Below, one piece after another: positions 1 through 64,000 of a stretch of DNA of 64,000 bases; the stretch's first letter is position 1; each line of letters starts with the position of its first letter. The notes below the pieces were generated by a model that worked only from the letters and a program-made list of their open reading frames with translations, did no database searches and had not been told where the DNA came from. The DNA is from Levilactobacillus parabrevis ATCC 53295 (GTDB lineage Bacteria > Bacillota > Bacilli > Lactobacillales > Lactobacillaceae): assembly GCF_001434055.1 (NCBI RefSeq), contig NZ_AZCZ01000004.1:1-64000 (forward strand), read 5' to 3'. A program made the translations under genes and the position numbers.

Positions 1-31
1 TTCCCTCCGGGCGCATCACTACCAAAGCGGC

Positions 32-61
32 AAGTCCCATCCCTCGTGGATGGGACTTTTT
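32..61 (+). terminator. Rho-independent terminator of a gene left of the window
   Basis: An 11-bp perfect stem (AAGTCCCATCC / GGATGGGACTT) with a five-base loop is followed by a T run. It reads as a terminator on the plus strand. The gene it serves lies outside the window. The stem could also work on the other strand. Confidence 0.65.
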
Positions 62-168
62 GTTACCCCAGGATTAAGTCGCCCCATCACTAGTCAGTAC
101 AGTCAGTGGTGCCCCTGACTAGAGTGCCCGCTGGCTCACCCAAGTTCTCTTCTCAGAAGCGATGCCGC

Positions 169-203
169 AAAAAAAGAGCTTGGTGGCCATTTCCAAGCTC
201 TTC
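169..203 (-). terminator. Terminator of the LytTR / LiaF-like operon
   Basis: The inverted repeat AAGAGCTTGG / CCAAGCTCTT is preceded on the plus strand by an A run, so the minus-strand transcript has a stem followed by U residues. It lies just downstream of the LiaF-like gene. Confidence 0.8.
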
Positions 204-217
204 GTTCGTCACTTAAA

Positions 218-958
218 TTAAATATAGATGATTGTCAGGCCACCCAGCGAGACACGTCCGGTAATGACGACCAGTGGGCCATCTGTTCCTACGGGTTCGC
301 CTGTCGTCTCAATGGCTCCCAGGTTTGCATCCACATCCGTCTTAACGTTCCAGGAAGTTGGCAAGTACAATTGCACCCCACCCAGGTGAGCATCGATGTT
401 AATCGTCGCCCCCTGGTCGCTCAGCGTCACGTCATCAAAGTATAGTTTGGCATCCCCCATGGAGACCTGAACATCCGCCCGTCGAAAATCGACCGACTGC
501 AGGTAACGAATACTACTACTCATGCTGACATTGACCGTGATATCCGGATCGTTCAGCGTTTTCACGTCTTCTTCATAATGATGGGACCAGTCGCCGTGAT
601 GGTGGTGCGACCAATTTCCCTGCGTCTTCCAATTATAGCGGTACCAGCGCTTGGGCCGAATGATCAGTGACAACCCTAGCGACAACAAAACTGCCGCAAT
701 TAGAATTGTCCACGGAGCCAAGGCAACGATCCCCAGCGGCTTAGCAAAAATAATTGCTAGAAAAGCCAACGAGAATACCATCCCCCACACGGCTAGATGC
801 ATCAAGCTCTCAACGAACGCGGCGACCAGGAACACTCCGAGCAGCAACGTCCAGACACCTATGTGCGTGCTAAAGATACCCAACTGACTCGTCACGAGAA
901 CGACTGCCCCGAGTACCAGAAAGACACCCCAGAACCAATTTGCGCGTTTACGCATCAT
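218..958 (-). CDS. LiaF-like membrane protein (cell-envelope stress type)
   Basis: A 246-residue protein. The first ~105 residues hold about four hydrophobic membrane segments. A His-rich linker at about residues 115-128 contains the repeated motif WSHHHHGDWSHH. The C-terminal ~110 residues are a beta-rich repeat domain of the LiaF/DUF2154 type, seen in proteins that answer to cell-wall-active antibiotics. The ribosome site GGAAAAGGGG lies in the end of the upstream LytTR gene and the two genes nearly touch, so they form an operon. By family knowledge, LytTR plus membrane-protein pairs are small regulatory units in lactic acid bacteria. I infer that this protein modulates the LytTR regulator or senses envelope state. 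The His-rich linker could bind metal, which is unproven. Confidence 0.75.
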   Translation of the reverse strand: MMRKRANWFWGVFLVLGAVVLVTSQLGIFSTHIGVWTLLLGVFLVAAFVESLMHLAVWGMVFSLAFLAIIFAKPLGIVALAPWTILIAAVLLSLGLSLIIRPKRWYRYNWKTQGNWSHHHHGDWSHHYEEDVKTLNDPDITVNVSMSSSIRYLQSVDFRRADVQVSMGDAKLYFDDVTLSDQGATINIDAHLGGVQLYLPTSWNVKTDVDANLGAIETTGEPVGTDGPLVVITGRVSLGGLTIIYI

Positions 959-961
959 TCA

Positions 962-1408
962 TTACCCCTTTTCCTCTAATGCACGTTTCAACGCTTGATA
1001 GTAGCGACGAGAAACGTAGAGTTGCTTGTGTGAATTTTGAAATTTAACCAGATTACCCGTAACTGATCGGGTCAGTGAGAAAACCTGCGTGCGATTGAGA
1101 ATGGCCGACTTGGAAACGCGCATAAACTGCGGTGGCAAATCCGCCGCCAATTCATAGAGTCGCTGGCCTGTGGTATACATGGCCGTTGCGGTATGCACCG
1201 CCACCTGATGGTCACTCGCCTCAAAGAACAAGATGTCCGTCAGGTTAACGCGATAGTTCTCACCGTGCCAGCTGAACGTCAACTGCTGCGTCGTATCGGC
1301 CGCGTGAATCGCCGCGACTAGCTGATCGACCGCGGCCGTCCGCGCCGGTACCCGAATAGTGACCTCCGAATCGGATAATTCGGGATCAACCTCCACATGA
1401 ATCTTCAA
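962..1408 (-). CDS. Stand-alone LytTR-domain transcriptional regulator
   Basis: A 148-residue protein with a short N-terminal part (about 1-45) and a LytTR DNA-binding domain over roughly residues 48-145. Recognisable pieces are the DILFFEA, RVSKSAILNR and LYVSRRY segments. It has no receiver domain, so it is not a classical response regulator and is probably controlled by abundance or by its membrane partner. The downstream neighbour, four bases away, is the LiaF-like membrane protein. Two 12-bp direct repeats spaced exactly 21 bp apart sit upstream of the gene, as expected for a LytTR dimer binding its own promoter. Target genes other than its own operon cannot be read from the sequence. 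Confidence 0.85.
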   Translation of the reverse strand: MKIHVEVDPELSDSEVTIRVPARTAAVDQLVAAIHAADTTQQLTFSWHGENYRVNLTDILFFEASDHQVAVHTATAMYTTGQRLYELAADLPPQFMRVSKSAILNRTQVFSLTRSVTGNLVKFQNSHKQLYVSRRYYQALKRALEEKG

Positions 1409-1471
1409 GTCGCCACCCCCTCTCGTCTCTATAAGTTAACCATAGGCTTACCTAAAAATAAATAGGTTAAC

Positions 1472-1504
1472 CGTAAGTGGTCACTTTCTTGGCGTAACCG
1501 GTCA
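1472..1504 (-). promoter_or_regulatory. Direct-repeat operator upstream of the LytTR gene
   Basis: On the minus strand TGACCGGTTACG and TGACCACTTACG begin exactly 21 bp apart (plus positions 1493-1504 and 1472-1483), two helical turns. LytTR proteins bind such phased direct repeats. A weak -10 (TATTTA, 1459-1464) lies just downstream with no good -35, as in activated promoters. Two copies of GTTAACC lie nearer the gene. Confidence 0.55.
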
Positions 1505-1623
1505 TTTTGAGTGATAGAATACGTGACGTTTAGTCAAATTCTGGTATGATAGTTCTAGTCAAATGGTTGTGGGCGTGAATCCAGAGACGCCAAATCAAAG
1601 GTTAAAAGAACGAAGTCATATTG

Positions 1624-1653
1624 TTTGACCTACTTTGACCATAGCGGTACACT
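1624..1653 (+). promoter_or_regulatory. clpP promoter with CtsR operator
   Basis: Positions 1624-1640 read TTTGACC-TAC-TTTGACC, the reverse complement of GGTCAAA-N3-GGTCAAA, the CtsR heptad repeat. Its first half supplies a -35 (TTGACC, 1625-1630). A 17-bp spacer leads to a -10 (TACACT, 1648-1653). CtsR bound here would block polymerase, giving heat-inducible clpP. An upstream extended -10 (TGGTATGAT, near 1542-1550) may be a second promoter. Confidence 0.85.
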
Positions 1654-1716
1654 AACAACATGTTAGCAAAACGCTAGCCATTTCTACGTTAAATTAATAA
1701 GGGAGGCTATCTTGTC

Positions 1717-2313
1717 ATGAATTTAGTACCTACAGTTATTGAACAATCATCCCGTGGCGAACGGGCCTATGATATCTATTCACGACTTTTAAAAGACCGG
1801 ATCATTATGCTTTCCGGCCCAATCGAAGATGACATGGCAAACGCCATCATTGCACAATTGCTCTTCTTGGACGCCCAAGACTCCACCAAGGACATCTCAC
1901 TTTACATCAACTCACCTGGTGGTGTGGTTTCTTCCGGCTTAGCCATTTACGATACCATGAACTTCATCCAATCCGACGTGCAAACGATCACGTTGGGGAT
2001 GGCAGCTTCCATGGCTAGTGTCTTGGCTTCATCCGGGACTAAGGGCAAGCGGTTTGCCTTACCTCACGCCCAAGTCTTGATTCACCAACCATCCGGTGGT
2101 GCTCAAGGTCAACAGACTGAAATTGAGATTGCCGCTCGTGAAATCTTGAAGACGCGTGAATTGATCAACAAGATCTTGGCCGACAACTCTGGTCAACCTG
2201 TTGAACGGGTCAACAAGGATACTGAACGGGACAACTACTTGAGCGCTCAAGAAGCCGTTGATTATGGTTTAATCGACCACATCATGACGAACAGTAGCGA
2301 ACAAAAGAAGTAA
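1717..2313 (+). CDS. clpP: ATP-dependent Clp protease proteolytic subunit
   Basis: A 198-residue serine peptidase that forms the double-heptamer barrel used by ClpC, ClpE and ClpX to degrade unfolded and tagged proteins in the cytoplasm. The catalytic triad is visible as Ser98 in GMAASMAS, His123 in LIHQPSGG and Asp172 in ERDNYLS, the standard ClpP positions. The glycine loop NSPGGVV is intact and the length is normal. The start is supported by AGGGAGG about ten bases upstream. The gene is monocistronic, with a CtsR operator on its promoter and a strong terminator right behind it. Confidence 0.97.
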
Positions 2314-2323
2314 ACGTGTTTCA

Positions 2324-2361
2324 TAATCGCCTAACGACTCCGGTCGGTAGGCGATTTTTTT
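2324..2361 (+). terminator. clpP terminator
   Basis: Stem AATCGCCTA / TAGGCGATT followed by a run of seven T residues on the plus strand, starting 11 bases after the clpP stop codon. Confidence 0.9.
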
Positions 2362-2390
2362 CCAATTAACCGTCGTCTCCACAATACAAC

Positions 2391-2436
2391 AAAAATGGAA
2401 GTAACCGGCATCCATGCCCAGCTACTTCCATTTTAA
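2391..2436 (-). terminator. Terminator of the rapZ-yvcK-whiA operon
   Basis: A 12-bp stem (AAAATGGAAGTA / TACTTCCATTTT), oriented so that the minus-strand transcript ends in U residues. It lies between the convergent ends of clpP and whiA. Confidence 0.8.
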
Positions 2437-2471
2437 TTTGAATTTTTAATTGCACTACTCACAATACCAGA

Positions 2472-3410
2472 TTAGGCCGAAGCCTCTTCGCGTAACTGCT
2501 TAGCGTAGTCGTTGATCTTTCGCAAGCGATGATTGATCCCGGACTTAGAGATTGGCCCACCAGGAACCAGATCGCCCAGTTCCTTCAGACTAACTTCCTT
2601 GTGTGCCAACCGCGTCTCAGCCACTTCACGCAGCTTTACTGGCAACTGACTCAAACCAACCGTGGACTCGATGAACTGGATGTTATCGATCTGCCGTGTT
2701 GAGGCGTTGGCTACCTTGTCCAAGTTAGCATTTTCGCAGTTAACTAGCCGGTTGACGGAGTTCCGCATATCCCGCATGATTCGAATGTCTTCGAATTTTA
2801 GCATGGACGTCGTGGCGCCAATCAGAGACAGGAAGTCTGCGATCTCCTCAGCACTCTTCAAATAGGTGATGTAACCACTCCGCCGCACAATGGTCCGCGC
2901 GTTCAGGTTATAGCGATTCATCATCTCGGCAATCATCTGGTTATGCTCTTCATATAGAGAGTAGATCTCCAAGTGATAACGACTGGTCTCGGGATTGTTG
3001 ACCGAACCCCCAGCCAAGAAAGCGCCACGCAGGTACGACCGCACGGACATGTCGGAATCCAAAATTTCGGCCGGAACCGACTCCAATAGCTGCATACCGT
3101 CAAAGATACCCAAGTCGGACAAGACTTCCGTTACCCCCGTCTTGACCCGGACAATGTACAGATTGTTTTTCTTTAGCTTCATCTTGCGCCGCACGAGCAA
3201 TTCACTTTCCAAATCATAGAACCGCTTAAGTAACTGGTACATCCGCCGGGCGATGGCAGGATTTTCCGTCTGAACGTTCAGTACGAAATGGTGGTTCGCT
3301 AACCCCAAGGCACCGTTCATCCGGATCAACGCAACCAGCTCGGCTTTGGCGTTCTCACGGTGGACCTCAAGGGTCGTTAATTCTTTCTTCACTTCACTGG
3401 CATACGACAT
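2472..3410 (-). CDS. whiA: WhiA, DNA-binding cell-division/sporulation-type regulator
   Basis: A 312-residue WhiA protein. The N-terminal part (about 1-85, [11 protein letters not shown]...) and the middle (about 90-200, with [16 protein letters not shown]) form the homing-endonuclease-like LAGLIDADG fold without catalytic function. The C-terminal part (about 220-305, with [17 protein letters not shown]) is a helix-turn-helix DNA-binding domain. In non-sporulating Firmicutes WhiA binds the chromosome and affects division and chromosome segregation. It is the last gene of the conserved rapZ-yvcK-whiA operon, four bases after yvcK, and is followed by a terminator. Length and start match the family. 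Confidence 0.95.
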
Positions 3411-3414
3411 TTCG

Positions 3415-4428
3415 TTAAAGCCTCCGTTTCATCCGATAACGTGGCTGGCCAATCAAGTTCAAGAGTTCATGAACGACCTCTTGCCCGTTGTGAAAAGCCC
3501 CGTTATCGCGTAATTCAAGAAAGTCCGTCGAGATGACCCGGCACCCCTGATCACGGAGTCCCTGGAAATCATGACGCACCGGCTGAGACATTTCATCCCA
3601 GCGCTGATAGTCAATGTACTGGTCAGGCACCTTGCGTGTGTTGACCAGTACGGTATCAATAAAGTTTTCGTTTAAGTGTTGATTCAAAACACGAACATGG
3701 TCAGCATCGGTAAAGTTCTCGGTTTCACCCTTCTGCGTCATGATATTGCAGATGTAGACGACTTCCGCTGGACTTTCCTTCACGGCTTTGCCCACACTTT
3801 CAATCATCAGGTTAGGGAGGATACTGGTAAACAGACTCCCAGGGCCCAACACAATCTGGTCGGCATCCATGATGGCGTCAATCACCTGCTGAACCGCATG
3901 CGGTTGATCGTGGTGATCACTGGTTTCCACCCACACCCGTTTGATTAGCTTGTGCGCCGCGGTGATCTCAGACTCCCCACTCAGCGTACTGCCATCGGCG
4001 AACTGCGCGTGCAATTCCAAGGGTTCGTTTGCGGCCGGATAGATGTGGCCGTTGACCCGCATCAGTTGGGAAAGCTCTTGGACAGCATCAAAAATACCGC
4101 CCCGCATTTCCGACAAGGCGGCAATGATTAGGTTTCCAATGGCATGGCCGGCAAAGAAATCATCAGTCGTTTCAAATCGGTATTGAAATAGTTCCTTATA
4201 AATGTTGGGAATCTCGGCAAGCGCCACCATGACGTTTCGAATATCTCCAGGCGGCACCACGTTCACGTAATGCCGAATGATGCCTGAAGAACCGCCGTCA
4301 TCGGCAACCGTAACCACCGCGGTAATATCAACATCGCGGTCGCGCAGGTTGCTTAGGATGACTGGCAAACCAGTCCCCCCGCCAATGACCACAATCTTGG
4401 GCCGGCGGGTACGCAATGGATCTCTCAT
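3415..4428 (-). CDS. yvcK: YvcK/CofD-like gluconeogenesis factor
   Basis: A 337-residue protein of the CofD/YvcK family. The N-terminal glycine-rich nucleotide-binding loop [10 protein letters not shown] lies at about residues 16-25, and the acidic VADDGGSSG motif follows at about 41-49. In Bacillus, YvcK binds UDP-sugars and is needed for growth on gluconeogenic carbon sources and for cell-wall homeostasis. The gene overlaps the end of rapZ by four bases (ATGA), showing translational coupling, and whiA follows closely. A role in carbon-to-wall signalling is inferred from the family. Confidence 0.93.
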
Positions 4429-5309
4429 GATCGGTTAGCGGACTCCTTTCGCTTCTCAATGTCGCGATGGGTCATGTGAACTGGATACGTGTTTCCCAGC
4501 TCCCGACCAATACGCGTTGCCAAGGCAACGGAACGATGTTGACCGCCCGTACACCCTATCGCAATGGTAAGGTTAGCCTTACCTTCCTTTTTGTAGCCCG
4601 GCACGATGGTCGTGAGGAGCTTGATAAATTGTTCGTAGAATTCCTCGGTTTGTGGTTGCGCCATGACGTAATCGTAAACTTCCTGGTCCTTCCCCGTTAA
4701 ATTCCGCAACGCCGGAATGTAGTACGGATTGGGTAGGAACCGGACGTCCATGACGATATCGGCATCGATGGGCAACCCATACTTAAAGCCAAACGACATG
4801 ACCTCGATGTGAAAGACCTGTGCGGATTCGGTCTCGTAGTTATGGAAGATTTCTTCCCGCAACTTACGCGGACTCAGCGACGTCGTGTCAATAACGAGCT
4901 GGGCCGCCTGTCGAATTGGTGACAGCAGGCGCCGTTCACGCTGAATGCCCTCCATAACCCGACCATTTCTAGCCAGTGGATGGGAACGCCGGGTCTCCTT
5001 GTAACGGGAAACCAGCTCTTCATCGGACGCGTCCAGGAATAAGACCTGTGCGTTCATCGTACCGTGGACCGCCACATCGTTCAACATATTGACGATTTCA
5101 TCGTAAAATGCCCGGGACCGTAAATCGATAACCAAGGCAATCTTCGAAAGCTTGCCAGATTCACGGACCAAATCCCAAAACTTGGGGAGTAACGAAGGCG
5201 GCATATTATCAATACAGAAATACCCCAAATCTTCAAAGCTCTGCATGGCGACGGTCTTCCCGGCACCACTCATCCCAGTTATGATGACTAAATGGATTTC
5301 ATTTGTCAT
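4425..5309 (-). CDS. rapZ: RapZ/YvcJ nucleotide-binding protein
   Basis: A 294-residue P-loop protein. Walker A is GMSGAGKT at residues 12-19, and the typical YFCIDNMPP follows at about 30-38. The C-terminal domain carries [10 protein letters not shown] near residue 252, which binds the amino-sugar signal or RNA in E. coli RapZ. In Gram-positive bacteria (YvcJ) it binds GTP and ATP and influences competence and wall precursor metabolism; the RNase-adapter role is not shown there. It is the first gene of the operon, with AGGAG about eight bases before ATG, and its stop overlaps the yvcK start. Confidence 0.93.
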
Positions 5310-5346
5310 GGCTCTCCTCCAGCTTCTTTTAAAAACGTCTTTAAGC

Positions 5347-5355
5347 AGTATAACA
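5347..5355 (-). promoter_or_regulatory. Extended -10 promoter of rapZ-yvcK-whiA
   Basis: On the minus strand TGTTATACT is a TGN-extended -10 (TATACT, 5347-5352) about 40 bases before rapZ. No good -35 is seen, which extended -10 promoters can tolerate. Confidence 0.45.
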
Positions 5356-5490
5356 CACCGGGCGTGTCTTTTCCTAACAATTCCCTTAAATTCCGAAAAA
5401 GAGTGCCTAAACTGCGGTTAACTTTGCGCAATTAACAGTCCCAACCGCAAAATAGTCGCGTTAAACTTTCGGCTTTTATCAGCAGTCTCC

Positions 5491-5533
5491 AAAAAAGCAG
5501 CCGTCTTAACCTGAATTGGCCAAGACGACTGCT
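5491..5533 (-). terminator. Terminator of the DUF308 gene
   Basis: Stem AGCAGTCGTCTTGGCC / GGTTAAGACGGCTGCT (minus strand, with G-U pairs) followed by six U residues, 25 bases past the stop codon. Confidence 0.88.
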
Positions 5534-5558
5534 CTACGTTCAATTTAAGCGTGATAGT

Positions 5559-6101
5559 TTAACGGCTACGCGCGATGGAGATCCAGATGGCATTGACCCC
5601 AAAGATGGCGAAGAAAATGGCGATCAGCCCGTTCAGTGACAAGGCCGCTACGACGGGGTGAACGAATAACATGATCCCCACAACCAGAGCCAACACGTCA
5701 AAGATGATTGACAACCAGAAGTAAACGCCACCGAAGCTTCGCAGATGACTGGCAACCAGTAAACGTTCTAACGAATCAACAATAAACCACAGTGCGAATA
5801 GGTACCCCAGTGTCACGATGGCACTGTTCATATCGAAGAAGAAAACCACCGCAATTAGAATATCCAAGATTCCTAAAACTAACGCAAAGTTGGCCCGCAA
5901 ACCGGTTGCCTCGTGCAGCTTACTGTAACCCGCAATCGTTGTCATCCCACTCAGCAGCGCCATAATGGCAAAGATGATGGCTAGACCAGTTAAACCTATT
6001 TTAGGTGAGCGAAAAAGTCCAAACGCAGCAACTAGGAATAAAATGCCGAGAACAAATTCGCTCCAGTCAAAGCCCCAACGGGTACGATTCAAATTAAACA
6101 T
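5559..6101 (-). CDS. HdeD-like DUF308 membrane protein
   Basis: A 180-residue integral membrane protein with about six hydrophobic segments after a short N terminus (MFNLNRTRWGFDW). The pattern of paired helices matches the HdeD/DUF308 family, whose E. coli member is linked to acid resistance. The frame stays open farther upstream, but this ATG is chosen because GAGGAG lies about eight bases before it. The gene is a single unit between the rapZ promoter region and uvrA, with its own terminator. The function in this organism is unknown; acid or envelope stress is only a family-based guess. Confidence 0.8.
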   Translation of the reverse strand: MFNLNRTRWGFDWSEFVLGILFLVAAFGLFRSPKIGLTGLAIIFAIMALLSGMTTIAGYSKLHEATGLRANFALVLGILDILIAVVFFFDMNSAIVTLGYLFALWFIVDSLERLLVASHLRSFGGVYFWLSIIFDVLALVVGIMLFVHPVVAALSLNGLIAIFFAIFGVNAIWISIARSR

Positions 6102-6190
6102 TGTCTGTATCTCCTCACAACTTCGGTCAGGTGTTGACCGGTTTCCAACTATTGTACTGGTTTTCGGCAAGGTAAACAAGTTCACTTAAC

Positions 6191-6234
6191 TAAAATAGGC
6201 GTTGAAACCGCCACGTGGCAGTCTCAACGCCCTA
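6191..6234 (-). terminator. uvrBA operon terminator
   Basis: A 17-bp stem with two G-U pairs, GGCGTTGA...GCCAC / GTGGC...TCAACGCC, followed on the minus strand by TATTTTAG, about 25 bases past the uvrA stop. Confidence 0.75.
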
Positions 6235-6256
6235 ATTTACAATTTGTTAACACTGA

Positions 6257-9106
6257 TTAAGCATCCGCTTCCGTCCGTGCCTTATCCCGTTCCAAAACGG
6301 GCTTCAGGTACTGACCGGTATAACTATTCTTCACTTCAGCCAACTCTTCGGGGGTCCCGGTAGCCACAACGTTTCCGCCGGCTTCTCCCCCCTCAGGACC
6401 AAGGTCAATCAAGTGGTCCGCCGTCTTGATCACATCGAGATTATGTTCAATAACCAAAACCGTGTTTCCTTTATCTACCAGGCGATGCAGCACCGTCAAT
6501 AACCGTTTGATATCGTCAGTGTGCAACCCAGTAGTCGGTTCATCCAGAATGTAGAAGTTCTTCCCGTTCTGCTGCTTGTGCAGTTCGGAAGCTAACTTCA
6601 TCCGCTGCGCTTCCCCACCAGATAAGGTCGTCGCAGGTTGGCCCAATTTTACGTAGCCCAATCCCACGTCCTGAATCGTCTGGAGCTTACGCGTAATCTT
6701 AGGAATGGCTTCGAAGAACTTCAGGGCTTCACTAACCGTCATGTCCAACACGTCGGCAATATTCTTCCCCTTGTATTCAACTTCCAGCGTTTCCGAGTTG
6801 TACCGCGTCCCGTGGCAGACTTCACACGGCACGTAGACGTCGGGCAAGAAGTTCATTTCGATCTTTAAGATACCATCCCCATGACAAGCCTCACAACGAC
6901 CACCCTTAGTGTTAAAGCTAAAGCGGCCCTTCTGATACCCTCTGAGCTTGGCATCGTTGGTCTGTGCGAACAGCGTCCGAACGTCGTCAAAGACTCCGGT
7001 ATAAGTGGCTGGGTTGCTCCGTGGTGTTCGGCCAATCGGACTTTGGTCAATATCGACCAGTCGTTCGATGTTCTTCACGCCAGCAATACTCTTGTATTTC
7101 CCAGGCTTTTCAGAATTACGATTCAACTTCTGCGCCAACGCTCGCTTTAAAATCGTGTTTACCAGCGTCGACTTCCCGGAACCAGAGACCCCGGTCACGA
7201 CGACAAATTCACCCAGCGGAAAATCAACTGTGATGTCCTTCAGGTTATTCTCGGCGGCCCCGGTCACGCGGATAGTCTTTCCGTTACCGGTCCGACGTTC
7301 CAATGGCACGGGAATGTAGCGTTTGCCCGCTAGATACTGACCCGTCAAAGACTTTCGGGAACGCATGACCTGCTTAGGTGTTCCGGCGGCCATCACGTGG
7401 CCCCCATTTTCACCGGCACCCGGACCAATGTCCACGATGTAGTCGGCAGCGCGCATGGTGTCCTCATCATGCTCCACCACAATCAGGGTGTTCCCGAGAT
7501 CACGCATTTGTTTCAATGAGGCAATCAACCGGTCGTTATCCCGCTGATGCAACCCGATTGAGGGTTCATCTAAGATGTAGAGCACACCCGACAAGTTAGA
7601 GCCAATCTGCGTGGCCAACCGAATCCGTTGGGCCTCCCCACCGGACAGGGTGCGGGCGGACCGACTCAATGTCAGGTAGTCCAGACCCACGTTCCGTAAG
7701 AAGGTCAACCGATCCCGAATTTCCTTCAAGATTGGTTGGGCGATCACTTGGTTCTGTTCGCCAAAGGTCAGATCCTTGAAGAAGGCCAGTTCCTTATCAA
7801 CTGGCAAGTCAGATACGGCACCAATGTGTTGGTGATTGATCTGCACACTGAGGGCCTGCCGGTTCAACCGGTAGCCGTGACACGTCTGGCAGGTCAATTC
7901 AGCCATGTACTTACGCATGACGTCGCGCGTAAAGTCACTATTCGTTTCCTTGTAACGACGATCTACGTTAGGCACAACCCCTTCAAAGGCCACGTCGACG
8001 TCCCGAACCCCGCCAAAGTCATTCTCATAGTGGAAATGGAATTCTTTCCCATCAGATCCGTAAAGCACGAGCTGTTGATCGGCCTTCGATAGATCCTTGA
8101 ACGGGGTATCCAAATCCACACCAAAGGCGTCACAAGCCTGTTCCAGCAAAGCTGGGTAGTATTGCGAACTGATTGGATTCCAAGGTGCTAAAGCCCCTTC
8201 ACGCAACGTCTTCGTCTTGTCAGGCACGACAAGATCCAAGTCAACTTCCAGCTTGACGCCTAACCCATCACAGTCCGGGCAGGCCCCGAATGGTGCGTTA
8301 AAGGAGAACAACCGGGGTTCCAGCTCGCCCACTGTAAACCCACAGACGGGACAAGCGTAGTGTTCGGAAAAGATCAGAGGATCCCTACCGATCACATCAG
8401 CGATCGCATAGCCCCCACTCAACCGCAGTGCAGCTTCAAAAGAATCAAACAGTCGGGAACGAATGCCCGCCTTGACCACGATTCGGTCGATGACAATTGC
8501 AATATCATGATTCTGATTTTTATTTAATTCGGGTACATCGTCCAGATCCATGATGTCCCCGTCGACTCTGACGCGCACGAAGCCTTCACGCCGAATCTTT
8601 TCAAAGATTTTCTTGTGTTGGCCCTTCTTAGCCCGCACGATGGGCGACAGGACCTGGAGCTTCGTCCGTTCAGGAAGATCCAGCACCTGACCGACCATCT
8701 GTTCAACACTTTGGCTAGTGATCTTCGTGCCATCATTCGGACAGATGGGGGTCCCGACCCGCGCCCATAACAGCCGCAAGTAGTCATTGATTTCAGTAAC
8801 GGTTCCCACCGTTGAACGGGGGTTCTTCGAGGTGGTCTTCTGATCGATTGAAATAGCTGGACTGAGCCCGTCGATGGAATCCACGTCAGGCTTGTCCATT
8901 TGTCCTAAGAACTGACGCGCATACGACGACAGGCTTTCCACGTAGCGGCGCTGACCTTCAGCGTACAACGTGTCAAAGGCCAGGGAACTTTTCCCCGAGC
9001 CGGACAAGCCACTGATAACGACCAGTTTATTCTTCGGAATAGTGACGTCGATGTCCTTTAAGTTATGCGCTCTGGCACCATGAATCACGATTTTATCGTT
9101 TAACAC
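6257..9106 (-). CDS. uvrA: Excinuclease ABC subunit A
   Basis: A 949-residue damage-recognition ATPase of nucleotide excision repair. It forms UvrA2B complexes that load UvrB on lesions. Two ABC ATPase modules are present: Walker [10 protein letters not shown] near residue 32 and GVSGSGKST near 640, each with an LSGGEAQR signature. Zinc-binding cysteine pairs are seen as CPVC...CPDC in the first half and CEAC...CEVC in the second. Length is typical. It follows uvrB by 21 bases, so uvrB-uvrA is an operon, and a terminator follows. Confidence 0.98.
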
Positions 9107-9127
9107 TTAACATTCTCCTTACTCGAC

Positions 9128-11134
9128 CTAATCGCCGATCTCGGTCTTCATATCCATGACGGTATCCCGCAACGAAGCGGCCTGTTCAAAGTCCAGCTTC
9201 TTAGCGGCGGCCCGCATCTCGTCTTCCAACCGAGAGATTAACTTGCGTTGGTCATCCTTGGACATATCTTCAAAGTCACTCGAAACGAAGTCATCTTTTT
9301 CGCCCTCGTGATCATTCTTTTTCGTCACCGCAATCAAGTCACGGATTGGCTTAATAATTGTTGTTGGGGTAATGCCATGCTTCTTGTTATAAGCAATCTG
9401 CACCTTCCGCCGACGAGCCGTCTCGTCCATTGCGGCCTGCATCGACGCCGTCACGGAATCAGCATACATGATAACTGACCCGTGAGAGTTCCGGGCCGCC
9501 CGACCAATCGTCTGAATCAACGACCGTTCGTTACGCAAGAACCCTTCCTTATCGGCATCTAAAATTGCCACCAGGGAAACTTCAGGAATATCGATCCCTT
9601 CCCGCAACAGATTGATTCCGACTAAAACGTCATATTTACCCAGCCGAAGATCCCGCATAATCTGCGTTCGTTCCAGCGTCTTGATATCGGAATGCAGGTA
9701 GGCCACCTTGATGCCTAAGTCCTTCAGATAGTCGGTTAAATCTTCTGACATCTTCTTGGTCAACGTCGTCACAAACGTCCGCTCGTTGGCTTCAACCCGC
9801 TTGTTGATTTCTCCCACGAGATCGTCCATCTGACCCATGATTGGCCGGACATCGATCGTCGGGTCAAGCAAGCCGGTTGGCCGAATGATCTGCTGAACGA
9901 CGTGGTCAGTCTGCTCGTGCTCGTAATCACCGGGCGTGGCGGACATGTAGATCACCTGATTGATGTGTTGCTCAACCTCAGACAGTTTGAGAGGCCGGTT
10001 ATCCAGCGCGCTAGGCAGCCGGAAACCGTAGTCAACCAGTTGCTGCTTCCGCGCACGGTCCCCGTTATACATTCCGCGAACTTGTGGCATCGTCACGTGA
10101 GACTCATCGACCACGAGTAGGAAGTCCTTAGGGAAGAAATCTAACAGCGTGTATGGTGGCTCGCCAGCCTTACGACCGTCCATCCAGCGCGAATAGTTTT
10201 CGATTCCACTGGTGTAGCCCATTTCGCGCATCATTTCTAGATCATAGGTCGTCCGTTGCTTGAGCCGTTGTGCTTCTAGTAGCTTACTCTGACCCTCTAA
10301 CTCGGCAACCCGATCCTTCATTTCGCCTTCGATGCCCGCCGTAGCCTTGGCCATGATATCATCATTCGTCATAAAGTGGGTCGCTGGGAAGATGGCTACG
10401 TGTTCACGATCCGCAACGATTTCCCCGGTCAGCGAGTCGACTTCACGAATCCGATCAATCTCGTCGCCAAAGAATTCGACCCGCAACGCCCGATCATCAC
10501 GCGACGCCGGGAAGATTTCGATCACGTCACCGTGGACCCGGAACCGGCCCCGCTGAAAATCATAATCGTTCCGTTCAAATTGAATGTTTACTAATTTGCG
10601 AAGTAAAGCGTCCCGCTCGATCTCTTGGCCCACGCGCAGTGAAACCACGTGGTTCTTATACTCGGTTGGGTCCCCCAAACCGAAGATGGAGGACACGGAA
10701 GCCACGACGATGACGTCGTTTCGCTCCAGCAGCGAACTCGTTGCCGAGTGCCGAAGCTTATCAATTTCATCGTTGATCGACGAATCCTTTTCAATGTAAG
10801 TGTCACTCGAAGGCACGTAAGCTTCCGGTTGGTAATAATCATAATAACTGACAAAGTATTCCACCGCATTATTGGGGAAGAACTCCTTAAATTCCCCATA
10901 AAGCTGGCCCGCCAACGTTTTGTTGTGGGACAGAACCAGCGTGGGCTTATTCACATTCTTAATCACATTAGAAATCGTAAACGTCTTCCCGGTCCCAGTA
11001 GCTCCCAGTAAAATTTGCGCCTTCTCGTGTTCATTGAGTCCCTTAGTCAGCTGTGCAATTGCCTCTGGCTGGTCACCAGTAGGCTGGTACTTCGAAACCA
11101 GGTCAAACTTACGGTCCGATTGTCGATCAATCAT
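9128..11134 (-). CDS. uvrB: Excinuclease ABC subunit B
   Basis: A 668-residue helicase-like subunit of nucleotide excision repair. Walker A GATGTGKT is at about residues 42-49. The beta-hairpin segment [12 protein letters not shown] that clamps DNA is at about 96-107. The DESH box and helicase C-terminal motifs ([23 protein letters not shown]) are present. The C-terminal UVR domain (about 625-660) recruits UvrC. The start is supported by GGGAGGTT upstream. A LexA-like palindrome lies about 230 bases upstream, which suggests SOS control of uvrBA. Confidence 0.98.
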
Positions 11135-11313
11135 GGCATAACCTCCCTACCAAATCTCTAGTTTACTTTAATTTACCGTCAAATTCCGACTCAAAACAGC
11201 CGTCTGTTCGTCAGCGAAAAACTGCTTAACGTCCATAATAATTATATGGCAGATACAGCTACTAATTCCCGGCACATCAGCGTTTGACAGTATAAAAATA
11301 TTTTTAATCATCA

Positions 11314-11343
11314 GAAAAGATGGGAAACAATCCGTTTCCCATC
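11314..11343 (-). terminator. Hairpin/terminator after the GNAT gene, or 5' hairpin of uvrBA mRNA
   Basis: A 10-bp perfect stem (GATGGGAAAC / GTTTCCCATC) followed on the minus strand by TTTTCTG. It probably ends the HD-GNAT transcript. It also lies directly after the presumed start of transcription from the LexA-like promoter at 11354-11382. Confidence 0.7.
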
Positions 11344-11353
11344 ATGCTCAAAT

Positions 11354-11382
11354 ATTTTACCATACCGAACATACTTTCGCCA
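11354..11382 (-). promoter_or_regulatory. Possible SOS-controlled promoter of uvrBA
   Basis: The extended -10 TGGTAAAAT (minus strand, 11354-11362) is preceded by CGAAAGTATGTTCG (11366-11379), matching 12 of 14 positions of the Gram-positive LexA/DinR box CGAACATATGTTCG. The -35 is weak. LexA here would cover the promoter spacer. Confidence 0.45.
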
Positions 11383-11398
11383 GCTTGACGCTCTATGC

Positions 11399-11920
11399 TC
11401 AGAACTTATCCTGATAAATGGTCACGTTGGCCGCACGTTCACCACGAATGACCGTCGTCGTATGAATAGGCTGAAGTTGTTGGCTTTCCCAGAACTGCTT
11501 CATTTGCCGGTCACCCATGAAGACGCTGAGCTGTAATTGAACCGCCCCAGCCGCTCGCAATGTCGCCACTAAGCTGTGATAGTAGTCGGCTGCTTGCTCG
11601 GTCGTTAACTGTTTATCGGTCAGCCACATTCCCAGCCAAACCAGACTAGGCAACGGATAATCAATGATCAAATCTACCAGAACTACCAGCTGATCATCCT
11701 TAAAAATACCCAAATAGGCTTTTTGATCTGGCATCGCATTCATGGGAACATCGGTCACGTCCTGAATCGCTTCGTTCCGGGTCACCGGGTGATCCTGAAA
11801 ATGATTAAAATAATCGGGATGGGCCGCCTGGAACTTATAAATTAAATCGTCATCAGCGTGAGTCAACGGCCGCACCGTGGCTCCCGTAATCATTTGATTC
11901 CATACTTCAGCTAATTTCAT
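11399..11920 (-). CDS. GNAT-type acetyltransferase
   Basis: A 173-residue protein with a GNAT-like layout: N-terminal helices, a central sheet (AYLGIFKDDQLVVLVDLIIDYP) and a C-terminal VQLQLSVFMGDRQMKQFWESQQLQP segment that resembles the family's motif with Asn replaced by Gly-Asp. The acetyl-CoA loop is not obvious, so substrate and activity are unknown. It starts two bases after the HD gene, with GGGAG inside the end of that gene, so the two are co-translated. The assignment rests on overall pattern and is moderate. Confidence 0.6.
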   Translation of the reverse strand: MKLAEVWNQMITGATVRPLTHADDDLIYKFQAAHPDYFNHFQDHPVTRNEAIQDVTDVPMNAMPDQKAYLGIFKDDQLVVLVDLIIDYPLPSLVWLGMWLTDKQLTTEQAADYYHSLVATLRAAGAVQLQLSVFMGDRQMKQFWESQQLQPIHTTTVIRGERAANVTIYQDKF

Positions 11921-11922
11921 GC

Positions 11923-12561
11923 TTAATCTCCCTGCTTCAACAAATTATCCGTCAACGTGGCCAGCTTCTGGCGGTCACTAAAGTCCGCCGCCAGCATTTC
12001 TGGTAGGACTTCCGCTAAGAAATACTGCACGCAGGCCATCTGCTTAAATTTCAAAATCGTCGTTAAACTTTCCCGGTAGATCTCAGTAAAGACGGGTTCC
12101 GGATTTCCCTTTTGAATTTCACCAAACGATTCATAAAGTAGGTCCACCTTATCGGCCACAGAAAGGATCTGCCCCTCCAAGGTATCGTCCTTCCCCTCAC
12201 CCAAGCGTCGGGTGTAGGCCGTCTGGAACTGCTTCGGAATTTCATTTTCAATAAAGTTCGCGGTCAATGACGACTCCACATCGGCCAACATTTGCCGCAA
12301 CTGGGGGGTGGCGTACTTCACGGGCGTCTTGATATCACCGATAAATCGCTCCGTGTAGTCGTGATTCAAGGACTTCTCGTAGAGTAACCGCCAGTTTACT
12401 TCATGCCCAGCCTGCTCCTCAACATCACCTAGAAACTGAGCGACCTCGGCTACTTTAAACGAGTGGGCCGCCACAGAATGTTGCTCAAATTTAAAATACC
12501 CCGGTGCGCGATCGATTGTTTCCAGGTCACTCAAGCTCTGTAAGAATTGATTCATCCCCAT
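11923..12561 (-). CDS. HD-domain hydrolase, YfbR-like
   Basis: A 212-residue HD-superfamily protein. Metal-binding residues are visible as His33 (in HSVAAHSF), His67-Asp68 (in LNHDYTE) and an Asp in ADKVD near residue 137. This spacing suits the YfbR-type 5'-deoxynucleotidases, which remove phosphate from deoxynucleoside monophosphates. The real substrate is unproven. The start codon used has GGAG about ten bases upstream; a second ATG two codons on is possible. The GNAT gene follows after two bases. Conservation of the metal ligands suggests an active enzyme. Confidence 0.8.
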   Translation of the reverse strand: MGMNQFLQSLSDLETIDRAPGYFKFEQHSVAAHSFKVAEVAQFLGDVEEQAGHEVNWRLLYEKSLNHDYTERFIGDIKTPVKYATPQLRQMLADVESSLTANFIENEIPKQFQTAYTRRLGEGKDDTLEGQILSVADKVDLLYESFGEIQKGNPEPVFTEIYRESLTTILKFKQMACVQYFLAEVLPEMLAADFSDRQKLATLTDNLLKQGD

Positions 12562-12658
12562 GTTTTAACACTCCTCTATTTTATTTTCCATATATGTACA
12601 GTGGAACCAGCCGCCCTCGACGATACCGATTCTCACCCTGATGGACAACTAAACCTTC

Positions 12659-12697
12659 AAAAAAAGCGGAAACCACCCCAGTGAGGTTGTTCCCGCT
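12659..12697 (-). terminator. trxB terminator
   Basis: Minus-strand stem AGCGGGAACAACCTCAC / GTGGTTTCCGCT followed by seven U residues, ten bases after the trxB stop. Confidence 0.85.
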
Positions 12698-12707
12698 AAA
12701 TCGTCCA

Positions 12708-13649
12708 TTATTTGGCGGAAGCCGCCTTAGCCTTCAAGTCTTCCAGAAAACTGAAAGCTTCTTGGCCAGCAATCCCACCGTCCCCAACGGCAGTCGTAAT
12801 CTGCCGCAAGGTCTTTTGGCGAACGTCACCAATAGCGAAGATGCCGGGAACGGCTGTGGCCATCTGGTCATCAGTCTTGATCCAGCCCTTGTCATCAGTA
12901 ATGCCCAAGTCAGTGAAGGCGTCGGTCATTGGTAAGTTCCCCACGTAAATGAAGACCCCACTTGCCGCAATCTCACCGGTCTCGCCAGTTTGGTTGTTCT
13001 TCGTGGCCACACCGGTCACCTTCATCTCGTCACCTAAAACTTCAGTAACGTTGGTGTTCCAAACAAATTCAATCTTATCGTTTGCAAGTGCCCGGTCCTG
13101 AATGACCTTTTGGGCCCGCAATTGGTCGCGCCGAACCACAACCGTTACCTTAGAAACGATTCCTGCCAGGTAGATACTTTCTTCAACGGCTGAGTCACCA
13201 CCGCCGACAACAACGACTTCACGGTTCTTAAAGAACGCACCATCGCAGACCGCGCAGTAAGACACACCACGACCACCAAATTCATTTTCGCCAGGAACGC
13301 CTAATTTCTTATATTCGGAACCAGACGCAATCAGTATGGCACCGGCACTGTAATCACCATCATCGGTCTTGACGACCTTGTGATCACCGTGATCTTCGAT
13401 GCTTTCCACGTTACCATACGCAAATTCTGCGCCGAATTGCGTGGACCCATCGTACATATCCTTAGCCAAGTCTGGTCCAAGGACGGACTTGAAGCCCGGG
13501 TAGTTTTCGATGGCTGCCGTATTGTTCATTTGACCGCCGTAAATTCCGCGATCCAACATCAAGACGGACAGGTTAGCCCGTGAGGCGTATAACGCACCAG
13601 TCATACCACCAGGACCCGCACCAATCACAATAACATCATAGTTTTTCAT
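12708..13649 (-). CDS. trxB: Thioredoxin-disulfide reductase
   Basis: A 313-residue flavoprotein that passes electrons from NADPH to thioredoxin in the cytoplasm. The FAD-binding GAGPGGMTGALYAS motif begins at residue 10. The redox-active pair is Cys132-Ala-Val-Cys135 in YCAVCDGA. The NADPH-binding GGGDSAVEE loop is at about residues 153-161. The C-terminal FAIGDVR motif binds FAD. It lies downstream of galU in the same direction with a 63-base gap that may hold its own promoter (TGACAA and TAAAGT spaced 16), and a terminator follows. Confidence 0.96.
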   Translation of the reverse strand: MKNYDVIVIGAGPGGMTGALYASRANLSVLMLDRGIYGGQMNNTAAIENYPGFKSVLGPDLAKDMYDGSTQFGAEFAYGNVESIEDHGDHKVVKTDDGDYSAGAILIASGSEYKKLGVPGENEFGGRGVSYCAVCDGAFFKNREVVVVGGGDSAVEESIYLAGIVSKVTVVVRRDQLRAQKVIQDRALANDKIEFVWNTNVTEVLGDEMKVTGVATKNNQTGETGEIAASGVFIYVGNLPMTDAFTDLGITDDKGWIKTDDQMATAVPGIFAIGDVRQKTLRQITTAVGDGGIAGQEAFSFLEDLKAKAASAK

Positions 13650-13712
13650 TTTAACGCTCCCTTCTGCTCTTAGCCTTTAGTGTACTTTACTATCAAAAAG
13701 GAAGTTTGTCAC

Positions 13713-14618
13713 CTATTTTGACTTATTGCCCTTTTCATCTTCAGCGGTGAGCTTAGCACCCATCTCTTCAATGTACTTCCGTAAGGGTTCTTTCGTTTCT
13801 GGGTGACGCAGGCCGTATTCAATGTTCGTCTGCAACCAGCCAAACTTATTGCCGACATCGTAACGCTTACCCGTATATTCGTGGGCAAAGACGCGCTGAG
13901 TCTTGTTTAAATTATCAATGGCATCCGTCAGTTGAAGTTCGTTACCCAAACCGACTGGCGTGTTCTCCAGCGCTTCGAAGATCTCTGGCGTGAAGAGGTA
14001 CCGCCCGATGATGGCCAAGTCACTTGGTGCTTCATCGGGTTGTGGCTTTTCAACGAAGTTCGTGACGTTATACAGCCCCGGTGCCGTTTCTTCGGACGGG
14101 TTAATGACCCCATACTTAGCGGTCTCTTCGTGAGGCACCCGCATCACTGCTAAGGTTGAGGCGCCAGTTTCGTTGTACCGGTCGATCAACTGCTTGGTCA
14201 ACGGAACCTTGCTATCCGTCATGTCATCACCCAGCATCACCACGAACGGTTCGTCACCGATGAAGGCCTTCGCCGTTAACACAGCGTCCCCCAGGCCACG
14301 TGGATAGGGTTGCCGAATGAAATACAGATTCATTCCAGTCGTTTCTTGCACTTGACGCAGCATCTTTTCCTTGTGCTTAGCTTCCAGGTTGGCTTCCAAT
14401 TCTGGATTGGAATCAAAGTGGTCTTCGATGGACCGCTTCGACTTCCCATCAACGATAACGATATCTTCGATGCCGGACTTCCGGGCTTCTTCGACAATAA
14501 ACTGAATCGTTGGTTTGTCCACGATTGGTAACATTTCCTTGGCTAAAGCCTTGGTTGCTGGCAGGAAACGGGTTCCTAAACCGGCGGCTGGAATGACTGC
14601 TTTTCTAACTTTTCGCAT
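13713..14618 (-). CDS. galU: UTP-glucose-1-phosphate uridylyltransferase
   Basis: A 301-residue enzyme that makes UDP-glucose from UTP and glucose-1-phosphate for teichoic acid glycosylation, glycolipids and exopolysaccharide. The nucleotide-binding signature [17 protein letters not shown] begins at residue 13. VMLGDDM near residue 130 binds substrate and metal, and the VEKP motif is at about 190. Length is standard. It follows gpsA in the hprK-lgt-gpsA-galU group, and AGGAGG precedes the ATG. Confidence 0.96.
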
Positions 14619-14647
14619 AATTCTTATTCCTCCTGTATCCCCTGTAA

Positions 14648-15661
14648 TTAAAATTCCGAACGGCCTTCACGTTGCATCAAGTCTGAAATTGCCTTACGGA
14701 TGTCCTTACCTTCATAAAGCACTTGGTAAATGGCTTCGGTAATTGGCATCGAAACGCCGCGCTTCTTAGAAAGTTCATAAGCGGCTTTCGTCGTTGCCAA
14801 CCCTTCAATGACCATTCCCATGTGGTTAATCACGTCGTCAAGGGCTTCGCCGCGACCCAATTCATCGCCGGCCCGCCAGTTCCGTGAGTTGGAACTCGTT
14901 GCGGTTACAATGATATCACCGACACCGGATAACCCGATGAAGGTCATTGGATCGGCACCAAATGACGTCCCCAAACGTGAAATTTCGGCCAATCCCCGGG
15001 TCATTAAGGCAGCCTTAGCGTTGTCGCCGTAGCCCAGCCCGTGTAAGGCACCGGCACCTAAAGCAATGATATTCTTTAGTGCCGCGCCAATTTCAACCCC
15101 AATGATGTCAGGGTTGGTGTAAACCCGGAAGTAAGTCGTCATAAATAACTGTTGCGTATGCTTGGCAGCATCTAAACTTTCACTCGCAGCCGTAACCAGC
15201 GTTAAATCATGCCGAGCAACATCTTCGGCGTGACTAGGCCCAGATAAGACCGTGATTGACTTGCGGTTAGCTGCTGGAATCTCTTCCGCCAAAACCTGTG
15301 AGATTCGTTTGTAGGTCTTCTGTTCGATCCCCTTGCTGGCATGAATCAAGGCTGGCTGATTTTTTGTCTTTTGTAGGATCGTGGCCACTTGTCCAGCAAC
15401 GGAACGTACGGCCTTGGTTGGGACAACAAACAGGATCGTTTGCACCCCATCCAAAGCACTTGCCAAGTCAGAGTAGGCTACTAACGAGGGAGAAAACTTA
15501 AAATTCTTGATATAGTGCGCGTTCGTGTGTTCCGTGTTCAATTCCTCAACTTGCTTGGGATTGTACGACCAAAGCCGAACGTCATGCCCATTTTCATCCA
15601 AGACGCTCGCTAAGATTGATCCCCATGAACCGGCACCGAGTACTGCAATTTTCTCTGACAT
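14648..15661 (-). CDS. gpsA: NAD(P)H-dependent glycerol-3-phosphate dehydrogenase
   Basis: A 337-residue enzyme that reduces dihydroxyacetone phosphate to sn-glycerol-3-phosphate, the starting unit of phospholipids and teichoic acids. The N-terminal Rossmann motif GAGSWGS is at residues 9-15. The substrate-binding segment with the catalytic Lys is [15 protein letters not shown] at about residues 188-202. It sits between lgt and galU, all involved in envelope building. Length and start are typical for the family. Confidence 0.96.
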
Positions 15662-15676
15662 AGTAATGGATTCTCC

Positions 15677-16540
15677 TTATTTAGAAAGTTTAGATGACTC
15701 ACGAAACGGGTTGCCATCCAGATACGCCGCCGGGGCAACTGCTTGCCGCCGACGGTAAGTCCAGATAATCAACGCGCCAATGAACAACACCACCGAAAGT
15801 AGTTGTGAGACCCGCAGACCCCCGAACAACATCAGGCTATCCGTCCGCATTCCTTCAACGAAGAAACGCCCAAACGAATACCATAGCACGTAACTCAGGA
15901 AGACTTCTCCCTGCTTAAAGAGTCCGGGCGTGTGCCGCAGACTCATCAACACAATGAACCCCAAGAGGTCCCAGGTTGACTCGTACAAGAAGGTTGGCTG
16001 CCGGTAAGCACCGTTGATCAACATCTGATTAACGATGAAGTTTGGCAGGTGCAGGCCCTGCAAGAAGGCCAGGCTGGTGATGCGACCGAAGGCTTCTTGA
16101 TTCATGAAGTTGCCCCAACGACCGATGGCTTGTCCTAGAATAACCGTCGGTGCGGCCACATCGAGCATTAGCCAGACCGGGATGAACCGGGACCGGCAGA
16201 AAAAGAACACGACAAGTCCGGCCCCAATCAGGGAGCCATAGATGGCAATGCCCCCATCCCAAATGGCAATAATCTCGCCGGGATGTTTGGCGTAGTACGG
16301 CCACTGAAAGACCACGTAGTACGTGCGGGCCGCAATCAATGCCGCTGGTAGTGCCCACAGAATCATATCGTAAATATCGTCGGGATTGATGCCCCGGCGA
16401 CGACCTTCGCGCACCGCTAAGATGACCGCGATGACGACCCCAGTAGCAATAATCACGCCGTACCAGTGCACAGCGATGGGGCCTAAGTGAATGGCGATGG
16501 GATTAAGCGCCGCCATGATTGGTGAAAAAATAACGCCCAT
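15677..16540 (-). CDS. lgt: Prolipoprotein diacylglyceryl transferase
   Basis: A 287-residue membrane enzyme that transfers diacylglycerol to the lipobox cysteine of prelipoproteins. About seven membrane helices are visible. The family signature [13 protein letters not shown] lies near residues 137-149, with the essential Arg and Asn. The N terminus [14 protein letters not shown] is typical of the family. The start is uncertain: AGGGGAG touches the first ATG directly, while a second ATG eight codons on has no well-placed site. It follows hprK by five bases, as in many lactobacilli. Confidence 0.94.
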
Positions 16541-16545
16541 CTCCC

Positions 16546-17481
16546 CTATTTATTTTGTGAGTTTTGTTTAATCAAACGATTCAGATTTTCGTCGAATACC
16601 TTGGTAGCATCGTAACCCATGGAACGGGCCCGGAAGTTCATGGCCGCTGCTTCAACGATGATTGCCAAGTTACGCCCAGTCCGCACTGGGATGGTAATCT
16701 TAGGCACGACAACGTCAAAGAACTTCTGTGATTCACTGTTGTTCCCTAACCGGTCAAAATGATTGTCATCTTTCCAGGCTTGCAAGTGGACAATGAGATC
16801 GATGTCCGTTTCCGCACGAACGGCCCCGGCACCAAACAGATTCATCACGTCGATGATCCCAATCCCTCGAATTTCCAAGAGGTGACTGAGAATGGCGGGA
16901 GCGGCCCCAACCAAGGTCTGTTCATCTTGTTGATAGACTTCAACCCGGTCATCAGCAATCAACCGGTGACCCCGCTTAACTAATTCCAAAGCGGTTTCAC
17001 TTTTACCAACGCCGGAATCCCCGGTGATCATGACCCCGACACCATAGATGTCGACCAAGACCCCGTGAACCGACTGGCGTTCAGCCAATTTGCCTTCAAG
17101 GAAGTTCGTCATATTACTCAAGACTCGGGACGTCGTCAGCTTCGTTCCCAGAATTGGAATCCCAGCTTCCTCGGCGGATTGCTTGAGTTCTTCTGGTGGA
17201 TCCAATTGGGTGGAAATCACGAACGCCGGCGTTTCAGGTTGACACATTTTCCGCATGACGTCGAGTATCTTCTCGTGCGTCATCCCTTTGGCAAAGGACG
17301 TTTCCGTAATCCCCAACAGCTGAATCCGCTTTGCTGGATAGTAGTTAAAGTACCCGGTTAATTCCAAACCGGGACGTGAAATATCGCTGGTCGTAATCAG
17401 CCGATCCAAGTGATCCTCACCGGAATAAACATCCAGGCGATTTGCTTTCACAAGATCAGCCACTGTAACACTCTCTGGCAT
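16546..17481 (-). CDS. hprK: HPr kinase/phosphorylase
   Basis: A 311-residue bifunctional enzyme that phosphorylates or dephosphorylates Ser46 of HPr and thereby controls CcpA-dependent carbon catabolite repression. The Walker A loop [12 protein letters not shown] is near residue 155. The family signature around [20 protein letters not shown] follows at about 200-220. The N-terminal domain (about 1-130) is typical. AAGGAGG precedes ATG. It is the first gene of the hprK-lgt-gpsA-galU group, behind an extended -10 promoter. Confidence 0.96.
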
Positions 17482-17517
17482 AGGAGTTCCTCCTTATTGC
17501 ATAGTGAACTACCTTTA

Positions 17518-17526
17518 ATTTTAGCA
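17518..17526 (-). promoter_or_regulatory. Extended -10 promoter of hprK
   Basis: TGCTAAAAT on the minus strand is a TGN-extended -10, about 37 bases before the hprK start. No strong -35 is visible. Confidence 0.4.
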
Positions 17527-17570
17527 CTTTACCTGGACGACTCCTACCAAATTCGCCCGTATTGGGTAAC

Positions 17571-17942
17571 TTAATTACGGGCGAAATGGTCGCTGATGAT
17601 TGCGTTAAACACTGACATGATAATCGCCACAATCAATGTGACCCCAAATGAGGCGAAGGCAAAACTACTACCCACAAACCAGGATGTCAGTTCTAGCATG
17701 ATGGCGTTGATGACCACACTGAATAATCCTAGTGTCAGAACCGTGATTGGTAGCGACAGAACAAATAGAATTGGCTTAACCACCGCATTGAGTAGTGCTA
17801 AAACAAAGCTGGCAACGAGCGCGATCCAGATACTTGAAACGTAGAAGTCATTTTGAAAGCCACCCGCGAGTGAGCTTTGAAAGAACCCCGCTAGAGCCAG
17901 AAAAATGACGGCATTGACCAAGATTCGGGTCCAAAAACGCAC
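17571..17942 (-). CDS. YvlD-type four-helix membrane protein (PF04020)
   Basis: A membrane protein of about 123 residues with four hydrophobic helices, in the family often called phage holin superfamily IV but widespread in bacterial chromosomes (B. subtilis YvlD). The frame remains open upstream to an ATG at 17993, inside the PspC gene. I prefer a GTG start at 17942 (VRFWTRILV) because it follows the PspC stop by one base; a GTG at 17951 overlapping that stop is also possible. In Bacillus, YvlC (PspC) and YvlD belong to an envelope-stress operon. The pairing here suggests the same role. It is not evidence of a prophage. Confidence 0.8.
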   Translation of the reverse strand: MRFWTRILVNAVIFLALAGFFQSSLAGGFQNDFYVSSIWIALVASFVLALLNAVVKPILFVLSLPITVLTLGLFSVVINAIMLELTSWFVGSSFAFASFGVTLIVAIIMSVFNAIISDHFARN

Positions 17943-17943
17943 A

Positions 17944-18282
17944 TTACTCACCGTCCTTGTGTGAGTCCTTAACGTCCTGTTCCGTGACATCATGAATCAC
18001 CTTACGCCCATTATCTTTGGGTGCTGGGCTCGCTCCACGGAAGAGGTCCCGAAAGTTCGGGCCCTCACCCTCTGCGCGTTCTTCTAGCGGCATGAACGTG
18101 TATAAGATCACATAAATTGCCAGGCCCAAGATTCCGTGAACAAATGGGATAGCGATGGTAACCAAAACATAGATCAACCGTAAGAGATTCGCATTCCAGC
18201 CAAAATGTTCAGCGATTCCTCCCAATACACCGCCCAATAGGCGATTAGTCCGTGAACGTGTAAATCCTTTTTTTGCTGCCAT
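17944..18282 (-). CDS. PspC-domain membrane protein
   Basis: A 112-residue protein. The PspC domain at about residues 5-65 contains SRTNRLLGGVLGGIAEHFGW and a hydrophobic segment (YVLVTIAIPFVHGILGLAIYVILY). A charged C-terminal tail follows (about 68-112). PspC proteins take part in responses to membrane stress. The frame extends upstream, but the ATG at 18282 has AAGGAG eight bases before it. It forms an operon with the YvlD-type gene. Confidence 0.85.
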   Translation of the reverse strand: MAAKKGFTRSRTNRLLGGVLGGIAEHFGWNANLLRLIYVLVTIAIPFVHGILGLAIYVILYTFMPLEERAEGEGPNFRDLFRGASPAPKDNGRKVIHDVTEQDVKDSHKDGE

Positions 18283-18415
18283 TGACGGCCACTCCTTTTT
18301 TAAAGTCATTAGATTTCCTTTTATGGCAAGAATAACGAAAGCGGCCACTGAAAGCAAGTTTCCAGTGACCGTTCGTCTAAATCTTCATCTTAGGTTAAGC
18401 TTTGGGTGTCTGTTA

Positions 18416-18450
18416 TCGCCTGCGGTTGCCAGAATTCCGACTGCTTTGGA
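18416..18450 (+). repeat. 5'-end fragment of the structured intergenic repeat family
   Basis: TCGCCTGCGGTTGCCAGAAT and the bases after it match the 5' ends of two other copies: TCGCCTACGACTGCCAGGAA at 48704 (plus) and TCGTCTGCGGCTGCCAGAG near 49092-49110 (minus). It lies just upstream of a full element. Confidence 0.5.
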
Positions 18451-18468
18451 GTCGATACAGATGTTGTC

Positions 18469-18657
18469 AACGCCTTACCGGGCAGTGGCAATCAACCGGA
18501 ACGCTGTGGGTGGACGTCCAGAGCCAAAGAGCGGTCTCTGAACTTGCTTTGAACCTCTGAAAACCGAGTTTCAAAGACACCAGTTCTCTAAGTGGCAAAG
18601 TTCACCACTAAGAGAACTCCCACGGCTGGGTTGATTGCCACTACCCTCACGGCTCAC
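18469..18657 (+). repeat. Structured intergenic repeat, copy A
   Basis: About 190 bp between pspC and phoU. The outer stem pairs 18480-18497 (GGGCAGTGGCAATCAACC) with 18629-18646 (GGTTGATTGCCACTACCC). Inside are three hairpins: CAGAG/CTCTG with loop CCAAAGAGCGGT, CTTTGAA/TTCAAAG, and AGTTCTCT-A-AGTGG/CCACT-A-AGAGAACT. The sequence is closely similar to 54416-54603, and arm changes between the two copies keep pairing. No reading frame is conserved. It could be a non-coding RNA or a MITE-like repeat; which of these is unknown. Confidence 0.75.
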
Positions 18658-18900
18658 ATCCGTTTGGCCTCCGCACCATTCGCACCGTCACCTTAGTTCC
18701 GTTCCACTACATTGATTAAACCTATGATACCAAAACAGCAGTCCAAATTGACTGCTGATAAACATGGTTCTATTGTATGGTACACACGATGATTGTCCCA
18801 TCAGCAGGTGGAATTTCCGGCTGACGGAGACGCCTATATCAACTTTCAATTTTCAGTTGTAGTCACGGAAACAATTGGGAATGTTCAAACTACACTGATA
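18658..18900. other. Spacer between two structured repeats
   Basis: No convincing gene, operator or hairpin was seen. The bases directly after copy A (CCGCACC...GCACCGTCA) resemble those after copy B, so the repeat may extend some 30 bp further. Confidence 0.4.
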
Positions 18901-19100
18901 GATAACGCCTATGTCAGCCGCAGGGATGGCTAAAATGGGCTCAGCCGTGGGAATTGACTAGTTGGCAAGCTTGCCAACTAGTCAATTGGTGGATTTAAGA
19001 CGCGACTCTTAGCGGCTTAAATCCAAGCTTGAAGACCGCTCTTTGGCTTCAAGCGTCCCCCCACAGCGTCACGGCCCATTTTAGCCATCCCGGAGGCCCC
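18901..19100 (-). repeat. Structured intergenic repeat, copy C
   Basis: Same architecture as copies A and B but on the minus strand, just downstream of phoU. The outer stem is a perfect 18-bp inverted repeat (GGGATGGCTAAAATGGGC at 18923-18940 with its complement at 19074-19091). Inner hairpins: CTTGAAG/CTTCAAG (19028-19053) with loop CCAAAGAGCGGT, GGATTTAAG/CTTAAATCC (18991-19024), and a perfect 36-bp palindrome at 18952-18987. Shared unpaired motifs are ACGCTGTGGG-GGACG, GCCAAAGAGCGGTC and TTCCCACGGCTG. It may form the 3' end of the pst-phoU transcript. Confidence 0.75.
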
Positions 19101-19129
19101 AGACATCAGCCATGTGGCCAATCAGATTG

Positions 19130-19807
19130 CTAGTTGGGACTGTCTGAATTGGCGGGATTGAGTTCGATGATCTGGCCGGACTTCAGGTAGACGATCCACT
19201 CACACACGTTCGTCACGTAATCCCCGATTCGGCTCAGGTCCTGCGCCACATTGAGGTAAATTGAAGCGCCAGTCTCGAATGCTGGGTCCAACCGCATTTG
19301 CTGATAGCTGTCCGCTCGAATCTGGTGGTTCAGCTGGTCCAGCTTGCGGTCGACTTCTGCCAACTCGCGTGCGGCATGCTCATCCTTGTTGACGTACGCG
19401 GTCAGTACATCGCGAATCATTTGCGTGGTAATCTGACTCATTTCACCAATCAATTGCTCGAGCACGGGAATCTTCTGCTTGCTCCCAAATTTAATGGCGG
19501 AGTGGGCCACGTTTCTCGCGTGGTCCGCTGCCCGTTCCAATTCCGAAACAGCCTTCAAGATCGTGACAATTTCCCGTAGGTCGGTCGTCACTGGTTGATA
19601 CAACGCAATCATTTCAAAGGTCTTCTGCTCCAGCGAAATTTCGCGTTGGTTGATTTCGTGGTCATGATCGATCAGCTTTTGTGCCGCAACAGCATCGCGG
19701 TTCATAAAGGCGTCGACCGCTTGTTGCACGACCTCACTGACCAACATGCCCATTTCCGTAAAGTCAGCGTCTAGTTCTGCTAACTCATCATCAAACAATC
19801 TGCGCAT
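19130..19807 (-). CDS. phoU: Phosphate transport regulator PhoU
   Basis: A 225-residue all-helical protein with two PhoU repeats of about 100 residues. Metal-cluster motifs are visible as ELERAADHARNVA near residue 90 and DLSRIGDYVTNV near residue 192. PhoU sits at the membrane between the Pst transporter and the histidine kinase PhoR and keeps the Pho response off when phosphate is plentiful. It is the last gene of the pst operon, 11 bases after pstB, with AAGGAGG before ATG. Its partner kinase is probably the PhoR encoded at 26.7-28.0 kb. Confidence 0.95.
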   Translation of the reverse strand: MRRLFDDELAELDADFTEMGMLVSEVVQQAVDAFMNRDAVAAQKLIDHDHEINQREISLEQKTFEMIALYQPVTTDLREIVTILKAVSELERAADHARNVAHSAIKFGSKQKIPVLEQLIGEMSQITTQMIRDVLTAYVNKDEHAARELAEVDRKLDQLNHQIRADSYQQMRLDPAFETGASIYLNVAQDLSRIGDYVTNVCEWIVYLKSGQIIELNPANSDSPN

Positions 19808-19818
19808 AACTTGCCTCC

Positions 19819-20577
19819 TTAACCGAATCGGCCGCTGATATAATCTTCCGTTTGCTTTTCAGCGGGATTCATGAAAATATTTTTGGTTTGGTCCACTTCC
19901 ACCAACTCACCGTTCATGAAGAAAGCGGTTCGATCTGCAATCCGAGAGGCTTGTTGGAGATTATGGGTTACTGTAATAACCGTATAATCGTGGCGTAAAT
20001 TCAAGAGGGTTGTTTCAATTTGGCTACTGGAAACGGGATCCAAGGCGCTGGTCGGCTCGTCCAAGAGGATAATTTCTGGTGAAACGGCGAGGACCCGCGC
20101 AATGCAGACCCGCTGTTGTTGCCCACCGGACAAGGCTAACGCACTTTCGTGAAGGTGATCCTTGACTTCATCCCACACAGCAGCCTGCCGTAAGGATTTT
20201 TCAACGACCGCATCTAACTTTTCCTTATCTTTCTCACCGGCGATTCGCAGCCCATAGATAACATTGTCGTAAATGGAGAACGGAAACGGATTAGGTTGTT
20301 GGAACACCATGCCAATTTCCTTACGAATCTGCACGGTGTCGGCACTCGGTGCATAGAGATCCTGGCCCTTAAACTTAATGGTCCCAGTAATCGTGACGTT
20401 GGGAATCAGGTCATTCATCCGGTTGAGTGTCCGTAAATAGGTGGACTTCCCACACCCGGATGGCCCGATCAATGCCGTAATTCCTTTAGCATCAAAGTTC
20501 AAGTTGATGCCCTTCAAAGCTTCCTTGTCCCCGTAGTACAAATGTAGATCTTGGGTCGTTAAAATTTCCTTACTCAT
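19819..20577 (-). CDS. pstB: Phosphate ABC transporter ATP-binding protein (second PstB)
   Basis: A 252-residue ATPase of the high-affinity phosphate importer. Walker [10 protein letters not shown] is near residue 37, the ABC signature LSGGQQQR near 150, Walker [12 protein letters not shown] near 170, and the switch His in VTHNLQQA near 203. It is one of two pstB copies in tandem; two copies are common in lactobacilli and streptococci. The ATG at 20577 is preferred because AGGAGG is ten bases upstream, while an in-frame TTG two codons earlier is too close to that site. Confidence 0.95.
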
Positions 20578-20594
20578 TTTCAATTTTCCTCCTC

Positions 20595-21419
20595 TTAACC
20601 GAAGTTCCCCGAAACGTAATCGCTTGTGATCTGAACCTGTGGATTAGTAAAAATATGGCTCGTGGTATCGTATTCCAATACCCGCCCCTGATTGAAAAAT
20701 GCCGTATATTCACTGATCCGTCCAGCTTGTTGCATGTTGTGCGTGACGATAATGATGCTGTAATTCTGCTTGAGTTCTAACAACGTATCTTCTAACTGAC
20801 TGGTCGACACGGGGTCCAACGCGCTCGCTGGTTCATCCAACAAGAGGATGTCCGGTTTGACAGCGATGGCTCGGGCAATGCAGAGTCGTTGGGCCTGCCC
20901 CCCTGATAACGCCAGCGCACTCTTATTCAGGTCATCCTTGACCTGATTCCAGAGAGCCGCCTGCTTCAAAGACGTCTCAACAATTTCATCAAGCTCGTGC
21001 TTATCGGTCGTCCCCCGCAGTCGTAGCGCAAAGGCAATGTTATCGTAGATAGACTTGGCAAATGGATTCGGTCGTTGGAAGACCATCCCCACGCGCCGCC
21101 GCATCTCATACACGTCGATGCTGGGCTGATTAATGTCGACGCCCCGGTACATGATGCGCCCCGTCACCGTGGCAATCCGGTCGTTCATCCGGTTTAAGGA
21201 ACGCAAGAACGTCGACTTACCAGAACCAGACGGCCCTATCAGCGCCGTAATCTGATTGCTGGCGAACCGCAAGTCACCCTCGGAGATGGCCTCCTTTTTA
21301 CCGTAGTAAACGTGCAGGTCCTCCGTAGATAAGATGGTCGGATGGTCTGCGTCTGCTGGTTGTACAATGTGCCGTTCCAACATTTCTGTGTTGCCCTGAA
21401 CATCATTACTTAGAAACAT
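20595..21419 (-). CDS. pstB: Phosphate ABC transporter ATP-binding protein (first PstB)
   Basis: A 274-residue PstB paralogue with an N-terminal extension of about 25 residues relative to the other copy. Walker A is GPSGSGKST, the signature LSGGQAQR (the neighbour has LSGGQQQR), Walker [12 protein letters not shown], and the switch region [10 protein letters not shown]. Both look active. The paralogues differ over most of their length, so the duplication is old. AAGGAGGGT precedes the ATG. Whether PstC/PstA use a heterodimer or alternate ATPases cannot be told from sequence. Confidence 0.94.
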
Positions 21420-21432
21420 GGCTGACCCTCCT

Positions 21433-22317
21433 TTACGCTGACGTTAATCGTTTGTATAGCCGCTTACCCAGGTAACGGGCCGCGAAGTTGAATAATAAGA
21501 TGGCGAGGACCAACACTGCCGAGGAACCGGACGAAATTGCCTTAGCATCCGGCATAATTCCCTCGGAGTTGATCTTCCAAATATGAACCGCCAACGTTTC
21601 GGCCGGTCGCATCGGATTCAGCGGACTGGAAATGTTAAATGGATTCCAGTCGGTAAAGTCCAACGCCGGTGCACTCTGACCGGCCGTGTAGATCAAGGCA
21701 GCAGCCTCACCGAAAACTCGGCCAGCACTCAGGATAACCCCGGTCAGGATGCTTGGCACCGCTGCGGGCAGGATGACCCGAGTGACCGTTTCCCACCGCG
21801 ACAGCCCCAGTGCCAGGCCCCCTTCGCGTTGCGTCGTGTCGATGGTCCGTAAGGAATCCTCGATACTTCGCGTCAGCAAAGGGAGGTTGAAGAAGGTCAA
21901 AGCAAAGGCCCCGGACAGAATCGAGAACCCCAGGCGCAACTTGACTACGAAGAACAGGAAGCCGAAGAGCCCCACCACCACGGAGGGTAGCGAACTCAAA
22001 ATTTCAATTGCCGTTCGAATCGTGGTTGTAACCCAGTTATCCTTGGCATACTCGTAGAGGTAAATGGCCGCGCCCAATGCAATTGGAAAGGAAATGAGCA
22101 TGGCCAGAATCAAAAGATAGAAGGAATTGTACAATTGAACGCCGACCCCACCGCCCTTGAGAAAGGCTTTCGCGGGAGCCGTCAGAAAGTGCCAACTCAA
22201 CTGTGGCAAACCACTGACCAGAATATAGCCGAGGAGGGCCAACAAAATCAAGACAACTAACCCGGCAACGCCGTATAACGTCCCAATTGCCACTTTATTT
22301 TGCGTTTTTGGATTCAT
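21433..22317 (-). CDS. pstA: Phosphate ABC transporter permease PstA
   Basis: A 294-residue inner-membrane permease with six hydrophobic helices. The EAA loop that docks with PstB is seen as [27 protein letters not shown], cut here around residue 190. It forms the channel with PstC. The start region overlaps the pstC stop; the frame allows GTG at 22320 or ATG at 22317, and I use the ATG. The gene order pstS-pstC-pstA-pstB-pstB-phoU is the usual one. Confidence 0.95.
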
Positions 22318-22319
22318 CA

Positions 22320-23252
22320 CTATTGGAGACGCCCCTTTCGACCGATCAAGCGAACGATCAGGTTAAAGACTAACGACATGAGCAACAGTACCAATGCTAA
22401 TGACCACAAGGCATTGTTCTGCAAGGAGCCCATGACGGTGTTTCCAATCCCCGTGGTCAACACGGAGGTTAACGTGGATGACGGGTCAACTAAGCTCCCC
22501 GGCATCAGCGCGGCGTTCCCAATGACCATCTGAACGGCCAATGCTTCACCGAAGGCCCGTGCCATACCGAAGACCACGGCTGTCATCAGGCCGGGTGTTG
22601 CCGCCCGAAGGACCACCTTATAGATGGTCTGCCACTGCGTCGCCCCTAAAGCCAGCGAGGCTTCCCGGTAATACCGAGGAACCGCACGAAGCGCATCGAC
22701 ACTCATTGAGGTCACCGTTGGTAAAATCATGACGAACAGGACACAGGTTCCCGAGAGAATCCCAAACCCGCTCCCACCAAAGATAGCCCGCGTTACTGGA
22801 ACAACAACGGAAAGCCCAATGAACCCGTAAACTACGGACGGAATTCCTACCAGAAGTTCGGTGACCGGTTGGAGAATCTTGGCCCCCTTATTCGGGGAAA
22901 TTTCATTCATGAAGACCGCCGTCCCAATAGCAAACGGCGTTGCGACGATCGCTGAAAGCACCGTAATCAGGAATGACCCCATGATCATCGGCAATGCCCC
23001 AACTTCCGGCTTACCATTGGCATCCGTAACGCCCGGGTTCCAGCTCTTCCCCGATAGGAAGTCCCAGAGACTAACGTGATTGGTAAAGAAGGTGGCAAGC
23101 CCCTTGGAGGCCACAAACCCAATAATTCCGACCACGACCGCGACGATCAGGATCAGCGCCGAAAAACTGACGACCTTACCCCAGATTTCTAGTTTAGCTG
23201 CCTTGGAGTGGCGTTTGAGCTGTTGCTCCAGTTGCTGGGTAGACTTCATCAT
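22320..23252 (-). CDS. pstC: Phosphate ABC transporter permease PstC
   Basis: A 310-residue permease with six membrane helices and a long cytoplasmic N terminus (about 1-25, rich in Gln and Lys). The EAA loop is at about residues 205-225 (ASLALGATQWQTIYKV). The large periplasm-facing loop after helix 1 (SLWDFLSGKSWNPGVTD) is typical of PstC. Its ATG overlaps the pstS stop (ATGATGA), so translation is coupled. Confidence 0.95.
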   Translation of the reverse strand: MMKSTQQLEQQLKRHSKAAKLEIWGKVVSFSALILIVAVVVGIIGFVASKGLATFFTNHVSLWDFLSGKSWNPGVTDANGKPEVGALPMIMGSFLITVLSAIVATPFAIGTAVFMNEISPNKGAKILQPVTELLVGIPSVVYGFIGLSVVVPVTRAIFGGSGFGILSGTCVLFVMILPTVTSMSVDALRAVPRYYREASLALGATQWQTIYKVVLRAATPGLMTAVVFGMARAFGEALAVQMVIGNAALMPGSLVDPSSTLTSVLTTGIGNTVMGSLQNNALWSLALVLLLMSLVFNLIVRLIGRKGRLQ

Positions 23253-24133
23253 TTGGCGCCTCCTAACTGCTTAATTTGGCCGTTAACGTCACGTTCGACC
23301 TTCATCTGATCCGGCGACAGGTAGCCTAACTGCCGAACCAACGTCTTCTGAATGGCCGGTGACTGCACGTAACGAATGAAGTCCTTCGTTAAACCTGTCG
23401 GCTGACCCTTGGTATAGAGATGTTCGTAAGACCAGATTTTCCAAGCGTTGGTCTTGACGTTGGCTTCCGTGGGCGCCACTTTGTTCAGCGCAATGTCTTG
23501 TACAGTGTTATTGACATAGGAAAAAGCCACGTAACTAATGGCTCCCGGTGTGGTCGCCACGATTTGGCGCACCATCCCGGATGAATCTTGCTCTTGCGAG
23601 GTCTTCGATTGATGACCTGCGAGGCCAAACTGCTCAAAGGTCGCCCGGGTGCCACTCCCCTGAGCGCGGTTGATCAATACAACGGGAACATCGGCACCAC
23701 CAACCTGTTTCCAGTTGGTGACCTTACCCGTGAAGACCTGAATCAATTGGGCAGTCGTCAGGTTATTGATGCCAATTTTCTTATTCACAATCGGCGTAAT
23801 GCCGACAACAGCTACCCGGTGATCGACTAGCTCGTCCGCCCGGATGCTCTTCTGTTCGCCCGCGAAGAGGTCGGAGTTCCCAATTTGAACGGCACCTTCT
23901 TGAATCTGACTCAGCCCCGTTCCGGTTCCCCCACCTTGAACGTTGATGAACGTTCCTAAATGATCACTTGTGTATTCTTCACCGGCTGCTTCTACTAAGG
24001 GTTGCAAGGCCGTAGACCCCACCGCCGTAATAGATTCACCCGCGTGACTGACCTCGCGCGTTTGGTAAGCAAAGAGGCCCAGACCTACGATAACCAATAA
24101 GCCCAGTCCTTGCCACCAGCGTTTCTTCGACAT
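23249..24133 (-). CDS. pstS: Phosphate-binding protein PstS without a lipobox
   Basis: A 294-residue substrate-binding protein of the Pst importer. The phosphate-site motifs AVGSTALQPL (about 36-45), GGGTGTGLSQI (about 67-77) and RAQGSGTRATFEQF (about 155-168) are present. An N-terminal hydrophobic segment (LGLLVIVGLGLFAYQT, about 10-25) looks like a signal anchor. There is no cysteine in or after it, so the usual lipid attachment is absent. The protein is probably held by this segment or cleaved and released. It is the first gene of the operon, behind a Pho box. Confidence 0.92.
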   Translation of the reverse strand: MSKKRWWQGLGLLVIVGLGLFAYQTREVSHAGESITAVGSTALQPLVEAAGEEYTSDHLGTFINVQGGGTGTGLSQIQEGAVQIGNSDLFAGEQKSIRADELVDHRVAVVGITPIVNKKIGINNLTTAQLIQVFTGKVTNWKQVGGADVPVVLINRAQGSGTRATFEQFGLAGHQSKTSQEQDSSGMVRQIVATTPGAISYVAFSYVNNTVQDIALNKVAPTEANVKTNAWKIWSYEHLYTKGQPTGLTKDFIRYVQSPAIQKTLVRQLGYLSPDQMKVERDVNGQIKQLGGAK

Positions 24134-24184
24134 ACCGCTAACCTCCTATCGGCCGAATGTTGCCATCCGACCCTTTCGAAAATA

Positions 24185-24238
24185 AGTATACCGAACGAAT
24201 GTAAATGTCATGTAGACGTATTGTAAAGGTTATGTAAA
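24185..24238 (-). promoter_or_regulatory. Pho box and promoter of the pst operon
   Basis: On the minus strand four hexamers TTTACA, TTTACA, TCTACA, TTTACA start exactly 11 bp apart (plus 24233, 24222, 24211, 24200). This is the PhoP direct-repeat pattern of Gram-positive Pho promoters. A -10 TATACT (24185-24190) follows nine bases later, and the -35 position is covered by the repeats, as for activator-dependent promoters. Confidence 0.88.
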
Positions 24239-24329
24239 TATAGCCCATTCACGCAACTTTTTTTAGGCGAATGGGTGTCTGCCCCTGATTACTGGCGTGG
24301 CTAACTACTAACTGGACTTTCTAGTTGGT

Positions 24330-24362
24330 CACGGCCGGCTACACCTCTGACCTCCTCCGACT
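24330..24362 (+). repeat. 3'-end fragment of the structured repeat family
   Basis: These 33 bases match positions 48920-48952 (minus strand) with only two differences; the shared core is CACGGCCGGCTACA-CTCTG-CCTCCTCCGACT, given here with the variable bases as dashes. A short hairpin before it (CTAACT / AGTTGG) fits the last hairpin of the element. The 5' half is missing or unrecognisable. Confidence 0.6.
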
Positions 24363-24431
24363 TAGATTAACTCTAACCGCAGTGAATGACGTCATCCCCC
24401 AAAACACCTCCACCAGGAAAGAATCTAAACC

Positions 24432-24464
24432 AAAAAGCCACAATGGCAGTCATCCCATTGCGGC
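24432..24464 (-). terminator. Terminator of the MucBP surface-protein gene
   Basis: Minus-strand stem GCCGCAATGG / CCATTGTGGC with an eight-base loop, followed by five U residues. It lies about 80 bases past the end of the full-length (pre-mutation) frame. Confidence 0.8.
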
Positions 24465-24542
24465 TAATTATCTCGATCTATGCCTTGCCAATCATTCTCA
24501 TCTTTCAAATTCTCGCCAATTATATCCAACAGTACGGCCACT

Positions 24543-24647
24543 CTATTTGATCGTCTTCACTAACCGTGGATTCCCACTGATATAACCGCCAGCCACCTGG
24601 TAGCGTAACGTGTCACCCTTACTAAAGTTGTTGGCGTTGGAGTAGTC
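24543..24647 (-). pseudogene. Detached C-terminal end of the MucBP/DUF5776-like protein
   Basis: The frame of the surface protein continues in phase for 34 codons past its TGA stop and ends at TAG 24543-24545. It encodes DYSNANNFSKGDTLRYQ and then VAGGYISGNPRLVKTIK, the expected end of the DUF5776-like repeat that the TGA cuts. A Trp codon (TGG) at the TGA would restore a normal domain. It is likely no longer translated unless read through. Confidence 0.75.
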
Positions 24648-26390
24648 TCAGCCCCGAACTTTGAAAACGGCCTGTGTGTTCTTGGCGTAGTGGTGGTTGC
24701 GCGCTGTCAAGTTAACGGTGTTGTAGCGATTCAATGCTTGTTTAGCTCGAACCCGCTTAGGCATCGTCTTCTTTCCCGCTTGGACTAATGTCTTGTTGGC
24801 CGTCACGTAACGACCGTTGCTGAGCACGAACCGCGTGGTCAGGTTGTGTTCCACGACTCTCTTAACGGTGAGAACCTGTCCCTGACGGTAGTGTGCCACC
24901 TTGCCCGTCAAATTCTTCTTACTATATGCATTGATGCCTCGCGGATTGATAACCGTGACCTGCTTGTGCTTTGACCCATAGTAAACGGGTGTCGTGTACT
25001 TGCTGTTGGTCGTCACGTAACCAGTCTTACCGGCCGTCTTGCTGTGATGATTGACATCTTTGACCTTATAACGTGCCACGCCATTCTTGGATTCCGCATA
25101 CCCGGTTACCACAAACATTGGCCGGTTCAAACGTGATTTGCGTTGATACCACTGCTTACGGGCCTGATTCGTAAAGGTTGCCTGCTGATAAAGACCGATC
25201 TTCTTAGTGGCGTAAATCACCGTGCCCTCTGGTACCGCCGTGTCGCCATCCCCACCGGTTTGCAGATCAGCGCGGTAGACGTAGGTCACGGTCTGTGCCG
25301 TACTGGTAAATTCCCCGGTTGCGTTCGCCGGCGTCTTGGTCAACGTGTACCCTTTAACTTTAGCCGCCTCTGCCTGGTAGGCACTGCCCAAGCTTCCCGT
25401 CAGTGTCTGACTCGGTGCGACCTGGGTGCCATCCTCGGCCACGTAATGAACCGTCACTGGTTGACTCGTCACCGGCAGCGGGTCAGGTCCGGGATCAGGC
25501 GTCACAACGTCCTCATACCAAGAGCTGAAGGACTTAAATTCAGTTGAAAGCATCCCATCGTATTTGTACGTCCCATCAGCCTGTAGCTGCAGGTAATCCG
25601 TCAGCGGCTTAGTCGATAAGGCCGTCAACTGCCGTTCGGTGGCATCCGGATCAACCATAGCAGCCAGTTTTGCAGTGGCCTGATCTAAATCACCTAAATG
25701 ATACGTCCTAAGATACATCTTGCAATTCCCAATCATAATTTGATAGAAATTCTCAGGAGTCGTGGCTAACGTCTGTTCAACCTGCTTCATGATGCCCGCA
25801 CCCTCAGGAGTCTCGGCTAGTTTAGGTTTGAGATTAGCCTCATAGTCCGCCTGAACTTCTGCCTGCGTCGTTTGGTTCAAGAAAACCTTGGCCCCGGTGC
25901 TGAAGTCCCAGGCAAAATAATATGCGGCAACTGCATTCGACTTGATATAGTCCGCCGCGGTCATCCCAGTGGCCTCTTCACCGCCAGCCTCTCTAATCAC
26001 ATAATCATAAAGGCTTTCCCCGGGTAGCAACGAAATCTGAGAGCTCGCCAGTTCCGGAATGCTGTTGGCAAATTCTGCCGCCTTGTCGTCATTAGGATAC
26101 TTGGCGATCATCGCTTGAATAAATCCCGGCTGCTCCGCTTGAGCCCGGGTCACGCTAGTCCCCCACTCAGGGTACCAATAAACTTTTTGTGTCCCGTCTT
26201 TACCACTGATTAGCGTGTAAGGCATCTCCACTGTACCAATCTGGTACGTTTTTTCAGCGGCAGCCACTCTGGCAATCGGTTGTGTCCCAACCGCCGTCGT
26301 GTCCGCCAGTGCAATACTAGGACTCAAAATCCCCCCTAGTAAGAGTAATGTCAGTCCTGAAATGGTAAGTCGCTTCATTATCTTATTCAT
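24648..26390 (-). CDS. Secreted MucBP/DUF5776-like surface protein, C-terminally truncated
   Basis: A 580-residue exported protein. A signal peptide (about 1-30, ending near PSIALA) is followed by an unrecognised domain of about 270 residues, a Pro-rich linker (PDPGPDPLP), one MucBP domain (about 310-375, VTVHYVAEDGTQVAPSQ) and basic, Tyr-rich C-terminal repeats resembling DUF5776 domains that bind the cell surface. No LPXTG motif is present. The ATG at 26390 has AAGGGG eight bases upstream. The reading frame ends at TGA within the last repeat, and the rest of that repeat is encoded in phase behind it, so this looks like a nonsense mutation. An adhesion role is inferred from MucBP. Confidence 0.8.
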   Translation of the reverse strand: MNKIMKRLTISGLTLLLLGGILSPSIALADTTAVGTQPIARVAAAEKTYQIGTVEMPYTLISGKDGTQKVYWYPEWGTSVTRAQAEQPGFIQAMIAKYPNDDKAAEFANSIPELASSQISLLPGESLYDYVIREAGGEEATGMTAADYIKSNAVAAYYFAWDFSTGAKVFLNQTTQAEVQADYEANLKPKLAETPEGAGIMKQVEQTLATTPENFYQIMIGNCKMYLRTYHLGDLDQATAKLAAMVDPDATERQLTALSTKPLTDYLQLQADGTYKYDGMLSTEFKSFSSWYEDVVTPDPGPDPLPVTSQPVTVHYVAEDGTQVAPSQTLTGSLGSAYQAEAAKVKGYTLTKTPANATGEFTSTAQTVTYVYRADLQTGGDGDTAVPEGTVIYATKKIGLYQQATFTNQARKQWYQRKSRLNRPMFVVTGYAESKNGVARYKVKDVNHHSKTAGKTGYVTTNSKYTTPVYYGSKHKQVTVINPRGINAYSKKNLTGKVAHYRQGQVLTVKRVVEHNLTTRFVLSNGRYVTANKTLVQAGKKTMPKRVRAKQALNRYNTVNLTARNHHYAKNTQAVFKVRG

Positions 26391-26614
26391 TTGGCTCACC
26401 CCTTAAACTTTTCGCCGTTATATCTATAGACAGTATATCATGGTCAGCCTGATTAGTCGCGCTTATTTTCCTATTAGAACAGCATTGGTTTCTCTGAGCA
26501 AAGACTTGGTTAGGCCAATGATTAGCCAAATCAGGGTGTTACACATAATCCAAATACTGGGTAAATTTTATGAAAACAGGTCCTCATCGTCCCCGTCTTC
26601 ACTAGCGAACCAAC

Positions 26615-26656
26615 TAAAAATGGCGGTCCCATCATCGCTGACGAGCACCACCATTT
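26615..26656 (-). terminator. Terminator of the phoPR operon
   Basis: Minus-strand stem AAATGGTGGT / ACCGCCATTT with a 19-base loop that can pair further, followed by U residues, 31 bases past the phoR stop. Confidence 0.7.
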
Positions 26657-26686
26657 CATTTACACATAATTTTCAATTATTCTCAT

Positions 26687-28036
26687 TTAACTCGGTGCAC
26701 TCACTGGAAAAGTCATCGTGACCGTGGTCCCCTCATCCAGCTGACTCTGCAAGTCAATCTTACCATTCAACGAGTCCACCAGTTCACGCACAATGGCCAA
26801 ACCTAACCCACTCCCACTGACCCGTTGATTGGAGTGAGACACCTCAGCCCGGTAGAACCGCTCAAAGACTCGCAACTGATCCTGTGGTGAAATACCCACG
26901 CCAGTATCCGCGATGCTTAGCGACCAAGTCTTAGTCGTCACCGCTGCAGTGAGCGTCACGCTGCCCCCGGATCGGTTATATTTGATGGCGTTTCCCAGCA
27001 CGTTCTTCAAGATCTGATCGAACTTGTGCTGATCCGTCACGGCAACCAGATCCGCTGGCACCTGATTGACCAGGGTCACTTGGTTGACGGCAGCCAGCGG
27101 TTTCAGTAGGGAGACTTGCATCTCAACCTGTTGCCCCACCGGCACTTCAGCAGCCTCCACGGCGTTCCCCGATTCCAAATGTGAAATCGTCAGCACGTCG
27201 TTAATCAATTCAACCAGCCGTTCACTCTGCTGGTCGATAATTTCTAGGAACTCCGTTAACTTCTCGGGGTCGTCCTTAGCCCCCGCTAAGAGGGTCTTGG
27301 CAAAACCAGAGATCGCCGTCACTGGCGTCTTCAGTTCATGCGAGGCATTGGACACGAAGTCCACCTGCATCTGCTCGACCGCGTAGACTTCGGTCACATC
27401 GTACAGCAAGACCAACACCTGAAAGTAATCCTGGGAGGTCTCGGTATAGATGGCCTGAGCATCGACAGTCCGCTCGTTCGGCGTCCCCGGTAACTTTAAC
27501 ACACGATGCTGGGTCGCCGACTCGCTCAGTGCCGAGTTGATCAAGCTAGCCAACTCAAACTGGCGAACATCCTGTGTAAATGGATGCCGACGTGGCGAAA
27601 TCTGTTGTTGTAGAAACTGCTCCATTGCCGGATTGGCTAACTCAACCTTACGATAACGGTCGATTACCATGACCCCGATTGGCAGGTAATCCAGTAGCGT
27701 CGCGAATTCCTGATTCTGACCGGCAATCTTACGCTGAACCTTGCGCTGGTGCGTCTGTAAATAATTAATTTGCAACGCTAACTGGTAGAAGGGGTCATGC
27801 GGCGACAGCAACACGTGGGCTGGTGTCTCTTCGTGCCGAATCCCCTCAACCTTTTTGGTGAGAATGCCGATCCGCTGATTGCCCCAACGCAAGAGGTAAC
27901 TGACGCCGGCCATCTCGATCAATGCCAACGACCACGCTATCAGGAGAGCAATCCCCAATTGCGAGGGCCGCACACACCAAACGAGCAGACTATTTAGGCT
28001 CCCGCAGATCACCAGCACGGCGAGTAGCCGCCTCAT
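26687..28036 (-). CDS. phoR: Sensor histidine kinase PhoR
   Basis: A 449-residue kinase. Two N-terminal membrane helices (about 3-21 and 28-50) are joined by only a few residues, so there is no real extracellular sensor. A PAS-like domain follows (about 105-215). The phospho-acceptor His is in NASHELKTPVTAISGF, and the ATP-binding N, G1 and G2 boxes are NVLGNAIKYN, DTGVGI and GSGLGLAI. Such PhoR kinases read phosphate through Pst/PhoU. It overlaps phoP by four bases. Closeness to the pst operon supports the PhoR assignment over other WalK-like kinases. Confidence 0.9.
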   Translation of the reverse strand: MRRLLAVLVICGSLNSLLVWCVRPSQLGIALLIAWSLALIEMAGVSYLLRWGNQRIGILTKKVEGIRHEETPAHVLLSPHDPFYQLALQINYLQTHQRKVQRKIAGQNQEFATLLDYLPIGVMVIDRYRKVELANPAMEQFLQQQISPRRHPFTQDVRQFELASLINSALSESATQHRVLKLPGTPNERTVDAQAIYTETSQDYFQVLVLLYDVTEVYAVEQMQVDFVSNASHELKTPVTAISGFAKTLLAGAKDDPEKLTEFLEIIDQQSERLVELINDVLTISHLESGNAVEAAEVPVGQQVEMQVSLLKPLAAVNQVTLVNQVPADLVAVTDQHKFDQILKNVLGNAIKYNRSGGSVTLTAAVTTKTWSLSIADTGVGISPQDQLRVFERFYRAEVSHSNQRVSGSGLGLAIVRELVDSLNGKIDLQSQLDEGTTVTMTFPVSAPS

Positions 28037-28740
28037 GACTGTGCCTCAAAGGTGTAGCCGAAACCCCGCACTGTTTTTAACAGCACCGGATGTTTCGGAT
28101 CAATTTCAATTTTTTCGCGTAAATGGGACACGTGAATATCGACCATCCGCGTTTGTCCACTGTAATCGAAGCCCCAGACACCTTCCAGTAATTGCTCACG
28201 ACTCCAGACCTTCCCTGGCCGTTTGGCAAAGAAGAGTAAGAGTTCGAACTCCTTGGGCGTTAGGTCGATCGACTGGTCCCCCCGTTTGACCTGGAACTTG
28301 TCCTGATCAATCGTCAGATCAGCCACTTGCAAACGACTCGCAACCGACTTAACGGGCTTTTCTTCTGGCTCATCCTCGTGGTACCGGCGCATGACCGCCT
28401 TCATCCGGGCAATCACCTCACGCGGACTGAAGGGCTTGGTGATGTAATCATCGGCCCCCAGTTCGAGTCCAAACACGGTGTCGAACTCACTGGTCTTAGC
28501 CGTAATCATGATGATGGGTGTGCTGATTTTCTCCTGCCGCAACCGTTTGGTCACTTCAACACCATCTAACTTCGGTAGCATTAAATCTAACAGAATGACA
28601 TCAAACTTTTCGTGTAATGCCAAATTCAACGCCTGCTCACCGTCAATTGCCGTAACCACCTGATAATCTGCTTGTTCCAGGTTGTACTGCAGCAACGTCA
28701 CGATTGCCGGCTCGTCATCGACGACTAGGACTCTGCTCAT
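28033..28740 (-). CDS. phoP: Response regulator PhoP, OmpR type
   Basis: A 235-residue regulator. The receiver domain (about 1-118) has the acidic pocket Asp8-Asp9 and the phosphorylation site Asp52 in VILLDLMLP. The winged-helix OmpR/PhoB domain (about 135-232) ends with SHLREKIE and VRGFGYTF. It probably binds the four 11-bp TTTACA repeats upstream of pstS. AGGAGG lies in the end of the upstream PDZ-protein gene, so the three genes are one operon. Confidence 0.92.
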   Translation of the reverse strand: MSRVLVVDDEPAIVTLLQYNLEQADYQVVTAIDGEQALNLALHEKFDVILLDLMLPKLDGVEVTKRLRQEKISTPIIMITAKTSEFDTVFGLELGADDYITKPFSPREVIARMKAVMRRYHEDEPEEKPVKSVASRLQVADLTIDQDKFQVKRGDQSIDLTPKEFELLLFFAKRPGKVWSREQLLEGVWGFDYSGQTRMVDIHVSHLREKIEIDPKHPVLLKTVRGFGYTFEAQS

Positions 28741-28743
28741 GGG

Positions 28744-29913
28744 TTATGCCTCCTGATCTCTGAATAGAACGATACCGATTTCGTGTGGCGCACCGGCATA
28801 AATTGCCGTCTCCGTCACTTTTAACTCACCCGCCATGTTCCGAACTTTCAGGTGACAGTAAGTTGGATTAATCAGTAACGCTTCATAAAAGGATGTTTCG
28901 CTGTCAATTGGTTGGTGATTACATTCAAGAATAATATCACCAGCAACCAGATCGAGTTTTACTGCCGGCGTCTGGGGGCGAATTGCGAGGACCCGCACCC
29001 CATCGTCAACTTGAGAATACCAGAATTGTTGGTGCTCGTCATAACGTTTTGCCCGCCATAGGACGATAGCGTAACCAACCAGCAACAGGATCAGTAAGAC
29101 TGAAAAGTCCTGTGGTCGCGCGGTCGTCCAGCCAAAGAAGCCCATGGCAATGACTGCTAACCTGATCATCCATTTAGCAAGCTTTTGATAAACCACGCGG
29201 GGAATCTGCCGGAAGACTGTAAACCGCAACCCAACTAATAGCGGCACCACTAAAATAGCGAAGGAATGACCATGAATGGTCAGAAGTGGCCAAAAGGCCC
29301 AGTGACTAGCGAACCAGTCTCCCGGAACCAGCGTCACCATGGGTAAGACTAAGAACTCACGCCACGGATATCCGGCGATACGCTTTCCCCGTTGCTTGGC
29401 ATAAATTCGTGGTGCTGTAAAACGGCCACCGTAATGGGACAACCAGTGCCCGAGAAAAAGAAAGAAAAACGCCGCCAACCACAAGTAATTCTGTGCTGGA
29501 ACTTGGCTTGCTGCGCCATTTCCCCAAATCAATCCGGTCGGCGCCAAACTCGGCCAGTCGGTTATGTAAGCTCCCCCAAAGTAAGTGGCAAGCGAACTCA
29601 CCACAATCAACGTTAAGGGCAACACCGTTGTTGGTAAGATCACCAACGTGAGGGTTGCCAAGATTTCATAAATCACGATCCACAGTAGTGGTAGGCTAAA
29701 TCCTACCGCCAAATTTACCACTGAAAGACCCAGGCCCAAAACAACTCCCTGCGTCAGAAAGTGACGTAATTCAAAATGATCACTATAGACGGCGCTCCCA
29801 AAGCTCCGCCGTTCGCGTTTGATCCGTGAGCGACTCGTCACCCACAACCGCAGTACCGCGACCCACACCATGAGCTGCAGGAGGTAACTGCCACACGCTA
29901 TAAACATCCGCAT
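28744..29913 (-). CDS. Multi-pass membrane protein with C-terminal PDZ domain, MinJ-like
   Basis: A 389-residue protein with about eight membrane helices (residues ~5-300) and a C-terminal PDZ domain (about 300-389, VRVLAIRPQTPAVKLDLVAG). The layout is that of B. subtilis MinJ, which links DivIVA and MinD at division sites. In Bacillus minJ lies near prfB, secA and hpf, as here. The ATG at 29913 has AAGAAAGG ten bases before it. It stands directly before phoP. Division-site placement is inferred from synteny and architecture, so I leave the symbol empty. Confidence 0.72.
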   Translation of the reverse strand: MRMFIACGSYLLQLMVWVAVLRLWVTSRSRIKRERRSFGSAVYSDHFELRHFLTQGVVLGLGLSVVNLAVGFSLPLLWIVIYEILATLTLVILPTTVLPLTLIVVSSLATYFGGAYITDWPSLAPTGLIWGNGAASQVPAQNYLWLAAFFFLFLGHWLSHYGGRFTAPRIYAKQRGKRIAGYPWREFLVLPMVTLVPGDWFASHWAFWPLLTIHGHSFAILVVPLLVGLRFTVFRQIPRVVYQKLAKWMIRLAVIAMGFFGWTTARPQDFSVLLILLLVGYAIVLWRAKRYDEHQQFWYSQVDDGVRVLAIRPQTPAVKLDLVAGDIILECNHQPIDSETSFYEALLINPTYCHLKVRNMAGELKVTETAIYAGAPHEIGIVLFRDQEA

Positions 29914-29960
29914 GTCATCGACACCTTTCTTGAAAAAATAACTGTCCCCAGTATAGCATG

Positions 29961-29998
29961 AAAGAAAAGCGGGTCGCACGACATTCGTGTTACCCGCC
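29961..29998 (-). terminator. Terminator downstream of prfB
   Basis: Minus-strand stem GCGGGT...CACGA / TCGTG...ACCCGC followed by TTTTCTTT. It separates prfB from the PDZ-phoPR operon. Confidence 0.8.
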
Positions 29999-30121
29999 TA
30001 ATGATTTTACAAAATGACTACTACCGCTGGCGACTGAGAGCGAAACCAGCAGCCTTTTGGTGCACGTTTCAACCATATAAGATGGTTGAGGTTTTGTTCC
30101 AGACTCCTGTTAACGCTAGGT

Positions 30122-31238
30122 TCAGTCTGGATTCTTCTGACTGAGTTGCCATTGCAAGTAGGCGTCAATGAAGGGATCGAGATCCCCATCCATAACGGCT
30201 TGCCCATTCCCGGTTTCGTAATCCGTCCGGTGATCCTTAACCATCGTGTACGGATGGAAGACGTAGGAGCGAATCTGCGACCCCCAGCCAATATCCATCT
30301 GTTCACCTTCGATGGCGGCTTTTTCCTGAGCCTTCTTTTCCTCTTCACGTTCATACAACTTAGCTCGCAACATCCCCATCGCCGTCTGCCGGTTTTGGAG
30401 CTGTGACCGTTGTGCCTGACTCTGGGTCACGATTCCGGTTGGAATATGGGTAATCCGCACGGCCGATGACGTCTTGTTAACGTGTTGCCCACCGGCACCG
30501 GACGCCCGATAAACGTCGACTTTCAAGTCAGCCGGATTGATGTCCACGTCCACGGTATCGTCCAGCTCGGGTAAGACATCCACGGAAGCAAAGGACGTGT
30601 GACGCCGACCCGCCGAATCAAATGGTGAGATCCGCACGAGACGGTGCACCCCTTTTTCGGATCTTAGATAACCGTAGGCGTTGTGCCCGGCAATCAACAG
30701 TGTTGCGCTACTCAAGCCAGCAACTTCACCTGGCTGGTAATCCAGCACCGTGACTGTAAAGGCGTGCTGATCTGCCCAGCGCGTATACATCCGCATGAGC
30801 ATTTCACCCCAGTCTTGGGATTCAGTGCCCCCAGCGCCCGGATGAATTTCCAGAATCGCATTGTTCCGGTCATACTTCTGGTTCAATAACTGATTCAGGC
30901 TGTACTGATGTAAGGCATCCTGAGCGGCTTTGAAATTCTGTTCGAACTCCACCTGCATATCTGCATCGGGTTCTTCTTGCAACAATTCCACGGCAACTTC
31001 CAGGTCATCAATCTGATCGTTGAGGCTCTGGAATTCTTCAACCTTTTTCTTCATTTCATTGGTTTCATCAATCAGTTTTTGGGCCGACTGCGCATCGTTC
31101 CAAAAATCAGGTTGGGCCATCTGACTTTCATTGATACTGATGCTCTCGTTCAGGGCATCAAAGTCAAAGTGACCCCCTAAAGCCGGCAAGTTGTTCCTTC
31201 ATGGTCGCAATGTTACGTTTGGCATCGCTGAGTTCCAT
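30122..31238 (-). CDS. prfB: Peptide chain release factor 2, with programmed +1 frameshift
   Basis: Release factor for UGA and UAA codons. Translation starts at ATG 31238 (MELSDAKRNIATMKEQ) and reaches an in-frame TGA at 31164-31166 after 24 codons. The frame then shifts +1 at CTT-TGA-C and continues to the stop at 30122, giving about 371 residues. The shift site is preceded by the Shine-Dalgarno-like AGGGGG, as in the classic RF2 autoregulatory frameshift. The peptidyl-hydrolysis motif GGQ is in SGAGGQHVNKT, and the stop-codon motif SPF is in RISPFDSAG. It follows secA, as in most Firmicutes. Confidence 0.95.
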
Positions 31239-31354
31239 AGTGGTTGGCTCCTTTTTTTATTGATTTTGTGATTTTTCGTTTTTTGTGTGTTGCGTTTCGA
31301 TGGGCCACATTTACATGCTTATTGGCTATATTGCCGAAACGTGTGCTCATGGGC

Positions 31355-31433
31355 AGTCAGTTCCGCTTAACCCCGCTAAGCCAAAAATCCAAGACCGGGA
31401 TTTTTACCTTAGCGACGTTAATGCTCGCTGACT
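31355..31433 (-). other. Long imperfect hairpin between secA and prfB
   Basis: A 79-base inverted repeat: AGTCAG / CTGACT at the ends, TTAAC / GTTAA further in, and a core CGCTAAG...AAAAATCC / GGATTTTT...CTTAGCG with a seven-base loop. No U run follows, so it is not an ordinary terminator. It lies after the secA terminator and would be in the prfB leader or promoter region. Confidence 0.6.
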
Positions 31434-31458
31434 AACCACCCATGATCACACTCTTTTT

Positions 31459-31493
31459 CAAAAAACGAGGCCGGAATCTCTTCCCGCCTCGTC
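31459..31493 (-). terminator. secA terminator
   Basis: Minus-strand stem ACGAGGCGGGAA / TTCCGGCCTCGT with a four-base loop and six U residues, directly after the secA stop. Confidence 0.9.
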
Positions 31494-31500
31494 TCCCGTA

Positions 31501-33864
31501 CTAACGGGTAATATTTTGTCGAATTTCTGACTTCATGAATAATCGGGTGGCATCGTAATCGATGTCAGAGATCATTTCACCAAACATCCGGAATCCTTCT
31601 TGTTGATATTCAACTAATGGGTTCAACTGACCATAGCCCCGCAGACCGATTGATTGACGCAATTGGTCCATGGTGTCGATGTGGTCCGTCCAGTGAGAGT
31701 CCACACAACGTAAGAGCACAACCTTTTCGAATTCCAACATTTGAGCTGGATCGTAGAGTTGCTTTTGCTTTTCATTGTAGACATCTTCGGCTAAGCCCAT
31801 GAAGTAGGCCTTGATCTCATCAGCCGACTTGCCCTTCAATGCATCCAGGCTGATCTTTTCTGGTGAAACCATTGCGGAGATCCCGAAGTCGAGTAACGTA
31901 TCCAAATCCCAATCGGATTGGTCACCCTGGGTGTGTAAGTTAACCACCCGGTCAACGGTCCGTTGGATCATTGGCATCAAGACCCACTTGAGGGACTTGT
32001 CTTGGTTAATGACTTGGTTACGTTCGCCATAGATGACATCACGCTGTTGCCGCATAACATCATCGTATTGCAGCACGTTCTTCCGGGAATCGTAGTTGTT
32101 CCCTTCAACCCGCTTTTGGGCAGATTCAACTTGCTTCGTAATCATCCGGCTACGGATAACGGCATCTTCACCGTCAACGTTCATCCGTTCGAGGAAGTTC
32201 TTGACCCGTTCGGAACCGAACCGACGCATCAAATCATCTTCCAAGGACAGGTAGAACTGGGTCATACCAGGGTCACCTTGACGACCGGAACGCCCACGAA
32301 GCTGGTTATCAATCCGCCGAGATTCGTGTCGTTCAGTCCCGATAACGGCTAAACCACCAATTTCAACCACGCCGGGTCCCAATTTAATATCGGTCCCCCG
32401 CCCAGCCATGTTGGTCGCAATGGTAACAGCACCACGTTGGCCGGCGTTTTGAATGATATCGGCTTCCTTCGCATGGTTCTTAGCGTTCAAGACCACGTGC
32501 GGAATGTTTTCATCATCCAACCGTTGTGAAATGTATTCGGACGTTTCAACGGCAACGGTACCAATCAACATTGGTTGACCCTTTTCGTGTAACATCTTGA
32601 TTTCATTAACCACGGCATCAAACTTGGATTCCAAGGTTGGGTACAACAGGTCAGGTTCATCGACCCGGACAACCGGCTTGTTGGTTGGCACGGAGATAAC
32701 GTCCATGTTGTAGATTTCCCGGAACTCTTCAACTTCGGTCTTCGCAGTACCCGTCATCCCGGCAAGCTTCTTGTACATCCGGAATAAGTTTTGGTACGTG
32801 ATGTTGGCCATCGTCTTCGTTTCTTCTTGAATCTCGACGCCTTCCTTGGCTTCAATGGCTTGGTGCAGCCCGTCGGAGTACCGACGACCTTCCATAACCC
32901 GCCCAGTAAAGGAATCAACGATCAGAACTTCGCCGTCTTGAACCACGTAGTCTTTGTCCCGCAGCATGATGAAGTTTGCCCGTAAGGCTTGATCCATATG
33001 GTGGGTCAACGCCGTGTTATCGGTGTCGTATAAGTTCTTCAGGTTAAAGTACTTTTCAGCCTTTTCAATCCCAACGTCGGTCAAAGCCACCGTCTTGGAT
33101 TCAAGGTCGATCTTAAAGTCTTCTTTTTCGTGTAACGTCTTGGCGAAACGGTCAACCCGTTTGTAAAGGGCACTCGTTCCTTCAGACTGACCAGAAATGA
33201 TCAATGGCGTCCGCGCTTCATCAATTAAGATGGAGTCAACTTCATCGACAATCGCGAAGTTCAGGGGCCGTTGAACCATATCTTCCTTGTAGACAACCAT
33301 GTTATCACGCAGGTAATCGAACCCGATTTCCCCGTTGGTCGAATACGTAATATCGGCCTTGTAGGCTTCACGCTTCTCTTCAGGGGACTTTTCAGCGGAG
33401 TTTAACCCCACGGAAAGGCCCATCCAGTTATAAAGTTCACCCATTTCAGTGGCATCACGTGCGGATAAGTATTCGTTAACCGTAACAACGTGCACCCCTT
33501 CGCCAGCTAAGGCGTTCAGGTAAACGGGCATGGTCGCGGTCAAGGTCTTCCCTTCACCGGTCTTCATTTCGGCAATGTTACCTTCATGAAGCACAATTCC
33601 CCCCATAATTTGGACGTGGAATGGATAGAGGCCGAGGACCCGCTTTGCGCCTTCACGAACGGCAGCGAAGGCTTCAGGCAGTAAATCGTCCAAGGTTTCG
33701 CCGTCTTGATAGCGTTGCTTTAATTCTGGCGTTTTTGCTTGCAGATCTGCATCTGAAAGCTTTGCGTATTCATCAGCGTAAGCACCGACTTCATCCGCTA
33801 ATTTACTGAGGCGTCGTAAAGTCCGTCGATCACTTTCGACCCATCGTTTCAAAATATTTGCCAT
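31501..33864 (-). CDS. secA: Preprotein translocase ATPase SecA
   Basis: A 787-residue motor that drives secretory proteins through SecYEG. The first nucleotide-binding domain has EMKTGEGKT (Walker A) near residue 105 and [16 protein letters not shown] near 210. The second has [12 protein letters not shown] and [13 protein letters not shown]. The C-terminal cysteine-rich zinc tail of other SecA proteins is absent; the protein ends in [14 protein letters not shown]. The frame stays open upstream, but ATG 33864 ([12 protein letters not shown]) has AAGGGAA at good distance and matches the family start. Confidence 0.97.
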
Positions 33865-34738
33865 GTGAGAATTCCCTTCAGTACATTTTAATAAGTCTGC
33901 GTCAACCACTCCCGGCTTACACCGGTAGTTTGTGGATCCAACGCCGAACAGCGCTGCCACCACAATTACCCCCAAATTGAACTGAGTTAGCCCCAATCCT
34001 AGGAGTTATTGCTGCCCACAGGTTGCTGGGCGGACAGCTGGATAATCTTAATAAAATCGCTCATTCTTTTGCAAGAATAATCCTCGTTGCCAGCAAGTTA
34101 AACTTGCCGCGCACGAGACAGTGATTTCAACCGTTTATTTTGGCAATAAATCAATCTACATTTTAACACTAACCCAGCCAATATGAAACTTTTCTAATCA
34201 TGTAAATGCCGTAAAACCGCTTTCTTTCGCATGATTATTGACTAAAATAGTCACTAAACTATCACCCTTATTGACCCCAGGTCTACGCCAACCTCCTCCC
34301 AAGCGGGAATCGCGTCGTTTCAGCTGGTCTAGTCCCTAAGAGTAATCTTATTAATTTTACCAGATTAACCGCTGAATGTATCGCTTTTTGCATAACAGTT
34401 GCTTAACAATCCCATGACAGATTGGCATATGGGTTAGCCCCCTTAATCATTCGACAATTCCGGCAAAAGCGGTAATTCTAAACGCCTATTATCCTCGACA
34501 CGCTGCCAATAACGCCATAACAGTCATTTTGAAATAGCGTATCCAACGTTCCAGAATGCTCAGCAATATCAACTTATTTTTATATAAGACGCATTGTTTG
34601 GCAAACGACCGAACTGAAAATCATCAATCTGAGGTTATATTAAAAGTCGCTTAGCTAACGTTAATAGCACATTGACTATCAAGGTTAGCCGTGAGGGTGG
34701 TAGTGAGGCGAATGAACATTAACGTTCTCGGTGCAAAC
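33865..34738. other. Long gene-free region between hpf and secA
   Basis: About 870 AT-rich bases without a convincing gene. Near secA a hairpin (CTGTCCGCCCA / TGGGCAG, about 34010-34040) and a possible promoter are present. Near hpf the minus strand carries CACTACCACCCTCACGGCTA (about 34688-34708), which resembles the 3' end of the structured repeats (CACTACCCTCACGGCTCA), possibly a decayed copy. Nothing else stood out. Confidence 0.5.
34045..34074 (-). promoter_or_regulatory. Candidate secA promoter
   Basis: Minus strand TTGCAA (34069-34074), 18 bases, then TAAGAT (34045-34050). It would give a leader of about 175 bases before secA. Confidence 0.35.
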
Positions 34739-34739
34739 T

Positions 34740-34766
34740 AAAAAGCACCGCACAAGGCGGTGCTTC
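34740..34766 (-). terminator. hpf terminator
   Basis: Minus-strand stem AGCACCGC / GCGGTGCT followed by five U residues, 24 bases past the hpf stop. Confidence 0.9.
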
Positions 34767-34789
34767 ATTAGTTTAGTTAACATTATTGG

Positions 34790-35344
34790 TTATTGGTCAT
34801 CGGCTTCGATCAAACCGTAGCGGCCGTCATTACGACGGTACACAATGCTAATGCCGTTCGTTTCAGCATCTTCATAGATAAAGAAATCGTGGCCTAACAT
34901 GTCCATTTGCAGGACAGCCTCTTCATTATCCATTGGCTTCAACGAAACGCGCTTGGTCCGAACAACCTCTAACTCCTTACCTTCAGCTGGTTCTGGCTCC
35001 GCAGCTTCGGGTGCGAAATCAAGGTTCTTGTAACCTTTTTCCCGGGACTTACGGTTAACTTTGGTCTTGTACTTGCGAATTTGCCGTTCCAGCTTATCGG
35101 TAACCAAATCAACACTTGCATATAAGTCCGGAGAAGTTTCCTCTGCCCGTAATGTCAAGTATGGGAGTGGGATTGTTACTTCAACCTTCGCTGTCTTGTT
35201 CTGGTAGACCTTCAGGTTGACATGCGCAATTGCCTCAACTTTGTTGTCGAAATATTTCTCCAACTTGCTGATACGCTTTTCAACGTAATCCCGTATTGCG
35301 TCAGTAACTTCGATGTTTTCACCACGAATATTAAATGTGAGCAT
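34790..35344 (-). CDS. hpf: Ribosome hibernation promoting factor, long form
   Basis: A 184-residue protein that pairs 70S ribosomes into inactive 100S dimers in stationary phase. The N-terminal domain (about 1-100, MLTFNIRGENIEVTDAIRDY) binds the decoding region. The C-terminal dimerisation domain (about 125-184) has KRVSLKPMDNEEAVLQMDMLGHDFF, quoted here only by its ends KRVSLKPM and LGHDFF. Length matches the long HPF of Firmicutes. A good promoter and a terminator frame the gene. Confidence 0.96.
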   Translation of the reverse strand: MLTFNIRGENIEVTDAIRDYVEKRISKLEKYFDNKVEAIAHVNLKVYQNKTAKVEVTIPLPYLTLRAEETSPDLYASVDLVTDKLERQIRKYKTKVNRKSREKGYKNLDFAPEAAEPEPAEGKELEVVRTKRVSLKPMDNEEAVLQMDMLGHDFFIYEDAETNGISIVYRRNDGRYGLIEADDQ

Positions 35345-35428
35345 AAAACTTCTCTCCCTTCAACCAAGAAACACTTGGCTTGCTCAGCATTAGAAGGACC
35401 ACTCTTCTAATATGCTTTGCTTACTATT

Positions 35429-35457
35429 ATTATAATAGAAAGCCCTATCAGAAACAA
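35429..35457 (-). promoter_or_regulatory. hpf promoter
   Basis: Minus strand TTGTTT (35452-35457), 17 bases, then a consensus TATAAT (35429-35434). A hairpin TTAGAAG / CTTCTAA (about 35389-35410) lies in the leader just after the start of transcription. Confidence 0.65.
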
Positions 35458-35482
35458 TTATTCTCACGAAATTTAATGGTGC

Positions 35483-36160
35483 TCAACGCGCTAAAGTCAA
35501 GCTAGTAACCGCTTTCGCGCCCCCTAAATAAATTTGGCTCGCCGCTTGTCGCAATGTTCTCCCCGTCGTGTAGACGTCATCCAACAGTAACACCCGCTGA
35601 TTCACAATGATTTTTGCTGCAGCGGCGTCCAACATAAACGGTTGTGGCGTCACCAATCGCTCTGCTCGAGTCTTAGCCGATTGAGGCTGAGATTTGTGAT
35701 CCGCTTTCACTCGTAACACCTGCTGAAAGGGCTGACCATGCAGCCACCCTGTGACCTGGTTAAAGCCCCGGGTCAGCCACGTCCGTTGATCCACTGGAAT
35801 TGGGACCAACACATCATAACTTTGTTGGGCTAAAGCTTGGTACAGTGGGGTCTGTAGCGCCTTACGCAGGGCATAATCTCCTTGGAATTTATACTGCTGC
35901 ATGTAAGCTTTCATCCCCGCATCGTACTGAAAAAGCGCCCGATTCGTCAGTGTCTCTGCCCCCCAACGCTCACAGTCATGACACCGAACTGTCGTCGCCT
36001 GCTGCCGACCGCACGCCGGACAGTGAGCGCCAGTAATCGGCGTAAATCGCTCCTGACAGTTGAGACAGAGGGCTGGTACCGGCAACGGTCGCCAGCGCAA
36101 CAAGTCCTGCAGGGTCACCGGGGGCTCGAAAGTTCGGGCACACCACACGCAGATAGTCAT
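35483..36160 (-). CDS. comFC: ComF family protein ComFC
   Basis: A 225-residue late competence protein. The N-terminal zinc-finger part has cysteine pairs CVWC, CLNC, CPAC and CHDC (about 4-65). A type I phosphoribosyltransferase fold follows, with the PRPP-binding motif VLLLDDVYTTGRTL near residue 190. It assists uptake of single-stranded DNA together with ComFA, in an unclear way. Its ATG overlaps the comFA stop by four bases. Confidence 0.93.
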   Translation of the reverse strand: MTICVWCARTFEPPVTLQDLLRWRPLPVPALCLNCQERFTPITGAHCPACGRQQATTVRCHDCERWGAETLTNRALFQYDAGMKAYMQQYKFQGDYALRKALQTPLYQALAQQSYDVLVPIPVDQRTWLTRGFNQVTGWLHGQPFQQVLRVKADHKSQPQSAKTRAERLVTPQPFMLDAAAAKIIVNQRVLLLDDVYTTGRTLRQAASQIYLGGAKAVTSLTLAR

Positions 36161-37473
36161 GGTCGCCGCCCTCCCCGTTGCTTTCCCTGTCGATTGAGTC
36201 GCGTAATCATCACCTGCGCACGCCGAACGGCCCGGGTCTGCGTTTGGACGTAGCAGGTCACTTCGCCCCCTGGAAATTTTGCGCTCCGCCCAGCTCGTCC
36301 GGCAATCTGAACCAGTGCCGCCGTTGAAAAGACGGCATCGTCACCACCCAGAATCACCACCGCAATATTGGGAAAGGTCACCCCCCGCTCCAGAATCGTG
36401 GTCGTCACTAGAAAAGAGAGTCGTTGATCGCGTAACGCCTGAACCTTGCACGTTCGTTCTGGATCGGCGGCGTGGACACTAACCCCACCACGGATGCCTT
36501 GTCGTCCTAACTCAGCCATGATCTCTGGGAGGTCACGGACGTGGGGGACGAACAGCAGAAATCGTTGCCCCTTCTGTAGATAAGTTAGGAGTTGTTGAAT
36601 GAGGGGACGCGGTAATCGCCCCTTGCGTAAATATTCTCGCCACCGCCACGCCAATTTCACCCGCAGTTGTGGCAAGAGATAACCATGGTAGCGCAAGGGT
36701 AAATAAGTCGCGACCAGCGTCCGTTGGCGAATCTGACGCTGCAGCTTTTCGCCTGGCGTGGCTGTGAGGTAGAGATGCTGGCCCGTGGGCTTCTCGGCGC
36801 GTGTAATCGCCAATTGGAGTAACGGACTCGTTGCCAATGGAAAGGCGTCGACCTCATCCACAATGATCCAGTCAAAGGCGTGTTCGAACCGTAACAACTG
36901 GTGGGTTGTGCAGACGGTCAGCTGACTGTAGCGATACGGAGCCGGTTGCTCCCCGTACAATACACACTGGCTGACTGCCGCAAATGCCGCTTGAATTCGT
37001 GGAGCGAGCTCCAAACAGACGTCCACCCGAGGTGAAGCCCAGGCGACTCGCCATCCTCGTGCAACAGCCCATGCCAATGCCGGGTAAACAATCTCAGTCT
37101 TTCCAGCCCCAGTCACGGCCCACAACAATTGACTTTGGCCCTGCTGGACGTGCTGGCGAATCTTCTCGGCGGCCCGTTGCTGATCCGGACTCAATTTTCC
37201 CGTCCAAGTCAGCGGTGACTCTGATGGCGAGAACCGATTGGGCTCCGGAATAGTGTATAATTTAGTCTGTGAGGTCACCCGCCCTAGCTGTAGGCACTGG
37301 CGGCAGTACCACGCCCCATTCGGCAGCTGATCCGAGTTCGCCAACCACTGCTGACACCGTTGGCACTGATACCGCTGACCAACTCGCTTTACGGCCAGCT
37401 TTCCCGTTCCCAACCGGTCCGTCCCGGTGGTAGCTGGTAAGCGGCGACCAAAATACTCTGATAAATTAATCAT
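36157..37473 (-). CDS. comFA: DNA-uptake helicase ComFA
   Basis: A 438-residue DEAD-box-like ATPase that drives transforming DNA into the cytoplasm. A zinc finger CQRC...CRQC lies at about residues 38-60. Walker A AVTGAGKTEI is near 118, the DEVD box near 205, and the C-terminal helicase motif QIAGRAGRS near 390. It is the first gene of the comFA-comFC operon and diverges from yigZ. No classical ComK box was recognised upstream. Presence of an intact pair suggests competence capacity but does not prove it. Confidence 0.94.
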   Translation of the reverse strand: MINLSEYFGRRLPATTGTDRLGTGKLAVKRVGQRYQCQRCQQWLANSDQLPNGAWYCRQCLQLGRVTSQTKLYTIPEPNRFSPSESPLTWTGKLSPDQQRAAEKIRQHVQQGQSQLLWAVTGAGKTEIVYPALAWAVARGWRVAWASPRVDVCLELAPRIQAAFAAVSQCVLYGEQPAPYRYSQLTVCTTHQLLRFEHAFDWIIVDEVDAFPLATSPLLQLAITRAEKPTGQHLYLTATPGEKLQRQIRQRTLVATYLPLRYHGYLLPQLRVKLAWRWREYLRKGRLPRPLIQQLLTYLQKGQRFLLFVPHVRDLPEIMAELGRQGIRGGVSVHAADPERTCKVQALRDQRLSFLVTTTILERGVTFPNIAVVILGGDDAVFSTAALVQIAGRAGRSAKFPGGEVTCYVQTQTRAVRRAQVMITRLNRQGKQRGGRRP

Positions 37474-37550
37474 GAAGTTCCTCCCATCTGGTGGTACAGG
37501 AACTAACTCCGTAAAAAGCGGCGAAATATTTTTGAGAAAGGTGTTTTTTT

Positions 37551-38213
37551 ATGGAAACCGACTATTTAACGATTCAAGCAACTGGCCAACACGACCTAGA
37601 AATCAAAAAATCTCGCTTTATCACCGATATCGCTCGCGTGGCGACTGAAGACGAAGCCAAGGCGTTTCTTGCCACCGTCAGTGCACGTGAACCCAAAGCC
37701 AACCATCATTGCTGGGCCTACGTCTTGGGTGAACACGATGAGATTCAACGGGAAAGTGACAACGGTGAGCCCTCGGGAACGGCCGGTGTTCCTATTCTAA
37801 CGGTGCTACAACGCAATCAGCTCCACAACGTGATTGCCGTCGTCACCCGTTACTTTGGTGGCATCAAGCTAGGTGCCGGTGGTTTAATCCGCGCCTACAG
37901 TAACGCTACATCGACGGCAATCGAAGCTGTTGGCGTCGTCAAACGTGTCCGCCAACGTGCCCTGACCCTAGCGGTCGATTATGCCAACTACGACCGACTG
38001 AACCACTACCTGACCGAAGAAAAAATCACCACGCTAGACACCGCCTACACGGATGCCGTAGCCGTCACAATTGCGGTCGATTTAGACAAAGTTGACGCCA
38101 CCCAGCAAGCCATTACGGATCTTCTCAGCAACCGATTGACCGTGACTGTGGGTGACATTGACTACCACGAAGTTCCCGTTGAGATCCACGCCAGTAGCCG
38201 CGAAACGGACTAA
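37551..38213 (+). CDS. YigZ/IMPACT family protein
   Basis: A 220-residue protein of the UPF0029/IMPACT family. The N-terminal domain (about 1-125) contains RESDNGEPSGTAGVPIL and RYFGGIKLGAGGLIRAY, the family signature. The C-terminal domain (about 138-210) is the DUF1949 ferredoxin-like fold. Eukaryotic IMPACT regulates translation, but the bacterial function is unknown. It is divergent from comFA, as in many lactobacilli. GAAAGGTG precedes the ATG. Confidence 0.93.
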   Translation: METDYLTIQATGQHDLEIKKSRFITDIARVATEDEAKAFLATVSAREPKANHHCWAYVLGEHDEIQRESDNGEPSGTAGVPILTVLQRNQLHNVIAVVTRYFGGIKLGAGGLIRAYSNATSTAIEAVGVVKRVRQRALTLAVDYANYDRLNHYLTEEKITTLDTAYTDAVAVTIAVDLDKVDATQQAITDLLSNRLTVTVGDIDYHEVPVEIHASSRETD

Positions 38214-38232
38214 CCTTGTAAAAAACAGTCGT

Positions 38233-38283
38233 CAGTTTCGCCTGCGGCTCGCGGTAGAACCCCTGGTAGCCGCAGACAACTGA
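38233..38283. repeat. Hairpin after yigZ with ends like the structured repeat
   Basis: Nested inverted repeats CAGTT / AACTG and CTGCGGCT / AGCCGCAG with an 18-base loop. The 5' arm TCGCCTGCGGCT equals the consensus 5' end of the intergenic repeat family. It may act as the yigZ terminator, although no T run follows. Confidence 0.5.
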
Positions 38284-38307
38284 TTTCATCCCCATTTAAT
38301 AAATATG

Positions 38308-38344
38308 AAAAAAGCGGCACGCCAATTTAACGGCGTGCTGCTTT
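38308..38344 (-). terminator. tagO terminator
   Basis: Minus-strand stem AGCAGCACGCCG / TGGCGTGCCGCT followed by six U residues. Confidence 0.85.
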
Positions 38345-38347
38345 CGT

Positions 38348-39442
38348 TTAATCTGAATTTTTAGACGTTAATTGCTTCACGATGCGCTTGATCCAGTGCA
38401 ATAGCGGCTGGTGGTTCGAGCCTACCAACCCAATTGCCTCGACGAACAGTTCCAAACCAATCAGAATGGCTACCGTCAAGAGGACCGAGCCCACAATCGT
38501 CGATAACGGATACAGCAGTGAAATGAAGGAAAAAATCAGTGCAATTCCGTAGATGACCAACACCGTTTGGCGGTGGGTCAATCCTAGCTGCATCAACCGG
38601 TGATGCAGATGGTGCTTATCGGCGTGTGAGATTGGCTGCTTGTTTAAAATCCGCCGAATCATCGCGTACACGGTGTCCGTGATGGGTACCCCGAGAATAA
38701 TCACGGGGATGATGACGGAAATAAAGGTAACGTTCTTCAACCCATATAGCGAGAAGCAGGCAATCATGAACCCAATGAATTGGGCCCCGGTATCCCCTAA
38801 GTAAATCCGTGCTGGGAAGAAATTATAGGGCAAGAACCCGACCATCGCGGCAACCAGCGCAAAGATCATGATGGCTACCCAGGTGTTTGCCACGTTAAGG
38901 AAGAAGAGACCAATAATCCCGGTCGTCGTCAGTGCAATGATCGACACCCCTGTTGCCAAGCCATCGAGCCCGTCGATCAGGTTGATGGCGTTGACGATTG
39001 CCACGATCCACAGCAGCGTGATGGGCAATGCCAACCAGCCAAAGTGCCAGACCCCAATAAAGGGCAGCGTCAAATAGCGCATGCGAACGCCGGCCACAAA
39101 GTAAACTTCCAACGCAGCAGCTAATTGAAACATCACCTTCTGCCGCGGTCTCAATTCAAAAACGTCATCAATCATACCACCCGCGATGATAATACATTCA
39201 CCACCGAACAGGCCCCACAACTGTTGCGTTGGCATTTGATCACGCAAGAGAAACATGGTTGAAAAGGTAAACGCAATAAAGATTGCTAGGCCACCAAGTG
39301 TCGGCATTGGCACCTTATTGACCCGTCGTTGATTCGGTTTATCCACCGCACCAATTTGAAACGCAAAGCGGCGTACAAACGGCGTTAGGACTGCGGAGAT
39401 AATCATGGTAGCAAATAAGCTAACAATAATCTCAAATCTCAT
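38348..39442 (-). CDS. tagO: Undecaprenyl-phosphate GlcNAc-1-phosphate transferase (TagO/WecA type)
   Basis: A 364-residue polytopic membrane enzyme of the MraY/WecA family with about 11 helices. It attaches a GlcNAc-1-phosphate to the lipid carrier, the first step of wall teichoic acid or polysaccharide linkage-unit synthesis. Catalytic motifs: GGMIDD near residue 88, NAINLIDGLDGLA near 152, and the basic loop HADKHHLHHRLMQLG near 273. The single-gene setting with terminator is usual. TagO is favoured over MraY because of length and the HHLHHR loop. Confidence 0.9.
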   Translation of the reverse strand: MRFEIIVSLFATMIISAVLTPFVRRFAFQIGAVDKPNQRRVNKVPMPTLGGLAIFIAFTFSTMFLLRDQMPTQQLWGLFGGECIIIAGGMIDDVFELRPRQKVMFQLAAALEVYFVAGVRMRYLTLPFIGVWHFGWLALPITLLWIVAIVNAINLIDGLDGLATGVSIIALTTTGIIGLFFLNVANTWVAIMIFALVAAMVGFLPYNFFPARIYLGDTGAQFIGFMIACFSLYGLKNVTFISVIIPVIILGVPITDTVYAMIRRILNKQPISHADKHHLHHRLMQLGLTHRQTVLVIYGIALIFSFISLLYPLSTIVGSVLLTVAILIGLELFVEAIGLVGSNHQPLLHWIKRIVKQLTSKNSD

Positions 39443-39694
39443 AAAGTGTCCTCTTTCTTTCCTACATATCTTTTGCTAATTATACAAATCTCCCAAATTA
39501 AACACAACCGCCATTTGAAGAATGTTCAGAAAAGTTAAGGTTTGCAAGTCCCCACATCACTTTTCACAAGCACAACCACTTCAATCATCGCTTAGTTAGT
39601 TCAGCGAAAATCCAATGAAAACAAATGCCTACTGGATTCCGCTAATTATAAGTATATAAATATTCGGTAATCGCCGAAATGGCGGAGATTAAGC
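39443..39694. other. Intergenic region between tagO and the first lrgAB pair
   Basis: No gene seen. It should hold the tagO promoter on the minus strand, not identified clearly. A short hairpin AATCGCC / GGCGGAGATT lies near 39668-39690. Confidence 0.4.
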
Positions 39695-39723
39695 TTGTGT
39701 ATTCGGAGTTGGCCCCATATAAT
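39695..39723 (+). promoter_or_regulatory. Promoter of the first lrgAB pair
   Basis: TTGTGT (39695-39700), 17 bases, TATAAT (39718-39723). The surrounding CTTGTGTATTC and CCCATATAATG recur before the second pair. A hairpin AAGAGC / GCTCTT lies about ten bases downstream. Confidence 0.65.
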
Positions 39724-39843
39724 GTGGTTAGTTCAAGAGCAATTAAGCTCTTATTGATATTTTTATAATTAGTGCCTAATTTTCTTGTGAAATTTTAGTA
39801 ATTGTTGGTTGGATTTGGTGTTTCATTGAAAGGAGATTTTTCT

Positions 39844-40284
39844 ATGGCTAGCCAAGATAAAGTTCCCCAAACGGAAACCACCACCGAAGAGAAACCATCT
39901 CCCATTATTGTGCAGATGGCAATCTTCGCCGCAGTTTTGTTCGTCTCCAGTTTAATTTCACCCTTGTTTCCGCCATCCTTCCCCGTACCGACACCGGTTA
40001 TCGGCTTGATTATCCTTTACCTACTGCTGGCGTCTCACATCGTTAAGTTACGGAACGTCGAAAAGTTTGGTGATTTCATGATCAGTCTGATTGCCTTTCT
40101 CTTTGTCCCATCTGGAATTCAATTGGCCGCCAGCCTCGACATTCTCAAGGCGCAAGGGATTCAAATCGTTAGCGTGGTTCTGATTGCAACGATCGTCATG
40201 CTGGTCGTTGTCGCTTACACCACAGCTGGTATGATTTGGATTCGCAAGCACGTCTTTCATCGCAGTGCTGACGTCAAATCCTAG
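39844..40284 (+). CDS. LrgA/CidA family membrane protein, copy 1
   Basis: A 146-residue holin-like protein with four hydrophobic helices after a polar N terminus of about 24 residues. The PxPVPTPVIGLIILYLLL segment is typical of LrgA/CidA. In Staphylococcus and Streptococcus LrgAB/CidAB affect murein hydrolase activity and autolysis, and some members move pyruvate. The ATG at 39844 has AAAGGAG at good distance. It is one half of a pair duplicated in tandem (second copy at 41.7 kb). Whether it is a Cid or an Lrg protein cannot be told from sequence. Confidence 0.9.
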   Translation: MASQDKVPQTETTTEEKPSPIIVQMAIFAAVLFVSSLISPLFPPSFPVPTPVIGLIILYLLLASHIVKLRNVEKFGDFMISLIAFLFVPSGIQLAASLDILKAQGIQIVSVVLIATIVMLVVVAYTTAGMIWIRKHVFHRSADVKS

Positions 40285-40555
40285 TTAAGAAAACGGCGAC
40301 CACAACATTTCGGCTTAATCTGTCAGTCCCATCACGTTTCATTCTTCAAAAACATAAAGATTGAAAATGCCTAAACCTGTTTCAGCTTAATATAGCAATG
40401 CTGTCTGGCTCAAACCGACTCTGAATACCATCTAATGCGATTGCCAACAGCTTATTGGTCTAACCGATAGGCAACCGTCACATTAGCCACCATTCTGGCA
40501 ACCACAGGCGACAACCTTCAATCTTTAGCATAAAGCATAAAAGAGATGAGTGTCC

Positions 40556-41362
40556 ATGATTATTCTTACAGCAGCACCGCACATGGCGGTCTGGGGGAAA
40601 TGGCTGGGTGATGCACTCGGCACAAACGCGGCCGGCGCCCCCGCTGGTAATGCAATTTTTGGTATCTTTCTGTCCCTGTTAGTCTATCTGATTGGTCAAT
40701 GGCTCTTTAAAGTGGGCAAAGGCTTCTTCCTATTCCAACCCCTTTTCGTTGGGATGGTCCTCGGTATCTTTATCCTGTTTTTGATGGCCAAGGTCTTTGG
40801 CACCACAACCGCTACCTTTTATAAGTCGGCCTACAAACCAGGCGGCGACATTATCTTCTGGTTCCTGAATCCAGCGACGATTGCCTTTGCCATTCCGCTG
40901 TACCGACGTAACGACATCGTCAAGCGTTTCTGGCTCGAAATCACCCTGTCCCTTATCATTGGTCTTGTGGTTTCCCTGTTCTTTATCTACGGAGCTGCTC
41001 GCTTATTGGGCTTGAACGACGTTGGGATTGCCTCCATGTTACCACAAGCTGCCACGACCGCGATTGCCATGCCAATTGCGGCGGCTACGGGTGGGAATGC
41101 GGCCATCACAGCCATGGCCTGCATCCTCAACGCCGTCATTATCTACGCACTGGGTGGCTGGTTGGTTAAGTTCTTCCGGCTCAACAATGATCCCATCGGC
41201 GCTGGCCTCGGTCTAGGAACCGCCGGCCACACCGTGGGTTCCGCCAAGGCTTTACAATTGGGGTCCATTCAGGGTTCCATGGCTTCAATTGCCGTCGTCA
41301 TCATTTCAATTGTGGTTGATATCGTCGTGCCACCTTTTGCCGCCTTTATGGGCTTAAAGTAA
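40556..41362 (+). CDS. LrgB/CidB family membrane protein, copy 1
   Basis: A 268-residue protein with about seven membrane helices. Family landmarks are FNP-like FLNPATIAFAIPLYRR near residue 100, SMLPQAATTAIAMPIA near 160 and LGLGTAGHTVGSAKALQLG near 220. It partners with LrgA. The gap to the LrgA gene is 271 bases, against only 24 in the second pair, so it may have its own promoter. A GTG two codons upstream is in frame; the ATG is chosen by comparison with copy 2. Confidence 0.9.
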   Translation: MIILTAAPHMAVWGKWLGDALGTNAAGAPAGNAIFGIFLSLLVYLIGQWLFKVGKGFFLFQPLFVGMVLGIFILFLMAKVFGTTTATFYKSAYKPGGDIIFWFLNPATIAFAIPLYRRNDIVKRFWLEITLSLIIGLVVSLFFIYGAARLLGLNDVGIASMLPQAATTAIAMPIAAATGGNAAITAMACILNAVIIYALGGWLVKFFRLNNDPIGAGLGLGTAGHTVGSAKALQLGSIQGSMASIAVVIISIVVDIVVPPFAAFMGLK

Positions 41363-41551
41363 CGCGAATCGAAAGAGCGTAGACCAATCTCTCACTCTTT
41401 TTTTGACTAAATTTCATCATTTGCCGCCGAAACCGATGGCTTGTGAAAAAATAGTTATCCTGAAAAGCTTTTTGAAACCTAGTCTGGCTACTTGCAGACC
41501 TATATCACTGCACAAACAAGCGGACAAACCGCGTCATAACGCAGATTGTCC
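41363..41551. other. Spacer between the two lrgAB pairs
   Basis: It starts with a weak terminator-like stretch (AAAGAG...CTCTTTTTTT, 41382-41405). Further on a hairpin (TGCACAA...GGACAA / TTGTCC-TTGTGCA, about 41511-41558) runs into the -35 of the second promoter. Confidence 0.5.
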
Positions 41552-41580
41552 TTGTGCATTCCGCTCAAATCCCATATAAT
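41552..41580 (+). promoter_or_regulatory. Promoter of the second lrgAB pair
   Basis: TTGTGC (41552-41557), 17 bases, TATAAT (41575-41580), closely like the promoter of the first pair in sequence and spacing. Confidence 0.65.
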
Positions 41581-41698
41581 GATTATGAACGATTGAGAGC
41601 GGTTTCACAGCTAGTTTCATTCTGCCTCTGCCAAGGTTTTCTTTGTGAAATCTCCTCAATCGCCGTAGCACGCTTCGTGCTTGAAAGGAGATTTTATC

Positions 41699-42148
41699 TT
41701 GGCTTCGACTAATCACACCACACCATCGGAGACTGTCGCGGAACAACCGACACCGATTCTAGGCCAAATGAGCATTTTCGCTGCCATCTTATTTGTGGCA
41801 AGTCTCATTTCGCCTCTGTTCCCAGCCTCCCTTCCCGTACCTACGCCAGTAATCGGGATTGTTATTCTCTACATTCTACTGGCCACTCACATTCTAAAAT
41901 TACGTAACGTTGAAAAATTCGCTGACTTTATGATCAGCCTGATTGCCTTTCTCTTCGTCCCTGCCGGCGTCCAACTCGCCGCGAGCCTCGATATCTTGAA
42001 GGCCCAGGGACTCCAAATTACCGCGGTCGTGCTCATTGCCACCATCGTCATGCTGGTGCTGGTCAGCTACACCGCCGTCGGACTGATTTGGCTTCGTCAG
42101 CACCTGTTCCGCCGGACAACAGCGGCCGAACAGGAGTCGACCCTTTAG
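41699..42148 (+). CDS. LrgA/CidA family membrane protein, copy 2, TTG start
   Basis: A 149-residue paralogue of the protein at 39.8 kb, highly similar from the first helix on, with a different polar N terminus and C-terminal tail. The TTG at 41699 is chosen because GAAAGGAG lies eight bases upstream, exactly as for the ATG of copy 1. An in-frame ATG at 41681 precedes that site and is unlikely. The LrgB copy follows after 24 bases. The weaker start codon may keep its level lower than that of copy 1. Confidence 0.88.
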   Translation: MASTNHTTPSETVAEQPTPILGQMSIFAAILFVASLISPLFPASLPVPTPVIGIVILYILLATHILKLRNVEKFADFMISLIAFLFVPAGVQLAASLDILKAQGLQITAVVLIATIVMLVLVSYTAVGLIWLRQHLFRRTTAAEQESTL

Positions 42149-42172
42149 CGCCTAAATAAAGAAGGTTATAAA

Positions 42173-42979
42173 ATGATTATTTTAGCGGAAAACCCCAATT
42201 TAGCGTTGTGGGGCAAATGGCTCGGCGATGGTCTTGGAACCAACGCCGACGGCTCCACCGCTGGTAACGCCATCTTTGGCATCTTCTTGTCACTCGTCGT
42301 TTACTTAATCGGCCAATGGCTCTTCAAAATCAGCAAGGGCTTCTTCCTCTTCCAACCCCTCTTCGTGGGGATGGTCCTGGGGATCTTCGTCCTCTTTCTC
42401 CTTGCCAAAACCTTTGGCACAACCACAGCCAACTTTTACCGGTCCGCCTACAAACCCGGCGGTGACATCATCTTCTGGTTCTTGAACCCGGCGACGATTG
42501 CCTTTGCCGTCCCGCTCTATCGACGGAACGACATTGTCAAAAAGTATTGGCTCGAAATTATTTTGTCGCTAATCATTGGACTCAGCATCTCGTTATTAGT
42601 GATTTACGAGGCCGCTAAGCTCATTGGCCTCGACCAGGTAGGAATTGCTTCAATGCTGCCACAAGCAGCGACAACGGCCATTGCAATGCCGATTTCCAAT
42701 GCCATCGGTGGTGTCGGCGCGGTCACCGCGACCGCCTGCATCTTGAACTCGGTCATCATCTACGCTCTAGGTGACTGGCTGGTCAAATTCTTCCGAATCG
42801 ACAAAGATCCCATCGGTGCTGGGTTAGGGCTGGGAACCGCCGGACACACGGTCGGTTCAGCTAAAGCCGTTCAACTGGGCTCAATTCAAGGATCCATGGC
42901 TTCGATTGCCGTCGTCATCATCTCAATCGTCGTCGATCTCCTGGTTCCACCGTTCGCCTCTTTAGTTGGCTTACGTTGA
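42173..42979 (+). CDS. LrgB/CidB family membrane protein, copy 2
   Basis: A 268-residue paralogue of the protein at 40.6 kb with equal length and conserved landmarks (FLNPATIAFAVPLYRR, SMLPQAATTAIAMPIS, LGLGTAGHTVGSAKAVQLG). Differences concentrate in the helix near residues 130-155. GAAGG precedes ATG. It is co-transcribed with the second LrgA, and a strong terminator follows. Confidence 0.92.
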   Translation: MIILAENPNLALWGKWLGDGLGTNADGSTAGNAIFGIFLSLVVYLIGQWLFKISKGFFLFQPLFVGMVLGIFVLFLLAKTFGTTTANFYRSAYKPGGDIIFWFLNPATIAFAVPLYRRNDIVKKYWLEIILSLIIGLSISLLVIYEAAKLIGLDQVGIASMLPQAATTAIAMPISNAIGGVGAVTATACILNSVIIYALGDWLVKFFRIDKDPIGAGLGLGTAGHTVGSAKAVQLGSIQGSMASIAVVIISIVVDLLVPPFASLVGLR

Positions 42980-43015
42980 TTCACCTACCACGCTCATCAC
43001 ACGGCAAAAATGACC

Positions 43016-43053
43016 CGGTCCCCCAATCGTCAACGGTTGGGGGACCGTTTTTT
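43016..43053 (+). terminator. Terminator of the second lrgAB pair
   Basis: Stem CGGTCCCCCAA / TTGGGGGACCG with a ten-base loop followed by six T residues on the plus strand. Confidence 0.95.
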
Positions 43054-43081
43054 ATAATCCGCCACACCAACCGTTCACATC

Positions 43082-43118
43082 AAAAAGCCCCCCAAAGCCA
43101 AGTTGGTTTTGGAGGGCG
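43082..43118 (-). terminator. Terminator of the KimA-like gene
   Basis: Minus-strand stem GCCCTCCAAAACC / GGCTTTGGGGGGC followed by five U residues, just past the stop. Confidence 0.88.
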
Positions 43119-43124
43119 AAGTCA

Positions 43125-44960
43125 CTACTCTTTCAAGTGATAGTTATAAGTCGATACGATAATATTTTCCCGCGAGTTCAACGTCGTCCGTAAGCGCAAC
43201 GCCGTTTGGTTATGCAGGATATTCTGCCATGGATGCCGCGGCACGAACTGCGGCACTAAGACCGTCGTCGTGAAGTTCCGTTCAACCGCCCGCTTGGCGA
43301 TCACGTCACAGAACCGCAACGTTGGCGTCGCAATAGAACGGTAGGACGAGTGAATATCCACGAACCGAATGTCCGGGAACTCTTCCTTGAACTCCTGCGC
43401 CGTCTTGTGTTCCTTCTCTGGATTTTCATCGAAGGACACGTGCATCGCGATCACATAATCCCCAATGGATCGGGCGTAGTTGATGGCACCAGCCGTCACC
43501 CGCGTAATATTGCTGACCAAGACAATGACCGTTGCGCCGTCATACTCGTGCATATCCGCCTTCGTCTTCGCCGCTACCCGCAGTTGCCGGGCAACTCGCT
43601 TGTAGTGCTGATGAATTCGGTTAAACAATAAGAGTAACAGTGGCATGATGATCAGGTATGGCCAAACATTGGCGAAGCGGATGAACAACAGAATCAGAAC
43701 CAGCGCTAGTGAAATCAACGCACCGATAAGGTTGATAAACGCCTTTCCCTGCCAGAAGCCCTCACGCGTTCGGAACCAGTGAATGATCATTCCGGATTGT
43801 GACAGGACAAATGGCACGAAAACCCCGATTGCATACAGCGGAATCAGGAGCGTGGTTTGCCCATGGAAGATGAAGATCAGGACGATGGCCCCGACAGCCA
43901 GAGAAATAATCCCGTTGGAGTAACCCAACCGGTCTCCCCGGTCCAAGTACGCGTGTGGTAAGAACTTATCCTTGGCTAGGTTATACGCTAGAATTGGGAA
44001 TGCCGAGAACCCGGTATTGGCCGCAACGGCTAAGATCAGTGCCGTAGATAATTGCAGAACATAGTAGATGACCCCGTGACCGAAAACGCCGCTCGCAATC
44101 TGTGAGAGGACCGTTTGGCCAGCCTGTGGTCGAACCCCCATGTAGTAACTGAGGAACGTGATGCCAGCAAAGAAGATGGCCAGGATCGTTGCCATAATGG
44201 CCAGCGTTGCCGCCGCATTATGACTCTTCGGTTTCTTGAAGTTTGGCACCGCGTTACTGAGTGCTTCCACCCCGGTCAGGGAAGAAGACCCGGACGAGAA
44301 CGCCCGCAAGAACAGCAACAGCGTCATACCGGAAACGGACCCACCTAACTGTGCCGAAGCGTGGTAGGTAATATTTCCCGTCACGATGTTGTAGAAGCCG
44401 ACACCGATCATGATGAAGATCATCAGAATGAAGAAATAAACTGGCCCCGTCAGGAACGCTGCAGACTCACGCATCCCCCGTAGGTTTAACAGCATGATCC
44501 CAATCACAATCAGGACTGAGATCAACACCGAGTATGGCGACAATGCCGGAATCGCCGAGGTAATGGCCTCGGTCCCAGATGTCGTTGAAACGGCCACGGT
44601 CAGCATATAATCGACCAACAGTGATCCCCCGGCAACTAACCCTGCCGATTGCCCCCAGTTCGTGCTGGCAACCACGTAGGCGCCACCACCGGACGGATAG
44701 GCATGAATGATCTGTTGGTAAGAAAGCGTGATCGCAAACAGCAGAATTAAGACCAGCGCCGCAACCCACAATTGATACATCAGGGCCGCTGCAGACAAGG
44801 TGATTAAGACTGTGGTAATTTGCTCAGTACCATAAGCCACGGAGGATAACGCGTCAGATGACAGTAAGGCTAATGCCTTAAACTTGGTCAACGCCTGACC
44901 GCCTTCATCCATGGTCTTTAGGGGTTTACCAATTAAAACCCGCTTTAAATAACGCCACAT
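43125..44960 (-). CDS. kimA: APC-superfamily potassium transporter, KimA-like
   Basis: A 611-residue protein with about 12 membrane helices (residues ~25-455) and a cytoplasmic C-terminal domain (~465-611) of universal-stress-protein type. The N terminus RVLIGKPLKTMDEGG, then LALLSSDALSSVAYGTEQI, matches B. subtilis KimA (YdaO), a high-affinity K+/H+ symporter inhibited by c-di-AMP. The C-terminal half also follows KimA (VHVSFD..., ILHNQTALRLR). I saw no ydaO-type c-di-AMP riboswitch in the 600 bases upstream. The genome also encodes DarA, another c-di-AMP receptor (59.6 kb). An amino-acid permease role cannot be excluded. Confidence 0.85.
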   Translation of the reverse strand: MWRYLKRVLIGKPLKTMDEGGQALTKFKALALLSSDALSSVAYGTEQITTVLITLSAAALMYQLWVAALVLILLFAITLSYQQIIHAYPSGGGAYVVASTNWGQSAGLVAGGSLLVDYMLTVAVSTTSGTEAITSAIPALSPYSVLISVLIVIGIMLLNLRGMRESAAFLTGPVYFFILMIFIMIGVGFYNIVTGNITYHASAQLGGSVSGMTLLLFLRAFSSGSSSLTGVEALSNAVPNFKKPKSHNAAATLAIMATILAIFFAGITFLSYYMGVRPQAGQTVLSQIASGVFGHGVIYYVLQLSTALILAVAANTGFSAFPILAYNLAKDKFLPHAYLDRGDRLGYSNGIISLAVGAIVLIFIFHGQTTLLIPLYAIGVFVPFVLSQSGMIIHWFRTREGFWQGKAFINLIGALISLALVLILLFIRFANVWPYLIIMPLLLLLFNRIHQHYKRVARQLRVAAKTKADMHEYDGATVIVLVSNITRVTAGAINYARSIGDYVIAMHVSFDENPEKEHKTAQEFKEEFPDIRFVDIHSSYRSIATPTLRFCDVIAKRAVERNFTTTVLVPQFVPRHPWQNILHNQTALRLRTTLNSRENIIVSTYNYHLKE

Positions 44961-45560
44961 GACTACTTACTCCTTATCTCCATAAATAATGAAAACGGGC
45001 TTACACCCGCCTTTTAAAGTCTCTATAATCGTTTCAATTTCAAACGCAAACGTAATTCTACTACAACTAGCTCAACAATACCACTCTTGTTCAGCTTAGC
45101 AACTAAGAAAACTGCAAACGGTGTGGTCGCATCAATTGACTGCCCATTCAGCATTGCCGACCAGCGGCAAAAGAAAGCGCTTCATACACTGGGCACTCCC
45201 GCTGTGAAAATTCACTAACTTTGCCCGTTCTAATCTTGCCTGACCACGACTCTTCCCAGCTTACAATGCCCTAACCGAGATGACTAATTTAATCTACCGT
45301 ACAAACTCGCTTAATTTCCGTCCCATCTGTATCCCTCATTTAGCCCCTCTATATCCAAGTAACTATCAAGCCCTATACGACTCACAAACGCCGTTACGAA
45401 ACCATTACGGATCCGCACAGTGCCCCGGTGAAGACAACTGTCACCTACAAGTCATCCCGTCAACAAGTGTTCTGTCCCCCAGCAACTGAATCTTTCGAAC
45501 ACGGCTAATCAACCTATAAGCAATTTATAGTATACTTACACTTAAGGGGGGAATTCGACG
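44961..45560. other. Gene-free region upstream of kimA and the acetyltransferase
   Basis: Divergent promoter region. A small hairpin CGGGCTTACACCCG (about 44996-45010) lies in the kimA leader. On the plus strand TATACT (45531-45536) is the best -10 for the acetyltransferase gene. No small gene or riboswitch consensus was recognised. Confidence 0.5.
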
Positions 45561-46403
45561 ATGACAACGACAATCAACGGCGTCACCTTTTTCCAAGACA
45601 ATCTATTGGCAACACGGTCGCACGAGAATCAACTCATGCCCTATACACCAGAGCTTGATCGGCTCCTAACACAACGACGCATCTATACACAACCCCGGAG
45701 AACTGCGCAACCACGAATCCCATTTGGTCGGATGATCTGTGTGCCAACGGGCCTCCAGGCCGAAGCCTACAGTATCTTTCTCACTGGCTGGCATTTCTTT
45801 AGCATGGGCGCTTTCAGTTCCGCTAACAGTGCCCTACCGGTAAACACCATTATTGGCCGCTACTCATCAATTGCCAGTAATGTGAACCGCATGCAAGGAA
45901 GCCATCCAACCAAGCGATTTACCACATCGATGCTGACGTACAGTCACTCAGTGGATGCCTTCAACGACTACTTAGCAGATACGGCCAACACGTTCAAGCG
46001 CGTACCCAATCCCGTTCCAAATGCCGGGCCAATTGTCATCGGCAATGACGTCTGGATTGGTCAGGACGTACGCTTCGCCCCCACCGGGATTACTGTGGGT
46101 GATGGGGCCGTGATTGCGGGCGGAGCTGTCGTCACCAAGGACGTGCCCCCCTATGCGGTAGTGGGCGGTGTCCCCGCGCGCATTCTCAAGTTCCGTTTCC
46201 CCAGTTACATTATTGAACAACTCGTTAATCTGAAATGGTGGCAGTACGGCTTCGGGGACTTCCACGGTGTGGCTCCCGATGACGACATCGAAACCTTCAT
46301 CGATACGGTTGGTAATCTCGTGGCAACCGGCGATCTCCACCCCTTTACACCACCGACGACGACCTTTACTGACCTGGCTACGGCCGGTAAGCTCAACGTC
46401 TAA
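45561..46403 (+). CDS. Hexapeptide-repeat acetyltransferase, Vat/CatB-like
   Basis: A 280-residue left-handed beta-helix acyltransferase. The hexapeptide repeat region spans about residues 95-210, with [17 protein letters not shown] and [19 protein letters not shown]. The loop [17 protein letters not shown] that ends the CoA site is complete. An N-terminal extension of about 85 residues is unlike classical Vat/CatB enzymes, which are near 210 residues. The acceptor may be a sugar or other small molecule; antibiotic inactivation is not supported by anything specific here. AAGGGGGG precedes ATG. Confidence 0.8.
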
Positions 46404-46418
46404 CCCACTAATCTAACA

Positions 46419-46456
46419 CAAAGAAGCCAACCGACAATCGCCGGTTGGCTTCTTCA
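46419..46456. terminator. Bidirectional terminator between the acetyltransferase gene and groEL
   Basis: Stem AAGAAGCCAACCG / CGGTTGGCTTCTT with a loop of about eight bases between two convergent genes. T-rich bases follow on the plus strand and a short run on the minus strand. Confidence 0.75.
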
Positions 46457-46487
46457 ATTTCACACTAGCAAGCTAGTGATTTAATGT

Positions 46488-48119
<1,632 letters not shown>

Positions 48120-48177
48120 TCACCTCATACTAAAATTTTTGAATTATCTTGGATAGTCTTCTTAAGTGAAAACGGGA

Positions 48178-48462
48178 TTAGTCGACGACTGCGACTAAGT
48201 CCTTTTCGTGTAAAACAAGGTAAGTCGTGTCTTGGTACTTAACTTCGGTACCGGAATACTTATCAAACAATACCTTGTCGCCAACCTTAACAGCTGGGGC
48301 TACCTTTTCGCCATTGTCTAACACACGGCCATCACCGACAGCTACAACGTTTGCCGTTTGTGGCTTTTCTTGAGCGTTACTTGCGAGCACAATGCCGCCA
48401 ACCGTGGTTTCTTCTTCTTCTGGTTGATCCAAAATGACGCGGTCTCCTAATGGTTTTAACAC
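48178..48462 (-). CDS. groES: Co-chaperonin GroES
   Basis: A 94-residue lid of the GroEL chamber. The mobile loop [14 protein letters not shown] is at about residues 14-27. A GTG start at 48462 (MLKPLGDRV) is chosen because GGAGGG lies six bases upstream and the length then matches the family. The longer open frame upstream runs through the CIRCE operator and is not used. Confidence 0.97.
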
Positions 48463-48497
48463 TTGAATCCCTCCAATGAACTTACTTATTAGCACTG

Positions 48498-48524
48498 TTA
48501 GCACTTGACTAACATAAGTGCTAA
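48498..48524 (-). promoter_or_regulatory. CIRCE operator of groESL
   Basis: TTAGCACTT-N9-AAGTGCTAA, one symmetric change from the consensus TTAGCACTC-N9-GAGTGCTAA. It is the HrcA repressor site and lies between the promoter and groES. A further single half-site (TTAGCACTG) lies at 48489-48497. Confidence 0.95.
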
Positions 48525-48536
48525 TCAACAATATCT

Positions 48537-48565
48537 AATATATGGTTTTTCCCTCTAAAAATCAA
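48537..48565 (-). promoter_or_regulatory. groESL promoter
   Basis: Minus strand TTGATT (48560-48565), 17 bases, TATATT (48537-48542). CIRCE begins 13 bases after the -10, so HrcA would sit over the start of transcription. Confidence 0.75.
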
Positions 48566-48590
48566 GGAATTTGACAAACAAATTCCTTGA
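48560..48590 (-). terminator. Hairpin directly upstream of the groESL promoter
   Basis: Perfect 13-bp inverted repeat ATCAAGGAATTTG / CAAATTCCTTGAT. On the minus strand it is followed by U residues, so it can stop transcripts from the repeat region upstream. Its 3' arm overlaps the groESL -35. Confidence 0.65.
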
Positions 48591-48703
48591 TTCAGCACCC
48601 CCACCACGCGCTATCCGGTGTGGCTGAGAGGCTTAGCGAATTTTAGATTTTCCAGATAACAGTTGCTTCGGTCTAGATGTCTTTTCACATTAGATGAGAA
48701 CTG

Positions 48704-48760
48704 TCGCCTACGACTGCCAGGAATCCTGCCGCTGTGGGGACCGCTTCCAGCCAAGCGTGC
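48704..48760 (+). repeat. 5' part of the structured repeat, copy E
   Basis: TCGCCTACGACTGCCAGGAA, then CCGCTGTGGGGACCGCTT, follow the consensus 5' end and the conserved CTGTGGGGACGCTT motif of the repeat family. The rest of the element cannot be aligned with confidence. Confidence 0.5.
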
Positions 48761-48919
48761 TTTCATCCTAAGCACCAACTGAATCAGTGCCGGAATAACG
48801 AAGTGTTATGCTGAACTCATCCTCCCAATCATATGGAAACACTACCCGTTAGAGCCACTCCTTCTTATGACACAACTAGGACAACCATTTTCCATTTAGG
48901 ATTGACCGCATACAATCAG

Positions 48920-49110
48920 AGTCGGAGGAGGCCAGAGATGTAGCCGGCCGTGGAGGTGGTGTTAGCTGGCGATTCATTCCGGAGCCAGCTTACAGCACGG
49001 GCGACTTTGAAGACTCATGATTTTCGAGGCTTCAAATCGAGCGAGAAGACTGGTGATCTCCCAGTCTGAAGCGTCCCCATGGCCGGCGGAAACTCTGGCA
49101 GCCGCAGACG
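48920..49110 (-). repeat. Structured intergenic repeat, copy D (divergent subtype)
   Basis: Between rex and groES. Outer pairs: GCCAGAG (48931-48937) with CTCTGGC (49093-49099), and GCCGGCC (48943-48949) with GGCCGGC (49081-49087). Inner hairpins: AGACTGG/CCAGTCT (49047-49067), TTTGAAG/CTTCAAA (49006-49036) and AGCTGGC/GCCAGCT (48964-48990). The unpaired GGGGACGCTT and CCTCCACGGC correspond to motifs of copies A-C, and the 3' end matches the fragment at 24330. The CCAAAGAGCGGT loop is replaced. Confidence 0.65.
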
Positions 49111-49127
49111 AGATTATAAGGACAATC

Positions 49128-49164
49128 AAAAAAAATCGCAATCCCCAAATGAGGACTGCGATTC
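49128..49164 (-). terminator. rex terminator
   Basis: Minus-strand stem AATCGCA-TCC / GGGA-TGCGATT followed by eight U residues, directly after the rex stop. Confidence 0.85.
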
Positions 49165-49169
49165 AACCA

Positions 49170-49808
49170 TTAACTTAAATTATTGTAGTGTTCCAGGAAG
49201 TAGATCAACGTTTGAAGCTCGTTGGTCAAGTCCACGTTTTGGACACGGACACCCTTTGGCACGGTGATTCGCAGTGGTGTAAAGTTCAAGATACCTTTGA
49301 CACCGCCAGACACGGCTTCATCGGTTACCTCTTGTGCCACTTGGGATGGAACGGTCAAGATGGCCACTTCAATCTGCTGTTCTTCCAACTGCGTCCGTAG
49401 ATCCGTCATCGGATAGATGGGAACCCCACTTTGAATCGTGTTGGCAATCTCTTGCTTCACGTCAAAGGCGGCGCTGATCCGCACGTTGCTGTCCTGATGG
49501 AAGTTGAAGTTCAACAGGGCGTGACCTAAGTTTCCAACCCCAATCAGGGCAACACTCGTTAAGCGGTCCTGATTCAAAATCTTCTTAAAGAACTTAATCA
49601 AACTTTCAACGTCGTAACCATAGCCCCGTTTACCGAGGGCCCCAAAGTACGAGAAGTCCCGACGAATTGTTGCGGAATCGACCTTAACGGCTTCGGACAA
49701 TTCAGTCGAAGACACCCGGGTTTTGTCGGCATCGAGTAAAATGTTAAGGTAACGGTAGTAGATGGGCAAGCGCTTGGCGGTCGCCCGGGGAATTTTTTGT
49801 TCTGTCAA
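49170..49808 (-). CDS. rex: Redox-sensing transcriptional repressor Rex, TTG start
   Basis: A 212-residue repressor that senses the NADH/NAD+ ratio. The N-terminal winged helix (about 1-80) contains YYRYLN and [20 protein letters not shown], cut here near residues 50-68. The Rossmann domain has [12 protein letters not shown] near residue 92. The C-terminal helix swaps between subunits. It controls fermentation and NADH oxidation genes. The TTG start at 49808 is fixed by AGGAGG eight bases upstream. A Rex-like palindrome about 120 bases upstream suggests self-repression. Confidence 0.96.
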
Positions 49809-49833
49809 AAACGAGACCTCCTAATCAAAGAAA

Positions 49834-49859
49834 CTGGCTATCGTTCACAAGCGATAGCC
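49834..49859 (-). other. Hairpin in the rex leader
   Basis: Eight-bp stem GGCTATCG / CGATAGCC immediately before the rex ribosome binding site. Its loop carries TTGTGAA, which equals half of a Rex site. It could be a regulatory structure; there is no U run. Confidence 0.4.
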
Positions 49860-49926
49860 TCTTATTTAAATAATTGTCTGGATTGTGAAATCAACTTTCT
49901 TATAGATTATAGCATAACCGTTCATC

Positions 49927-49944
49927 TTGTGAAAGAATTTGCAA
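49927..49944. promoter_or_regulatory. Rex operator between rex and ydiF
   Basis: TTGTGAAAGAATTTGCAA matches 15 of 18 positions of the Rex consensus TTGTGAAATAATTCACAA. A half-site TTGTGAAAT lies 44 bases closer to rex (near 49883). Either gene could be controlled. Confidence 0.65.
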
Positions 49945-49970
49945 GTTTTTTTCACTATTTAAATCGTAAT

Positions 49971-49999
49971 TTCGGTCTCTCTCGAGAATATGCTAAAAT
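49971..49999 (+). promoter_or_regulatory. Extended -10 promoter of ydiF
   Basis: TGCTAAAAT (-10 at 49994-49999) with a weak -35 TTCGGT (49971-49976) spaced 17. It leaves a leader of about 190 bases before the GTG start, with no strong attenuator seen. Confidence 0.45.
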
Positions 50000-50196
50000 A
50001 GTGGGTATCAGTGTCCGCTGTCTCCCCTTATCATTGGGATCATTTTCACCCGACAACAGGGATAACGGCAACTTGCTTCGGATAAGCGGCAGCATTTAAC
50101 ACCGTGCAAGCTAGCCAGTTCGTAACAGCGGCAACTTCTAACGTAACTTTAACCCTAAAACTAACACAAAAAACCACTAAAGGAGGTTGGCTCACC

Positions 50197-52149
50197 GTGA
50201 TTCTTTTACAAGTCCAACAAGTTACCCGGCGCTTTGGTGCCGCCGTCCTATTCGAAAACGTCAGTATGGACGTTCCTGAACACGGACGGGTGGCCCTCGT
50301 CGGCCGCAACGGTGCAGGGAAATCAACCCTATTAAAAATGATTGCTGGTGAAACCACCCCAGATGTCGGTCAGATTACGACCAAACGCGGCTTGACCCTG
50401 GGCTATCAAGCTCAGAACGCCGGTCTCGCGTCAACCAAGACTGTCTGGAACGAAATGCTCAGTGTCTTTGCTAAGCTCATCGCCATGGAAAACCGGATGC
50501 ATGAGTTGGAACAGCAAATGAGTGACCCGGCCGTGACCGCCGATCAGGAACGGTTCGCACAAGTTTCGGCGAGTTACGATCAACTCCAACAAGATTTCAG
50601 CGACCAAAACGGCTACGGCTACCAAGCCGAAATTCGTGGCGTGCTCCACGGATTTGAGTTTGACGAAAGCTACTATGATAAGCCAATTAATGAACTTTCC
50701 GGTGGCCAACGGACGCAATTGGCTCTGGCTAAACTGCTACTAGAACGTCCCGACCTCTTGATCTTGGACGAACCCACCAACCACTTGGACGTTGAAACGT
50801 TGACCTGGTTGGAAGGCTACCTGCAAGGTTATCCCGGTGCCATCCTCGTCGTTTCCCATGACCGGTACTTCCTCGATCACGTGGTCAACGACGTCTACGA
50901 CATGGCTCATGGTGGCCTCGACCACTACCCCGGTAATTACTCGCACTACATCGCCGCCAAGGCAGAGCGGTTGCGATTAGCTTGGAAGGAATACGACAAG
51001 CAACAGGCCGAGATTGGTAAACTGGAAGACTTCGTCAACAAGAACATCGTCCGGGCATCCACCACTAAACGGGCTCAGGCCCGACGCAAACAATTAGAAA
51101 AGATGGATAAGATGGACCGACCAGAAGGCGACGAAAAAGCTGCCCGTTTCAGTTTTCACCCGAAGCGCCAAAGCGGTAACGTTGTGCTGGACGTCGTCAA
51201 CGGTGCTGTGGGTTACGATGGCCAGATTCTCGCGGCCCCCGTTACCTTAGATATCAAGAAACATCAGGCCGTTGCTATTGTCGGTCCCAACGGTATCGGT
51301 AAGTCCACCCTGCTCAAGACAATTCTCGGTCGAATTCCAGCCATTCAGGGACAGATCATCTTCGGTACCGGCGTGGATACCGGTTACTACGACCAGGATC
51401 AAGCCACGCTGCACGACAAGAAGTCCGTGCTACATGAGCTGTGGGACGACCATCCCACGACCCCCGAGGGCGATATCCGCTCCATACTTGGTAGCTTTCT
51501 CTTCACCGGGAGCGATGTCGACAAGAGCGTTCACAGCCTAAGTGGTGGTGAACGGGCGCGGTTACTGCTGACGAAACTAGCACTGCAACACGACAACTTC
51601 CTCATGCTTGACGAACCGACCAACCACCTGGATATCGATAGCCGTGAAGTCTTGGAGACCGCCCTGAATGAATTCGACGGGACCATCCTGTTCGTTTCCC
51701 ATGACCGGTACTTCATCAACCAAGTGGCAACGCAAGTGGTCGAGCTGAGCCCCGAAGGTACCACGCGCTACCTGGGAAATTACGATTACTATGTGTCTAA
51801 GAAAGCCGAGCAGGACGCGTACGCCGCTAAGGAAGCTGCCGAAGCCGAGGCGGCTCACCCTACTGTCGACGTCCCTAAGCAGACACAGGTGGATTACCAA
51901 GCGCAGAAGGACCAGGCGAAGGCTAAACGTAAGCTGAGTCGTCAAGTCACTGCCCTGGAAGATCAAATGGGTGATCTGGAAAAGCAAAAGACCGCCGTTG
52001 AAACTGAAATGAGTAAGGAAGAAAACTTCAACGATGCGGGCAAGCTCGCCGACCTTCAAGAACAACTCACCGCCGTGACCACGCAACTCAGCGAGACTGA
52101 GGATGCTTGGACGGAGAAGAGTCTGGAACTGGAAGAGTTTGACGATTAA
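50197..52149 (+). CDS. ABC-F ATPase, YdiF-like
   Basis: A 650-residue soluble protein with two ABC ATPase domains and no membrane part. Walker A: GRNGAGKST near residue 36 and GPNGIGKST near 365. Signatures: LSGGQRTQL and LSGGERARL. The linker between domains is charged. A C-terminal coiled coil (about 560-645) is present, as in YdiF and Uup. ABC-F proteins of this type act on translating ribosomes. Synteny with tsaD and rex fits B. subtilis ydiF. GTG 50197 follows AAAGGAGG by ten bases; the frame upstream is leader. Confidence 0.92.
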   Translation: MILLQVQQVTRRFGAAVLFENVSMDVPEHGRVALVGRNGAGKSTLLKMIAGETTPDVGQITTKRGLTLGYQAQNAGLASTKTVWNEMLSVFAKLIAMENRMHELEQQMSDPAVTADQERFAQVSASYDQLQQDFSDQNGYGYQAEIRGVLHGFEFDESYYDKPINELSGGQRTQLALAKLLLERPDLLILDEPTNHLDVETLTWLEGYLQGYPGAILVVSHDRYFLDHVVNDVYDMAHGGLDHYPGNYSHYIAAKAERLRLAWKEYDKQQAEIGKLEDFVNKNIVRASTTKRAQARRKQLEKMDKMDRPEGDEKAARFSFHPKRQSGNVVLDVVNGAVGYDGQILAAPVTLDIKKHQAVAIVGPNGIGKSTLLKTILGRIPAIQGQIIFGTGVDTGYYDQDQATLHDKKSVLHELWDDHPTTPEGDIRSILGSFLFTGSDVDKSVHSLSGGERARLLLTKLALQHDNFLMLDEPTNHLDIDSREVLETALNEFDGTILFVSHDRYFINQVATQVVELSPEGTTRYLGNYDYYVSKKAEQDAYAAKEAAEAEAAHPTVDVPKQTQVDYQAQKDQAKAKRKLSRQVTALEDQMGDLEKQKTAVETEMSKEENFNDAGKLADLQEQLTAVTTQLSETEDAWTEKSLELEEFDD

Positions 52150-52161
52150 CCCCAATAACTA

Positions 52162-52208
52162 CGCGCCGCAACAACTCACTTCATTGTGAACTGTTGCGGC
52201 GCGTTTTT
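52162..52208 (+). terminator. ydiF terminator
   Basis: Stem CGCGCCGCAACA / TGTTGCGGCGCG followed by five T residues on the plus strand; the loop itself has GTTCAC-like complementarity. Confidence 0.93.
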
Positions 52209-52231
52209 AGTTATTTCTAAAGCCTTCAGAA

Positions 52232-53305
52232 TTAGACCTTTTCAGTAAAACCAGCGTAGTCGAGCTCTAAAAACCGGGCCACACGGTCGAAACCTTCTTC
52301 CAATTGATTATGGTCGAACGCCCCCCAGCCATCGACTGCAAACGCAATCTGTCGCTGGCCGATTTGCGTCGTCCATTTTCCCACGACAACACCGTTTGCA
52401 ATAATCGGTGCCCGGAGAAGGCCATTTTTCGACCATAACTGCTGGCGAACCGGTTCTGGCGCCAACCAGGATTTATCAAGGTAGCCCGTCATGGGTGAAC
52501 TAAAACTAGCCGCAACCACGGTCAGATGAGTCAGTTGATCCGCAATCGCCGTGAGTTGACCAGCGGAAATTGGATCAATCGTCCAGAGTTGTTCCTGTCC
52601 AACCATCACCGGCGTCAATTCCGGCAGAACTACCTGCCAAGCCGGTCGGACCTGACTGACCTTAATGCCGGACCATTTCACAAAATCAGCCAGCGTTGCC
52701 GGACCGAAGCCGTGCAGGTACCGACGAATCAATTCCGCCGTCGCAGCCTGCTGATCCAATAGCGTGGATGTCGCGGGCGCGAGGAGCAGCCAGTCCTGAC
52801 CACTCACACTTGGTGCCATCTGCAGCTTACCCTGCGCCGTCAATACTTGTAGAACGGCGTAATCCAAGTTATGGGGCCGTTCGGTATACCAGGCAAAAGT
52901 TGCTTGTAGATGAGCAGTATATGCCGCCCGCGTCAAGCGCCCCGTCTGTTGCAGGAGCTGGTCAATCGCAGTGGCCGCCGCACGCACATGCTCTTCGGCA
53001 CCCAAGAAGTAAGCCTTGGGTAGCCGCTCATTTTGGCGGGCCGACACAACCAAACGTAAGTCCGCCGGTGTCAGCAGATGTATCGTCCACCGCTGGGCCC
53101 ACGACCGGACGATGCCTTGCTCCCGATAAAACTTCAGGAGCTCGGGTCGGGTTATCCCCGTTTGCAAGGCAACGTTGAGCTCCGCTGCGCGCTGGTTCTG
53201 TGCCTGAATCCCCACGATATTAAAAAAGGGCGCCGCCAATTCAGCGCTCGTCGTTAACAATCCCTGTTGGTACAGGCGATAGGCAAACAATTCGGCTTGA
53301 TTCAT
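52232..53305 (-). CDS. Winged-helix DNA-binding protein (HTH_42, AlkZ/YcaQ-like)
   Basis: A 357-residue protein of the HTH_42 family (PF06224), tandem winged helices. Landmarks are VGIQAQNQRAAELNVAL near residue 40, RSWAQRWTIHLLTPADL near 78 and FGPATLADFVKWSGI near 205. The last part (VVGKWTTQIGQRQIAF, LELDYAG) is typical. Some members (AlkZ, YcaQ) are DNA glycosylases that unhook crosslinks, so a repair role is possible but unproven. ATG 53305 has AGGAGG upstream; the open frame before it is not used. It is convergent with ydiF and just downstream of tsaD. Confidence 0.82.
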   Translation of the reverse strand: MNQAELFAYRLYQQGLLTTSAELAAPFFNIVGIQAQNQRAAELNVALQTGITRPELLKFYREQGIVRSWAQRWTIHLLTPADLRLVVSARQNERLPKAYFLGAEEHVRAAATAIDQLLQQTGRLTRAAYTAHLQATFAWYTERPHNLDYAVLQVLTAQGKLQMAPSVSGQDWLLLAPATSTLLDQQAATAELIRRYLHGFGPATLADFVKWSGIKVSQVRPAWQVVLPELTPVMVGQEQLWTIDPISAGQLTAIADQLTHLTVVAASFSSPMTGYLDKSWLAPEPVRQQLWSKNGLLRAPIIANGVVVGKWTTQIGQRQIAFAVDGWGAFDHNQLEEGFDRVARFLELDYAGFTEKV

Positions 53306-53335
53306 GGGACGTCCTCCTCTAGTTATACGCATTTA

Positions 53336-54379
53336 TTATTTAACAGAATCTGCCGCCCAGTCAAACTCCAGACTAGGATCGGCATTCAGCGTAGCATCGG
53401 CAAAGACGCCGTGCTGATACGCCACGTAGGCAAAAGCGCCGATCATGGCGGCGTTATCACCACACAACTTCAGCGGTGCTTTAACCAAATGCGTCGTTGG
53501 GTTGCTCTGCAGATCACGTTCTAAGCGTTCACGCAGGCCCTTGTTGGCAGCCACCCCACCAGCTAAGATCAGCTGATGCACAGGATAATCGGCCAACGCA
53601 TGCTTGGTCTTTTCGGCTAGCACATCCACAACGGCTTGCTGAAAGCTGGCAGAGAGGTCCTGCTTGCTCAGCGTTTCGCCGATTTGGTCAGCGTGGTGGG
53701 TCGTGTTGATGAACGCACTCTTCAACCCACTGAAGCTAAAGTCAAAGTTGTCGTCCTTCTCCATGGCCCGCGGGAACTTAAACGTATCTTTCCCCTGATG
53801 AGCCCACTCATCGACCGTTTTTCCGGCTGGGTAGTTAACACCCATGACCCGGCCGACCTTGTCATAAGCCTCGCCGGCAGCGTCATCGCGCGTCTCACCG
53901 ATGATTTCAAATTGATTCTCGGCAGGCATGTAGACCAACTCGGTGTGACCACCGGAAACCAGCAAAGCTAACGCTGGAAATTCGATGGGTTCCACGTAAC
54001 GAGCCGCGTAGATGTGCCCCGCCATATGGTTGACTGGAATCAACGGTAAGTTGTGAGCGAACGCCACCGTCTTGGCAGCTGTGACCCCAATCAACAGTGC
54101 ACCGACCAATCCGGGACCGTACGTCACCGCAACGGCATCCAAATCTTCGTAGCCCACCTCGGCCTCGGCCAACGCATCCTTAATGCACAACGTCACTTCT
54201 TCAATGTGATGCCGACTGGCAACTTCGGGAACGACCCCGCCAAACCGTTGGTGACTCTTGATCTGGGTCGCCACGATGTTGGACAAGATCTTGTGACCGT
54301 CCTCGATAACCGCCACACTGGTCTCGTCACAACTCGATTCAAATGCTAAAATCAAATTTCGCTTTTCCGTTGGACTCAC
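53336..54379 (-). CDS. tsaD: tRNA threonylcarbamoyladenosine transferase subunit TsaD
   Basis: A 347-residue ASKHA-fold protein that, with TsaB and TsaE, transfers threonylcarbamoyl to A37 of tRNAs reading ANN codons. The ATP site has [14 protein letters not shown] near residue 11. The metal-binding HMAGH is near 118. SGGHTEL near 142 and [13 protein letters not shown] near 285 are conserved. It is separated from tsaB-rimI by a terminator and a structured repeat, so it has its own promoter. Confidence 0.97.
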
Positions 54380-54415
54380 TCCTCTTCCTCTTCACACTGG
54401 GTTAAACTCTCATTT

Positions 54416-54603
54416 GCGCCTTGCCGGGCGGTGGCAATAGACCGGAACGCTGAGGGCGGACGTCCAGAGCCAAAGAACGGTCTCTGGACTTGCTTTGAAC
54501 CTCTGCGAACCGAGTTTCAAAGACACCAATTCTCTAAGCGGCACAGCCGCTTAGAGAATTCCCACAACAGGGTCTATTGCCACCGCCCTCACGGCTCACA
54601 CAG
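54416..54603 (+). repeat. Structured intergenic repeat, copy B
   Basis: The best-formed copy. The outer stem is a perfect 18-bp pair (GGGCGGTGGCAATAGACC, 54426-54443, with 54571-54588). Inner hairpins: GTCCAGAG/CTCTGGAC with loop CCAAAGAACGGT, CTTTGAA/TTCAAAG, and a perfect 15-bp stem AATTCTCTAAGCGGC (54528-54542 with 54546-54560). A still longer-range pair GGGTTAAAC / GTTTAACCC (54399-54407, 54604-54612) closes it. It is opposite in direction to tsaD and lies in its upstream region. Confidence 0.8.
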
Positions 54604-54893
54604 GTTTAACCCGCGCACCGTCATCAGCACTTTCATAGCTGATATCTACTGAACCGACACGACCAAACAATAACCTTTTTTCTTATCTACTATCGCTACT
54701 TTTTACCATGTTAGGTCAACCACTAAGTCACGTGGATCTCACCAAAGTCAAAATAATAGATTAACTATTTTAATTTTGGTTTGTACCACATTCTGGATTG
54801 ATCGTTCACTTAACAAATCCGACTTCAATTCCGGCATTAACTATACCACGAAACGGCGAAAGTTTCTAAACACGGCTAACACCCATCACACAC
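54604..54893. other. tsaD promoter region
   Basis: No gene. On the minus strand TGGTATAGT (about 54839-54847) is an extended -10 that could start tsaD transcription. If so, the tsaD leader would contain the complement of structured repeat copy B. Confidence 0.4.
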
Positions 54894-54924
54894 AAAAAGC
54901 GGGTGGCCCGATGCCTCGCCCGCC
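54894..54924 (-). terminator. Terminator of tsaB-rimI
   Basis: Minus-strand stem GCGGGCGAGGC / GGGCCACCCGC (imperfect) followed by five U residues, 16 bases past the rimI stop. Confidence 0.75.
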
Positions 54925-54939
54925 TTGATGTTGTCGTTG

Positions 54940-55584
54940 TTAATTCTGTTCACGCGTCTGGCGTTCTGTGTCCTGATCCTGAGTGTCGTCCGCATCCGCC
55001 AGTGCTTCGTCCTCATTTTCATTGAGGTACAGCACCATATCGGCGGCATCTTCGTGATCACCAAAGTAGTAGCCCCGCTTGATGCCGGTCTGTTCAAACT
55101 GCAGGTCACGATAGAGCCGTTGGGCACTCTTATTAGATACACGTACTTCCAGGCTGACCGTCTTATAGTTCAGCTTGCGCGCCTTCTTGATCATGATTCC
55201 CAGTAGGAAACGACCAAGGCCCTTGCTCTGATACTCTGGTAAGACAGCAATGTTGGTGATGTGGGCGTCGCGGTTACGTTCGTCAAAGGTACTCCCGATA
55301 AACGCCAGCAACTTGTCATTCTTACGAATAACCAAGTACAGCCGATCCTTTTCCCGCCGGAGCTCATTGGCGAAGGCCGTTGAATCCCATGGGGCTTGAC
55401 CCGCGTACACGGCCCGCTCGATTTCAATCATTTCTGGAATATCGGTAAATAGGGCCTTAGCCACGAAATACGTGACGTCGTGAATCTCGACCCGATGATT
55501 TTTAACATCCATGGTCTCCTCGCGTACGACTTCTCGCCGACTACCAAATACATTTTTATACCAATTTTTAAATTTTTTCAACAT
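54940..55584 (-). CDS. rimI: Ribosomal protein S18 alanine N-acetyltransferase RimI
   Basis: A 214-residue GNAT enzyme. The N-terminal ~30 residues are basic (MLKKFKNWYKNVFGSRREVV). The GNAT core spans about 35-185 with the acetyl-CoA loop QSKGLGRFLLG near residue 128 and SLEVRVSNKSAQRLYRDLQF-type ending near 155-172. An acidic C-terminal tail (about 190-214) is extra compared with E. coli RimI of 148 residues. The ATG at 55584 overlaps the tsaB stop by 17 bases with AGAGGA upstream, so translation is coupled. Placement between tsaB and tsaD is the usual cluster. Confidence 0.92.
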   Translation of the reverse strand: MLKKFKNWYKNVFGSRREVVREETMDVKNHRVEIHDVTYFVAKALFTDIPEMIEIERAVYAGQAPWDSTAFANELRREKDRLYLVIRKNDKLLAFIGSTFDERNRDAHITNIAVLPEYQSKGLGRFLLGIMIKKARKLNYKTVSLEVRVSNKSAQRLYRDLQFEQTGIKRGYYFGDHEDAADMVLYLNENEDEALADADDTQDQDTERQTREQN

Positions 55585-56290
55585 ACGATTCGGTATCCTC
55601 TTCTGGGTTCTTAGCACGCCATTCGGCTTCGGCTTGCGTCAAACGTAGGTAGTTCGGCACGAACCGATCAACATCACTCACAGGGGTCAGCTTCTGCCCC
55701 AACAAGCCAATCGTGGCCACTTGCGGCAAATTCAGCCACGGACTGATTGCCGGTGTCGCCGCGGAGATCGTGGTGGCAATCAAGTCGCTAAAGTTGGCGG
55801 CATCACCCAAGAACCACACAGGCTCACCGTACTTGTTGACAGCGGCCAGAAAGTCCGCAATTCCAGTATGGGCGTCCGCAATCACTGCGGTTGGCACACC
55901 ATTCTTGATCCGGTACAACCCGGCGAAGGCGTTTTGATTCCGTGCATCAAAGATTGGGGCAACAAGGGCGCCTTCAACCGGCACATTGGCGGCCAGGGTT
56001 GCTAAGCTCGACACAGCAACCAGGTCGATATTCAACGTTGCGGCCAAGGTCTTGGCGGTCGTCACGGCAATCCGAATCCCCGTGTAGGAGCCTGGTCCCG
56101 CCGCAACCACGACGCGATCCAGGTCGGTTGGCTTGAGTTCCGCCATTGCCAAGAGCCGTTCAATCTCTGGCAGCAGGTATTCCGCATGTTTCTGATGAAC
56201 CGTGACTGTGATGGCGGCCAACACTGTGGCATCATCCAAGACAGCGACGCTGAGCGGACGGTTCGATGTATCAATTGCTAAAATCTTCAT
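55568..56290 (-). CDS. tsaB: tRNA threonylcarbamoyladenosine biosynthesis protein TsaB
   Basis: A 240-residue ASKHA-fold partner of TsaD, without own catalytic metal site. The N terminus MKILAIDTSNRPLSVAV and the motif VVAAGPGSYTGIRIAVTTAK, cut here around residue 66-80, are diagnostic. It holds TsaD in the threonylcarbamoyl-transferase complex. It opens the tsaB-rimI operon. Confidence 0.96.
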   Translation of the reverse strand: MKILAIDTSNRPLSVAVLDDATVLAAITVTVHQKHAEYLLPEIERLLAMAELKPTDLDRVVVAAGPGSYTGIRIAVTTAKTLAATLNIDLVAVSSLATLAANVPVEGALVAPIFDARNQNAFAGLYRIKNGVPTAVIADAHTGIADFLAAVNKYGEPVWFLGDAANFSDLIATTISAATPAISPWLNLPQVATIGLLGQKLTPVSDVDRFVPNYLRLTQAEAEWRAKNPEEDTESYVEKI

Positions 56291-56345
56291 ATTTGCTTGG
56301 GTTCCCCTTCATGTGTATGGTGACCACAGCCAGTAGTGAAACTGG

Positions 56346-56380
56346 TAAAAGCGGCGACTGTTGTTCCCGGCCCGCCGCTT
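56346..56380 (-). terminator. Terminator of the rsmI-thioesterase transcript
   Basis: Minus-strand stem AGCGGCG / CGCCGCT with a 16-base loop followed by four U residues. It lies between the thioesterase gene and tsaB, about 190 bases after the thioesterase stop. Confidence 0.65.
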
Positions 56381-56569
56381 CCCAATAACCGGTTACTTAC
56401 TTTTTCTCGTGTACTATTCATATCAGTGTCTTATATTACCACAAAGACTGGCACGGCACATCTTCTCTGCCTGTCTTTATCAAAATTAATCAATTTATTC
56501 AAAAAAGCTGACGCATTCATTTCAACGCCAAGGGGGCAGCGCACGTCGTCACAGACACACCTTGACGCC

Positions 56570-57313
56570 TTAACGCCGTGGTTGCCAATCGATTGTGGCC
56601 AGAACCGCGATCGTTGCCCCGATCTTTACCGTGTGCTGGGTCGTTGTCGCATGACTGTGAGCAACCTCACTCGTTACCTGATGACCGTACTTCACTTCGT
56701 TTTCAAAGCGAATCCGGACGTCAACCGGCTGATGTTGCCGGAGCCATTCGGCGGGCAAGGTGTCCAACATCCAATCGAAGTAATGGGCGTTGTTCACGTG
56801 GCCATTCTCATCGATATCGAAGTAGCGCACCGTATACGGCTTAGCGACGCTGGTCGCCGTTTGGTCAACCTTCTCTGGTCGGGGTAAACGCGGTAACCGT
56901 TTGACGGGCTCGGTTCCGTACGGTGCCATGATGGCTGCTGGAATCGTCGCAATCTTCCGGGTCGCGTAGCTCATGGTGACCCAGATGCCCTCGCCGTAAG
57001 CTAACTGATTGCCCTCAGTATCGAGCAACCAGTACTCCCGGTAGGCAAAGTATTTATTAAAGGCCGTTGCCCGCGTCTTGAGGGTCACCTGATCCCCAAT
57101 CTGGGGAAGCTTATCGACCTGCAAGTGATACTGTGTCACAACCCAGCCAACCCCTAGACTGTGGATGTCGTCCGTGGTTAATTTCAACGCGGCGTTCTGA
57201 TCCTCGGAGACCAGGACGAACAAGTTGATTAGCATGGCGAGGGTTAAATGGCCGGTGTCATCCGTTTCGTAGTAGACGACCCGGTGGGATTCACTGAATT
57301 CATTTTCGGCCAC
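56570..57313 (-). CDS. Acyl-ACP thioesterase
   Basis: A 247-residue double hot-dog protein of PF01643. The first hot-dog (about 1-130) has YETDDTGHLTLAMLINLF; the second (about 150-245) has VRYFDIDENGHVNNAHYFDW with the Asn and His used in catalysis. It releases fatty acids from acyl carrier protein in the cytoplasm. A GTG at 57313 is preferred: AGGAG lies eight bases upstream, inside the end of rsmI. An in-frame GTG at 57322 is too near that site. Confidence 0.92.
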   Translation of the reverse strand: MAENEFSESHRVVYYETDDTGHLTLAMLINLFVLVSEDQNAALKLTTDDIHSLGVGWVVTQYHLQVDKLPQIGDQVTLKTRATAFNKYFAYREYWLLDTEGNQLAYGEGIWVTMSYATRKIATIPAAIMAPYGTEPVKRLPRLPRPEKVDQTATSVAKPYTVRYFDIDENGHVNNAHYFDWMLDTLPAEWLRQHQPVDVRIRFENEVKYGHQVTSEVAHSHATTTQHTVKIGATIAVLATIDWQPRR

Positions 57314-57318
57314 GCAGG

Positions 57319-58200
57319 TCACTCCTCATCTAAGTGGTGGTAAGTTCGATAAACTTCTTGTTTCTTCAGGCCGCGGAGGTTCGCGACTTCTTTGATAGCT
57401 GCGTTGGGCTTGTCACCGGCCGCAATCAAACGGTCGACCTGTGTCTCAATGGGTTCACTGAGATCAACCGCAGCGGTCGCCGTAGTCGTTGGGTGATCAT
57501 TTCCCCCAACCAACACAACGAACTCGCCCCGAACCGTATCCGTGGCGGCCCATTCGGCCAAGTCGCTCAGGCTTCCACGCAAGAATTCTTCGTAGCGTTT
57601 CGTGAGTTCACGGCACAAAACAGCGGGCCGATCTTCCCCCATCCCCACAGCCAAGTTGGCCAGCGTCTTCTTCAGACGGTGCGGCGCCTCGTAGAAAATC
57701 AGCGTTTCAGGCCGTTGGGCCAGCTCATCGATCTCGGCACGCTGATCCTTGGGTTTGCGATCCAGGAAGCCGTAGAAATAAAACGGTTGTGGCGCTAAAC
57801 CCGAGGCAATCAATGCCGTTAGACCTGCGTTGGCACCGGGTAACGGCACCACCGGAATGTGAGCGTCGATGCAGGCGTTGACCAGTTCATGGCCGGGATC
57901 CGAAATGGATGGCATCCCCGCGTCACTGACTTGGGCGATCTGCATCCCCTGCTGAAGCTTCGCAATCAATTGGGGAATGCGTTCCTGCGTGTTGTGTTCG
58001 TGAAAACTAATTTGTTTGGTTTCAATTTCAAAGTGATTTAAGAGCTTCTGGGTGTTACGGGTATCTTCGGCGGCAATCAAATCGGCCGCCTTTAACGTCT
58101 TGACGGCACGAAAGGTCATGTCGTCGAGATTGCCAATGGGTGTCGGCACCAGGTATAAGTGACCGCTGTCTGCGGCTTGAAAACTACGTTGACGTTCCAT
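57319..58200 (-). CDS. rsmI: 16S rRNA (cytidine1402-2'-O)-methyltransferase RsmI
   Basis: A 293-residue SAM-dependent methyltransferase of the tetrapyrrole-methylase fold. HLYLVPTPIGNLDDMTFRA near residue 15-33 and SDAGMPSISDPG near 90 form the SAM site; LPGANAGLTALIASG near 120 is conserved. It methylates C1402 at the ribosomal P site. ATG 58200 has AGGAGG 12 bases upstream, and an upstream GTG in frame lies before that site. It follows yabA and overlaps the thioesterase start region. Confidence 0.95.
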   Translation of the reverse strand: MERQRSFQAADSGHLYLVPTPIGNLDDMTFRAVKTLKAADLIAAEDTRNTQKLLNHFEIETKQISFHEHNTQERIPQLIAKLQQGMQIAQVSDAGMPSISDPGHELVNACIDAHIPVVPLPGANAGLTALIASGLAPQPFYFYGFLDRKPKDQRAEIDELAQRPETLIFYEAPHRLKKTLANLAVGMGEDRPAVLCRELTKRYEEFLRGSLSDLAEWAATDTVRGEFVVLVGGNDHPTTTATAAVDLSEPIETQVDRLIAAGDKPNAAIKEVANLRGLKKQEVYRTYHHLDEE

Positions 58201-58216
58201 GTGTGGTGCGGACCTC

Positions 58217-58555
58217 CTATTGATCACGATAAATAACTTCTAGACAGAAGGCACATTCCTCGTCCTGCTTACGCCGCGTGCCATAAAATTCACGGCAGAC
58301 GTGAAAGCCTTCTTCATACAATTTTTCCAAGATCTGCCGTGACTTGGACAAGCCCTGCGGCGTCTCAGGTGCTTCGGGTAAATCACGTTGGAGCTCCCGC
58401 AGAAGGTCCCGTAAATGTTGGTTTTCGATTTCCAATTCGGCATTTTGCTCGAACACCTGGGTCATCTCGGCCTGTAAGTCAGTGAATTGGGCGAGCACTT
58501 CTTGTATTTGGCCCTCGAGCTGCTTAAATTGATCGTATACTTCTTGTTTTTCCAA
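58217..58555 (-). CDS. yabA: DNA replication initiation control protein YabA
   Basis: A 112-residue protein. The N-terminal half is a coiled coil (about 5-65, rich in Gln, Glu and Leu) that tetramerises. The C-terminal zinc domain has HVCREFYG and CAFCLEVIYR (about 85-112). YabA binds DnaA and the DnaN clamp and limits firing at oriC. Position between holB and rsmI is conserved. Confidence 0.95.
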   Translation of the reverse strand: MEKQEVYDQFKQLEGQIQEVLAQFTDLQAEMTQVFEQNAELEIENQHLRDLLRELQRDLPEAPETPQGLSKSRQILEKLYEEGFHVCREFYGTRRKQDEECAFCLEVIYRDQ

Positions 58556-58581
58556 GTTGCCACCCCTCCAATGCTGACTGT

Positions 58582-59598
58582 TTAGCGCGGAATCTGCGCT
58601 AGGATCTGTAACGTTAAGGCTTCTAAGATGCCCTGAAAATTCATATTTCCAGCAAGCTGACTCCGGGTTTCCAGCGTCAGCGTCATGATGGCAACGAGCC
58701 GATCGATACTGAGCCGCTGGGCCATTTGTCGGCTGACTTGTGCGACCTGTGGAAAGGCCAACTGGTCATCGGCCACACTAGCATTCTGCTGGCGTAAGAC
58801 ATCGTGCCAGACCTGCACCACCATATCCAGAATAGTTCCCTGGAGATCACGATTACTTCCTAAAGGCAACAGTTCGGTCTGTACCCGCACAAAGGCTCGC
58901 TCATCGCCAGCACAAGCCGCGCTGAACCACTGACCCACACTCGCCTGGGCCGTTTTCAGCCAGTCCTCAGCCGTTAACGCTTTGGCGGCCTGAACGCTTT
59001 CGGTCAGCGTCGCCAACAGATAACGTTGACTAGGGACGATGTCCGCGGCCGCCAACGCATCGGCTAACGCACCAGGCGCCACTCGTAGGAAGTCCACGAC
59101 TTGTGTCCGTGACAGAATCGTGGGTAAGATCAGATTCTTATTGGCCGTCAACAGCAGAGCAACGGTATTGCCCACGGGCTCCTCAATGAATTTCAAAAGA
59201 CTGTTGGCTGCCCCCGTTGTCATACGATCGACCTGGTCGACAATAAAAATCTTCTGGTTACCTTCAACGGCGCTCTTGGTAAATTCGGACTTGAGGTAGC
59301 GGACCTGATCCACCTTGATGCGTTGCCCATCCGGGACCACCGACACGACGTCGGGATGATCCCCGGCCTGAATACGCTGGCATTCCGGGCAATGACCACA
59401 GGGCAGACCGTTCTCGTCTACATTGGGACAGAAGAGCCGCATGGCAATGACCGTGGCCAACTGTTGCCGACCGGTCCCGTCAGCCCCGTTAAATAGGTAA
59501 GCGTGGGCTAACCGGTTCTCGGTGATTAAATTCATGAAATGACTCAACAGCTGTGGCTGCAACCGTTGTGCTGTTGCCACGAGAGATTCTTCGGTCAT
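58582..59598 (-). CDS. holB: DNA polymerase III delta' subunit
   Basis: A 338-residue clamp-loader subunit. The AAA+ P-loop region reads NGADGTGRQQ near residue 37, with Arg in place of the Walker A Lys, so it probably does not hydrolyse ATP, as is usual for delta'. The zinc finger CPNV...CGHCPEC is near 58-78. SRT near 165 marks sensor 1 and the arginine finger. It loads the sliding clamp with DnaX and HolA. It lies between darA and yabA. Confidence 0.95.
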   Translation of the reverse strand: MTEESLVATAQRLQPQLLSHFMNLITENRLAHAYLFNGADGTGRQQLATVIAMRLFCPNVDENGLPCGHCPECQRIQAGDHPDVVSVVPDGQRIKVDQVRYLKSEFTKSAVEGNQKIFIVDQVDRMTTGAANSLLKFIEEPVGNTVALLLTANKNLILPTILSRTQVVDFLRVAPGALADALAAADIVPSQRYLLATLTESVQAAKALTAEDWLKTAQASVGQWFSAACAGDERAFVRVQTELLPLGSNRDLQGTILDMVVQVWHDVLRQQNASVADDQLAFPQVAQVSRQMAQRLSIDRLVAIMTLTLETRSQLAGNMNFQGILEALTLQILAQIPR

Positions 59599-59607
59599 GA
59601 ATGCCCC

Positions 59608-59937
59608 CTAAAATTGATGGAACTGATCGACAGGAAGTACGAAGACCGTAGCGCCCCCGACCTGAACTTCCACCGGATACGACGACGTATTGTCTAATTG
59701 CGCATCCAGGTTAACGGGTGGCGTCATGAACTGCTGCCGCGTGTGACTGGCCGCCTTGATCATTTCCAAGACCTCATCGACCCGGTCCTCTTCTACACCA
59801 ATCATAAACGTGGTATTCCCAGACTTCAAGAAGCCCCCAGTGGTCGACAATCGCGTTGCGCGAATGTTCTTATCGATGAACTCATTGCTGAGGCGATTTG
59901 CGTCCTTGTCCTGGACGATAGCGATTAATAATTTCAT
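59608..59937 (-). CDS. darA: Cyclic-di-AMP receptor DarA (PII-like)
   Basis: A 109-residue protein with a PII-like ferredoxin fold. The glycine-rich stretch RLSTTGGFLKSGNTTFMIG (about 29-47) forms part of the c-di-AMP pocket. The long loop around residues 68-95 and the final VFVLPVDQFHQF are typical of DarA/PstA/YaaQ. The downstream target is unknown in any species. It stands in the standard tmk-darA-holB order. Confidence 0.95.
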   Translation of the reverse strand: MKLLIAIVQDKDANRLSNEFIDKNIRATRLSTTGGFLKSGNTTFMIGVEEDRVDEVLEMIKAASHTRQQFMTPPVNLDAQLDNTSSYPVEVQVGGATVFVLPVDQFHQF

Positions 59938-59962
59938 TGCTGTTCCTCCCTCAAATGCCGGT

Positions 59963-60607
59963 TTAGAAATAACGGGTTGCGGTTTGTTTGATCAATGCCA
60001 AAGCTTCTGCAACCACCTGATCAGGTGCCTGGGTCGCATCGATTAATTTAATCCGTTCTGGATGAGCCTGTTGCAACCGCAGATAAGCGGCCCGCACACG
60101 ATTGTGGAAGGCTGCCTGCTCAACGTCTAGTCGATCAACTTGATCGGCCTGACGGTGCGCTTGAATCCGGCGCAGTCCCACCTCGGCAGGAACGTCAAAA
60201 TACACCGTCAAGTCGGGCAGTAACCCATCCGTGGCGAAGGTATTCATTTGTGCAACGGCGTCCTCACCAATTTGGCGGCCCGCTCCTTGATAGGCAACGG
60301 AACTATCCACGTAGCGGTCACATAGAACCAACTGATCAGCAGCAAGTGCCGGTAGAATCGTCTGTGCGATGTGTTGCCGCCGTGCTGCAGCGTACAACAA
60401 CGCCTCCGTGCGGTAGTCCATATCGGTATTCGCCCGATCCAAAATAATCGCCCGAATGCTTTCTGAAATGGGATTGCCCCCCGGTTCGCGTGTAATCGTC
60501 AACCGGTCCCCCAAAGTGGGCTGAATCTTAGCGGTAATGGCCGCGAGAGCGCTGGTCTTACCGGCGCCGTCGGGTCCTTCGAAGCTTATAAATGTTCCTG
60601 ACAACAT
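59963..60607 (-). CDS. tmk: Thymidylate kinase
   Basis: A 214-residue enzyme that converts dTMP to dTDP. The P-loop EGPDGAGKTS is at about residues 9-18. TREPGG near 40 and DRYVDSSVAYQG near 95 bind substrate. The ATG at 60607 (MLSGTFISF) is used because GGGGTCGAG precedes it; an ATG four codons earlier has no ribosome site. It opens the tmk-darA-holB-yabA-rsmI-thioesterase string. recR and yaaL, often found upstream of tmk, are absent here. Confidence 0.95.
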   Translation of the reverse strand: MLSGTFISFEGPDGAGKTSALAAITAKIQPTLGDRLTITREPGGNPISESIRAIILDRANTDMDYRTEALLYAAARRQHIAQTILPALAADQLVLCDRYVDSSVAYQGAGRQIGEDAVAQMNTFATDGLLPDLTVYFDVPAEVGLRRIQAHRQADQVDRLDVEQAAFHNRVRAAYLRLQQAHPERIKLIDATQAPDQVVAEALALIKQTATRYF

Positions 60608-60780
60608 ACTCGACCCCATTTTTGATTGAATACATACATTGTACTTGAATTAAGAAATGATGTCTATTTGCATCGTTTGAATTTCACGCTTTCGCTAACA
60701 ATCGATAGGCGTCCGCGTGGCGCTTGTTAACGCCTTCCATAACCAGTAAAAATAAAGGTCCATTTGCAACCAGACGCCAT

Positions 60781-61650
60781 CTAAACGTCGTACTCGGTTT
60801 CCTTGATCCCGGCGTTCATCAAATCGTACGGATTCTTCATCTTTTCGGAATCCCAACTAGCTACGCCGACGACTAATCTGACCTCTAAAGTCGCCAAGCT
60901 ATCCGTTGTGGCCAATGCCTTATCGAAATTTTCCTTGATACGCTGACCCGCAATGTTAGCCCCCTTGGAATCCGTAAATAGTAGCACACCCCAAGTTGGG
61001 TTCGCCCGATCCAACAGGTAGGTAATATCGTTGGTCCGCATCGCATCCTTGATAGTCTCTGACACTAATTGAAGAAGGGCACTCAGTTGCGCATCACTAA
61101 TCATACTCCGCATTTCTTGAAAGTAACGAATTCGAATAATCATTGTCGTCACTGGCAGGTTGAACCGACGATTTGTTTCCGTAAACACCGCCGTATCTTC
61201 AATAAAGGAAACCGTCGTTCGCAGATTCGTCGACTCATCGAACGCGCCTCGTTCCACCAAGTCACTCCGCAGTTTCACATTATCCGCCTGCAATTTCCGC
61301 AGGTGAACTGTCATGCCATAAAACGTCACTGACAGTAGAAGTGGTAAAAACAGCCAAAACGTCAAGCCCCACGCCACCGTATCGGCATGCGTTTGACTCA
61401 CGTAGATGACGATCAAGACTTGGGCAAACATAAATGCCAGATTTAACAGTAACCCCGTAATGATTCCCCAGAAGTAGGTAAAGAGAATCAAGCAAATGGT
61501 CACAGCCAGAAAGCTCACGTTGATCATCAAGTAGTGAATCTGAGTCGCGGCCATCCCCAGTGCAAGCCCACTCACCGTCATAAGAAAGGCAATCAGATAA
61601 ATATCCGTCAGCCAAGTCTCTTTGTTCGAATTCTTCGCCCGATTATTCAT
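60781..61650 (-). CDS. Membrane protein with degenerate GGDEF domain
   Basis: A 289-residue protein. Five or six hydrophobic helices (about 14-115) precede a cytoplasmic domain (about 140-285) with the pattern of a diguanylate cyclase fold. The signature loop is YLLDRANPTWGVLLF, where active enzymes have RYGGDEF, and the substrate Asp/Asn residues are also missing. It should therefore not make c-di-GMP and may serve as a receptor or scaffold. Its ATG overlaps the BcsB-like gene by eight bases, so it belongs to the synthase operon. Assignment to GGDEF rests on the layout and is fairly sure. Confidence 0.75.
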   Translation of the reverse strand: MNNRAKNSNKETWLTDIYLIAFLMTVSGLALGMAATQIHYLMINVSFLAVTICLILFTYFWGIITGLLLNLAFMFAQVLIVIYVSQTHADTVAWGLTFWLFLPLLLSVTFYGMTVHLRKLQADNVKLRSDLVERGAFDESTNLRTTVSFIEDTAVFTETNRRFNLPVTTMIIRIRYFQEMRSMISDAQLSALLQLVSETIKDAMRTNDITYLLDRANPTWGVLLFTDSKGANIAGQRIKENFDKALATTDSLATLEVRLVVGVASWDSEKMKNPYDLMNAGIKETEYDV

Positions 61651-63790
61651 GATGAGTCGTCTCCTTTCGCCGGCGCCGCAAGCTTCCGTGCTTCCACAGC
61701 AAGAGTAATAACGCTACCGTTACAACGACAATCACCATCAATGCAATCCCTAGATAGAGCAACTCCTGAGAATGACGACTTACTTCTTGTTTAGTATTCA
61801 GTGAAGTGTCAATTAACTTATTCTTTTTAAACCGGAAGTCATCATGATTATTATCCGGATCAACAATGATGGCATCGCCTTTATACTGTGCGATATTCCG
61901 CTGATAATTGATCTGGGTTGATGCCAGGTAAGTTCCGTTTGCACGTGCGCCAGTGACGACCAATAGCCCCTTCTTCCGGTTGTATGGGGAGCGTAATAAC
62001 TGAGCACTACCGATAGTTTGACCATACTGCTGTTCAATACTCAGCTTCTCGTTCGACAGGAATCGCGCTTCGGTATCGTTGTACTTGAAGTAAAGGTGAC
62101 GATTCAGGTGGTGAATCAATTGGTTTTGCTTAGGCGTGCCAAAAGCAATCACATTGGCGTCAGCCATTACATGCTTACTCGGTTGCTGATCGTAAAACTT
62201 AATCGTTCCCCGATTATTTTCAGCATAGTTTCCGATCAGGTTAAAGATGTTCGTCAGCGTCTGATAATCCGTACTGGTCATCGTTTGAGGCCGAACCACT
62301 GCAATGTCGTCATAGGTCGAATTCTTCAGAAATAGATTTGGATAGTTGCTAAAGAGCAGGTCGTTCCCCGGCGCTGATTTAACCCGAGCTACCGATGTCG
62401 GTTCAATGCTGGCCCACGGCGTATGCGTGTTGTCCTGGGTACCGGCCGTATTACTCATCGGCAAGTCCAGTGCCACCCGCACGGTAAAGCTGTTCCCTAG
62501 GGCCATCCCCTTAGGTAACGCCACCGTCAACGTATCGTTATCGGCCCGGGCCGCGCTCAGCCGCTTACTCCCGATGGGCGTATCGTTGATGTACACCGTG
62601 GCTAAAGAATTCTTGAAATCCAGATTCCGTGCATAACGCAGATGAATACTAATGGTCGACCCATCCGCATTGTTACGATCAACGGGCAAGCTCACGAAAT
62701 AGCTCCGTTCCTGATGATTAGCCCCGGTGATCCGATCAGCCTCGGTCGTCAGTTGGTACTTGCCGTCGTAGTTTAACGTCGACGTAAACGTCTGGGTACC
62801 GGCCGTAATCGTCTCGGTCGGGTGCTTGGACTCCTTCATTAGTTCAGAATTAGCCACGAAACGCGCCGCCTTCTCGAGCAGTGTTCCCGTAGTTGCCGTC
62901 ACTACCAAGTAATGTTTACCTTTGGCATCATAGCGCTTGATCTGGCTGGTATTGCGCAAATCCGCACGTTTAAATAATTTTTGAAAACGGGCCGGCAGGT
63001 GCTGATACTCAGCCATGACCAATTGATAATCCGCAGCCCTACCATCAGCATTGCTCATTTGTACGACGGGAATCTGCTGATTTTCAGTCGTAATCACCCG
63101 TGATTCACCAGTCAGGGCATACATACTGGCTGCTAATTCAGCATTATTCGCTTGATTGGGAACGACAATGTAGGCATCGCGATTAACGATGGTGTCCGGC
63201 CCCGAGAAGTGATCGTAGAAAGCGTCGATATTCTTAGTCGGCGCCTTTAACGCGTACTGAAAGTTCACGGCCGAACGATTGTCTACCGTCAGCCAATTGG
63301 CCGGCGTCTGCGTCAACCGATAATCTCGCTTACCCGCCCGATTGAGAATCTGGCCACTAATTTTAAGTTCATTCTCGCCGGACAGGAGTCGCAATGGAAT
63401 TTTAATCGTCTTCGTCTGTAACCCGGTTTGTTTATTCGGCCGAAATGAAGCAAACTTCACCCCACCTAACGATACCGTGATGTCAGACAACTGCCGACTA
63501 GACAATTGGGAGACCTGATAGTTGAGGTTCAGTGTCGCCTTCTTCACATCCCAATAGTCCATTTTGATAAAGTAGGTACTCATTTCTACGGATTGCCCGG
63601 ACAGGCTGGTCGTATTGTTTTGAAACGGCTGCGTGTAGGTCTTCAACGCAACCTTGGTCTTGGCACTAGCTGGGGTGGCTCCCAAGAACACACTCAGAAA
63701 GGCCACTCCTAAAAGAACCACCGTAACCATTAGTTTACTGATAGCGTTTAGTTTTATACCACTTTGCTTGTTGATGAAAGACTTGTTCAC
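61643..63790 (-). CDS. BcsB-like synthase-associated exported protein
   Basis: About 715 residues. A signal peptide (hydrophobic VTVVLLGVAFLSVFLGA, ending near ASA) is followed by a large extracellular part of repeated beta domains resembling BcsB, the cellulose synthase partner, and by a C-terminal helix (YLGIALMVIVVVTVALLLLLW, cut to its core LGIALMVIVV) with a basic tail. The glycosyltransferase gene upstream ends inside it. The start is uncertain: GTG 63790 (VNKSFINKQ) with GGGG upstream is preferred, and TTG/ATG codons farther on are possible. The polymer is unknown and need not be cellulose. Confidence 0.8.
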   Translation of the reverse strand: MNKSFINKQSGIKLNAISKLMVTVVLLGVAFLSVFLGATPASAKTKVALKTYTQPFQNNTTSLSGQSVEMSTYFIKMDYWDVKKATLNLNYQVSQLSSRQLSDITVSLGGVKFASFRPNKQTGLQTKTIKIPLRLLSGENELKISGQILNRAGKRDYRLTQTPANWLTVDNRSAVNFQYALKAPTKNIDAFYDHFSGPDTIVNRDAYIVVPNQANNAELAASMYALTGESRVITTENQQIPVVQMSNADGRAADYQLVMAEYQHLPARFQKLFKRADLRNTSQIKRYDAKGKHYLVVTATTGTLLEKAARFVANSELMKESKHPTETITAGTQTFTSTLNYDGKYQLTTEADRITGANHQERSYFVSLPVDRNNADGSTISIHLRYARNLDFKNSLATVYINDTPIGSKRLSAARADNDTLTVALPKGMALGNSFTVRVALDLPMSNTAGTQDNTHTPWASIEPTSVARVKSAPGNDLLFSNYPNLFLKNSTYDDIAVVRPQTMTSTDYQTLTNIFNLIGNYAENNRGTIKFYDQQPSKHVMADANVIAFGTPKQNQLIHHLNRHLYFKYNDTEARFLSNEKLSIEQQYGQTIGSAQLLRSPYNRKKGLLVVTGARANGTYLASTQINYQRNIAQYKGDAIIVDPDNNHDDFRFKKNKLIDTSLNTKQEVSRHSQELLYLGIALMVIVVVTVALLLLLWKHGSLRRRRKETTHHE

Positions 63791-64000
63791 GAATATACCC
63801 CACCATTCCATAGGCCGCGACTGCCAGCCACATTTGACTATACACGACGTACATAAAAATAATAATCAACAGGTTGCCTAACGTCATTTCTCCCTTTTCG
63901 GTCGTAATCGTCACGTAAGTACTAATGACAAATAACACGATAGCAAAGATCCACAGCGTGTTATTGAACCCTAGGAGGTTAGAATGCGCAATGCCGGCCA
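63735..64000 (-). CDS. BcsA-like glycosyltransferase, C-terminal end only
   Basis: The frame is open to the right edge of the window, so only the last ~88 residues are visible. They hold two or three membrane helices (LWIFAIVLFVISTYVTI, LGNLLIIIFMYVVYSQ, WLAVAAYGMVGYI) and end with AKWYKTKRYQ, the Trp-Lys-Thr-Lys type ending of processive family 2 glycosyltransferases. The BcsB-like gene starts inside it. It probably polymerises and exports an exopolysaccharide. The catalytic domain lies outside the window. Confidence 0.75.
   Translation of the reverse strand, partial: AGIAHSNLLGFNNTLWIFAIVLFVISTYVTITTEKGEMTLGNLLIIIFMYVVYSQMWLAVAAYGMVGYIREQVFHQQAKWYKTKRYQ

Follow-up and report, generated by a model that had tools for sequence, protein, structure and literature searches.

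A perfect palindrome beside phoU of Levilactobacillus parabrevis probably belongs to a MITE-like family of branched mobile DNA in Lactobacillaceae

The phoU-pspC gap and the copies in the window

We analysed a window of 64,000 nucleotides from Levilactobacillus parabrevis, in which the gap between phoU and pspC holds two structured elements, copies A and C, lying head-on to each other on the plus and the minus strand, respectively (Table 1). Copy C adjoins the 3' side of phoU, 30 bp from the stop codon, and folds into a four-helix junction with an energy of -115.3 kcal/mol, compared with a mean of -63.7 for shuffled sequences (z -10.9; 0 of 200 shuffles as low), and the opposite strand reaches -120.5 kcal/mol (z -10.5). 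The preliminary description of this DNA had proposed the four-helix layout with the loop CCAAAGAGCGGT, the perfect 18-bp outer stem and the head-on placement, and all of these are borne out by sequence and fold; the outer stem is contained in a pair of 24-nt arms with 92% complementarity. The same holds for its most striking claim, a perfect 36-bp palindrome in hairpin P4, whose two 18-bp arms adjoin with zero spacer. No other perfect stem in the 3' part of the core is as long as P4 of copy C among 215 copies from two genomes, and just one further stem of at least 8 bp there lacks a loop. Copy C contains no N. Its stems had also been called mostly unlike those of other copies, a fair statement when judged on copies C and A, which are 71% identical across 128 alignable nt.

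Table 1. Element copies, their parts and older remnants in the 64-kb window, with the adjoining gene
Feature	Position	Strand	Basis or remark
Residual 5' arm of an older type 2 element, preceding copy A	18415..18449	+	Sequence
Copy A, type 1 domain, head-on to copy C	18470..18658	+	94.8% identity to L. fuyuanensis counterpart
Remnant arm of the type 2 element still present 3' of phoU in L. fuyuanensis	18802..18834	-	Comparison with L. fuyuanensis
Copy C, type 1 branched domain (P1, P1b, hairpins P2, P3, P4)	18912..19100	-	Fold; model R1, 138.5 bits
Copy C, outer stem P1, mid-gap-side arm	18923..18940	-	18-bp perfect pairing with 19074-19091
Copy C, hairpin P4, loop-less perfect 36-bp palindrome	18952..18987	-	Sequence
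Copy C, hairpin P3	18990..19025	-	Sequence and fold
Copy C, hairpin P2, conserved loop CCAAAGAGCGGT at 19035-19046 and extra-helical base	19027..19054	-	Fold
Copy C, outer stem P1, phoU-side arm	19074..19091	-	Sequence pairing and fold
phoU, 3' side adjoined by copy C	19130..19807	-	Gene call
Fourth window copy, diverged type 2 domain core, absent from the preliminary description	48941..49084	-	
Copy B, type 1 domain	54416..54600	+	Covariance model

The gap also retains traces of older insertions. The residual arm that precedes copy A terminates at GCTTTGG, and its counterpart in Levilactobacillus fuyuanensis at GCTGTGG; copy A seems to have inserted into the older type 2 element to which this arm belonged. 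A few newer copies (L271 14777, L263 18514, L276 15535 and L121 688) directly follow the 5' arm of a previous copy, with the arm ending at GCTGTGG or close to it, and it is possible that this end of the arm is a preferred target inside the element itself. Elsewhere in the window, positions 24307-24387 apparently hold a partly deleted type 2 element, which is whole at the corresponding L. fuyuanensis site (L264 4254-4390).

Comparison of the gap across Levilactobacillus genomes, a check suggested by the preliminary description, revealed that the element is variously present, absent or differently oriented, and that different species bear different insertions. The sister genome used for our comparisons, L. 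fuyuanensis 244-4, is about 90% identical to L. parabrevis and carries a type 2 element 3' of phoU where L. parabrevis carries the type 1 copy C. In the four nearest relatives after L. fuyuanensis (PhoU 95-97% identical) the gap is short and element-free, and of the 30 phoU loci examined from 35 genus genomes, 8 have an adjoining match and 22 do not. A conserved ordinary long terminator, which the preliminary description had named as the finding that would overturn its reading, is therefore not what occupies this gap. Upstream of pspC, an element lies in one orientation in genomes G011 and G043, and a related one in G020 is inverted. Such related elements of opposite orientation are located near the same pspC-upstream spot of sister genomes in L257 (2463-2589) on the one hand and in L258 (1103-1229) and L259 (2403-2529) on the other, as a result of either in-place inversion or independent insertion.

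A structured family with two domain types

The L. parabrevis genome contains 15 occurrences of the loop CCAAAGAGCGGT, and R1, a covariance model built from 11 copies, returns 143 matches at E <= 1 across the 2.6 Mb, a figure from which the actual family size may deviate because just 150 candidates were scored. In the 0.42 Mb of this genome that we examined, there are 145 merged copies, assigned by motif to type 1 (57), type 2 (83) or neither (5); N-containing copies, copies shorter than about 90 nt and copies with insufficient flank were excluded before counting, and the total includes a few copies that a single N interrupts, such as L086 360 and 474. Type 1 is a four-way junction closed by helix P1b (about GCTGNGGG/CCCACGGC), and type 2, the commoner form, for which a second model, R2, was built, has an additional helix, GGGAC/GTCCC, around P2 and P3. 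The best paralogue identity among the 145 copies has a median of 84% and a maximum of 93%, and there are no very recent copies among them. In six stretches (L011, L065, L086, L096, L103 and L111), a single N flanked by repeated sequence lies inside an element or at its edge. Such palindromes seem to be where assembly joins break down, and, as a practical matter, some gaps in the L. parabrevis assembly coincide with them.

Both types covary strongly. In the type 1 alignment A1 (11 copies), both sides change in 35 of 59 pairs, versus a shuffled mean of 17.8, and in the type 2 alignment A5 (56 copies) they change in 30 of 42 pairs, versus 18.3 (0 of 500 shuffles in either case). Shifting the partner by one column lowers the proportion of paired cells in A1 and A5 from 94-96% to 41-49%, a drop that is biased against the shifted versions by the use of RNAalifold structures derived from the same sequences. 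None of the 4227 families of Rfam 15 scored above its gathering threshold, and permissive thresholds yielded nothing credible.

Neighbouring copies tend to face each other. Among neighbours less than 700 bp apart, 30 are convergent, none divergent and 1 tandem in L. parabrevis, and 17, 0 and 4, respectively, in L. fuyuanensis. The cores found in Lactiplantibacillus mudanjiangensis form convergent dyads with a spacing of 66-98 nt, and 16 of 17 of them combine type 2 with type 1. Such mixed combinations account for 12 of the 30 convergent pairs in L. parabrevis, for 10 of the 17 in L. fuyuanensis, and for none of the five in the Companilactobacillus and Secundilactobacillus loci, which are all type 2 with type 2. 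Many L. parabrevis copies have no recognisable partner. With genes defined as open frames of at least 90 aa, the 5' side is gene-proximal in 86 of 102 solo copies and 93 of 100 paired copies of the two genomes, a bias that loss of a partner half from the 3' side would predict for the solo copies. The orientation of the elements with respect to genes follows no consistent relation.

The family extends well beyond this species. R1 has matches in 22 of 40 genomes, L. parabrevis included, comprising 22 of the 24 within the genus and 0 of the 16 from other families of the order. R2, with 10 candidates scored per genome and strict filters, has matches in 75 of 301 Lactobacillaceae genomes and in 11 of 40 genera; outside the genus, a search with this model drew on 32 non-Levilactobacillus loci out of 108. 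The carriers among the matches listed include eight Levilactobacillus species, Lactiplantibacillus mudanjiangensis, Secundilactobacillus similis, Companilactobacillus nantensis, C. huachuanensis and C. hulinensis. Two queries against plasmids and one against phages found no match to the element. One IMG/VR viral contig bears a type 2 pattern (L232 247-277).

Ends, replacement and strand

The ends of the family were located in relatives. When 17 L. mudanjiangensis dyads are aligned, conservation begins and stops at 17-bp inverted repeats near CTAAAGGTTGAAAGCTA. With up to one mismatch allowed, the 16-base core of this terminal inverted repeat (TIR) is found in the L. mudanjiangensis genome 40 times in forward orientation, 43 times in reverse and 0 times when read backwards. 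Typical units there measure 510-545 bp from end to end, shorter single-domain or deleted units also exist, and the lengths of 13 distinct TIR-to-TIR units span 293-544. At least six of eight flanking bases match, as in an 8-bp target duplication, in 8 of these 13 units, compared with 0.8% of random pairings of the same flanks; a 7-base flank match appears after a one-base shift in units L180, L346 and L348, and units L216 and L218 have no flank duplication. Similar arrangements occur elsewhere. In the Levilactobacillus genome G014, a 384-bp unit with one domain (L357) is bounded by an exact 8-bp duplication, and a 587-bp unit with convergent type 1 and type 2 domains (L359) by a duplication of 7 bp. 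C. nantensis has a 347-bp, one-domain unit with an exact 8-bp duplication (L167) and a second unit (L171) in which a duplication was not found. The longest reading frame within 15 TIR-flanked units measures 28-73 aa. Four L. mudanjiangensis stretches in which TIRs lie 2-5 kb apart contain short units only and no autonomous element, and no autonomous partner was found in the G014 stretches examined.

The 16-base TIR core (up to one mismatch) is absent from the L. parabrevis and L. fuyuanensis genomes, and a search upstream of 214 copies of these two species yielded no TIR relic beyond controls; the TIRs of the window copies are thus deduced from relatives. Since the exact 17-mer is present in 5 of 397 family genomes, the outer repeat is lineage-specific or fast-changing, with the domains widely kept. 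A TIR match in a viral contig (L350) was rejected, as its partner repeat is missing and it looks like chance.

Comparison of sister species uncovered extensive replacement. L. parabrevis and L. fuyuanensis have 53 matching sites (10 anchored by one flank), and at 32 of them an element matches its site partner best; in the other 21 (14 of the 43 with two anchored flanks), the element either is nearer to a copy elsewhere among those examined or has no match. Many matching sites hold a different copy in the same orientation, several swaps exchange type 1 for type 2 with an outer boundary common to both, and some newer copies are bordered by remnants of earlier insertions of the family. Some differences concern parts of the fold: at L085:4064 the difference lies mainly in P3, plus the base of P4; at L101:15898 both P1 arms differ and P2-P4 are nearly identical; and at L102:3695 (anchored by one flank) both P1 arms are identical and the core is different. 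Single helices thus look as if they had been exchanged between copies. The earlier proposal that stems were repeatedly replaced under a fixed architecture therefore stands in large part, backed by the covariation, by the swapped elements and, at some sites, by single-helix differences; the interpretation of the preliminary description as a whole is partly supported. One L. fuyuanensis insertion, missing in L. parabrevis, has a tail common to no other copy found. The idea of transduced tails was abandoned, as the BLAST matches of 150-nt tails to the loci examined, among those listed, fell mostly in other elements and came from copies split by an N or close to a neighbour; two tail queries against two whole genomes gave no further match beyond the gap of the sister itself.

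The imperfect pairs within the stems bear on which strand folds. Read on the strand that carries the loop CCAAAGAGCGGT, A.C exceeds G.U in 33 columns of type 1 and the reverse holds in 10 (72 sequences; sign p 0.0006; 156 vs 56 cells), and the corresponding values for type 2 are 30 and 8 columns (103 sequences; sign p 0.0005; 172 vs 91 cells), with p values that are optimistic because the sequences are related. Orthologous copies follow the same trend (A.C 57 vs G.U 38), which does not reach significance (p 0.06). Selection for RNA on this strand would tolerate G.U and not A.C; as the opposite is seen, the strand opposite the loop is the likelier single-stranded form. The use of one strand at each end of a dyad would be compatible with symmetric end processing. 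G.U-type cells remain below 4% on either strand, and, taking this share on its own terms rather than beside an RNA benchmark, we read the constraint as acting mainly on DNA or on both strands.

Interpretation and relation to known systems

Our data define a real family, far beyond chance, that is MITE-like, turns over in modules and is unusual in its branched interior of two domains. Copy C is probably one half, a type 1 domain, of this family of non-autonomous mobile DNA in Lactobacillaceae. Relatives combine TIRs with a target duplication of fixed length (L. mudanjiangensis, C. nantensis and genome G014), and, like MITEs, the elements are short, non-coding, multi-copy and polymorphic between species in their presence at a site. 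The membership of the window copies rests on these relatives, the copies' own ends not having been found. Mechanistically, a transposase acting in trans would move the units, and each domain may fold in single-stranded form, more probably on the strand opposite the loop CCAAAGAGCGGT, either during movement or as RNA. Selection on the fold, exchange of helices and hairpin-templated repair could together preserve pairing while the stem sequences drift. The family would then be a mobile element in which a branched fold is the selected feature, and sister species at about 90% identity offer a natural comparison of the states before and after elements and helices were swapped. There is also a reason for caution: mobile DNA, too, can give rise to the strong covariation by which functional RNAs are usually recognised.

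It is tempting to go further and propose, tentatively, a new class of transposable element, bounded at either end by a large branched fold (one of type 1, the other of type 2, inverted with respect to each other) that is recognised in single-stranded form, with one strand per end. Copies of such an element would persist for long periods at fixed sites, newer ones overwriting older ones and helices being exchanged as modules, so that mobile DNA would evolve in an RNA-like manner. We consider this stronger reading possible, with the odds against it.

The main alternative is that the domains are host-useful structured RNAs, transcribed from their own or a neighbouring promoter and kept for a function as 3' UTR stabilisers, RNase III substrates or small RNAs. 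We judge this unlikely, even though the RNA-like covariation and the predominance of G.U-type over A.C-type cells when the opposite strand is read are what it would predict. A further argument in its favour comes from 25 sites at which both sister species have kept the same element: divergence there is 4.8% in paired and 10.7% in unpaired positions, with 8.4% in the left and 17.0% in the right flank, and 13 double changes (8 Watson-Crick and 5 other) compare with 3.5 of any kind expected. This low in-place stem divergence could mean host function; it reflects either in-place selection on the fold or hairpin-templated repair that restores pairing, and the latter is in keeping with the loop-less palindrome of copy C. 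Several observations weigh against host RNA. The elements hold no consistent orientation to genes, the best sigma-70-like scores beside them fall almost equally on the two strands (62 vs 61 of 199, with means near those of shuffled sequence, in a crude scan), and a TTTT run after the 3' end is confined to 57 of 218 copies. The scarcity of G.U-type cells on either strand and the fact that the in-place excess of A.C described above is by itself not significant point the same way, as do the gain and loss of copies between species and the TIRs and duplications of relatives. A more specific version, a divergent small-RNA gene with promoters in the 3' tail, was dropped because promoter scores are equal on both strands and near those of shuffled sequence. 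The 3' UTR or separate small RNA considered in the preliminary description is not established, and the inverted repeats and target duplications of relatives point to mobile DNA instead.

Less probable still is a REP/REPIN-like element of giant size, mobilised by a Y1 (HUH) transposase of the IS200/IS605 kind whose recognition target is folded single-stranded DNA. The intergenic inverted pairs of folded units, the strand-specific fold, the extra-helical base in P2 and the negative plasmid and phage queries would agree with such an element, and genes for Y1 transposases (PF01797) are present in 23 of 35 genus genomes, with 6 matches in L. parabrevis. However, Y1 transposition is not expected to leave target duplications, and relatives have duplications of 8 bp. 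Moreover, several genomes rich in the element (G045 and G011, for example) lack Y1, and we therefore discarded it as a necessary partner.

We give very little credence to a retro-element anchored at its 3' end, which a reverse transcriptase would copy from RNA and which would have one fixed end and a variable tail opposite. Such an element could account for swapped sites with a sharp 5' and a variable 3' boundary, but RVT_1, found in 10 of the 35 genus genomes, does not follow the distribution of the elements and has no match in L. parabrevis or L. fuyuanensis, for which reason this reading was dropped, and the units of relatives are bounded by TIRs on both sides. Finally, the reading of copy C as an artefact of assembly or as a long intrinsic terminator of the ordinary kind, suggested by the long hairpin directly 3' of phoU and by the single N with duplicated sequence in several copies elsewhere, is refuted here: a U-run is generally missing, the element is not conserved at this gene end, the gap is short and element-free in the next four relatives, and the N-free copy C has about 140 covarying counterparts in its genome and relatives in many others, which excludes the artefact. 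Non-autonomous mobile DNA with a branched interior thus accounts best for copy C.

The family seems not to have been described previously in searchable papers. We found no description of it in the literature searched, whose reach left out most subscription papers, nor in the accessible portions of PMC11109978, PMC2267715, PMC8632094, PMC3733652, PMC10969869 and PMC2229807. The closest parallels in kind are the bacterial MITEs Correia/NEMIS and ERIC, which, in the available parts of PMC2229807 and PMC10969869, are likewise short, intergenic, many-copy elements with a stable fold and no long reading frame; their TIRs and target duplication are matched by the present family in relatives. While those MITEs appear in these parts as one long hairpin, the present family has two kinds of branched, covarying domains, placed in inverted arrangement within TIRs. 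It also differs from them in the apparent exchange of helices and in that the outer TIR was not found in L. parabrevis.

REP and BIME elements with their RAYT transposases (PMC3733652), and likewise REPINs, resemble the family as intergenic inverted pairs of folded units. Their hairpins measure 20-40 nt, whereas the present units have about 190-210 nt, several helices, 8-bp duplications and an inconsistent Y1 partner. A RAYT-type Y1 transposase in the same genomes, as expected of REP/REPIN elements, does not consistently accompany this family. The EFAR elements of Enterococcus faecalis are fold-back elements of about 170 bp in Lactobacillales with interchangeable sequence types. By general description they may be the nearest analogue; the name EFAR appears in the part of PMC3733652 available to us. 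Lastly, MRSC-65-2, a mobile or repeat sequence candidate described in the accessible part of PMC11109978, is also a multi-copy covarying motif, with an orientation independent of genes and possible relevance as DNA. In that account it forms a single long stem, in contrast to the four-helix junction and two-domain dyad that distinguish the present family.
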